Shown here piece after piece: positions 1 through 33,589 of a stretch of 33,589 bases of DNA (position 1 is its first letter; each line of letters opens with the position of its first letter). Where the stretch lies: NCBI GenBank assembly GCA_014610835.1, contig QQXM01000026.1:1-33589 (forward strand), read 5' to 3'. Below the pieces are notes generated by a model. It made no database searches and was not told the DNA's origin. It saw nothing but the letters and a program-made list of their open reading frames with translations. The stretch comes from Erysipelotrichaceae bacterium 7770_A6. GTDB lineage: Bacteria > Bacillota_I > Bacilli_A > Erysipelotrichales > Erysipelotrichaceae. The position numbers and the translations under genes were made by a program.

Positions 1-86
1 TGATTTTCCTTCAAGACCTCATGAACATCATATTATTTTACAATATGTCAAAACCTCAACCAATTTTGGATATTCAAAAACACATG

Positions 87-113
87 AAGTGAGCCCACTA
101 CGGCTCACTTTTT
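87..113 (+). terminator. Rho-independent terminator of a gene entering from the left edge
   Basis: A perfect 9-bp stem (87-95 with 102-110, arms AAGTGAGCC/GGCTCACTT) with a 6-nt loop is followed by a T run. It closes a transcript that starts outside the window. The 86 bases before it hold no reading frame I can name. Confidence 0.8.
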
Positions 114-126
114 GCATGCGATGATA

Positions 127-132
127 TATAAT
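127..132 (+). promoter_or_regulatory. -10 box of the small membrane protein gene
   Basis: TATAAT lies at 127-132, about 24 bases before the ATG at 156, and GGGAGG sits just before that start. No good -35 is visible because the expected position falls in the upstream terminator. Confidence 0.5.
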
Positions 133-155
133 ACACATATCCAGGGAGGTATCAT

Positions 156-608
156 ATGTTTCTTTATATTCTTTTATTATCTTTACTGACTGCTAGTTTT
201 CTATCAGTTACATATTTTATTCTGACATTGTTATTTGGTGTTGTATGGTATGTGTTATATGCATTTGGTGCATATCGACTGTTTCAAAAAGCAGGTATTA
301 CTGGATGGCTTGCATGGATTCCTATTGTTAATGAATATTTCACATATAAGATTGCATGGAATTCAGAAGCATTCATTGTAGAAGCATTCAGTAACTTTAT
401 TGCAGGTTTTAGAAACAGCAGTGGAAATAAAAAATTTATCGCAATTCTTTTCTCATTTGTTACTTTAGTCATTAATTTCATCTTTTCGCAAAAGCTTGCC
501 AAAGCATTTGGAAAAAGTCAATTGTTTGGTCTAGGATTATTCTTTTTTCAGCCAGTCTTTATTATGCTCCTAGGCTATGGAGATGCTGAATACTATGGAC
601 AACAGTAA
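156..608 (+). CDS. Small integral membrane protein, DUF5684-like
   Basis: A 150-residue hydrophobic protein with about four membrane segments (roughly residues 3-25, 25-45, 90-112 and 118-140). The layout and the motifs YRLFQKAG, GWLAWIPIVN and FQPVFIMLLGYGDAEYYG resemble the DUF5684 family of small Firmicute membrane proteins. The family assignment is from memory and its function is unknown. The start is supported by GGGAGG 7-8 bases upstream of the ATG. The gene is monocistronic, between the terminator at 87-113 and the hairpin at 613-644. The loop around residues 75-88 (FSNFIAGFRNSSGNKK) is the main hydrophilic stretch. No catalytic motif is visible, so I propose no activity. Confidence 0.75.
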   Translation: MFLYILLLSLLTASFLSVTYFILTLLFGVVWYVLYAFGAYRLFQKAGITGWLAWIPIVNEYFTYKIAWNSEAFIVEAFSNFIAGFRNSSGNKKFIAILFSFVTLVINFIFSQKLAKAFGKSQLFGLGLFFFQPVFIMLLGYGDAEYYGQQ

Positions 609-612
609 TTTA

Positions 613-647
613 AAAGCTACTCACTTCAATTTGTGAGTAGCTTTCCT
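613..647. terminator. Bidirectional terminator between the membrane protein gene and nth
   Basis: Perfect 12-bp stem, 613-624 with 633-644 (AAAGCTACTCAC/GTGAGTAGCTTT), between convergent genes ending at 608 and 650. T-rich sequence follows on the + side; the minus-side T tract is shorter. Confidence 0.8.
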
Positions 648-649
648 TT

Positions 650-1285
650 TTATAAATTCTTATTTTTTTCGTGACAGATTGAAACAAAAGGACAAAGTCC
701 ACATTTAGGACTGCGTGCATGACATAAGTATCTTCCAAAAAATATCATCTGATGATGTGTTTTGATCCATCTTTCTTTTGGAATTTTCCTTTTCAATTTT
801 CTTTCAATCGTATTCACATCATCTTTCTGATATACAAGACCAAGCCTTTTTGATACACGTGTTACATGTGTATCTACTGCGAGGGAGGGAATACCATAAC
901 ATTCTGACAAAATCACATTGGCACATTTTCTTCCAACACCACTCAATGTCAAAAGATCATCCATCGTATCAGGAACAATACCACCATAATTTTCAACAAC
1001 ACCTTTGGCAAAATTCACAATCGAACGTGCTTTATTGTGATACAAGCCTAATCTAGAAATACATTGTTCCACATCTTTGAGTTCAGCATTTGCTAAAGAT
1101 TCTACTGTCGGATATTTTTCAAACAGTTTTGGTGTTACCTGATTTACAGAAGCATCTGTTGTCTGTGCCGAAAGAATAACCGCAATTGCCATTTCATAGG
1201 CATTGGCATGATTCAGTTCACAATGTGCATCAGGATACATTCTATCTAAATGAGATAAAATCTCATCAACACTCATTCTTTCCAT
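650..1285 (-). CDS. nth: Endonuclease III (base-excision DNA glycosylase/AP lyase)
   Basis: Removes oxidised pyrimidines from DNA and nicks the abasic site. At 211 residues it has the usual Nth length. The helix-hairpin-helix region at about 113-125 (LSGVGRKCANVIL) supplies the catalytic Lys120, and Asp138 lies in VDTHV. The C-terminal 4Fe-4S cluster is intact, with Cys188, Cys195, Cys198 and Cys204 in C-x6-C-x2-C-x5-C spacing. The ATG overlaps the stop of the upstream dnaD-like gene by one base (TAATG), so the two are translationally coupled. The dnaD-nth pairing is a familiar Firmicute arrangement. All key residues are present, so the enzyme should be active. Confidence 0.97.
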   Translation of the reverse strand: MERMSVDEILSHLDRMYPDAHCELNHANAYEMAIAVILSAQTTDASVNQVTPKLFEKYPTVESLANAELKDVEQCISRLGLYHNKARSIVNFAKGVVENYGGIVPDTMDDLLTLSGVGRKCANVILSECYGIPSLAVDTHVTRVSKRLGLVYQKDDVNTIERKLKRKIPKERWIKTHHQMIFFGRYLCHARSPKCGLCPFVSICHEKNKNL

Positions 1286-1824
1286 TAATATGTACCTTCA
1301 TCAATCTGCTTCAATGTTAAACCTTTATTCTTCCAATCCTGCAATATCTTATCAATATAGGAAAAAGAAAGTTTCTGATACGCACTTGCTTCCCGCAATG
1401 CATAAAAAATCATCTTCTTATCTGTTGTACGATTCCATTCAGCAATCTTCTGCATTTCTTTTTGTGATAATGTTCTTCCCATTTCACTTTCAAATAAATC
1501 AAACAAAGAAGAATCCATAATTTTTTCATCACGCGCAACGTCCGTTTCAAACAATCCATTTAAAACAAAACGAATATCACCATTATTTGCAGCTTTAATT
1601 TCTAAATATTTTTTCGCACAAAGTAAAGAAAGAACCTCATTCATTTCTTCATTTGTTAAGTTTGTTCTCTTCGCAAGATCTTCAATTGTTGTTTTCAGAT
1701 GATGCTCATTCATAAAATCAATCATAAGAATGACAATGGCTTCTTTCGCATCCAAAGACAAAAGATTTAGATTGTCCAGAATCCAGTCTCTATGATTCAC
1801 ATAATTCGTTTCATACCACTTCAT
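1285..1824 (-). CDS. dnaD: DnaD-domain replication initiation/primosome protein
   Basis: A 179-residue protein with an N-terminal winged-helix region (about 1-95) and a C-terminal DnaB_2/DnaD domain ending in SFSYIDKILQDWKNKG, the conserved YIDKIL..W end of the family. In Bacillus, DnaD helps load the replicative helicase at oriC and at restart sites. A longer frame from a TTG at 1863 exists, but the promoter (TTGAAC-N17-TATAAT, 1843-1871) places the transcript start near 1836, so that TTG cannot be used. The ATG at 1824 has GAGG seven to eight bases upstream. The protein is shorter than B. subtilis DnaD (about 230 residues). It is co-transcribed with nth. Confidence 0.88.
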   Translation of the reverse strand: MKWYETNYVNHRDWILDNLNLLSLDAKEAIVILMIDFMNEHHLKTTIEDLAKRTNLTNEEMNEVLSLLCAKKYLEIKAANNGDIRFVLNGLFETDVARDEKIMDSSLFDLFESEMGRTLSQKEMQKIAEWNRTTDKKMIFYALREASAYQKLSFSYIDKILQDWKNKGLTLKQIDEGTY

Positions 1825-1842
1825 ACATAACCTCAGTTTTTT

Positions 1843-1871
1843 ATTATAGATATGTTTTTTCAATTGTTCAA
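1843..1871 (-). promoter_or_regulatory. dnaD-nth promoter
   Basis: -35 TTGAAC (minus strand, 1871-1866), 17-bp spacer, perfect -10 TATAAT (1848-1843). The predicted transcript start near 1836 gives a leader of about 12 nt that carries GAGG. The -35 overlaps the -35 region of the divergent promoter at 1864-1893. Confidence 0.75.
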
Positions 1872-1893
1872 GAATTGATATACATGGTAAAAT
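1864..1893 (+). promoter_or_regulatory. Extended -10 promoter of the thioredoxin-like gene
   Basis: TGGTAAAAT (1885-1893) is an extended -10, with a weak -35 TTGTTC at 1864-1869 (18-bp spacer). Counting seven bases on from 1893 puts +1 at 1900, the A of the ATG. The same TATGGTAAAAT core occurs before plsY. Confidence 0.6.
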
Positions 1894-1899
1894 GCTAGT

Positions 1900-2394
1900 A
1901 TGTTGAAAAAAGTATTATTTACATTCTTAACACTGCTTGTGATTTATTCTAGCTGCGTCATTGCATATCGCATCTTTGAACCAAGAGATAATTACGCTGT
2001 AGATCAAACAACATCATATGTTGCGTATGACTCTTTAAAGCCATATATCGAAAACAGCCCACAGAATACGCATTATCTCTTCTTTTACAGTTCTATCAAC
2101 AACAACTCTGTCTATTTAAAAGATACGATTTTTTCTCAAGTGGAACAAAATACAGGAAAATCTCTATCTTCATTATTTGAATTTGTAGATATCACAGAAA
2201 TTGATCGTAATCTGGAAACAAAGAAATTAAGTGATGACTGGCAAGTCAGTGCCTTCCCTGCACTTGTAGCAGTAACAAAAGAAGATGATGGTACATTAAC
2301 CATTAAAAACAAACTAGAGTGGACAAATGATTCTCCATTAACTGCACAGTCTGTAGAAGACTGGCTGATTCTAAATGATCTATACAAAAAATAA
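1900..2394 (+). CDS. Membrane-anchored thioredoxin-fold protein lacking CxxC
   Basis: A 164-residue protein with an N-terminal signal anchor or signal peptide (about 1-23, MLKKVLF then a hydrophobic run) and an extracytoplasmic domain. The segment HYLFFYSSINNNS looks like a thioredoxin beta strand and active-site loop in which CxxC is replaced by SSIN. VSAFPALVAV near residues 120-130 has the cis-proline strand expected of the fold. The assignment is from pattern only, at low sequence similarity. With no cysteine pair, disulfide exchange is unlikely; a binding or structural role is more plausible. One Cys (C19) lies in the hydrophobic segment and is not a convincing lipobox. The ATG has no Shine-Dalgarno and coincides with the predicted transcript start. 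Confidence 0.6.
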   Translation: MLKKVLFTFLTLLVIYSSCVIAYRIFEPRDNYAVDQTTSYVAYDSLKPYIENSPQNTHYLFFYSSINNNSVYLKDTIFSQVEQNTGKSLSSLFEFVDITEIDRNLETKKLSDDWQVSAFPALVAVTKEDDGTLTIKNKLEWTNDSPLTAQSVEDWLILNDLYKK

Positions 2395-2421
2395 AAACCG
2401 TATTTTAGATAGATACGGTTT
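2395..2421. terminator. Bidirectional terminator overlapping the rsfS stop
   Basis: Stem 2395-2403 with 2413-2421 (AAACCGTAT/ATACGGTTT). The rsfS stop codon (2405-2407) lies in the loop and its last codons form one arm. T-rich tails follow on both strands. Confidence 0.75.
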
Positions 2422-2761
2422 GTTTTGATTCATGTGATACTTGAGGAAGATCAGCCCAAAGACTTTCTAAACGATATGTCTGTCGTGCTTCTTCTGTAAA
2501 GATATGTACAACAACTTCATTACAGTCTAATAAGATCCATGTACTTTCTCTTTCCCCTTCTCTCATACGTGTTGTATATCCATGCTTCTCTGCTTCCTGC
2601 TCAACAAATTCCGCAAGTGAAGAAGCGTGTCTGACGTTTCTAGCTGTACATACAACAAAGTAGTCTGTAAATGGTGTTACGTTTCTCATATCAATAGAAA
2701 CGATATCTTCTGCCTGTTTTTCATCAAGCGTATTCACAATAATATCTAATAATTCAGACAT
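2405..2761 (-). CDS. rsfS: Ribosomal silencing factor RsfS (Iojap/YbeB family)
   Basis: Binds ribosomal protein L14 on the 50S subunit and blocks subunit joining when nutrients are short (family knowledge). The 118-residue sequence shows the family pattern throughout: DIVSIDMRNVTPFTDYFVVCTARNVRH, then a helical stretch, then GERESTWILLDCNEVVVHIF and YRLESLWADLP at the end. GGAGGG lies before the ATG. The start overlaps the end of the yqeK fusion gene by 8 nt, and it is the last gene of the six-gene parE-rsfS run. The position directly after yqeK is the standard Firmicute order. Confidence 0.96.
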   Translation of the reverse strand: MSELLDIIVNTLDEKQAEDIVSIDMRNVTPFTDYFVVCTARNVRHASSLAEFVEQEAEKHGYTTRMREGERESTWILLDCNEVVVHIFTEEARQTYRLESLWADLPQVSHESKQTVSI

Positions 2762-3560
2762 TTTTTCCCTCCGTTTTTAAAATATATGCTTTTGCTTTCT
2801 GAAGCACATAACGTGCTCCTTTCTGTAAGCTGATCCTGGATACTTCCCATTCTTTTGATGCATCATATCCTCGCAATGGCTCAATCTTATCTGCAATGTA
2901 TAAAATTGCATCATAATCACTTTTTCCATCTCCTAACGTATGATGCCAGATTGCATTCAGTGTTTGATGATCATGCAAACACAGATACTTCTGAATAAAG
3001 AATGGTGCTGTAAAACTATGCCATACTTTTGGATCATATTGCAAACCTTCAGGATAATAAATAGCTAATAGTTCTTTTCCTTTTTCATCATCCCATTTTT
3101 TTGTAATATCATGCAGTAATCCCATTCGATATGCACTCTCTGCATCTAAATGATGCATTTTCGCAAGCTGATATGCCGTTTTGGCAACTGAAACAGAATG
3201 TTCATACCGACGTGGTTTACAAAGTGCCTTTGCAATATTTTCATAGTAATATCCATTTTGATGAATCAAAGCTTTACTGCCGCGTGCACATAAATAGAAA
3301 CATCCATTTCTTGCCAGTTCTTCTTCATTTTTCAAAGAAACAGGAATTTCTTCACCACAGATATTACCAGTATACAAATGGATATGACGATATGGCCGAA
3401 TACATCTTTCAACAAGTTTGAGACGCTTTTGATATGGCAATACACCATTCCGGTCCACACGAATGAATACATCTTTTATACCATTCACTTTTCGATACTG
3501 AAGACAATATTCTAATTCCTTCTGTGTAATAGGATCAAACGTACAATGTAAGATTCTCAT
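2754..3560 (-). CDS. yqeK: YqeK-type HD hydrolase with a degenerate NadD-like N-terminus
   Basis: A 268-residue protein in two parts. Residues about 112-260 are an HD-domain phosphohydrolase of the YqeK family, which splits Ap4A symmetrically into two ADP: His121, His150-Asp151 (LLHD), His181, His206/207 and Asp224 (IADKIEP) are the expected metal ligands. Residues 1-110 begin RILHCTFDPITQKEL and continue PYQKRLKLVERCI, echoing NadD (GTFDPxHxGH and the following helix), but the nucleotide-binding HxGH is gone and the domain is about half the normal length. The gene occupies the site where nadD and yqeK normally sit side by side (yqeH-yhbY-nadD-yqeK-rsfS). ATGA overlaps join it to yhbY. The YqeK activity is likely; adenylyltransferase activity is not. 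Confidence 0.88.
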   Translation of the reverse strand: MRILHCTFDPITQKELEYCLQYRKVNGIKDVFIRVDRNGVLPYQKRLKLVERCIRPYRHIHLYTGNICGEEIPVSLKNEEELARNGCFYLCARGSKALIHQNGYYYENIAKALCKPRRYEHSVSVAKTAYQLAKMHHLDAESAYRMGLLHDITKKWDDEKGKELLAIYYPEGLQYDPKVWHSFTAPFFIQKYLCLHDHQTLNAIWHHTLGDGKSDYDAILYIADKIEPLRGYDASKEWEVSRISLQKGARYVLQKAKAYILKTEGKNV

Positions 3561-3844
3561 GGCAGTACAATCTTAGGATTTCTAGAAGGACGATACAGTA
3601 CAATCGTTCTTCCAATGATCTGCACAAGTTCACTGTCTGTTAATCTAGCAAGATCAAACGCTGTTTCTTCAATATCCACTGGACTGTTTTTTAGTACAGA
3701 GATCTTTACAAGCTCTCTTGCTTCGATGGCGTGGTCTACCTGTTCAATCAGGTTGTCACTCAATGCATCTTTTCCAATTTGAAAAATTGTCTTATCGCAT
3801 GATGCTAAACCACGTAAATATCTTTTCTGTTTTCCACTTAACAT
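3557..3844 (-). CDS. yhbY: CRM-domain RNA-binding protein YhbY
   Basis: A 95-residue single CRM-domain protein associated with 50S subunit precursors in other bacteria. It opens LSGKQKRYLRGLA, has the GxxG-type loop IGKDALSDN and continues ELVKISVLKN, all typical of YhbY. Its ATG directly follows the yqeH TAA, and its stop overlaps the next start by 4 nt. The context between a ribosome-assembly GTPase and a ribosome silencing factor fits a role in large- or small-subunit maturation. Confidence 0.95.
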   Translation of the reverse strand: MLSGKQKRYLRGLASCDKTIFQIGKDALSDNLIEQVDHAIEARELVKISVLKNSPVDIEETAFDLARLTDSELVQIIGRTIVLYRPSRNPKIVLP

Positions 3845-4894
3845 TTATAACATAGCCTTTCTAAACGTTACATTAACGTTTTCTGGAACATAGACTGTAA
3901 TTGTAGACATTTGACCATGTACACACGCCCATCCTAGTCCATCAATTACGATATCCATTTTATCCATTTCTTTACGAATCGTATACTTTTTAAATTGATT
4001 TGTCACAGGAACAGGTTGAAATAATGTTCCGTAATGCTTCTTCCATAATGCATCTGCACCAGATACTTTTCCTCTATGGATCTTCAAACTGTCACTCATA
4101 TAGAACACACAGGAAGCATGGTCACATTTCATTAGATCTAAACGAACAAGTCCACCAATCGCAAAAGACTGATCATAACGCAATTGGTATACCTGTGGTT
4201 TCAATGTTCTTGCGGGAAGGATTTCTTTTAATTCATCTTCTTTGACTTCCATCAAAATACTATGAGAAATTTCAATACCAGGTGTATCGACATAAGGTAC
4301 ACCATCAATCTCTAATTCATTAAAGTCTAATGTTGTACCAGGGTATCTAGACATTGTTAATGTATTTTCACCTAATAAATTATTTAACAATGTACTCTTG
4401 CCAGAGTTTGCTTTTCCCATGACAATGACTTCACGATTCTTACGATAGAGCTGTACTGCTTGTTTCACTTCTTCTACGCCCATTCTTTCAAGCTTGCTGG
4501 TTAAAATCAAAGACTTGATAGAAATACCATTTTCTTTCAATCTAGAAAATACAAATCGTGCAATTTTTTCTTCTGACAATGTATCTGGAAGAATATCACG
4601 CTTTGTACAAACCATAATAATATCTTTTCCAATCAGATGACGATTCAAACCGGGAATAATACCTGCTTCAAAATCAAACAAGTCAACGACCCAAAGAATC
4701 AAAGCATCACTCTGACTGATACGATCTATAACAACATCAGGATCAATTCCCTTTCGCATAGAGATCATTAAATCATCATAATGAATCAGTCGAAAGCATC
4801 TTTGACAATAATCACTGTTTTCTTTTGGTGTATATCCAGGAGCATTTGGATCTTTACTCTGCAGGATTGCACCACAACCTTTACATTTCTTCAT
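3845..4894 (-). CDS. yqeH: Ribosome biogenesis GTPase YqeH (circularly permuted)
   Basis: Required for 30S assembly in Bacillus. The 349-residue protein begins with a zinc finger (CKGCG ... YCQRCF). The GTPase motifs then appear in permuted order: G4 (TKRD) first, later G1 (GKANSGKS) and G3 (DTPG). The C-terminal part (about 205-349) matches the YqeH-specific region. A longer frame starts at a TTG at 4906, but GAGG is correctly spaced only for the ATG at 4894. That sequence also carries the parC stop (4903-4905), so yqeH follows parC closely in the same transcript. All G motifs are intact. Confidence 0.96.
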   Translation of the reverse strand: MKKCKGCGAILQSKDPNAPGYTPKENSDYCQRCFRLIHYDDLMISMRKGIDPDVVIDRISQSDALILWVVDLFDFEAGIIPGLNRHLIGKDIIMVCTKRDILPDTLSEEKIARFVFSRLKENGISIKSLILTSKLERMGVEEVKQAVQLYRKNREVIVMGKANSGKSTLLNNLLGENTLTMSRYPGTTLDFNELEIDGVPYVDTPGIEISHSILMEVKEDELKEILPARTLKPQVYQLRYDQSFAIGGLVRLDLMKCDHASCVFYMSDSLKIHRGKVSGADALWKKHYGTLFQPVPVTNQFKKYTIRKEMDKMDIVIDGLGWACVHGQMSTITVYVPENVNVTFRKAML

Positions 4895-4902
4895 ACATTT
4901 CC

Positions 4903-7398
4903 TCAAAATAACGTTATTTTTTCAATATCTTCATGTACTTCTTCATCTTCAGCATTTTCTGGAATATCAATAATACGACATTCTTCAATGTTCATTAACA
5001 TGCTCCATTCACTTTCCATTGTTACTGGAGAAGAGAAACCAGTTTCTCTTGTTTTAAATGGAACATCAGAAACATGGATTTCATGATTCTGGCTATCCAT
5101 AAATACAAGATTATCACCAGGCGTAACACCCTTGACATAACGCAGAATAGAAGGATTGCTCTTAAGCTTTTTACAGATCAGATTTCCCTTCATTGGACGG
5201 TTGCCTTCTACAACTTCTTCCATATGGACACGTTTGCATGCACCTGTAGAAGTGACATAAAGAAGTGCTGGTGTATCTGCATTGATTGCACATCCATAGG
5301 CAAGTGCATCATCTTTTGATGTATTCAATGCTTTTACACCCTTACTCTTAACACCTGTAGATGGAAGCTGATCCATAGCAAACTGATATGAATATCCTTC
5401 CTTAGATACAACAACAATCTTCTGATCATGATATGCAATAAATGCATTGAGCATTTCAGCATTCTTCGCAATATTCATCGCTGTCATAACCTTGGAATTA
5501 CGATCTACCTTCCATGCAGATACTGGTGTTTTCTTAATTTGACCATTACTAGATAATGTAACGATCCATGCATATGTATTAAAATCTTTGATCACAATTG
5601 CATTGATGATCTTATCATCCCCATCAATACGAATCACACTATTCAAGTGCACACCCATATCTTTCCATTTGGCTTCCTGGATCTGCCATACTGGAAGAGA
5701 AGCATAGTTTCCTTTCGATGTGAAAAGCAGCAATGTATCTAACGTATCACATTCCAATGTTCCAATCAGTACATCTCCATTCTTTAAACCTGTTGATGTA
5801 TCACTGCTTGCATTATAGGAACGTAAAGAAACACGTTTCACATAGCCATCTCTACTGCATGTAACCACAACTCTTTCACTTGTAACCATTGCAGCTTTAT
5901 CAATGACAATATCCTGTACTTCTTTTTCAATCTTTGTTCTACGAGCATCTCCATATTCATTTTTCACTGCACGTAATTCTTTAATAATAACAGATTTTAG
6001 AACATTCTCATTTTCAATGATTGCCTTTGTTTCTTCAATACGATTCACAAGCTCTGCAAATTCATTTCTTAAGATCTGAATATCCGTATTACTCAAACGA
6101 TACAGACGCATAGAAACAATTGCTTCTGCCTGTGGCTCATCAAAACCAAATTCATTCATCAGATTCTTTTTAGAATCCGCTTTATCTTTAGAAGCACGAA
6201 TGATACGAATGACTTCATCTAAAATAGAAACAGCTTTCATCAATCCCTCAATAATATGCGTTCTTTTTTCCATCTTATCAAGTTCGTAGCGACTTCTTTT
6301 CAAAACAACTTCTTTTCTGAATGCGATAAATGCATCCAGTAAGCCACATAAACCAACCTGTACCGGTCGTTTATCAATGATCGTTACATTGTTGTAGTTA
6401 TAGTAGATCTGAAGATCTGTATTCTTGTAGAAATAATTCAAGATCAGATTCGCATCTGCTTCTTTTTTTACATCTACAACGATTCTCATACCATTACGGT
6501 CTGATTCATCTCTTACATCCAAAACACCATCAATATCTTTGGATAAACGAATCTCATCCATTTTCTTGACAAGCTGTCCTTTAATCACTTCGTAAGGGAT
6601 TTCTGTAATAATGATCTGCTGGTTTGTACGTGTCTGTTCAATTTCACACTTCGCGCGCACAACAACTCTGCCTTTTCCTGTTTCAAAGGCATCATGAATT
6701 CCTTTTGCACCTTGTACAATACCACCAGTTGGAAAGTCAGGTCCAGGAATAATTTCCATCAAATCTTCTAAAGAACATTCTGGATTCTGAATACGATAAA
6801 TTGTCGCATCCACTGTTTCATTCATATTATGTGGAGGCATATTTGTAGCGTATCCTGCCGCAATTCCCGTTGCACCATTGACGAGCATGACTGGAAAAGG
6901 CACAGGCAATACTGTTGGTTCATTTTCCGTATCATCAAAGTTTGGTGCCATTTCTACGGTATCTTTATCAAGATCATCTTCCATGACTTCAGTCACTTTA
7001 GCAAGTCTTGCTTCAGTATAACGCATTGCAGCAGCTGGATCATCATCAATAGAACCGTTATTGCCATGCACATCAATCAAAGGTAATCTAACCTTCCAGT
7101 CTTGAGACATACGAATCAATGCATCATAGACAGAAATATCTCCATGTGGATGATAATTACCAATAACAAGACCAACCGTCTTTGCAGATTTACGATATGG
7201 ATGATCCCATGTATTTCCATCATGGTACATTGCATACAAGATTCTTCTCTGTACAGGTTTTAAACCATCTCTGGCATCTGGCAATGCACGTTCTTGAATA
7301 ATATACTTTGCATAGCGAGAAAAGCCATTTCCCATGATATCTTCAAGATGTTCCGGGATATACCGTGTTTTATCTTCAATTTGTTTTTTCTTTACCAC
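4903..7398 (-). CDS. parC: DNA topoisomerase IV subunit A (ParC)
   Basis: Breakage-reunion subunit of topoisomerase IV, which unlinks daughter chromosomes. The 831-residue protein has the catalytic Tyr127 in AAMRYTEARL. Features favouring ParC over GyrA are SQDWK after the quinolone region, HGNNGSID, and the lack of a GyrA box (QRRGGKG) in the C-terminal beta-propeller. The quinolone-determining segment reads HPHGD-Ile88-SVYD, where ParC normally has Ser (E. coli and S. aureus Ser80); the acidic position four residues on is Asp92. It starts at a GTG with GGAGGG upstream inside the end of parE, and its stop lies just before yqeH. It is encoded directly after parE. Confidence 0.95.
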   Translation of the reverse strand: MVKKKQIEDKTRYIPEHLEDIMGNGFSRYAKYIIQERALPDARDGLKPVQRRILYAMYHDGNTWDHPYRKSAKTVGLVIGNYHPHGDISVYDALIRMSQDWKVRLPLIDVHGNNGSIDDDPAAAMRYTEARLAKVTEVMEDDLDKDTVEMAPNFDDTENEPTVLPVPFPVMLVNGATGIAAGYATNMPPHNMNETVDATIYRIQNPECSLEDLMEIIPGPDFPTGGIVQGAKGIHDAFETGKGRVVVRAKCEIEQTRTNQQIIITEIPYEVIKGQLVKKMDEIRLSKDIDGVLDVRDESDRNGMRIVVDVKKEADANLILNYFYKNTDLQIYYNYNNVTIIDKRPVQVGLCGLLDAFIAFRKEVVLKRSRYELDKMEKRTHIIEGLMKAVSILDEVIRIIRASKDKADSKKNLMNEFGFDEPQAEAIVSMRLYRLSNTDIQILRNEFAELVNRIEETKAIIENENVLKSVIIKELRAVKNEYGDARRTKIEKEVQDIVIDKAAMVTSERVVVTCSRDGYVKRVSLRSYNASSDTSTGLKNGDVLIGTLECDTLDTLLLFTSKGNYASLPVWQIQEAKWKDMGVHLNSVIRIDGDDKIINAIVIKDFNTYAWIVTLSSNGQIKKTPVSAWKVDRNSKVMTAMNIAKNAEMLNAFIAYHDQKIVVVSKEGYSYQFAMDQLPSTGVKSKGVKALNTSKDDALAYGCAINADTPALLYVTSTGACKRVHMEEVVEGNRPMKGNLICKKLKSNPSILRYVKGVTPGDNLVFMDSQNHEIHVSDVPFKTRETGFSSPVTMESEWSMLMNIEECRIIDIPENAEDEEVHEDIEKITLF

Positions 7399-7401
7399 TA
7401 T

Positions 7402-9321
7402 TTATCCCTCCAGTTTGTAATCATCTTCCAATGTGAATGAGATATTATCTTCAATCCACTTTCTTCTTCTTTCAGCTTTATCGCCCATTAATGTAGAAAC
7501 TCTACGTTCCGCAACAACACCATCTTCAATTGTTACCTGAATCAAAGCACGATGTTCTGGATCCATTGTTGTATCCCAAAGCTGTGCTGCATTCATTTCA
7601 CCAAGACCTTTATATCTCTGTATCTCACACTTGCCATATTTCTTTTTCAATTCAGCAAGTTCATCCGTTGAATAACAATATTCAACATTCTTTCCCTTCT
7701 GTACACGAAATAAAGGCGGTAAAGCAATATATACCATTCCATGTTCCAGCAATGGACGCATATAGCGATAGAAGAATGTTAATAATAAGATTTGAATATG
7801 ACTTCCATCATCATCTGCATCGGTCATGATAATAACTTTATTATAGTTAGAATCTTCATAGTCAAAGTCTGGACCAACACCAGCACCAATTGTATAAATC
7901 AATGTATTTAATTCTTCGTTCTTTTCAATATCACCCAAAGAGCATTTTTCTGTATTTAATACTTTTCCACGCAAAGGCAAGATTGCCTGATAAATAGAAT
8001 CTCTGCCTTGTTTTGCAGAACCGCCGGCAGAATCACCTTCGACTAAGAATAATTCCTTGATACGCGCATCTTTACTTCTTGCAGGTGCAAGCTTGCCACT
8101 CAACACTCTTTCGCCTTTTCCAACTTTCTTTCCACGTCTAGCTTCTTCTCTCGCTTTTCTAGCCGCAAGACGCGCAAGCATTGCCTTCTGCATTTTACGA
8201 ATCAGTAAATCTGATTGTGTTTTGTTTTCTGTCAGCCAGTATGTCAACTGATCACTGACAACCTGTTCCACTGCTGGCTTTGCCTGTGGAGAACCTAATT
8301 TTCCTTTTGTCTGTCCTTCAAACTGCAATAATTCTTCTGGTACAGAAACAGAAAGAATTGTCGTTAAACCTTCTCTAACATCATTTCCTTCCAGGTTTTT
8401 ATCTTTTTCTTTTAAAAGACCAGTCTTTCTAGCATAGTCATTGATTACTTTTGTGAAGGCACCTTTGAAGCCAACTTCATGTGTACCGCCATCACTTGTA
8501 CGAACAAGGTTAACAAAAGAATATGTGTTTTCCTGATAGTCATCCGTATATTGAAAAGCAACTTCAACATGAATTCCTAATGCATCACCAGAAAACTTCA
8601 CTGGCTGCATTAATGGTGTACGATCTTCATTCAGATAGTTTACAAACTCAGTAATACCATCTTCATAGAGATACTTTTCTTCCACTGGATTTTTCGAACG
8701 CTGATCAATCACCACAAATTCAATGCCACTCAATAAAAAAGCTTCTTCCCTTGCTCTTTCACACACCGCATCAAATTTAAAATCTGTTGTCTGAAAAATA
8801 GAAGGATCTGGTTTAAAACGAACCGTAGATCCTGTTTTATTTGTCTTTCCTAAATGTTCCAGCTTGCTGACTTTTGATCCGCCATCTTTAAAAGACATGC
8901 GAACAAGCTGTCCATCATGCGCAACTTCAACACTCAGCCATTCACTCAATGCATTTACAACAGAAGCACCAACACCATGTAAACCACCTGCAGTCTTATA
9001 GCCACCTTGTGAAGTAAACTTGCCACCAGCATGCAATACAGTAAAAATAACTTCCAGTGTATTTTTACCAGACGAGTGTTTACCTATTGGCATACCTCTA
9101 CCCTGATCACTGACGGATACACTGCCATCATTTTCTAAAACAATTGTGATCTTTTTACCGAAGCCGTTAATTGCTTCATCAACCGCATTATCTACAATTT
9201 CCCAGATCATATGGTGCAGACCATGAGAATCTGTAGAACCAATATACATACCTGGACGTTTTCTAACTGGCTCCAGTCCTTCTAAGATTTGAATACTGCT
9301 GTCATCGTATTGAATTGCCAT
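7402..9321 (-). CDS. parE: DNA topoisomerase IV subunit B (ParE)
   Basis: ATPase subunit of topoisomerase IV. At 639 residues it has the normal length. The GHKL ATPase site shows Glu41 and Asn45 in EIVDNAVDEA and the GGLHGVGAS loop near 112-120. The transducer has the QTKGKLGSPQ lysine loop near 337-346. The TOPRIM domain has Glu428 in VEGDSAGG and the DADDDGSH metal cluster at 501-508. The short C-terminal end and pairing with parC favour ParE over GyrB. It is the first gene of the operon, and GGAG lies before the ATG. No unusual residues were seen in PLRGKVLN, the ParE quinolone region. Confidence 0.95.
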   Translation of the reverse strand: MAIQYDDSSIQILEGLEPVRKRPGMYIGSTDSHGLHHMIWEIVDNAVDEAINGFGKKITIVLENDGSVSVSDQGRGMPIGKHSSGKNTLEVIFTVLHAGGKFTSQGGYKTAGGLHGVGASVVNALSEWLSVEVAHDGQLVRMSFKDGGSKVSKLEHLGKTNKTGSTVRFKPDPSIFQTTDFKFDAVCERAREEAFLLSGIEFVVIDQRSKNPVEEKYLYEDGITEFVNYLNEDRTPLMQPVKFSGDALGIHVEVAFQYTDDYQENTYSFVNLVRTSDGGTHEVGFKGAFTKVINDYARKTGLLKEKDKNLEGNDVREGLTTILSVSVPEELLQFEGQTKGKLGSPQAKPAVEQVVSDQLTYWLTENKTQSDLLIRKMQKAMLARLAARKAREEARRGKKVGKGERVLSGKLAPARSKDARIKELFLVEGDSAGGSAKQGRDSIYQAILPLRGKVLNTEKCSLGDIEKNEELNTLIYTIGAGVGPDFDYEDSNYNKVIIMTDADDDGSHIQILLLTFFYRYMRPLLEHGMVYIALPPLFRVQKGKNVEYCYSTDELAELKKKYGKCEIQRYKGLGEMNAAQLWDTTMDPEHRALIQVTIEDGVVAERRVSTLMGDKAERRRKWIEDNISFTLEDDYKLEG

Positions 9322-9347
9322 GATTTCTCCTTTTCCTTCAGCTAATC

Positions 9348-9356
9348 ATTATAACA
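9348..9356 (-). promoter_or_regulatory. Extended -10 promoter of the parE-parC-yqeH operon
   Basis: On the minus strand TGTTATAAT (9356-9348) is a perfect extended -10. A weak TTTTAC lies 17 bp upstream. The predicted transcript start is near 9341, giving a leader of about 20 nt with GGAG. Confidence 0.7.
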
Positions 9357-9412
9357 AAAATATTGTCCAAGTAAAAATATCACAATTCCATCATCTTCAA
9401 AAATAGTTAATA

Positions 9413-9421
9413 TGGTAAAAT
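9413..9421 (+). promoter_or_regulatory. Extended -10 promoter of plsY
   Basis: TGGTAAAAT at 9413-9421 without a good -35. The predicted start is near 9428 and is followed by the GGAGG of plsY. Confidence 0.6.
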
Positions 9422-9446
9422 ATTTAGGCGCGGAGGTTTAAAGTGT

Positions 9447-10085
9447 ATGAAAATTTTATTAGCTATTTTATTTTCCTATCTATTTGGATCTATTCCATGG
9501 GGTCTTGTCATAGGAAAAGTGTTTTTCCATAAAGATATTCGAAAAGAAGGCAGTGGAAATGCTGGTGGTACAAATGCAGGAAGAGTTCTTGGAAAGCCAA
9601 TTGGTGTTCTCGTCATTGCATTAGATGCATTAAAGGGATTGATTTCTATGACACTCGCCCATTTCATCGCTCCTGGAAGTGAAATTTATGCGGGTGTTGC
9701 GTGCTGTATTGGTCACTGCTTTCCATGTTTTGCACAATTCAAAGGTGGAAAAGCAGTCGCTACAACATATGGCTTTTTCCTGGGCATTACATTATTTGTA
9801 ACAAATAACTGGATCATCACATTTGCTTTACCTGTCATCACATTCTTTGTATTACTTTTCTTTACAAGAATGGTTTCCTTTTCAAGCATGAGTGCAATTG
9901 CACTCACAGGTATTGTTTCTTTATTTGCTTATTTCAATGGATCTATCACAGAACTATCTGTTCCCGTCACAATTCTTTTGCTTAGTGCATTTGTTATCTA
10001 TCGTCACAAGGCAAACATTAAACGTATTATTGAAGGAAAAGAAAGCCGCATCCAGTGGATGGGAAAAGCACCATGGGAAAAGTAG
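9447..10085 (+). CDS. plsY: Acyl-phosphate:glycerol-3-phosphate acyltransferase PlsY
   Basis: Membrane enzyme that moves an acyl group from acyl-phosphate to glycerol 3-phosphate, the first step of phospholipid synthesis. The 212-residue protein has the three PlsY loops: GSIPWGLVIGK (about 14-24), EGSGNAGGTNAGRVLGK (about 35-51) and GHCFPCFAQFKGGKAVATTYG (about 90-110). Five or more hydrophobic segments surround them. GGAGG precedes the ATG. The gene is often next to parE in Firmicutes, in divergent orientation, as here. The downstream esterase start lies inside its last codons. Confidence 0.97.
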   Translation: MKILLAILFSYLFGSIPWGLVIGKVFFHKDIRKEGSGNAGGTNAGRVLGKPIGVLVIALDALKGLISMTLAHFIAPGSEIYAGVACCIGHCFPCFAQFKGGKAVATTYGFFLGITLFVTNNWIITFALPVITFFVLLFFTRMVSFSSMSAIALTGIVSLFAYFNGSITELSVPVTILLLSAFVIYRHKANIKRIIEGKESRIQWMGKAPWEK

Positions 10086-10867
10086 AAACAATTCAGTTAA
10101 AAATGCCATCGTTCTCGCAATCTCCTAGAAAAGTCTGGATCTATCTTCCAAACAGCTATGACGAAACAAAAAAACATTATGATGTTCTATACATGTTCGA
10201 TGGACATAATCTATTCTTTGATGAAACAGCAACATATGGAAAATGCTGGGGCATGAAAAAATATCTGGATGAAAATAACAGCGAACTTGTTGTTGTGGGA
10301 GTCGACTGTAATCATACAGGAAATCGAAGACTTGCAGAATACTGCCCGTTCAAACCAGAAACAACACATTTAGAGTCCCTTCCTTCTGTTCGTCCTGCAG
10401 GAAAAAAGACTGCAGAATGGTTTGTGAATATATTAAAACCAGAAATCGAAAAAAGATATCGTGTATTTACAGATCGAAAACATATTGGAATTGGTGGAAG
10501 CTCTATGGGTGGACTCATGAGTGAATACATGATTGCACAATACAATGACACTTTCTCTAAAGCTGCATGTGTTTCCCCTTCAACACATTTCTGTTATGAA
10601 GATCTAAAAAAGCTGATTGAAAATACAACATTCCACAAAGATACAAAGATCTACATTGATCAAGGATCCCAGGAAGTACATGGAAAAAGATTATTCATTG
10701 ACGCTGTAGAAATGATGTTGAATATCAACCATCTCTACAGTGAACAAGGATGTCTTACATATCCTCATTTAACACCTGGTGGACATCATACAGAAAGTGA
10801 CTGGGAAAAAGTTGTTCCTGTCTTCCTGAATTATTTATTTCCGAATATAAACAAACACACAAAGTAA
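10073..10867 (+). CDS. Alpha/beta-hydrolase esterase (esterase D/PF00756-like)
   Basis: A 264-residue serine hydrolase of the putative-esterase type. It begins with the beta strands VWIYLPNSYDE and YDVLYMFDGHNLF; the nucleophile elbow is GSSMGG (about residue 145), followed by IYIDQGSQE with a likely catalytic Asp or Glu and GGHHTESDW with the catalytic His. No signal peptide is seen, so it is probably cytoplasmic. The frame can be extended to a GTG at 10055. The ATG at 10073 is preferred, overlapping plsY by 13 nt and preceded by GGGAA. The substrate is unknown; relatives include enterobactin, feruloyl and S-formylglutathione esterases. The stop lies inside the shared terminator. Confidence 0.82.
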   Translation: MGKVETIQLKMPSFSQSPRKVWIYLPNSYDETKKHYDVLYMFDGHNLFFDETATYGKCWGMKKYLDENNSELVVVGVDCNHTGNRRLAEYCPFKPETTHLESLPSVRPAGKKTAEWFVNILKPEIEKRYRVFTDRKHIGIGGSSMGGLMSEYMIAQYNDTFSKAACVSPSTHFCYEDLKKLIENTTFHKDTKIYIDQGSQEVHGKRLFIDAVEMMLNINHLYSEQGCLTYPHLTPGGHHTESDWEKVVPVFLNYLFPNINKHTK

Positions 10868-10884
10868 ACTACCTTGTGTGTTTT
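10853..10884. terminator. Bidirectional terminator shared by the esterase and HAD genes
   Basis: Perfect 10-bp stem, 10853-10862 with 10874-10883 (AAACACACAA/TTGTGTGTTT). The esterase stop (10865-10867) is in the loop and the HAD stop (10883-10885) is at the edge of the stem. Confidence 0.8.
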
Positions 10885-11497
10885 ATTTTTCTGCATCTAA
10901 TGATTGTATTGCGTGCATCGCATCTTTTGCATTCTGATATACAAATGCATGGATTCCAAATGTATTTGATGCATCTACATTTTCTTTTGTATCATCAAAG
11001 AATACACATTCCTCTTTCTTTAAGTCATATGTATCAATGAGATATTGAAAGATTCGTTCCTCTGGCTTTATCATTTGAATTCTTCCACTGATAACTTTTC
11101 CATCAAACAGACCAAATACTTCTTTGTATCGCTTTTCTGTATATGCAAATGCTTCTACACCATAATTAGAAAGAATATAACAATGATACCCTTTCTCTTT
11201 TAAATCCAGTAAAAACTGTCTGCCTTCATCCAGTATTTCAAACATATCTTCCCATCCAGGGTGAAAAAACATTTTGATTTCTTTCTGCAGTGATGGATAC
11301 TTTTCTAGATATAAATCTAACGTTTCACTGACACCCTGATATACTCCTTTATCAACCTCCAGCCATAAAGGATCAAGGAATATTGCAGAGTATAAAGCAT
11401 CTTCTTTTTCTTTACTTAACCCCAGTTGATGGATTGCTTCTTTCGGCTGAAAACGAATCAGCACACCACCAAGATCAAAAATAACATTCTTAATCAT
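10883..11497 (-). CDS. HAD-superfamily phosphatase (subfamily IA, YihX-like)
   Basis: A 204-residue HAD hydrolase. Motif I is IFDLGGVL near residue 6-13, where the second acidic residue of the usual DxD is Gly, as in the YihX (alpha-glucose-1-phosphate phosphatase) group. Motif II is ILSNYG, motif III Lys is in MIKPEERIF and motif IV is FFDDTKENV. The frame extends to an ATG at 11545, but that would add 16 residues before motif I and run further into the aconitase gene. The ATG at 11497 overlaps the aconitase stop by 8 nt and suggests coupled translation. The substrate is not evident; it may be a small phosphorylated metabolite. Confidence 0.85.
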   Translation of the reverse strand: MIKNVIFDLGGVLIRFQPKEAIHQLGLSKEKEDALYSAIFLDPLWLEVDKGVYQGVSETLDLYLEKYPSLQKEIKMFFHPGWEDMFEILDEGRQFLLDLKEKGYHCYILSNYGVEAFAYTEKRYKEVFGLFDGKVISGRIQMIKPEERIFQYLIDTYDLKKEECVFFDDTKENVDASNTFGIHAFVYQNAKDAMHAIQSLDAEK

Positions 11498-13700
11498 GTT
11501 TGTAGTAATTGATAAGACACCCGTCTTCCAGAATTTCAATTTCATCTCTAGTTAATGCACCACAGGATACTTCAATCATTGTAACTGCATCCTTATGCAC
11601 AACATAGGCTTTCATTGGTGTATTCGATTCCAGACCTTCTTTTACATTCTTTACAAGAACCCAGCTGCCTTTTTCAAGTAACGCATCATCTGTTGTTAGA
11701 AATGGAAGCATGCCCCAGTTAATGCAATTGGAACGATATCTCTTTGTCGCATATTCATGGGCAAAGTTTGCACCAGCACCCAATACTCTTTGACAGCTTG
11801 CAGCCTGTTCACGTGCAGAACCATCCCCTGGCTTATATGCATAGATGGAAGAAGCAATGTTTGTATCTGGATCTACAGTAATGCCACTGTTTTCAAGCAA
11901 TGCATATACATGCTTTACTTCTTCATTTTCCCAATCCATTTCTTTCACTTTCTTTGCTTCATTTACATAGTCAGGATCTCTTCTAGATAATGTAAATTCA
12001 GCTAAACGCAATGGGTTGGAACGATAAGAAGAAGTTTCTCCAGAAGGAATCAATTCATCTGTTGTCGTGACTGGATCATCAATATGAGAAACAATCTTTA
12101 AAAGAATATCGCTGCTTAAAGATGGCTGCTCTGGCCAGTCTTTAATATTTGGTCCAAAGTGTAATGGATAGTCAGGCTCTTCTTTTCCATAGCCGTTAAA
12201 TACTCTTTTTTCATATAAAGAAGCATCAAACGGACACATATAATCTTTCTCATCTTCATGACAGATATCACTTGCGGCTGTTAAAACACCTTGATTTCTA
12301 CTCGTTGCCGCAATGCTTCTAGCATCCATCAGGCATACAGAAGCAATCTGTCCTTCATTTGGCTTACTGCCTTCTCGATTAGGAAAATTACGTGTTGTAT
12401 GACGGATAGATAGTTCATTGTTCGCTGGTGTATCACCTGCCCCAAAGCAAGGACCACAGAACGCTTCTCTAAATATTGCTCCAGTAGAAACCAAAGAAGC
12501 AACTGTACCATTTTCAACAAGTGCTTTATAGACTGGCATAGAATCAGGATAAATGGAAAGTCTAAATTCGCCATTGCCACAATCTCCATCATTCAAGATT
12601 GCACTTGCTGCCATGATATTGCCATATGTTCCACCAGAACATCCCGCAATGACACCTTGATTCACAATCACTGTTCCATCTTCTTTCACCTTAGAAACAA
12701 GGTCCATGTTTTTATGCGCCAGCTGCGCATTGGCATGATCTTCTGCTTCTTTTAAGTATTTCTTTGGATCTTTTTTAAATGTGTTGATTGGAAGTGCTAA
12801 TGATGGATGCATTGGTAAAGCAATCATACATTCCACTTCACCTAGATCAAGGTCAATGCATCGATCATAGTATGTTCCATCATTGACTTTCAGACAACGA
12901 TATGCATCTTTTCTACCATGTTGCTTAAAGTATTGTTCCGTCTTTTCATCCGTTTCCCAGATACTGCTTAAACATGTTGTTTCAGTTGTCATGACATCAA
13001 TTGCATTACGGTATTCCTGAGACAAACCATGAATTCCTTCTCCCGCAAATTCCATGATACGATTCTTCACAAATCCATTCGCATATGTTTCTTTACATAA
13101 CGCAAGTGCAATATCATGTGGTCCAACACCAGGTTTCACTTTTCCATGAACATAGACAAGAACAACTTCAGGACGTGCTACATCATATGTTTTTTCAAGA
13201 AGCTGTTTGGCAAGTTCACCACCACCTTCTCCAATACCCATTGTTCCTAAAGCGCCATATCGCGTATGAGAGTCTGATCCAAGGATCATTCTTCCACATC
13301 CACTCATCATTTCGCGATTGTAGGAATGAATAACAGCCATATTTGGCGGTACATAAATACCACCATACTTATGTGCTGCACTCAATGCAAACTGATGATC
13401 ATCTTCATTGATTGTTCCACCAACTGCACAAAGCGTATTATGGCAGTTTGTTAATACATAAGGTACTGGAAACTTCTTTAAGCCAGAAGCTCTCGCTGTT
13501 TGAATAATACCAACATATGTAATATCGTGAGAAGTCAAAGAATCAAAACGAATATGAAGAATATCATCATCTGTATGTGTATCATGTGCATCCATGATCT
13601 GATATGCCAATGTTTTTTTCTTTCCTTCTTCTTTGGAACATGCACTGTTTTCTACATATGTCCCTTTTTCAAAGAATACACCATGATCAATTAATTTCAT
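11490..13700 (-). CDS. Aconitase-family hydratase
   Basis: A 736-residue member of the aconitase superfamily. The 4Fe-4S ligands are Cys354 (GCSGGTYGN) and Cys415/Cys418 (CGPCFGAGD). GSDSHT at 141-146 and the swivel domain GDGSAREQAAS (about 620) are present. It lies between citrate synthase and isocitrate dehydrogenase, so aconitate hydratase (citrate to isocitrate) is the likely job. The sequence departs from AcnA/AcnB in many places and is shorter than AcnA (about 890 residues), resembling the atypical hydratases of gut Firmicutes. The ATG overlaps the icd stop by 14 nt and has AGGGTGA upstream. Confidence 0.9.
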   Translation of the reverse strand: MKLIDHGVFFEKGTYVENSACSKEEGKKKTLAYQIMDAHDTHTDDDILHIRFDSLTSHDITYVGIIQTARASGLKKFPVPYVLTNCHNTLCAVGGTINEDDHQFALSAAHKYGGIYVPPNMAVIHSYNREMMSGCGRMILGSDSHTRYGALGTMGIGEGGGELAKQLLEKTYDVARPEVVLVYVHGKVKPGVGPHDIALALCKETYANGFVKNRIMEFAGEGIHGLSQEYRNAIDVMTTETTCLSSIWETDEKTEQYFKQHGRKDAYRCLKVNDGTYYDRCIDLDLGEVECMIALPMHPSLALPINTFKKDPKKYLKEAEDHANAQLAHKNMDLVSKVKEDGTVIVNQGVIAGCSGGTYGNIMAASAILNDGDCGNGEFRLSIYPDSMPVYKALVENGTVASLVSTGAIFREAFCGPCFGAGDTPANNELSIRHTTRNFPNREGSKPNEGQIASVCLMDARSIAATSRNQGVLTAASDICHEDEKDYMCPFDASLYEKRVFNGYGKEEPDYPLHFGPNIKDWPEQPSLSSDILLKIVSHIDDPVTTTDELIPSGETSSYRSNPLRLAEFTLSRRDPDYVNEAKKVKEMDWENEEVKHVYALLENSGITVDPDTNIASSIYAYKPGDGSAREQAASCQRVLGAGANFAHEYATKRYRSNCINWGMLPFLTTDDALLEKGSWVLVKNVKEGLESNTPMKAYVVHKDAVTMIEVSCGALTRDEIEILEDGCLINYYKHD

Positions 13701-14694
13701 TTTCTATCACCCTGCATACTTCTTCTGTAAATGCCTTACATCCTTCATTTCCACCAATATCCTGCGTTGTATACTTTCCTTCTTCAATAACCGCATAGAT
13801 TGCTTTTTCAAGAACTTCTGCTTTATCTTTCATATCATGATTTTTTAAAAGCATACAGAAAGAAAGCAGTAAAGCTGTTGGATTTGCCATATCTTTTCCC
13901 GCAATATCGGGTGCAGAACCATGTACTGCTTCATAGATAACAACATCTTCACCAATATTAGCACTTGGTGCAAATCCAAGTCCACCAACAAGTCCCGCAC
14001 AAAGATCAGAAATAATATCACCATACAGATTCTCTGATACAAGTAGATCAAACTGTGCTGGATCTGTAACAAGCTTCATGCATAACGCATCAACAATGAC
14101 AGAATCACTTTCAATTTCAGGATAGTCTTTCGCAACATTCTTAAAACTTTCTAGAAATAATCCATCACAAAGCTTCATGATATTTGCCTTATGTACTGCA
14201 GTTACTTTCTTACGATGATGCTTTCTTGCATATTCAAAAGCAAAGCGTGCAATTCTTTCACTTGCTGAACGCGTAATGAGTTTAATTCCATGTGCAGTAT
14301 TCGCATCATACATATATTCAATTCCTTTATAGAGATCTTCAGTATTTTCTCTAACAATAACAAGATCAACATCTTCATATCTGCTCTTTACACCAATAAT
14401 GGAATGTACAGGTCTAAGATTTGCATATGTAGAAAAACGCTGACGCAACTGAACATTAATAGAACGGAATCCCGTACCAATTGGTGTCGCTGTAGGACCT
14501 TTTAGTGCAATTCCAGTATTCTGAATTGCATCCATTAAGTCATCATCAAACAGCTTGCCACTCTTTTCATAGTATTCTGCACCAGCAGAATGTGTTTCCC
14601 ATTCAATATTTGTCTTTAAAACTTCAGATACTTTTTTAACACTTTCAGAGATTTCTTTACCAATACCATCTCCAGGAATCAATACAACTTTCAT
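13687..14694 (-). CDS. icd: NAD-type isocitrate dehydrogenase (isocitrate/isopropylmalate dehydrogenase family)
   Basis: A 335-residue protein of the beta-decarboxylating dehydrogenase family. It opens VVLIPGDGIGKEI. The motif GTGFRSINVQLRQRF has the Ser and Arg pattern that distinguishes isocitrate from isopropylmalate enzymes, and VIVRENTEDLYKGIEY is typical of NAD-dependent IDH. EAVHGSAPDIAGKDMANPTALLLS near 270-295 carries the cofactor and substrate loop. It oxidises isocitrate to 2-oxoglutarate, feeding glutamate synthesis. A GTG at 14703 gives three more residues, but GAGGTG is best spaced for the ATG at 14694. The neighbours (aconitase, citrate synthase) support IDH over LeuB. Confidence 0.9.
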   Translation of the reverse strand: MKVVLIPGDGIGKEISESVKKVSEVLKTNIEWETHSAGAEYYEKSGKLFDDDLMDAIQNTGIALKGPTATPIGTGFRSINVQLRQRFSTYANLRPVHSIIGVKSRYEDVDLVIVRENTEDLYKGIEYMYDANTAHGIKLITRSASERIARFAFEYARKHHRKKVTAVHKANIMKLCDGLFLESFKNVAKDYPEIESDSVIVDALCMKLVTDPAQFDLLVSENLYGDIISDLCAGLVGGLGFAPSANIGEDVVIYEAVHGSAPDIAGKDMANPTALLLSFCMLLKNHDMKDKAEVLEKAIYAVIEEGKYTTQDIGGNEGCKAFTEEVCRVIENEIN

Positions 14695-14745
14695 ACCCTT
14701 CACCTCATGTATTCCATTTTACAACAATTCCCATAAATTACTTTC

Positions 14746-14775
14746 ATAATTTTCATACTTGTAAATGAAAATTAT
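14746..14775. promoter_or_regulatory. Perfect dyad in the icd/citrate synthase divergent promoter region
   Basis: Arms 14746-14756 and 14765-14775 (ATAATTTTCAT/ATGAAAATTAT) are perfect 11-bp inverted repeats with an 8-bp spacer. The dyad overlaps the -35 and spacer of the citrate synthase promoter. It is a likely operator; the regulator is unknown. Confidence 0.6.
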
Positions 14776-14786
14776 TTCAATACAAT
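14759..14786 (+). promoter_or_regulatory. Citrate synthase promoter
   Basis: TTGTAA (14759-14764), 16-bp spacer, TACAAT (14781-14786). The predicted start is near 14793, just before GAGGTGA. Confidence 0.6.
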
Positions 14787-14810
14787 AGAAATCATATGAG
14801 GTGAATGGTT

Positions 14811-16181
14811 ATGATCTATCCAGACGTACAAGATTTAACGAATCAAGATTTAAAAGTATTATGCGATGCATATCGCAAAAATAATTTCATTGATCCAGAA
14901 ATCAGTGAAAAACTAGGTGTAAAAAGAGGATTGAGAAATGCCGATGGAACAGGTGTTCTTGCGGGACTTACAAATATCTGTGATGTCATCGGATATCAAA
15001 GAGATGAAAACAACAATATTATTCCAATTGATGGAAAACTGATCTATCGAGGTATTGATCTGAATGACATTGTCAACGAAGCAATCACACAAGATCGTTT
15101 CTTATTTGAGGAAGTTGCATGGCTGTTATTATTTGGATCTCTTCCAAACAAGGAAACGCTTGATAACTTCCGTCGCATTCTAGAAACACATCGAGAACTT
15201 CCGGATGGATTTGCGGAAACACAAATCATGGCAGCCCCTTCTCCAAACTTAATGAACAAGATGGCAAGAAGTGTTCTTGCGATGTATTCCTATGATGAAG
15301 AAGCTGAAAATACAAGCTTAGAAAATGTAATCAAACAATCTATTAACCTGATTGCGGAAATGCCAAGTATGATGGTATATGCATACCAGACAAAAAAACA
15401 TGCATATGATCATGAATCTTTGTACTTTCACTATCCAAAGCCGGGTTTATCTACCGCAGAAAATATTCTGGCAATGTATCGCCTTGATCAGAACTATACA
15501 CGAGAAGAAGCAAGATTGTTAGATTTATGTATGATCGTACATGCAGATCACGGTGGAGGCAACAACTCTGCATTTACAACCCGTGTATTATCTTCTACTG
15601 GTACAGATACATATTCTGCTATTGCATCTGCAATCCTTTCTTTAAAAGGACCAAAACACGGTGGAGCAAATCTGATGGTCATGAAGCAGCTTGATGAAAT
15701 CTTAGCCAATGTCAAAGATGTCCATTCAGATGAAGAAATGAAGGATTACCTTACAAAGATCATTAATAAAGAAGCTGGTGATCATAGTGGTCTCATCTAT
15801 GGAATCGGCCACGCAGTATATACAAAAAGTGATCCAAGAGCACAAATCCTGAAAAAACATTCCAAGGATCTTGCCTATGAAAAAGGAATGCAGAGAGAAT
15901 ATGACTGTTTATGTCAGATTGAAAAGCTTGCTCCTGTTGTATTCAAAGAATTAAAAGGCAGCACAAAGAATGTATGTGCAAATGTAGATTTATTTTCAGG
16001 TCTTGTCTATCGAATTCTTGGTATTTCTGAAGAATTATTTACACCAATCTTTGCGATATCTAGAGTTGCTGGATGGTGCGCACACCGTATGGAAGAAGTT
16101 GAGTTTGCGAATCGTATTATCCGTCCTGCATATAAATATGTTGGAGATGAAAAACAATACATTTCACTAGAAAAACGATAA
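14811..16181 (+). CDS. Citrate synthase
   Basis: Condenses oxaloacetate and acetyl-CoA to citrate. The 456-residue protein shows the catalytic residues His283 (GPKHGGAN), His334 (GIGHAVYTKSDPRA) and Asp393 (NVDLFSG). HADHGGGNNSAF is present near 246-255. It resembles the Firmicute branch with an N-terminal extension. An ATG at 14805 is in frame, but GAGG is only three bases from it, so the ATG at 14811 is preferred (nine-base spacing). It is divergent from icd-aconitase and closed by a strong terminator. The three enzymes make up only the oxidative branch to 2-oxoglutarate; no 2-oxoglutarate dehydrogenase is in the window. Confidence 0.95.
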   Translation: MIYPDVQDLTNQDLKVLCDAYRKNNFIDPEISEKLGVKRGLRNADGTGVLAGLTNICDVIGYQRDENNNIIPIDGKLIYRGIDLNDIVNEAITQDRFLFEEVAWLLLFGSLPNKETLDNFRRILETHRELPDGFAETQIMAAPSPNLMNKMARSVLAMYSYDEEAENTSLENVIKQSINLIAEMPSMMVYAYQTKKHAYDHESLYFHYPKPGLSTAENILAMYRLDQNYTREEARLLDLCMIVHADHGGGNNSAFTTRVLSSTGTDTYSAIASAILSLKGPKHGGANLMVMKQLDEILANVKDVHSDEEMKDYLTKIINKEAGDHSGLIYGIGHAVYTKSDPRAQILKKHSKDLAYEKGMQREYDCLCQIEKLAPVVFKELKGSTKNVCANVDLFSGLVYRILGISEELFTPIFAISRVAGWCAHRMEEVEFANRIIRPAYKYVGDEKQYISLEKR

Positions 16182-16209
16182 AAGATGCCAAAATCTGGCA
16201 TCTTTTGTT
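16181..16209 (+). terminator. Citrate synthase terminator
   Basis: Perfect 10-bp stem, 16181-16190 with 16196-16205 (AAAGATGCCA/TGGCATCTTT), with a T-rich end. It may also serve the minus-strand gene ending at 16240. Confidence 0.85.
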
Positions 16210-16239
16210 ATTGATCTTCTATGAATTGAATATAGCATT

Positions 16240-16419
16240 TTATTTCAAAAAATAGTCTTTGTTTCTTTCAATTAATATACATAATACAATTCCAGAAACA
16301 TGAAACAATCCAAGTATAAATTGTGTTGAATTTGTGAAATTATATACTATATCTGTAGCAATAAATGGCAAGATATACAGTATAAAGAAATATATAGCTA
16401 TTAAAATGAATTTTTTCAT
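16240..16419 (-). CDS. 59-residue hydrophobic membrane protein
   Basis: A short frame on the minus strand, with ATG at 16419 and TAA at 16240-16242. The start is supported by GAGG eight bases upstream (GACGAGGACGAGATT before the ATG). The protein begins MKKFILIAIYFFILYILPFI and ends IERNKDYFLK. Two membrane helices are predicted by eye (about 3-22 and 34-50), joined by a short polar stretch ATDIVYNFTNSTQ, with a charged tail. I do not recognise the family. It follows the lipoprotein gene by 72 bases on the same strand, so they may be co-transcribed. The pair is flanked by terminators, which suggests a small accessory unit. Confidence 0.6.
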   Translation of the reverse strand: MKKFILIAIYFFILYILPFIATDIVYNFTNSTQFILGLFHVSGIVLCILIERNKDYFLK

Positions 16420-16491
16420 AATCTCGTCCTCGTCTGAAGTATTTGAAAATATATTTTCTAATGTTTCAAAAATTCTACATCATCTGATGGA

Positions 16492-16788
16492 TTATTCATA
16501 TGTTTTGAATTCAATGTTCTCTGGAGATTTCATCTCTGTCCATCCTTCATCTGGTAAAGTAATGTTATCACCATCTGAATAAGGTTGCGATATTTGTCTG
16601 TAGTAGAGGTTTCCATCTTTCTCATAAAATGCGGTTAATATCCCAGTAGATGGATCTTCAATGATTCTGAATTCATAATTACTGTTTTGTTTTTGTACAG
16701 TTACTTCATTTGTTGATTCAGGAGTTGAAGCCGCACACCCAATCAGGATAAAGCTCAAAGAAATCAAAAATATCTTTTTCTTTAACAT
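16492..16788 (-). CDS. Small lipoprotein
   Basis: A 98-residue protein with a clear lipoprotein signal: MLKKKIFLISLSFILIGCAAS, lipobox LIGC, Cys18. After a Ser/Thr-rich linker (about 19-36) comes a compact domain with EFRIIEDPSTGILTAFYEKDGNLYYR, reminiscent of the DUF6440-type pattern (RFE-I-xDxxTGVxY) but too weak to assign. It should be anchored to the outer face of the membrane. GGGAG lies upstream of the ATG. The base composition here and in the flanking gaps is more AT-rich than the neighbouring housekeeping genes. Function unknown. Confidence 0.7.
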   Translation of the reverse strand: MLKKKIFLISLSFILIGCAASTPESTNEVTVQKQNSNYEFRIIEDPSTGILTAFYEKDGNLYYRQISQPYSDGDNITLPDEGWTEMKSPENIEFKTYE

Positions 16789-17034
16789 AATAATCAGCTC
16801 CCTTTCTTAATTCCTAGCTTGTTAAAATGAAAAATAATAAGTTATATTGAATCACCATTTTTGTATCTTGAAAGATTATAAAGAATCATATCTGTATCCT
16901 TTTCTTTATTAAAGAATAGATGAGAAATACTTTAAATTACAGTCTATTCATATACATATATGTATGTTATGATTTCAATTACAGACGACAAAAAGGAAAC
17001 TGTCCCAGCAGTTTCCTTTTCATATCTAGATTGA
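16789..17034. other. AT-rich intergenic region
   Basis: A 246-bp gap between the lipoprotein gene and the tandem phosphatase gene. It contains a 14-bp perfect palindrome ATACATATATGTAT (16952-16965) and, at its right side, the terminator at 16991-17020. No gene or convincing promoter was seen. Confidence 0.5.
16991..17020 (-). terminator. Terminator of the rlmI-phosphatase operon
   Basis: Perfect 12-bp stem, 16991-17002 with 17009-17020 (AAAAGGAAACTG/CAGTTTCCTTTT). On the minus strand it is followed by a T run, 15 bases after the operon's last stop. Confidence 0.85.
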
Positions 17035-18297
17035 TTATTGTTCTTCTTTGAATTCTTCTGGTGTACACATATAGGAAACAATCTCAAATTTTCCATTCAC
17101 ATAATCAAAACGGAAGATACCACCATATGGATGTGGCTGTTTTCCCTGTCTTCTCATTTCCATCATTGCATCTTCTCCATCAAGACCAAACAAGATTTCA
17201 AGCAATCTCTTATAATATTCTGAATGAGAAACAAGCAAGATGTTTGAACCATCTTTGTTTGCAGAAATAATCTTCTGTAAAGTGTGATGGAAACGCAGTT
17301 CAAATGCATCTTTGCTTTCTCCATTTACATCACTCCAGTCATCATGCTTCGCTCTATGTTCTTTGATTTCTTTGAGCCATGAATCACGTACAACGGCTTC
17401 AAATTCACCATAATCAATTTCTTTTAACCCATCTAATACAACAGGATCGCTATTTCTATCATGTGCAATCTTTAAAGCAGTCTCATAGCATCTCAATAGT
17501 GGAGATGTATACATAGATGCAAAAGGAATCTCTTTTAAAGCATCCGCACAATCCAGTATTTCTTTCATGCCTCTTTCAGTTATTGGAGAATCCGTAACCC
17601 CCTGCATGCGATTGTATTGATTAAACAACGTCTGACCATGATTTACAAAGTAGAAATGTAACGTTTTATTTACGATTGGATCTTCATACAGCTGTGGTTC
17701 TGTTGGAAGGTTTGTAACTATATACTTTCCATCTTCATATTCCACACGCATAATCGAAGCATTTGGGATAGGATTACCTTTTCCTAACGCACGTGGGAAA
17801 AGCTTATCCATATCAACGTTAAATACGGAACGCAGCATTGTCATTAAATAACTTCCATGCGTAACAACTAAAACCTGATCATTATCATGAGCATTAGAAA
17901 GAATTGTATCCAATGACTGTAAGATTCTATCTTCCACTTCTGCAGGATTTTCACCATTCACACTAGAAAAATCATTTGTATCAAAGCAACGTGTAATTTC
18001 TTCAGAATGTGATGTAAATCTTGTACCTTCAAATGTACCAAAATTCATTTCATGCAGATTGATTATAATCACAGGTTCTAGATTTCTTCCTTCTAGAATG
18101 ATTCTAGAAGTTTGCTGGCATCTTCCGCTTGGAGAAGAATATACCGCATCAAAAAAGACATTATTTAACGCAACACGTGTCTTTTCTACCTGCAATTCTC
18201 CTTGTGTAGTCAATGGGGAATCACATACTCCCTGCATTCTACCTTTTTCATTTAATCTTGTTTGTCCATGTCGAACAAAATACATAATGACTTTCAT
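17035..18297 (-). CDS. Tandem histidine phosphatase (two phosphoglycerate-mutase-like domains)
   Basis: A 420-residue protein made of two copies of the histidine-phosphatase fold. Copy 1 (about 1-200) has Arg9-His10-Gly11, Arg59, Glu83 and His147 (VVTHG), a full catalytic set. Copy 2 (about 212-415) has Asn219-His220-Gly221, Arg269, Glu293 and His358 (LVSHS). The first arginine is replaced by Asn and the last His is followed by Ser. Both copies share RMQGVxDSPxT after the catalytic His, so they probably arose by internal duplication. Substrate unknown; it is probably a cytoplasmic phosphatase. It follows another histidine phosphatase gene by 12 bases, and GGGAGA before the ATG lies in that gap. 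Confidence 0.9.
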   Translation of the reverse strand: MKVIMYFVRHGQTRLNEKGRMQGVCDSPLTTQGELQVEKTRVALNNVFFDAVYSSPSGRCQQTSRIILEGRNLEPVIIINLHEMNFGTFEGTRFTSHSEEITRCFDTNDFSSVNGENPAEVEDRILQSLDTILSNAHDNDQVLVVTHGSYLMTMLRSVFNVDMDKLFPRALGKGNPIPNASIMRVEYEDGKYIVTNLPTEPQLYEDPIVNKTLHFYFVNHGQTLFNQYNRMQGVTDSPITERGMKEILDCADALKEIPFASMYTSPLLRCYETALKIAHDRNSDPVVLDGLKEIDYGEFEAVVRDSWLKEIKEHRAKHDDWSDVNGESKDAFELRFHHTLQKIISANKDGSNILLVSHSEYYKRLLEILFGLDGEDAMMEMRRQGKQPHPYGGIFRFDYVNGKFEIVSYMCTPEEFKEEQ

Positions 18298-18309
18298 AAT
18301 GATTCTCCC

Positions 18310-19035
18310 TTAATGTTGTCCATCATCTTCATAACATTCCACAAATCTAGCCGCAAACGATGGCTGTTCATCTGCAGCATATAAATGTGAAATATCACCA
18401 AATTGTGCAATTCTAAAGGCTGCAATACCTTTTCTTCTTTCTTCTGTATGTACAATTGTAACGGAAGAAGGTGCGGCTACAAAGCCCTGCCACAATATCA
18501 TTGGTGAAATATGCAGTAAATGTGATAATAAAACACATTCCACTCCAAAATGGCAGAAAAATACAACCGTATCATGATTTCCTTTTTCTACACGGAAAAA
18601 CTTTCCATCATGCACATATCCATGTTCTTTTAGAAATACATCAAAGTTATCACAAACCCATTGATACCTTTCTTTTACATTTCCGCGTTTCATAACATCA
18701 TTTTCATACCAATGATCATAATCATAGAAACGACAATCTTTTGTCCAGTCTTCTACCTGCCAATCCCATGCAACAGACTTACGAAGTATACGATCAGGAC
18801 GAATGATTCTAGGATCGAATTCTCTCAGCCAGTCTAACGTTTCAGCTTCTCGATGCATTTCATGCAAAGTATAAGAAGCTGTCAACTGTGCTCTTCCTAA
18901 TGGTGACTGATAAAATTCCTGAATATCCATTTTTGCCAGACGTTTAGATAGAAGTTCTGCTTCTCTTTTCCCTTTTTCTGTCAATGAATCATGGATATAG
19001 TCTGGATCTCCATGTCTAACAATCATCAGTCTCAT
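18310..19035 (-). CDS. Histidine phosphatase family protein
   Basis: A 241-residue single-domain member: Arg7-His8-Gly9 (IVRHGDPDY), Arg in QSPLGRAQLTA, Glu in WLREFDPR and the second His in FFCHFGVE. RHGDPDY and the following long insert (about 75-135, Trp- and Asp-rich, WDWQVEDW) are typical of a Firmicute subgroup rather than of glycolytic phosphoglycerate mutase. Substrate unknown. The ATG overlaps the stop of the VOC gene by 4 nt. Together with the downstream tandem gene it gives three histidine-phosphatase domains in a row. Confidence 0.88.
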   Translation of the reverse strand: MRLMIVRHGDPDYIHDSLTEKGKREAELLSKRLAKMDIQEFYQSPLGRAQLTASYTLHEMHREAETLDWLREFDPRIIRPDRILRKSVAWDWQVEDWTKDCRFYDYDHWYENDVMKRGNVKERYQWVCDNFDVFLKEHGYVHDGKFFRVEKGNHDTVVFFCHFGVECVLLSHLLHISPMILWQGFVAAPSSVTIVHTEERRKGIAAFRIAQFGDISHLYAADEQPSFAARFVECYEDDGQH

Positions 19036-19424
19036 AGAATTTCATTAAACTCCAAACGTTCATTGTTTGGACCAAGGATAATAAAGAAACGAACACCGTT
19101 GTCATAAAACGGCAACTGTTCAATCCCATCACTTACAATTGTATAGCCTTGTTCTTTACATAATGCATAGCAACCTTCAATATCATTCACATCAATTGCG
19201 ATATGATCAATTGCGCCTGCTTTTAAAGCAACCTCATCTTCATAGCACTCTAATACAAGTCCCATATATTCAAGAAAGCAGACTTTCTGCTTTCCATCAT
19301 GTATTGTCTTTTCATGCTTGATATAAAAACCTAGTTTTTCATAAAACTCTTTTGTTTCTTCAATACTTTTACAAGGAATTCCTACATGCTGGATTCCTGT
19401 AGCATAATCCATTACTTCTTTCAT
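19032..19424 (-). CDS. VOC (glyoxalase/dioxygenase) superfamily protein
   Basis: A 130-residue protein with the paired beta-alpha-beta-beta-beta modules of the vicinal-oxygen-chelate fold. Probable metal ligands are His in GIQHVGIP, Glu in LVLECYE, His in AIDHIAIDV and Glu in ERLEFNEI. The size and ligand pattern resemble glyoxalase I or methylmalonyl-CoA epimerase-like proteins, but the substrate cannot be read from sequence. The ATG at 19424 has GAGG ten bases upstream; an internal ATG four codons in is possible. It lies in an operon between rlmI and the histidine phosphatases. Confidence 0.85.
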   Translation of the reverse strand: MKEVMDYATGIQHVGIPCKSIEETKEFYEKLGFYIKHEKTIHDGKQKVCFLEYMGLVLECYEDEVALKAGAIDHIAIDVNDIEGCYALCKEQGYTIVSDGIEQLPFYDNGVRFFIILGPNNERLEFNEIL

Positions 19425-19445
19425 GATTCTTTTACCTCAATTTTT

Positions 19446-20627
19446 CTATACAATCTGAAAAATATAAAACTTCAGATAGCTGCTTTCTTCCATATTCCAG
19501 AGAATTGGATGATCTGCGTTCTGCTGTGTTACGGAAATCTGTTTTAACGTTACACCAACTTCCTGTGCTGCTTCTCTCAGCATCTTTTCAAACAGGTCAC
19601 ATTCCATATATCTAGAACAGGAACACGTTGCAAGATATCCGCCACCTCTTAATACATGCATTGCCTGCATATTGATTCTCTTGTATCCATTATAGGCTTT
19701 CATAACTGTTCTTCTAGATTTTGTAAAAGCTGGTGGATCTAAAATGATGAAATCAAATTGATGATGTTTCAACGTATCAAGATAATCAAATACATCAGCC
19801 TGTACAAAAGATACATTTTCCAAGCCATTCAGTTTTGCATTCGCTCTACCTTCTTCTAATGCTGTATTAGAAACATCTACTGCCGTCACATGCTTTGCTT
19901 CTCCTAAAGCTGCATTTAATGCAAATCCACCTGTATGTGTAAAACAGTCTAATACTGTCTTTCCTTTTGCAAGATGGCGAACCAGTACACGATTCGATTT
20001 CTGATCCAGGAAATAGCCTGTTTTCTGCCCATTTTCAATATCTACATTCAATTTCAGGCCATTTTCATGAATTACCTGTACGGTATCAGCTTCACCATAG
20101 TAAAAGCCTTTATATAAAGAAAGTCCTTCTTTTTCACGAGACTTCACATCATTTCTTTCATAGATAGCTTCAATACCTTCTTCGCGAAGAACATGCAGCA
20201 ACGCCTGATATAAAACTGCCTTATTCTTTTCTAGACCGAAACACGTAATCTGTGATACAAGAACACTGTTATAGCGATCAATGGTAAGGCCTGGCAATCC
20301 ATCTGCCTCTCCAAAAATCACTCTACAGTTATCTAGATTATCTGGTTCTACAGTTTTTCTAAACTCCCATGCTTCTGCAATTGTTTTTTCAAAGAAATCA
20401 TAATCAATCGTTTCATGCTTCTTAGAAAAGATACGCACCGTAATATGCGAATCTTTACACAGATATCCCGTACCTAAATATGCATCCTTTTCCGTAACAA
20501 TATCTACAACACTTCCATTTTCTAAATGCGATATATCAGATGCTAGATTATTCGAATACATCCACATCTGCCCATTCTTTAAAAACTCTGCACCTTTATC
20601 ATTAATAACTACTTTAGAATTACTCAC
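19446..20627 (-). CDS. RlmI/YwbD-like 23S rRNA cytosine-C5 methyltransferase
   Basis: Class I SAM-dependent methyltransferase of the RlmI family, which makes m5C in 23S rRNA in E. coli. The 393-residue protein has an N-terminal PUA domain (about 1-75), a central EEHEE-like region and the Rossmann domain from about 215. NGQKTGYFLDQ, VLDCFTHTGGFAL, LDPPAFTKS and the catalytic CSCS are intact. The frame opens with a TTG at 20633, only touching GGAGG. The GTG at 20627 is six bases from GGAGG and is the better start. It is the first gene of a four-gene operon and follows its own -10 at 20656-20661. Confidence 0.92.
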   Translation of the reverse strand: MSNSKVVINDKGAEFLKNGQMWMYSNNLASDISHLENGSVVDIVTEKDAYLGTGYLCKDSHITVRIFSKKHETIDYDFFEKTIAEAWEFRKTVEPDNLDNCRVIFGEADGLPGLTIDRYNSVLVSQITCFGLEKNKAVLYQALLHVLREEGIEAIYERNDVKSREKEGLSLYKGFYYGEADTVQVIHENGLKLNVDIENGQKTGYFLDQKSNRVLVRHLAKGKTVLDCFTHTGGFALNAALGEAKHVTAVDVSNTALEEGRANAKLNGLENVSFVQADVFDYLDTLKHHQFDFIILDPPAFTKSRRTVMKAYNGYKRINMQAMHVLRGGGYLATCSCSRYMECDLFEKMLREAAQEVGVTLKQISVTQQNADHPILWNMEESSYLKFYIFQIV

Positions 20628-20655
20628 GTTCAACCTCCATGGATTCTATGTGTCA

Positions 20656-20661
20656 ATTATA
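20656..20661 (-). promoter_or_regulatory. -10 box of the rlmI operon
   Basis: TATAAT on the minus strand; the -35 region coincides with the terminator hairpin of the upstream gene, and no strong -35 is seen. The predicted start is near 20649. Confidence 0.5.
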
Positions 20662-20665
20662 CCGT

Positions 20666-20691
20666 AAAAAAAGGACACCTTGTAGTGTCCT
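20666..20691 (-). terminator. Terminator of the hflX-aminopeptidase operon
   Basis: Stem 20672-20678 with 20685-20691 (AGGACAC/GTGTCCT), followed on the minus strand by seven T. It lies 6 bases after the aminopeptidase stop. Confidence 0.8.
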
Positions 20692-20696
20692 CAGGA

Positions 20697-22067
20697 TTAA
20701 TCCATATCTTTTAAGAATGCAATGTAAGCTCTATAAGCTTCGTATACATCTGCTTTAGATACAACTTCACATGGAGCATGCATGTTCTGTACCGCAATAC
20801 CAGCATCAATGACATCCATGTTCTTGTTAGCCATGATGTAAGCGATTGTTCCGCCTCCACCAACGTCTACCTTGCCAAGTTCACATGTCTGGAAGTAGCA
20901 GTCATTTTCATCCATGATCTTACGGATCTTAGCCATGTATTCAGCATTCGCATCGTTACTGCCGCCTTTACCTCTAGAGCCAGTATACTTATTGAAGCAG
21001 ATACCCTTTCCAAAGAAAGAAGCATTCTTTGTTTCCATAACTTCTGGATATAGTGGATCAAATGCTGCAGATACATCACTAGATAACATTCTTGAGTTAT
21101 CCATTGTATCGTTGAATGCAACAAGTGAAGATTCATTCTGCATTGCAAGCATCTTAGCAATCACATGATCAAAATATGCAGACTGCATACCTGTGTTACC
21201 AACAGAACCAATTTCTTCCTTGTCTACCAAGATTGCACAGGCAGTTCTATCAGGTGTTCCTTCAAAATCCAAAACAGCACGTAAAGAAGTATATGCACAT
21301 ACCTTATCATCATGACCATATCCCATGATCATAGAACGATCTAGACCATAATCTCTTGCTTTTCCAGCAGGAACAACTTCAATTTCACTAGAAATGAAAT
21401 CATCTTCTTCGATATCATACTTTTCTTTTAATAGATCTAAGATATAAGCCTTGACAGGATCTTTTTCTGTATCCTTCTTAGGAATAGAACCAACCAATAC
21501 ATCTAATGCTTCACCTTCAACAACCTTTGCACCTGTCTTAGACATCTGATCAGCTGCCAGATGAATCAAAAGATCACTGATTCCAACAACTGGATCATTA
21601 TCATCATCACCAATGTTGATATCAATAACTGTGCCGTCTTTCTTCACAACAACACCAACAAGTGCCATTGGACGAGCAACCCACTGATACTTCTTAATAC
21701 CACCATAGTAGTGTGTATCTAATAATACAAGACCATTAGATTCATATAATGGATGCTGTTTTAAGTCTGTACGTGGGGAATCAATATGTGCTCCTAAAAG
21801 GTTTAAACCATTACGGATAGGTTCTTTACCAATAATGAAAGCTAAAATATTCTTACCTTTGTTTGTGGAGTATACTTTATCTCCAGGTTTCAATTCTGTC
21901 ACTTCACTTAGATTTTTGAATCCAGCCTTTTCAACAAGTGCAATACTATTGTTTACAAATGCTCTTTCAGTTTTAGAAACACTTAGAAAATCAATGTACT
22001 CCTTGTTGAATTGCATCAATTCATCTTTTTGAGAATCATTCAATTTTTCCCATACTGTCTTACTCAT
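20697..22067 (-). CDS. M18-family aminopeptidase
   Basis: A 456-residue zinc aminopeptidase of family M18, which removes N-terminal residues (often acidic or aliphatic) from peptides in the cytoplasm. Metal and catalytic motifs include GAHIDSPRTD (His94, Asp96), DKEEIGSVGNTG with the Glu pair, and a SSDVSAAFDP and MHAPCEVVSKAD end with the later ligands. The length and the YYGGIKKYQW signature fit the M18 branch of Firmicutes. The ATG overlaps the hflX stop by 4 nt. There is no signal peptide. All expected ligands appear present. Confidence 0.94.
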   Translation of the reverse strand: MSKTVWEKLNDSQKDELMQFNKEYIDFLSVSKTERAFVNNSIALVEKAGFKNLSEVTELKPGDKVYSTNKGKNILAFIIGKEPIRNGLNLLGAHIDSPRTDLKQHPLYESNGLVLLDTHYYGGIKKYQWVARPMALVGVVVKKDGTVIDINIGDDDNDPVVGISDLLIHLAADQMSKTGAKVVEGEALDVLVGSIPKKDTEKDPVKAYILDLLKEKYDIEEDDFISSEIEVVPAGKARDYGLDRSMIMGYGHDDKVCAYTSLRAVLDFEGTPDRTACAILVDKEEIGSVGNTGMQSAYFDHVIAKMLAMQNESSLVAFNDTMDNSRMLSSDVSAAFDPLYPEVMETKNASFFGKGICFNKYTGSRGKGGSNDANAEYMAKIRKIMDENDCYFQTCELGKVDVGGGGTIAYIMANKNMDVIDAGIAVQNMHAPCEVVSKADVYEAYRAYIAFLKDMD

Positions 22068-23311
22068 AACTGTCCCTCTCTTATCTGATACAGATCAAAT
22101 GCATGGATATAGTCAGAAGGTCCTTGTAAATATAATGTCATACCTTCTTCATCTTGTTTGACTACATCTATTTGAAGCACTTGCCTGTATTCATCAAACA
22201 TATAGATTTTACCATAAGGAAGCAAACAATACATGCTTTCTTCACTTGGATATAACATTTTTAATATTTCTTTCATTGCACGATCCATATGATCGCCATT
22301 TTTTGCAGAAACACAGATTCCTTCAAGACGTGAAGTATCTTTCAATAAGTCAACTTTATTAAAGATACGTAATACTGGAATTTCTCCAGCACCAATTTCA
22401 CGCAGCGTATTTTCTGTTACTTCCATCTTTGTTTCATAATCATCATCACTTACATCAACAATTTCTACAAGCAGATCCGCATCTCTTGCGGCATCTAATG
22501 TACTTTTGAATGCTTCAACCAGTGTATGTGGTAAATCTGAAACAAATCCAACCGTATCATAGAGAAAAAACGTTTTCTTATCATAGACAATTTTTCTTAC
22601 AGATGTATCCAATGTTGCAAATAACATATCTTTTTCAAACACTTCATTTCCACTGGCTTCTGTATTCTGAATCAGACAATTCATAAAACTGGACTTCCCA
22701 GCATTTGTATAGCCGACCAAAGCCACTCTTCTTAATAATGTCTTGGATCTTCTTCTTTCATCCATCTGCCTCTGTGATTCGATTTTCTTTAATTCCTTCT
22801 TGAGATCCTGGATCCGTTTCTGATATTTCCGTGCAACAATTGCAGAACGCATTTCACCAGAACCACGATTTGTTACACCTCCACCTCTTTCTCTTTCACG
22901 GTCATTGTCGCTGTTTAATAAACGTGGAAGATCATACTGCAATCGTGCCATTTCAGTCTGCAGCTTTGCCTGTCTGCTGCGTGCACGGCTGGAAAAGATA
23001 TCTAAGATCAATGCTGTACGGTCAATCACATTGCATCCAGCAACAGCACTGATTCTTTCTGCCATTTGCACACTGAGACTGTTATAAAACACAACAAAAT
23101 CAACATCCAATTCTTCCACAAGAATACGCAATTCATCTAACTTTCCTTTACGGAAGGCACTGATTGTATTCATGGAATTTGCTGACTGTGTAATTGTTTC
23201 AACAACATTTAATTGACATGCATTACATAAAGCAATGCATTCATCCATTTTCATTTGAAATACTTTTGCATCATCTTTGATGCAGACACCTGCTAAAATT
23301 ACATTTTTCAT
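22064..23311 (-). CDS. hflX: GTPase HflX
   Basis: Ribosome-splitting GTPase that rescues stalled 70S ribosomes, notably under heat or antibiotic stress. The 415-residue protein has the HflX N-terminal domain with RKGKLDEL and FVVFYNSLSV, the basic linker (ARLQYDLPRLL, GGGVTNRGSGE), G1 (GYTNAGKSS), G3 (DTVGF) and G4 (NKVD). The upstream ATG at 23323 lies inside the -10 box, so it should not be in the mRNA. The next in-frame ATG at 23311 falls within one base of the predicted transcript start, and no Shine-Dalgarno is visible. It is co-transcribed with the aminopeptidase. Confidence 0.94.
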   Translation of the reverse strand: MKNVILAGVCIKDDAKVFQMKMDECIALCNACQLNVVETITQSANSMNTISAFRKGKLDELRILVEELDVDFVVFYNSLSVQMAERISAVAGCNVIDRTALILDIFSSRARSRQAKLQTEMARLQYDLPRLLNSDNDRERERGGGVTNRGSGEMRSAIVARKYQKRIQDLKKELKKIESQRQMDERRRSKTLLRRVALVGYTNAGKSSFMNCLIQNTEASGNEVFEKDMLFATLDTSVRKIVYDKKTFFLYDTVGFVSDLPHTLVEAFKSTLDAARDADLLVEIVDVSDDDYETKMEVTENTLREIGAGEIPVLRIFNKVDLLKDTSRLEGICVSAKNGDHMDRAMKEILKMLYPSEESMYCLLPYGKIYMFDEYRQVLQIDVVKQDEEGMTLYLQGPSDYIHAFDLYQIREGQL

Positions 23312-23318
23312 CAAAATA

Positions 23319-23327
23319 ATCATAGCA
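23319..23327 (-). promoter_or_regulatory. Extended -10 promoter of hflX
   Basis: TGCTATGAT on the minus strand (TG at 23328-23327 context, TATGAT 23324-23319). The predicted +1 is at 23312-23311, at the ATG. The -35 is poor (AAGAAA). Confidence 0.5.
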
Positions 23328-23360
23328 TGTTCATTGATTTTTTTCTTGTACCGTACTAAA

Positions 23361-23379
23361 TTAGTTAATACTAACTGAA
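23361..23379. promoter_or_regulatory. DtxR/IdeR-like inverted repeat upstream of the HMA gene
   Basis: The 19-bp segment TTAGTTAATACTAACTGAA matches the remembered IdeR/DtxR consensus (TTAGGTTAGGCTAACCTAA) at 13 of 19 places and contains the dyad AGTTA-ATAC-TAACT. It sits across the likely promoter, ending just before the AGGGG ribosome site. Confidence 0.4.
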
Positions 23380-23392
23380 AAGGGGAAAATTT

Positions 23393-23764
23393 ATGAAAGT
23401 AAACGTACCATTACATACTATAGACATTATTATCTTAGTCATCATTGGAATCATGATGATTGGCGGCATCAAAATTGTCAGAGGATTTTTTCATGAAGGA
23501 AAACATACAGTACAGAAATCCACATACAATGGAAAAGGAAAAGTAAAGATCGTTGTTGAAGTTGCAGGCATGCAGTGTGGTCATTGTGAAGCAAATATCA
23601 ACGATGCAATCCGTAATCATTTTAATGTCATTAAAGTATCTTCCTCTCATACAAAGGGACAAGTCACAATTATCGCAAACCATGATTTAAATTCAGATCA
23701 AATTCAGAATGTTATTGATGAAAGTGGATATCAGTATATTGGTTTAGCAAAATACAACATTTAA
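23393..23764 (+). CDS. Membrane-anchored heavy-metal-associated (HMA) domain protein
   Basis: A 123-residue protein with one N-terminal membrane helix (about 9-31, IDIIILVIIGIMMIGGIKIV) and a short basic linker, then an HMA/CopZ-like ferredoxin-fold domain (about 52-118). The metal site is MQCGHC (family form MxCxxC). The later GYQYIGLAKYNI corresponds to the C-terminal strand. By topology the domain may face the cytoplasm, and the protein may act as a membrane-bound copper or other soft-metal chaperone or sensor; which metal is unknown. It is a single gene with a strong AGGGG site, divergent from hflX and ending in a bidirectional terminator. The upstream dyad suggests metal-dependent repression. 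Confidence 0.82.
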   Translation: MKVNVPLHTIDIIILVIIGIMMIGGIKIVRGFFHEGKHTVQKSTYNGKGKVKIVVEVAGMQCGHCEANINDAIRNHFNVIKVSSSHTKGQVTIIANHDLNSDQIQNVIDESGYQYIGLAKYNI

Positions 23765-23791
23765 AAAGAAGAAGCCAGAACTTCTTCTTTT
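23764..23791. terminator. Bidirectional terminator between the HMA and aldehyde dehydrogenase genes
   Basis: Perfect 11-bp stem, 23764-23774 with 23781-23791 (AAAAGAAGAAG/CTTCTTCTTTT). The minus-strand gene's stop begins at its right edge. Confidence 0.8.
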
Positions 23792-25164
23792 CATTTCATA
23801 AAAAACCGAATTAATTTGTTATAGAAAGCATTCTCGTATGGTGCATAACGCATTGCTAGATCAATGATGCATTTCTTGTCTACAATAGATTTTGTATGAG
23901 AAAAGGCATCAAAACCATCTTTTCCATGGTATTTCCCCATACCACTGTTTCCTACCCCGCCAAAGCCAAGATAGTTACTTGCCAGATGAATGATCGTATC
24001 ATTGATGCACCCTCCACCAAAGATCATTTCTGTATCCATTTTTTGAATATGGTTTTTATTTTTTGTAAAGAGATAGAATGCCAATGGATGTGGTTTTGTT
24101 TTTAAAGTATCCATCATTTCATCAAAATCATCATATGTTAAAACAGGTAAAAGTGGTCCAAAGATTTCTTCCTGCATGACACTGTCATCCCATGTAACGT
24201 CATCCATAATTGCTGGTTCAATCTTGCATGCTTTCTCATCGCACGTGCCGCCATAAACGATTTTATCAGGATCCATCATTTTTCGAATTCTTTCAAACTG
24301 TCCTGGATGAATGATTTTTCCATAAATATCACTTGTTAATGGATGTTCACCATATTGTTTTACAATTTCATTTTGTAATGCCTGAATCAGCGCATCTTTT
24401 TTAGAACGATGTACCAGAACATAGTCTGGGGCAACACATGTCTGACCACAATTCAGAAATTTTCCAAACACAATTCTTTTTGCACTCAGATCAATATCTG
24501 CACTTTCATCAACAATACAGGGACTCTTTCCCCCAAGTTCTAGAATACAAGGTGTTAAATGCTCTGCACACTTCATATTTACGATTTTCCCAGTTTGTGA
24601 TCCGCCAGTAAAAAACACAAAATCAAATGGCTGTTCCAAAAGAATATTTGCTTCTTCAATACCACCTTCGACAAGTGTAATATAGCTTTCATCAAAGTTT
24701 TCAGAAATGATTTTTTTCATCGCCTGATTTGTAAATGGAGAAGCAGGAGATGGCTTCAAAACTGCCGTATCTCCAGACGCAATGGCACATACCAATGGAT
24801 CTAATGTTAAAAGAAATGGATAGTTCCAAGGTGACATGATCAATGTCACGCCATAAGGAACAGCTTTTGTATAGCTCACAGAAACAAACTGTGCAAGTGG
24901 TGAAGGCACATAGTGTCTTTTCGCATAGGAAGATACATGTTTTAACATATGTGAAATTTCACTTTTCACCATACCAATTTCACTCATATAGCTTTCTTCC
25001 CTGCTTTTGCCTAAATCTTTCTTTAAAGCATCCACAATTGCATCTTCATATCGATTGATTGCTTCATACAGTTTCTTTAACTGCTGCTTTCGAAAAGAAA
25101 CCGACAATGTATTTCCCCTCAAGAAATAATTTTTCTGTATGTTGTAGATATTTGATAGATCCAT
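23791..25164 (-). CDS. Aldehyde dehydrogenase (ALDH3-type)
   Basis: A 457-residue NAD(P)-dependent aldehyde dehydrogenase. SPWNYPFLLTLDPL near 110, PSPASPFTN, FFTGGSQTGK, LELGGKSPCIVD and the catalytic Cys in FLNCGQTCVAPDY match the ALDH3 family (fatty or aromatic aldehydes); the C-terminal LGFGGVGNSGMGKYHG is also typical. The frame can be opened 18 codons earlier, but AGGAGAG places the start at the ATG at 25164, two bases after the upstream alcohol dehydrogenase stop. Paired with that enzyme it would oxidise an alcohol through its aldehyde to the acid, or detoxify aldehydes. Transcription is likely set by the MarR protein upstream. Confidence 0.93.
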   Translation of the reverse strand: MDLSNIYNIQKNYFLRGNTLSVSFRKQQLKKLYEAINRYEDAIVDALKKDLGKSREESYMSEIGMVKSEISHMLKHVSSYAKRHYVPSPLAQFVSVSYTKAVPYGVTLIMSPWNYPFLLTLDPLVCAIASGDTAVLKPSPASPFTNQAMKKIISENFDESYITLVEGGIEEANILLEQPFDFVFFTGGSQTGKIVNMKCAEHLTPCILELGGKSPCIVDESADIDLSAKRIVFGKFLNCGQTCVAPDYVLVHRSKKDALIQALQNEIVKQYGEHPLTSDIYGKIIHPGQFERIRKMMDPDKIVYGGTCDEKACKIEPAIMDDVTWDDSVMQEEIFGPLLPVLTYDDFDEMMDTLKTKPHPLAFYLFTKNKNHIQKMDTEMIFGGGCINDTIIHLASNYLGFGGVGNSGMGKYHGKDGFDAFSHTKSIVDKKCIIDLAMRYAPYENAFYNKLIRFFMK

Positions 25165-25166
25165 TT

Positions 25167-26369
25167 CTACTCTCCTTTGATTTGTCGATACAGTGGTGCA
25201 AGCTCTTTCGCATTCCATAAAACAGGAACAGGATACAGTGGATTCGCTTCCTTAGAAGCATGTTTTGCTAAAGAAGGAATATCTTTTTCCTGTATTTCTG
25301 CTATATGTGATGGAATATGCATTTTTTGATTCAATGCTTCAATGGATGCAATCATTTTCCTGCATGCATCTTCATCACGATCGATTTCATTGCTTACTCC
25401 GGCAACAAGTGCAATATCATGCATTTTACGATCAATACGGTGCCCATACGCTTTTAAAACATATGGCATTACAACAGCGTTTGCTAATCCATGTGCAGTA
25501 TCATATTGCCCACCCAGCGAATGTGCAATTGCGTGAATATACCCAACATATGACATAGAAAAAGCAAGTCCAGCCTGATATGCAGCCAAAGACATATTTC
25601 TTCTTGCCACTTCATTTTGAGGATCTTCATACGCAATCCATAGATTCTGATATATCAACTTTATCGCATCTAGTGCAAGCCGTCTAGTTTTAGGTGTTGT
25701 AGAACCACCAATATATGCTTCAATGGCATGTGTTAATGCATCCATGCCTGTTGTAGCCGTGAGTGATTTTGGTAATGTATATGTCATTTTTGGATCCAGT
25801 ACTGCATAATGCGGTATCAAAGGAAAATCCATCAAAGCATACTTGTCATGATTTTTTGGATCACTGATAACAGAAGCAAGCGTGACTTCACTTCCTGTAC
25901 CTGCCGTTGTAGGGATTGCAATCAATGGCGGAAGCTTATGAATAACACGTAAGATTCCTTTCATATCTTTCACTTTCTTTTTTGGATTTGCGATACATGC
26001 ACCAATGGCTTTTCCACAATCCATAGAAGAACCCCCGCCAATCGCAATGATTGCTTGACTTTGATTGTTTTGATACAGATGCAGACCACATTCCACATTT
26101 TCTACTGTTGGATTTGGCTTTACACCAGAATAAATCGTATATTCAACACAATATTTCTTACATGCTTCTTCCACATGCTGCAATAATCCATGATCAATAA
26201 TTCCCTGGTCTGTTACAATCAGCAAAGATGTAATTTTTTCTTTTTCAAATACTTCTTTTAAATCATCACAGGCATCCACGATCTTTGGCTCACGGTAAGG
26301 TAAAACAGGAATTACAAGACGAAACGCTTTCTGGAAAATACGACATCCCGCTTTCACAATCAAATTCAT
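25167..26369 (-). CDS. Iron-containing alcohol dehydrogenase
   Basis: A 400-residue group III (Fe-type) alcohol dehydrogenase. The NAD(P) site is IIAIGGGSSMDCGKAI, followed by PTTAGTGSE and a metal site that includes GMDALTHAIEAY, HAIAHSLGGQYDTAHGLANA and its histidines. In the family it interconverts alcohols and aldehydes using NAD(H). GAGGAG in the end of marR is one base from one in-frame ATG and ten bases from the ATG at 26369; the latter is preferred. The marR stop lies at 26371-26373, leaving a one-base gap. The order marR-adh-aldh looks like a regulated aldehyde or alcohol module. Confidence 0.93.
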   Translation of the reverse strand: MNLIVKAGCRIFQKAFRLVIPVLPYREPKIVDACDDLKEVFEKEKITSLLIVTDQGIIDHGLLQHVEEACKKYCVEYTIYSGVKPNPTVENVECGLHLYQNNQSQAIIAIGGGSSMDCGKAIGACIANPKKKVKDMKGILRVIHKLPPLIAIPTTAGTGSEVTLASVISDPKNHDKYALMDFPLIPHYAVLDPKMTYTLPKSLTATTGMDALTHAIEAYIGGSTTPKTRRLALDAIKLIYQNLWIAYEDPQNEVARRNMSLAAYQAGLAFSMSYVGYIHAIAHSLGGQYDTAHGLANAVVMPYVLKAYGHRIDRKMHDIALVAGVSNEIDRDEDACRKMIASIEALNQKMHIPSHIAEIQEKDIPSLAKHASKEANPLYPVPVLWNAKELAPLYRQIKGE

Positions 26370-26370
26370 A

Positions 26371-26814
26371 TCATGCATTCTCCTCACAAATTGCATCTAA
26401 TCTTTCAGCAATTCTAAACAGGCAGGAATATAACGTATTTCTTTCCTTTTCCTTTAAATCAAAACTCACTTCCATTAATACATGTTCAATTTTATTTGCA
26501 ATCAGCTTCCCAGTTTCTTCACCAAGATCACTCAATACAATCACACTGTTATATCTTTTCTTTTCTGTTTTTTCTCTTACTATATAACCATTTGCTTCTA
26601 GATATTCTAATGTTCTAGAAATGGTTGCTTTATCTTCCCCACACTTTTCACAAAGCTTTGTCGCTGTATTTGCATCCGTTGCATATAAGTAATATAGACA
26701 TTCCACATGAAAACTTCTCAAATGCATGTCTTTCATTTCCTGATTTTCGATTTTTCGAATTGCTCGAGAAATTCTCGCAATCGAAACCGTAAACATTTCA
26801 AATCTATTTTCCAT
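26371..26814 (-). CDS. MarR-family transcriptional regulator
   Basis: A 147-residue winged-helix protein. The helix-turn-helix and wing run from about 48 to 98 (TATKLCEKCGEDKATISRTLEYLEANGYIVREKTEKKRYNS), with the typical DKATISRT recognition helix and the R-xxxx-D wing. N- and C-terminal helices (about 1-35 and 115-145) form the dimer interface. Cys residues at C40, C55, C58, C129 and C142 could give redox or electrophile sensing, but this is speculative. It heads the operon with Fe-ADH and ALDH, and two perfect palindromes bracket its promoter, a strong sign of autoregulation. AAGGAG precedes the ATG. Confidence 0.93.
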   Translation of the reverse strand: MENRFEMFTVSIARISRAIRKIENQEMKDMHLRSFHVECLYYLYATDANTATKLCEKCGEDKATISRTLEYLEANGYIVREKTEKKRYNSVIVLSDLGEETGKLIANKIEHVLMEVSFDLKEKERNTLYSCLFRIAERLDAICEENA

Positions 26815-26824
26815 ACACTCTCCT

Positions 26825-26842
26825 TTGTTGATTTTTCAACAA
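26825..26842. promoter_or_regulatory. Proximal MarR operator
   Basis: Perfect palindrome TTGTTGA-TTTT-TCAACAA. It lies immediately downstream of the predicted transcript start (near 26844), between +1 and the AAGGAG site. Confidence 0.8.
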
Positions 26843-26850
26843 GTTATTCT

Positions 26851-26878
26851 ATTATATATTTATTTGTTGATTTTTCAA
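26851..26878 (-). promoter_or_regulatory. marR-adh-aldh promoter
   Basis: On the minus strand -35 TTGAAA and -10 TATAAT (26856-26851), with a 16-bp spacer. The -35 falls inside the distal palindrome. Both boxes are near consensus. Confidence 0.8.
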
Positions 26879-26886
26879 CAAATAAA
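26859..26886. promoter_or_regulatory. Distal MarR operator
   Basis: A longer perfect palindrome with 12-bp arms (TTTATTTGTTGA/TCAACAAATAAA) and a TTTT spacer, containing the same 18-bp core as the proximal operator. The centres of the two operators are 39 bp apart. Confidence 0.8.
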
Positions 26887-26887
26887 A

Positions 26888-26910
26888 ACACCGTAACACT
26901 GTTACGATGT
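26888..26910 (-). terminator. Terminator of the sseB-GNAT operon
   Basis: Stem 26888-26897 with 26901-26910 (ACACCGTAAC/GTTACGATGT, one mismatch), followed on the minus strand by a T run that merges with the distal MarR operator. The GNAT stop (26902-26904) lies inside the hairpin. Confidence 0.7.
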
Positions 26911-27396
26911 CTGTTTTATTTGTTTTACATAATAAGAAACACCAAGCCATGTTTCATGCTTATATCCAACCTGTTTTAGAAAACCTTCTTTTTCAAATCC
27001 AAACTTTTCATGAATCTTTTCAGAAGCAGTATTTCCTTCTGTTACAATAGATACAACATGATAGAAACCATGTTTATCTGCTTCAAGCAGTATTGCTTCC
27101 ATCAATAAACTTCCATAGCCTTTTAGTTTCAATGTATGATCTAAATAAATAGATAGATCCACAGTCCATTGATATGCACTTCTTTCATGAAATGCATCTA
27201 AATATGCATAGCCAATGATTTTATGATTTTCTTCTAATACGATATATGGATATTTTTCACATATTCTATGTACACGCTGCTGAAATTGTGATAACGATAA
27301 TTTTGTTTCTTCAAATGTAGCAACACTGTTTTCAATATACCAGTTATAGATTTCAAGACAGGAAGAAATATCATTTTCTTCTAGAGGACGAATCAT
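26902..27396 (-). CDS. GNAT N-acetyltransferase (phosphinothricin/MnaT-like)
   Basis: A 164-residue GNAT enzyme close in layout to the phosphinothricin acetyltransferase and MnaT group. It shows MIRPLEENDISSCLEIYNWYIENSVATFEE, RSAYQWTVDLSIYL, the acetyl-CoA loop KLKGYGSLLMEAIL, and the C-terminal SEKIHEKFGFEKEGFLKQVGYKHETW. Natural substrates in this group are often amino acids (Met derivatives) or amino-acid-like inhibitors; the substrate here is unknown. The ATG overlaps the amidohydrolase stop by 4 nt. It is the last gene of its operon. Confidence 0.88.
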   Translation of the reverse strand: MIRPLEENDISSCLEIYNWYIENSVATFEETKLSLSQFQQRVHRICEKYPYIVLEENHKIIGYAYLDAFHERSAYQWTVDLSIYLDHTLKLKGYGSLLMEAILLEADKHGFYHVVSIVTEGNTASEKIHEKFGFEKEGFLKQVGYKHETWLGVSYYVKQIKQTS

Positions 27397-28913
27397 CTTT
27401 CAAATACGACCTCTCCATTCATGAAAGTCATCATTACTTTTGCTTCATGAATCTGATTTGCTTCTACTTTGGTAATATCTGTATCTAATACAACAAGATC
27501 TGCATAGTAATCTGGTGCAATCTTTCCAATACGATCCTGCATGAATAACTGTTCTGCACCCTTGATCGTATAAGAATCGATTGCCTGTTCCACGCTTAAG
27601 CTTTCTTCTTGATGCATGCCATTTCTAGTAATGGCAAGTTCAATACCAAGCAATGCATTTGGCATTTCTACTGGTGCATCTGATCCATTGGAAGCAATTG
27701 TATTTTCATACAATGTCTTGTATGGATAAGATGATTTCGCTAATGCTTCTCCAACTCTATTTTCAACAATGGCTGCATCTGTAAACAAGAAGATAGACTG
27801 GAAATAACAAGATAATTTCTTCTGAATGATTTGATCAATCTGATCTTGTCTTAGAATCTGACAATGTACGATACCGTGATGCAATGGATTTCCTTCATAC
27901 ACATTGCCTGCATATGCCTCTAAAACATCATCAACTGCTCTATCACCGATACAATGTGCAATTGTTGGCATGTTAAATTGATTTGCCAGCTGTACAAATG
28001 TCTGCATTTCTTCTACAGAATAATTCATGATACCTGTTGTATCCTGTGCATCATGATATGGTTTTGACATTGCAGCGCTTCTAGCACCTAAAGAACCATC
28101 CGTAACAAGCTTCAGCGGTCCAATTCTAAATAGATCATTTCCCACATCAAATGTATATCCTTCATCCAGGAATCTAGAGAATTCCTCAACATCATTGAAT
28201 TCACATTGTTCATTGACTCTTAAGTTCATCTTTTCCTGATATGACAGCTTTTCAAATGTATTGAGCGGCAGTTCATAGCTGTCGCAGATAGATAAGAAAT
28301 CATCACTGCCAACAGTTGTTACACCAAATGCATTCGCACATGCAATACCCTTTTGAATATAATCAATCAATGTACTTTCATCCACCTTTGGCCATGCTTC
28401 ATGAACAACATTGATATCCATTTCTTCCACAATACCATCTTTACTCTCATTCATAGAAGCAAGCTGCAGAGCCTTTGTATTACAGCTCATAGAATGTCCG
28501 CAGCTTCTCGTTACACAGATAGGTACATCTTTAGAAATTGCATCCAGGAAATCCTTTGTTGGTTTCACTTTAGCATCTGTAAATGTTTCTTCGTTATAGC
28601 CACGTGCAATCAGCCACTGCCCTTGTTTTAATGTTGATAAACGCGCAAGCAGTCTTTCTTTCATATCTTCTAAAGAAGTACATGTTGCGAGCTGTACACA
28701 TGATAAATAGAAGCCAAGTCCTACTAAATGCATATGAGAATCAACAAATCCAGGCAATACAAACATTCCATTCAGATCAATCACTTCATCACTGTCACTG
28801 ATTTGTTGAAGTACATCTTCATTCATACCGACAATCAGTATCTTGTTATCTTCAATCAAAATTGCCTGTTTTTCACTTTTATAAATCGTTGCATTGATTA
28901 ATGCTTTTTTCAT
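27393..28913 (-). CDS. YtcJ/NfdA-like amidohydrolase
   Basis: A 506-residue amidohydrolase of the Amidohydro_3 (YtcJ) branch. Metal and catalytic motifs are DSHMHL (HxH), KLVTDGSLG, AHCIGDRAVDD, HGIVHCQ and SNGSDAPVE, in the usual order along the TIM barrel. N-terminal and C-terminal beta segments (about 1-45 and 460-506) form the small accessory domain. Family members hydrolyse N-substituted formamides or other amides; the substrate is not readable. There is no signal peptide, so it is cytoplasmic. It is tightly packed between two acetyltransferase genes. Confidence 0.9.
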   Translation of the reverse strand: MKKALINATIYKSEKQAILIEDNKILIVGMNEDVLQQISDSDEVIDLNGMFVLPGFVDSHMHLVGLGFYLSCVQLATCTSLEDMKERLLARLSTLKQGQWLIARGYNEETFTDAKVKPTKDFLDAISKDVPICVTRSCGHSMSCNTKALQLASMNESKDGIVEEMDINVVHEAWPKVDESTLIDYIQKGIACANAFGVTTVGSDDFLSICDSYELPLNTFEKLSYQEKMNLRVNEQCEFNDVEEFSRFLDEGYTFDVGNDLFRIGPLKLVTDGSLGARSAAMSKPYHDAQDTTGIMNYSVEEMQTFVQLANQFNMPTIAHCIGDRAVDDVLEAYAGNVYEGNPLHHGIVHCQILRQDQIDQIIQKKLSCYFQSIFLFTDAAIVENRVGEALAKSSYPYKTLYENTIASNGSDAPVEMPNALLGIELAITRNGMHQEESLSVEQAIDSYTIKGAEQLFMQDRIGKIAPDYYADLVVLDTDITKVEANQIHEAKVMMTFMNGEVVFER

Positions 28914-28915
28914 GT

Positions 28916-29665
28916 TTACCCCCAGATAAATCTTGTATCGTAAAACTGTTCTTCGTGACCTAGCAATTGGATCAATTCTTCATGATTCACAACAAATCCT
29001 GCAGGTGCTACGATCCAGCGGCTTGTCGCTTCATTTCCATGGTATATGATTCCTACAACATACCCTGTAAATTCATCAAGTGGCTCTTGTACACCAACGA
29101 CATACGCATCTTGCAGCTCAACATCTTCTAGATTTGTATCTTGTTTGATATATCCAAAATTATATGGACAGATCATATCCTGTAATGTTGGATGATAGCT
29201 GCCATAGGCACGATCAACAATCACAGTCACTTTCTTTCCAATCATGCTTCTGCCAACAAGATATTCCAGTTCAACAATTGCAGAATCACCATTGCTTTCA
29301 AATCCATTTGCAGCATAGAAATGAACAAGCTGATCATATGCACGTACTGTAATTCTGCCAATATTCATTTGTAATGCTTTTTCTTTCAATGCATCCAGCA
29401 AGGAAGATCCAATATCTTTACGACGATCCTGTTTCTTCACATACAAAAACGCAATACGAAAATCATTGGCATCATACGCTAATACACCATTCAATCCTTC
29501 ATCAAAGGAAGCAAAGTAAGAATATTGTTCATAATGAGCTTCAAAATAGGAAAGGATGCTTTTTTTTGCATCTTCACTTTCGAAAGCATCCTTTTCATTT
29601 CCACATTCCTCATTTACAAACGAATACACTTCATCATATTCACTTTGTAAAATCTCTTTGATCAT
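28916..29665 (-). CDS. Fusion of a GNAT acetyltransferase with an inorganic-pyrophosphatase-like domain
   Basis: A 249-residue protein in two parts. Residues about 1-138 are a GNAT domain: FRIAFLYVKKQDRRKDIGSSLLDALKEKA is the acetyl-CoA binding strand and helix, and FYAANGFE is the family's late motif. Residues about 142-249 match the short pyrophosphatase-like proteins of Clostridia: GKKVTVIVDRAYGSYHP, CPYNFGYIK, LQDAYVVGVQEPLDEFTGYVVGII and WIVAP. In canonical PPase the sequence is YPxNYGYIPxT with three Asp; here some metal-ligand positions differ. An internal Met141 begins the second domain. The ATG overlaps the sseB stop by 4 nt. Each half is recognised from pattern; the combined role is not known. 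Confidence 0.8.
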   Translation of the reverse strand: MIKEILQSEYDEVYSFVNEECGNEKDAFESEDAKKSILSYFEAHYEQYSYFASFDEGLNGVLAYDANDFRIAFLYVKKQDRRKDIGSSLLDALKEKALQMNIGRITVRAYDQLVHFYAANGFESNGDSAIVELEYLVGRSMIGKKVTVIVDRAYGSYHPTLQDMICPYNFGYIKQDTNLEDVELQDAYVVGVQEPLDEFTGYVVGIIYHGNEATSRWIVAPAGFVVNHEELIQLLGHEEQFYDTRFIWG

Positions 29666-30456
29666 AGATCCAGATCTCCATCATATAAAGCAGTAGAATC
29701 CTTCACAATGTTCTTCATGACATTTTCATCCGCAAAAATCACTTCTACTGGAACATTCTTTGCATTCGGTACAGCAACTTCACGAATCAGATTCAAGATT
29801 CTTTCTTCCTTGCTTGTACTTTCAACTACAAAAATGAAACTTCCCTGGTTTCCAACAACTTTCTGCTTCAGCCATACATGCTTGATCTCTTCTGTTTCAT
29901 CAGCTCTATCATATACAGCCATTGCCATTTTTGTAGGATATACAGTTGGTTCAACATATTGCACATTCAATGGTGCTGGTGATGGTGGAGTAACAGTTTT
30001 AGGAGCAGCTGTCTTTCCTGCAATATGTGCAACCATCATTTTAGGAATCACAATATTATCCTTGCCTGGATTAATAATGAGTCCTTCTGCTTTTGTATTT
30101 GGTGCTTCAAATAATACTTCATAGTCTTTCGCATGACGAACGACCTGCTTTGGATGTACATTTTTCCCAAAATTCATCAACTTTGCATTTTCAATACTTG
30201 TGAATACTGGAAAGAATGTTTTACCGTCATTTGTATTAACAAGGAAGAATTTGATCTGTGATGGATTTGCATTCTGAATTGTACCGTTCTGTTCCTGTTG
30301 AAACTGTACGTCAAAATCACAAGGAGACAATAATTGTGCCTTCTTTAATTCTTCTGATAACTGTTCCTGTTTTTCAGGTGTACTTCCTTGTTTTAAATCA
30401 TTGATCACCTTTTCAAGTTCTGGATTTTGAATTGGTGGAAATTTTGTATTTGTCAT
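29662..30456 (-). CDS. SseB-family protein
   Basis: A 264-residue protein with the SseB N-terminal domain (about 10-130, FFLVNTNDGKTFFPVFTSIENAKL and a following helix) and an SseB_C domain (about 165-264, KMAMAVYDRADETEEIKHVWLKQK then SFIFVVE), linked by a Pro- and Ala-rich stretch (KTAAPKTVTPPSPAP). SseB is named for enhanced serine sensitivity in E. coli; its mechanism is unknown, and many copies occur near secretion genes. The first gene of the operon, with its own promoter. No signal peptide is seen. Confidence 0.85.
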   Translation of the reverse strand: MTNTKFPPIQNPELEKVINDLKQGSTPEKQEQLSEELKKAQLLSPCDFDVQFQQEQNGTIQNANPSQIKFFLVNTNDGKTFFPVFTSIENAKLMNFGKNVHPKQVVRHAKDYEVLFEAPNTKAEGLIINPGKDNIVIPKMMVAHIAGKTAAPKTVTPPSPAPLNVQYVEPTVYPTKMAMAVYDRADETEEIKHVWLKQKVVGNQGSFIFVVESTSKEERILNLIREVAVPNAKNVPVEVIFADENVMKNIVKDSTALYDGDLDL

Positions 30457-30483
30457 AAAAAATTACCTCGCTAACTTTCATCA

Positions 30484-30512
30484 AGTATACATTTTTATAC
30501 AATTTTTCTCAA
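30484..30512 (-). promoter_or_regulatory. sseB operon promoter
   Basis: On the minus strand -35 TTGAGA (30512-30507), 17-bp spacer, -10 TATACT (30489-30484). It is followed by GCGAGG before the ATG. Confidence 0.7.
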
Positions 30513-30534
30513 TGTATACACATCAAGTTCTCTG

Positions 30535-30540
30535 TATAAT
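30535..30540 (+). promoter_or_regulatory. -10 box of the htrA-like gene
   Basis: TATAAT at 30535-30540, with no good -35. The predicted leader is about 78 nt and contains a small hairpin (AGAATG/CATTCT, near 30556-30573). Confidence 0.45.
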
Positions 30541-30624
30541 ATTCTTACAGTGTTTAGAATGATTTCACATTCTTTTCACTTATCGCATTTATCATAATAC
30601 ATGTAAACAAGAAAGGACGTGACA

Positions 30625-31845
30625 ATGATGTCTCAATTTAATGCAAACGAAAAAGAACCTGTCAATGTTGAATATGTAGAAAAACCTAAAAAAGAAAAGA
30701 AAAGAAGTTTTTCCTTTCTGACAGTGATTGCCAGTATGGTATTCTCTTTAATCTGTGGACTTGGCGGTGGATGGTTTGCCTACACACACTTAGGAAACAA
30801 TAATGAACCTTCTAGTAAAACAGGCATTACCTACTCAAATGAATCATCCCCAAGTGCAACAACAACTGTTTCCTCAAATGAATCCAAAACTGGTTTAACA
30901 ACAAGTGAAGTTGCCGCAAAGGCAAGTCCAAGCGTTGTTGAAATCGTTACAGAAGTGACATCTACACAGTATGGCATGTTTGGCGGAACATATACTTCAC
31001 AAGCTGCAGGCTCAGGTGTCATCATTTCTAAAGATGGCTATATCATCACAAACAATCACGTTGTAGAAGACGCAAACTCTATTACAGTAACAACATATGA
31101 CAACAAGCAATATAACGCAACACTTGTTGGAACAGATCCAGCAAGCGATATCGCAGTCATCAAGATTGACGCAGATGAAGAATTGTCTGCTGCTACAGTT
31201 GGTGATTCATCAAAACTACAGGCTGGTGATACTGCAGTTGTCATTGGCAACCCGCTTGGTACATTAGGTGGTACAGTAACAGATGGCATTATTTCTTCTC
31301 CATCCCGTGAAATGGTTATTAATAACCAGTCCATGGAACTGATTCAGACAAATGCTGAAATCAACTCTGGCAACTCTGGTGGTGGACTGTTTGATGGCAA
31401 CGGTAATCTTGTTGGTATTGTCAATGCAAAAGACTCTGGTACAACAAGTTCTGGTACAGTCATTGAAGGTATTGGATTTGCAATTCCTATTAACAGTGCG
31501 ATGAAAGTTGCTGATGAGCTTATCCAGTATGGCAAAGTCATTGATAGAGCTACACTTGGTGTTTATCTGCAGGAAGTATCTTCGAACTACTTCAACTACA
31601 CACCTGGTCTATACATTACAGGTACAGCCAATGGTTCCGGTGCTGAAAAAGCTGGTCTTAAAGCATATGACCGTATCGTCAGTGCAGATGGAAATGAAAT
31701 CAATTCTCAATCTGATCTTACAAAAGTATTAAGAGACAAGAATGTTGGTGATACAATTTCACTCACAATCGAAAGAAACGGAAAACAGATGGATGTTCAA
31801 GTTACACTTGGCTCCAGTGGTTCAACATCTCAACAGGATGAATAA
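30625..31845 (+). CDS. htrA: HtrA/DegP-type membrane-anchored serine protease
   Basis: A 406-residue S1C protease for damaged proteins at the cell surface. It has a basic N-terminus (KKEKKRS), one membrane helix (about 31-54), a Ser/Thr-rich linker (about 60-92), the trypsin-like domain (about 95-300) and a single PDZ domain (about 310-395). The catalytic triad is His145 (NNHVV), Asp175 (DIAVIK) and Ser251 (GNSGGGL). A GTG at 30619 is in frame, but AAAGGA is best spaced for the ATG at 30625. Typical Firmicute architecture. It is a single gene between its promoter and a strong terminator. Confidence 0.94.
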   Translation: MMSQFNANEKEPVNVEYVEKPKKEKKRSFSFLTVIASMVFSLICGLGGGWFAYTHLGNNNEPSSKTGITYSNESSPSATTTVSSNESKTGLTTSEVAAKASPSVVEIVTEVTSTQYGMFGGTYTSQAAGSGVIISKDGYIITNNHVVEDANSITVTTYDNKQYNATLVGTDPASDIAVIKIDADEELSAATVGDSSKLQAGDTAVVIGNPLGTLGGTVTDGIISSPSREMVINNQSMELIQTNAEINSGNSGGGLFDGNGNLVGIVNAKDSGTTSSGTVIEGIGFAIPINSAMKVADELIQYGKVIDRATLGVYLQEVSSNYFNYTPGLYITGTANGSGAEKAGLKAYDRIVSADGNEINSQSDLTKVLRDKNVGDTISLTIERNGKQMDVQVTLGSSGSTSQQDE

Positions 31846-31850
31846 CGTAT

Positions 31851-31890
31851 AAAAAAAGAGGTTTAGAATAAATTCTAAGCTTCTTTTTTT
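31851..31890. terminator. Bidirectional terminator between htrA and the DUF1667 gene
   Basis: A long, nearly perfect inverted repeat with A7 on the left and T7 on the right (31851-31869 with 31872-31890, two G-T wobble pairs). It contains the last codons and stop (31875-31877) of the minus-strand gene. Confidence 0.85.
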
Positions 31891-32249
31891 GTCATACTTC
31901 TTGATGCAATCAGATCTACATCTGTTCCTAAGAAATGGGATACAAGTACCTGATTCATTTTCACAGGTGCATCGACATGGATTTTTCTTACTTCTTCCAT
32001 TGCTTCTTCCATTCTTTCTAATGGAATTGGTCCATTACTCATTACAGGCAATACTCTGAGTGGTGCACCATTGATTTTGACAGTTGTTGTTAAAACACGC
32101 ATTGGACAAATCATTTCTTCTTCTGCGTACTGCTTTCCATTTTCACAAGAATATCCTTTGATAGACAAAATCTTCTTACCTTCCATTGTGACAATGATTC
32201 TGCATCCTTTTGGACAATTGACACAGACAAGTTCTTTTTCTTCAGGCAT
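31875..32249 (-). CDS. DUF1667 cysteine-rich protein
   Basis: A 124-residue protein with Cys9, Cys12 and Cys16 (VCVNCPKGC), then Cys35 and Cys48, the conserved pattern of DUF1667. This family regularly accompanies FAD-dependent oxidoreductases of the glycerol-3-phosphate dehydrogenase type and may bind a metal or Fe-S cluster; that is inferred from the cysteines. The frame can be opened 15 residues earlier, but GGAGG is nine bases from the ATG at 32249, the preferred start. It overlaps the oxidoreductase stop by 8 nt. The last gene before the terminator. Confidence 0.88.
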   Translation of the reverse strand: MPEEKELVCVNCPKGCRIIVTMEGKKILSIKGYSCENGKQYAEEEMICPMRVLTTTVKINGAPLRVLPVMSNGPIPLERMEEAMEEVRKIHVDAPVKMNQVLVSHFLGTDVDLIASRSMTKKEA

Positions 32250-33504
32250 ATACAACATCCTCCATACTGATCGTGACATCTTGCTTCTTTTCAAGAATCA
32301 GATCTGTCACAACAGGAATAATTTCCATTTCACTCGGAACAAGATTTTCTTTTGGAATAGAGCGAATCACTTCATCTCCACATTTGATCACAATTGTTCC
32401 TTTTTTGACTGGTTTTCTCACTCTAAAATACATTTCTACAATTTTTGGAAGCTGATTTTGATGCAGACGTGCAGGTACAACATATCCAATTTCATTTCCC
32501 GCATTTGTATTTACATAATCATTATCTTGTGATGCTTGTTTCAGGTAGCGTACACATCCTTCTGCAGCCTTAGCTCCTTGTTTTGCGGCATAGTCAGCAA
32601 GATCATGAACATGCAAACCATTTCCTGCCGCAAAGATACCTGGAACGCTTGTCATAAAGTTTTCATCAACAACTGGTCCTTTGATCTTTGAATCCATCTG
32701 AATTTGAATACTGTCTGCCAGATGATTTTCTGGAATCAAGCCAATAGACAATAAAACAGTATCTACATCAAAATGCATCTTTTCTTCCTCGATAGGACGC
32801 ATATGTTCATCCACTTTACAAACATCGATACCTTCAACACGATCTTTTCCATAAATATGTGTAATTGTATGAGAAAGATATAAAGGAATATTGAAATCTT
32901 CCAGACATTGCTTAATATTTCTGGCTAGACCATTCGAATATGGCATGATTTCCGCAACACCTAATACTTCTGCACCTTCCAGCATCATTCTTCTCGCCAT
33001 GATCAGTCCGATATCACCACTGCCAAGAATGAATACACGTTTACCAACCATATATCCTTCTATATTGATATATCTCTGTGCCTGACCTGCAGTAAATACA
33101 CCAGCACAGCGCATACCATCGATCTGTACCGCACCACGATTTCTTTCGTAGCATCCAACTGCCAGAATAATTGCATCTGCCTGTAATGTCACATAGCCTT
33201 CTTTTTGACTTTCATATGATACTTTCTTATCTTCTGTAATTGAAACGACCATAGCACCAGTTTTGATTTCAACATTCAATGCTCTTGCTTCATCCGCAAA
33301 TCTTTCCGCAAAGGCAGGTCCAGAAAGCTGTTCTTTAAATGTAGTTAAACCAAATCCATTATGAATGCATTGGTTTAAGATTCCGCCAGCTTCATCATCT
33401 TTTTCAAGAAGAACGACATCTTCAATTCCATTTTTCTTTAGTGTACTTGCACAAGCTAACCCTGCACACCCTCCACCAATGACTATTGCACTTACATGTC
33501 TCAT
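32242..33504 (-). CDS. FAD/NAD(P)-dependent oxidoreductase (glycerol-3-phosphate dehydrogenase-associated type)
   Basis: A 420-residue two-dinucleotide-domain flavoprotein. The FAD site is SAIVIGGGCAGLACAS followed by the acidic end VVLLEKDDEAGG; the NAD site is RVFILGSGDIGLIMARR, and the second FAD motif is PGIFAAGNGLHVHDLADYA. A small C-terminal domain follows residue 330. In Firmicutes this type sits with a glpA-like dehydrogenase and DUF1667 protein, as here with DUF1667 downstream. The substrate is unproved. The start is the ATG at 33504. No good Shine-Dalgarno is visible, and the sequence upstream carries a TTGACT-N18-TATATA promoter whose start would fall only 3-5 bases before the ATG. 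Confidence 0.88.
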   Translation of the reverse strand: MRHVSAIVIGGGCAGLACASTLKKNGIEDVVLLEKDDEAGGILNQCIHNGFGLTTFKEQLSGPAFAERFADEARALNVEIKTGAMVVSITEDKKVSYESQKEGYVTLQADAIILAVGCYERNRGAVQIDGMRCAGVFTAGQAQRYINIEGYMVGKRVFILGSGDIGLIMARRMMLEGAEVLGVAEIMPYSNGLARNIKQCLEDFNIPLYLSHTITHIYGKDRVEGIDVCKVDEHMRPIEEEKMHFDVDTVLLSIGLIPENHLADSIQIQMDSKIKGPVVDENFMTSVPGIFAAGNGLHVHDLADYAAKQGAKAAEGCVRYLKQASQDNDYVNTNAGNEIGYVVPARLHQNQLPKIVEMYFRVRKPVKKGTIVIKCGDEVIRSIPKENLVPSEMEIIPVVTDLILEKKQDVTISMEDVVYA

Positions 33505-33589
33505 ATACGATGGTATATATAAATTAGCTCATCCAGCTGAGTCAAATCTATATACATCTCCTTTCTCTTCCGGCTTAGTATCGGCCCGG
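33505..33589. other. Unresolved right edge with a possible gene end and promoter
   Basis: On the minus strand one frame runs from the edge to a TGA at 33531-33529 (ending KGDVYRFDSAG), and another to a TGA at 33503-33501 that overlaps the next ATG. Either could be the end of an upstream gene. The last 25 bases are clearly more GC-rich than the rest of the window. TTGACT-N18-TATATA lies at about 33545-33516. Confidence 0.35.

Follow-up and report, generated by a model that had tools for sequence, protein, structure and literature searches.

In the classical form of the cluster the gene order is yqeH-yhbY-nadD-yqeK-rsfS, and Bacillus has two genes where Erysipelotrichaceae bacterium 7770_A6 has one. 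A full NadD-YqeK fusion is known in mycoplasmas, where the YqeK part cleaves mis-made NaAD analogues as well as 8-oxo-GTP, and proofreading has been offered as the explanation for the tie between YqeK and NadD (PMC9426524). Hydrolysis of Ap4A to two ADP is known for relatives (PMC11857287; Minazzato 2020 as cited in PMC9426524), and the metal ligands of Streptococcus pyogenes YqeK are His29, His58, Asp59, His91, His117 and Asp135 (PMC11857287). Our literature search, which was thin on subscription papers, returned no published description of a shrunken NadD-YqeK, and we regard the protein analyzed here (P0001) as a variant of the known fusion, the shrunken variant being new.

Gene order and the YqeK half

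We analyzed a window of 33,589 nucleotides (the whole stretch of DNA under study) from the gut bacterium 7770_A6, in which the order at the locus is yqeH-yhbY-X-rsfS, with X a shrunken nadD-yqeK. That X is one gene, as the original prediction held, is borne out by a single intact frame at 2754-3560(-) with a 268-aa product. Assembly error or frameshift as the origin of P0001 was ruled out, as many independent genomes share the architecture. Rfam returned zero matches within the window, whose relevant features are as follows:

3845..4906, (-) strand: yqeH GTPase, upstream of yhbY
3557..3844, (-) strand: yhbY, upstream of the shrunken nadD-yqeK and sharing a 4-nt overlap (ATGA) with its start
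2754..3560, (-) strand: shrunken nadD-yqeK gene (P0001), 268 aa, a ~110-residue NadD remnant followed by an intact YqeK HD hydrolase
3225..3560, (-) strand: NadD remnant, residues 1-112, predicted as beta1-FDP-helix A-beta2-helix B-beta3, a short strand and the NadD C-terminal helices (hhalign, AF2, VIA-align)
3531..3539, (-) strand: FDP, residues 8-10, sole remainder of GGxFDPxHxGH, invariant in 49 shrunken homologues
3243..3341, (-) strand: residues 74-106, corresponding to SSTxIRxG plus the final NadD helices, with SS lost and R-x-G and Tyr105 kept
2757..3224, (-) strand: YqeK HD hydrolase domain, residues 113-268, intact (TIGR00488 above cut-off; Z 22 to YqeK structures)
3108..3113, (-) strand: HD motif His150-Asp151, which with His121, His181, His207 and Asp224 makes up six metal ligands
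2405..2761, (-) strand: rsfS, downstream, with an 8-nt overlap with the end of the shrunken nadD-yqeK

The YqeK half is intact, as had been proposed from the sequence: TIGR00488 scores 91.7 bits on residues 112-262 (cut-off 70.15), solved YqeK structures are the closest matches of this part by both sequence and structure, and residues 97-268 of the AlphaFold model match those structures with a Z of 22 over 170 residues. The S. pyogenes ligands correspond, in order, to His121, His150, Asp151, His181, His207 and Asp224 of P0001, and all six are invariant in 49/49 shrunken homologues. P0001 shares these six ligands and an ADP-binding Lys with the symmetrical Ap4A hydrolases of the YqeK type (TIGR00488; PDB 8wmy, 8jja, 2ogi, 2o08), but bears a folded NadD remnant where nothing but a short N-terminal helix is present in the solved YqeKs, and its C-terminus lies, by residue offset, at about the position of the ADP-contacting Phe180/Thr183 of those structures. 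The alignment with ordinary YqeK structures begins only at residue ~97, and they do not share the N-terminus of P0001.

What remains of NadD

Scanned by itself against Pfam and NCBIfam, P0001 gave no NadD signal in the remnant (TIGR00482 did not detect it), and family HMM scans returned weak CTP_transf_like or NadD matches in a few of the 49 shrunken homologues. When a profile of these 49 was aligned by hhalign with a profile of 22 full fusions, residues 1-112 matched at 99.6% (E 3.7e-24), with residues 1-70 falling on NadD strands 1-3 and helices A and B, residues 80-112 falling on the SSTxIRxG segment and the C-terminal helices, and one internal deletion between the two segments accounting for ~70 of ~180 NadD residues. 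The AlphaFold (AF2) model of P0001, obtained with an alignment, has a pLDDT of 96.5 and a pTM of 0.92, and VIA-align matches its residues 1-106 to solved NadDs with Z 10.3-11.8 and an rmsd of 2.2-2.5 Å over ~105 residues spread across the whole NadD chain. As a yardstick, the full fusion of Holdemania massiliensis reaches Z 20-26 over ~178 residues; the ~105 residues of P0001 do not amount to a complete ~180-residue Rossmann-like domain.

On the strength of the profile-profile alignment, the AlphaFold model and the structure matches, we read the remnant as a pared-down NadD fold and not an unrelated domain; since the same segment is conserved in relatives and the predicted structure matches NadD, chance resemblance is excluded. 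The stretches xTFDPI and PYQKRLKLVERCI, first recognized as the start of a NadD, fall on the FDP turn after strand 1 and on helix B, respectively, and the loss of HxGH and about half of the domain was also correctly called, while the structure comparison proposed as a check gave residues 1-106 a predicted fold like that of a nucleotidyltransferase. Compared with NadD (TIGR00482), the remnant has strands 1-3, helices A and B and the C-terminal helices, but lacks catalytic and substrate motifs, and its central sheet is halved. P0001 likewise resembles the NadD-YqeK fusion (PRK07152; JCVISYN3A_0380 of the minimal mycoplasma) in domain order, in homology over both parts and in its intact HD half, but its NadD half is without the active site and ~70 residues. 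PRK07152 matches P0001 over residues 95-262 only, with 121 bits against a cut-off of 315, a value that the full Holdemania fusion itself just misses at 312.6.

We next compared individual residues. Across 87 full fusions, conservation reaches 90% or more at 29 positions of the NadD half, and 95-100% in the HxGH motif. Shrunken proteins from the genus of 7770_A6 and its neighbours keep F8, D9, P10, R46, G86 and Y105, where Arg46, Gly86 and Tyr105 are Arg54, Gly159 and Tyr178 in full-fusion numbering; Arg46, in helix B, is conserved in 96% of shrunken homologues, and Arg84 (full-fusion Arg157) is retained in 71% of the shrunken proteins of the genus and neighbours. Lost are G7, G8, H14, H17, P42, K44, T86, G104, D106, W114, R131, S152 and S153 (90-100% in the 87 full fusions), and with them the GG, HxGH, PLK loop, SYT and GxDQ motifs, Trp114, Arg131 and the SST serines. 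Where (H/T)xGH should follow GGxFDP, P0001 reads FDPITQKE, and no (H/T)xGH occurs in the shrunken homologues of its genus; at the phosphate-binding SSTxIR motif, SS is replaced and only R-x-G kept. To judge from the sequences, the kept residues look like structural ones and the lost ones like the catalytic and ligand-binding set, roles that we take from what is known of NadD.

This pattern bears on the suggestion, also made in the original prediction, that the domain has been reused to bind nucleotides. As a ligand-sensing or substrate-capturing module, it would bind a nucleotide or dinucleotide and control or feed the YqeK site: half of a nucleotide-binding fold persists under purifying selection, including the FDP turn and, where SSTxIRxG once stood, an R-x-G, and its predicted rigid packing would permit coupling. 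Against this, the remnant has lost the residues by which NadD holds ATP or NaMN (HxGH, GG, PLK, SST, GxD, Trp), it is less conserved than the HD domain (mean top-residue frequency 0.43 vs. 0.56), and we found no surface motif common to all shrunken groups. With core-like residues kept and catalytic or ligand-binding ones lost, reuse for nucleotide binding gains no positive support, and we consider a sensing module unlikely, although weak or novel ligand binding may occur.

Shrinkage across the family

Among 139 family genomes with a match, 90 encode the full fusion, 36 the shrunken form and 13 a YqeK nearly without a NadD part. Full fusions, found for instance in Holdemania, Faecalicoccus and Longicatena, are typically 336-350 aa long. 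Shrunken proteins measure 254-287 aa (one has 309), with a NadD part of 93-117 aa (one has 142), and occur in all sampled members of the genus of 7770_A6, bar one cut-off match, as well as in Bulleidia extructa and Lactimicrobium massiliense; the 13 YqeK-only forms have ~22-28 residues before YqeK (one has 58). All sister-family members listed have frames of 352-414 aa, which is full-fusion size (judged by length), so the full fusion is likely the ancestral state in the order, with only the shrinkage derived. The original view of a nadD shrunken and fused to yqeK hence stands as regards the shrinkage; the fusion is no new event, being the norm in the order.

To follow the shrinkage, we used a tree of YqeH, YhbY, the YqeK domain and RsfS that excludes the NadD half and represents a single locus without an outgroup root. 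On this four-gene tree, full and reduced forms interchange at least 8 times, or 10 times if reduction is irreversible. A single origin of shrinkage was rejected, as a tree constrained to unite all reduced forms is worse by 300 log-likelihood units (AU p 5e-110). Genus g24 has full, intermediate and shrunken forms side by side, the intermediate (G138) having a 142-residue domain with NEGH in place of HxGH, and separate shrunken lineages arrive at 93-117 residues. Most other shrunken groups align to NadD by hhalign at 97-99.6%; in g5, g19, g33 and g56 the N-terminal part is not significantly aligned to NadD by profiles, so that we infer its NadD descent in these four from position, length and a residual F-x-P.

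Selection on the remnant was estimated by pairwise Nei-Gojobori comparison. Among shrunken proteins, median dN/dS came to 0.24 (remnant) and 0.11 (HD domain), compared with 0.15 (NadD half) and 0.16 (HD domain) among full fusions. The pairs are not independent, and with dS often near saturation these values are rough. The ratio of dN between the N-terminal part and the HD domain is 2.0 for shrunken proteins, as against 1.0 for full ones. Together with the dN/dS of ~0.24, this indicates that constraint on the remnant is relaxed but far from absent, and the remnant, despite evolving at twice the HD-domain rate, is not a pseudo-domain. The earlier idea of a decaying pseudo-domain found no support, the domain being present in all genus members examined (one match cut short), with that dN/dS and a confident predicted fold.

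A milder version, in which a functionless remnant undergoes slow decay, restrained solely because misfolding beside YqeK is costly, and with ~25-residue forms as its end point, would account for the series of lengths at one locus (180, 142, ~105 and ~25 residues), for the doubled dN and for the loss of recognizable NadD signal in four groups. It sits poorly with a dN/dS of ~0.24, an FDP invariant in 49 proteins, a length steady across the genus and a pLDDT above 95, and we think it quite improbable.

NAD synthesis and the proposed role of the mini-domain

The cell had been expected to obtain NAD through another NadD or by salvage, and a search of the 7770_A6 genome found a complete separate NadD of 210 aa at C143, between the NAPRT (pncB) and NadE genes in the order pncB-nadD-nadE. 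It scores 109.6 bits with TIGR00482, just below the cut-off of 112.45, carries ISSSIVR and a TIAH variant of (H/T)xGH, and is most likely the enzyme through which NAD is made in 7770_A6. This protein (L001:1474-2106) has TIAH where most separate NadDs have HxGH, and close genus relatives have TKAH or TRAH.

Across the family, a separate NadD was found in 0/90 full-fusion genomes vs. 41/49 reduced genomes (Fisher p 1.5e-27, ignoring kinship); in a kinship-aware comparison, 5.3 of 6 supported independent pairs agree and 0 oppose (median p 0.06). Most separate NadDs adjoin pncB and/or nadE; the neighbourhood comes in three or more gene orders, which suggests that they were acquired several times. 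At L182 (G053), an 859-aa ORF beside pncB has NadD and NadE matches in one frame, an apparent NadD-NadE fusion.

Eight of the 49 reduced genomes have no detected NadD; nadE exceeds its cut-off in 0/8, and a pncB match is absent from 7/8. A wider PF01467 scan of NadD-less reduced genomes returned only matches with the size and score of CoaD, TagD, RibF or TmcAL, leaving out G016 and G055, which returned no candidates at all, not even CoaD. Absence of NadD from the eight is provisional, as several of their assemblies are fragmented. G096, with nadE above cut-off, is not one of them. In G056, G089, G047, G073, G100, G019 and G131, no NadD, NAPRT or NadE above cut-off was found; such bacteria may import a late NAD precursor, or their assemblies may lack the genes.

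These genomes also bear on two further readings. The shrunken domain might still be an adenylyltransferase, with changed specificity, as its whole-fold likeness to both NadD and PPAT would allow; with a (H/T)xGH-type motif and SST absent, half of the sheet lost, and eight reduced genomes lacking a detected NadD, none with nadE above cut-off and seven without pncB, we give this almost no credence. Alternatively, it might dock the separate NadD so that YqeK could go on proofreading NadD products, in keeping with the hydrolysis of mis-made NaAD analogues by the mycoplasma-fusion YqeK (PMC9426524); the mini-domain is kept, however, where no NadD was found, in g56 (98 and 93% completeness) and G019 (98%), and such docking is very unlikely.

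The explanation we favour, and think probable though by no means certain, is that a non-catalytic mini-domain derived from the full fusion was kept as a scaffold for YqeK after another nadD took over. The order of events that we infer would start from a bifunctional full fusion of NadD and YqeK; nicotinate-mononucleotide adenylylation would then have passed to a separate nadD, in most cases a neighbour of pncB and/or nadE (in a few lineages, the pathway would have been lost instead), whereupon selection on the fused NadD half would have relaxed, and one internal deletion together with point changes would have removed the NadD active site. What remains would be a ~105-residue half-Rossmann mini-domain without catalytic residues, presumably devoid of any NadD activity, retained as rigid packing on YqeK in the orientation predicted by AF2 and possibly serving folding, stability, assembly or substrate access. 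YqeK itself would stay a metal-dependent nucleotide diphosphatase acting on Ap4A and, by analogy with relatives, on aberrant dinucleotides and oxidized nucleotides. More tentatively, and with rather low confidence, we consider that the route from enzyme to scaffold is recurrent and predictable, having been taken at least 8-10 separate times within this family, each time towards a similar non-catalytic mini-domain of ~100 residues, with the mini-domain gaining a YqeK role of its own in allosteric sensing or substrate delivery.

Two observations weigh against a scaffold. The 13 family genomes without the mini-domain have only a ~25-residue N-terminal stretch before YqeK, so that its help is not essential for YqeK in general, and an N-terminal part unrecognizable as NadD in g5, g19, g33 and g56 also fits slow decay. 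Scaffold or not, the locus offers a natural experiment with at least 8 repeats, in which a fused half whose job another copy takes over loses its active site and keeps its fold core. Because YqeK keeps a full active site while some genomes apparently lack any NadD, its main work must be wider than NadD proofreading. Annotation by homology could label the shrunken proteins as NAD-synthesis enzymes, very likely wrongly.

Among YqeK-only forms, the ~25-residue N-terminus (DNFHLLSSKQRRFILNNDEVLIDLV; g3, e.g., L154) resembles by eye the final part of the g56 shrunken domain (L136), a likeness between sequences that suggests a further trimming step. At L166 (G047), where rsfS was not found adjoining the YqeK locus, a YqeK without a NadD part appears by eye to carry a C-terminal fusion to a SAM-methyltransferase-like domain, which may be YqeM.
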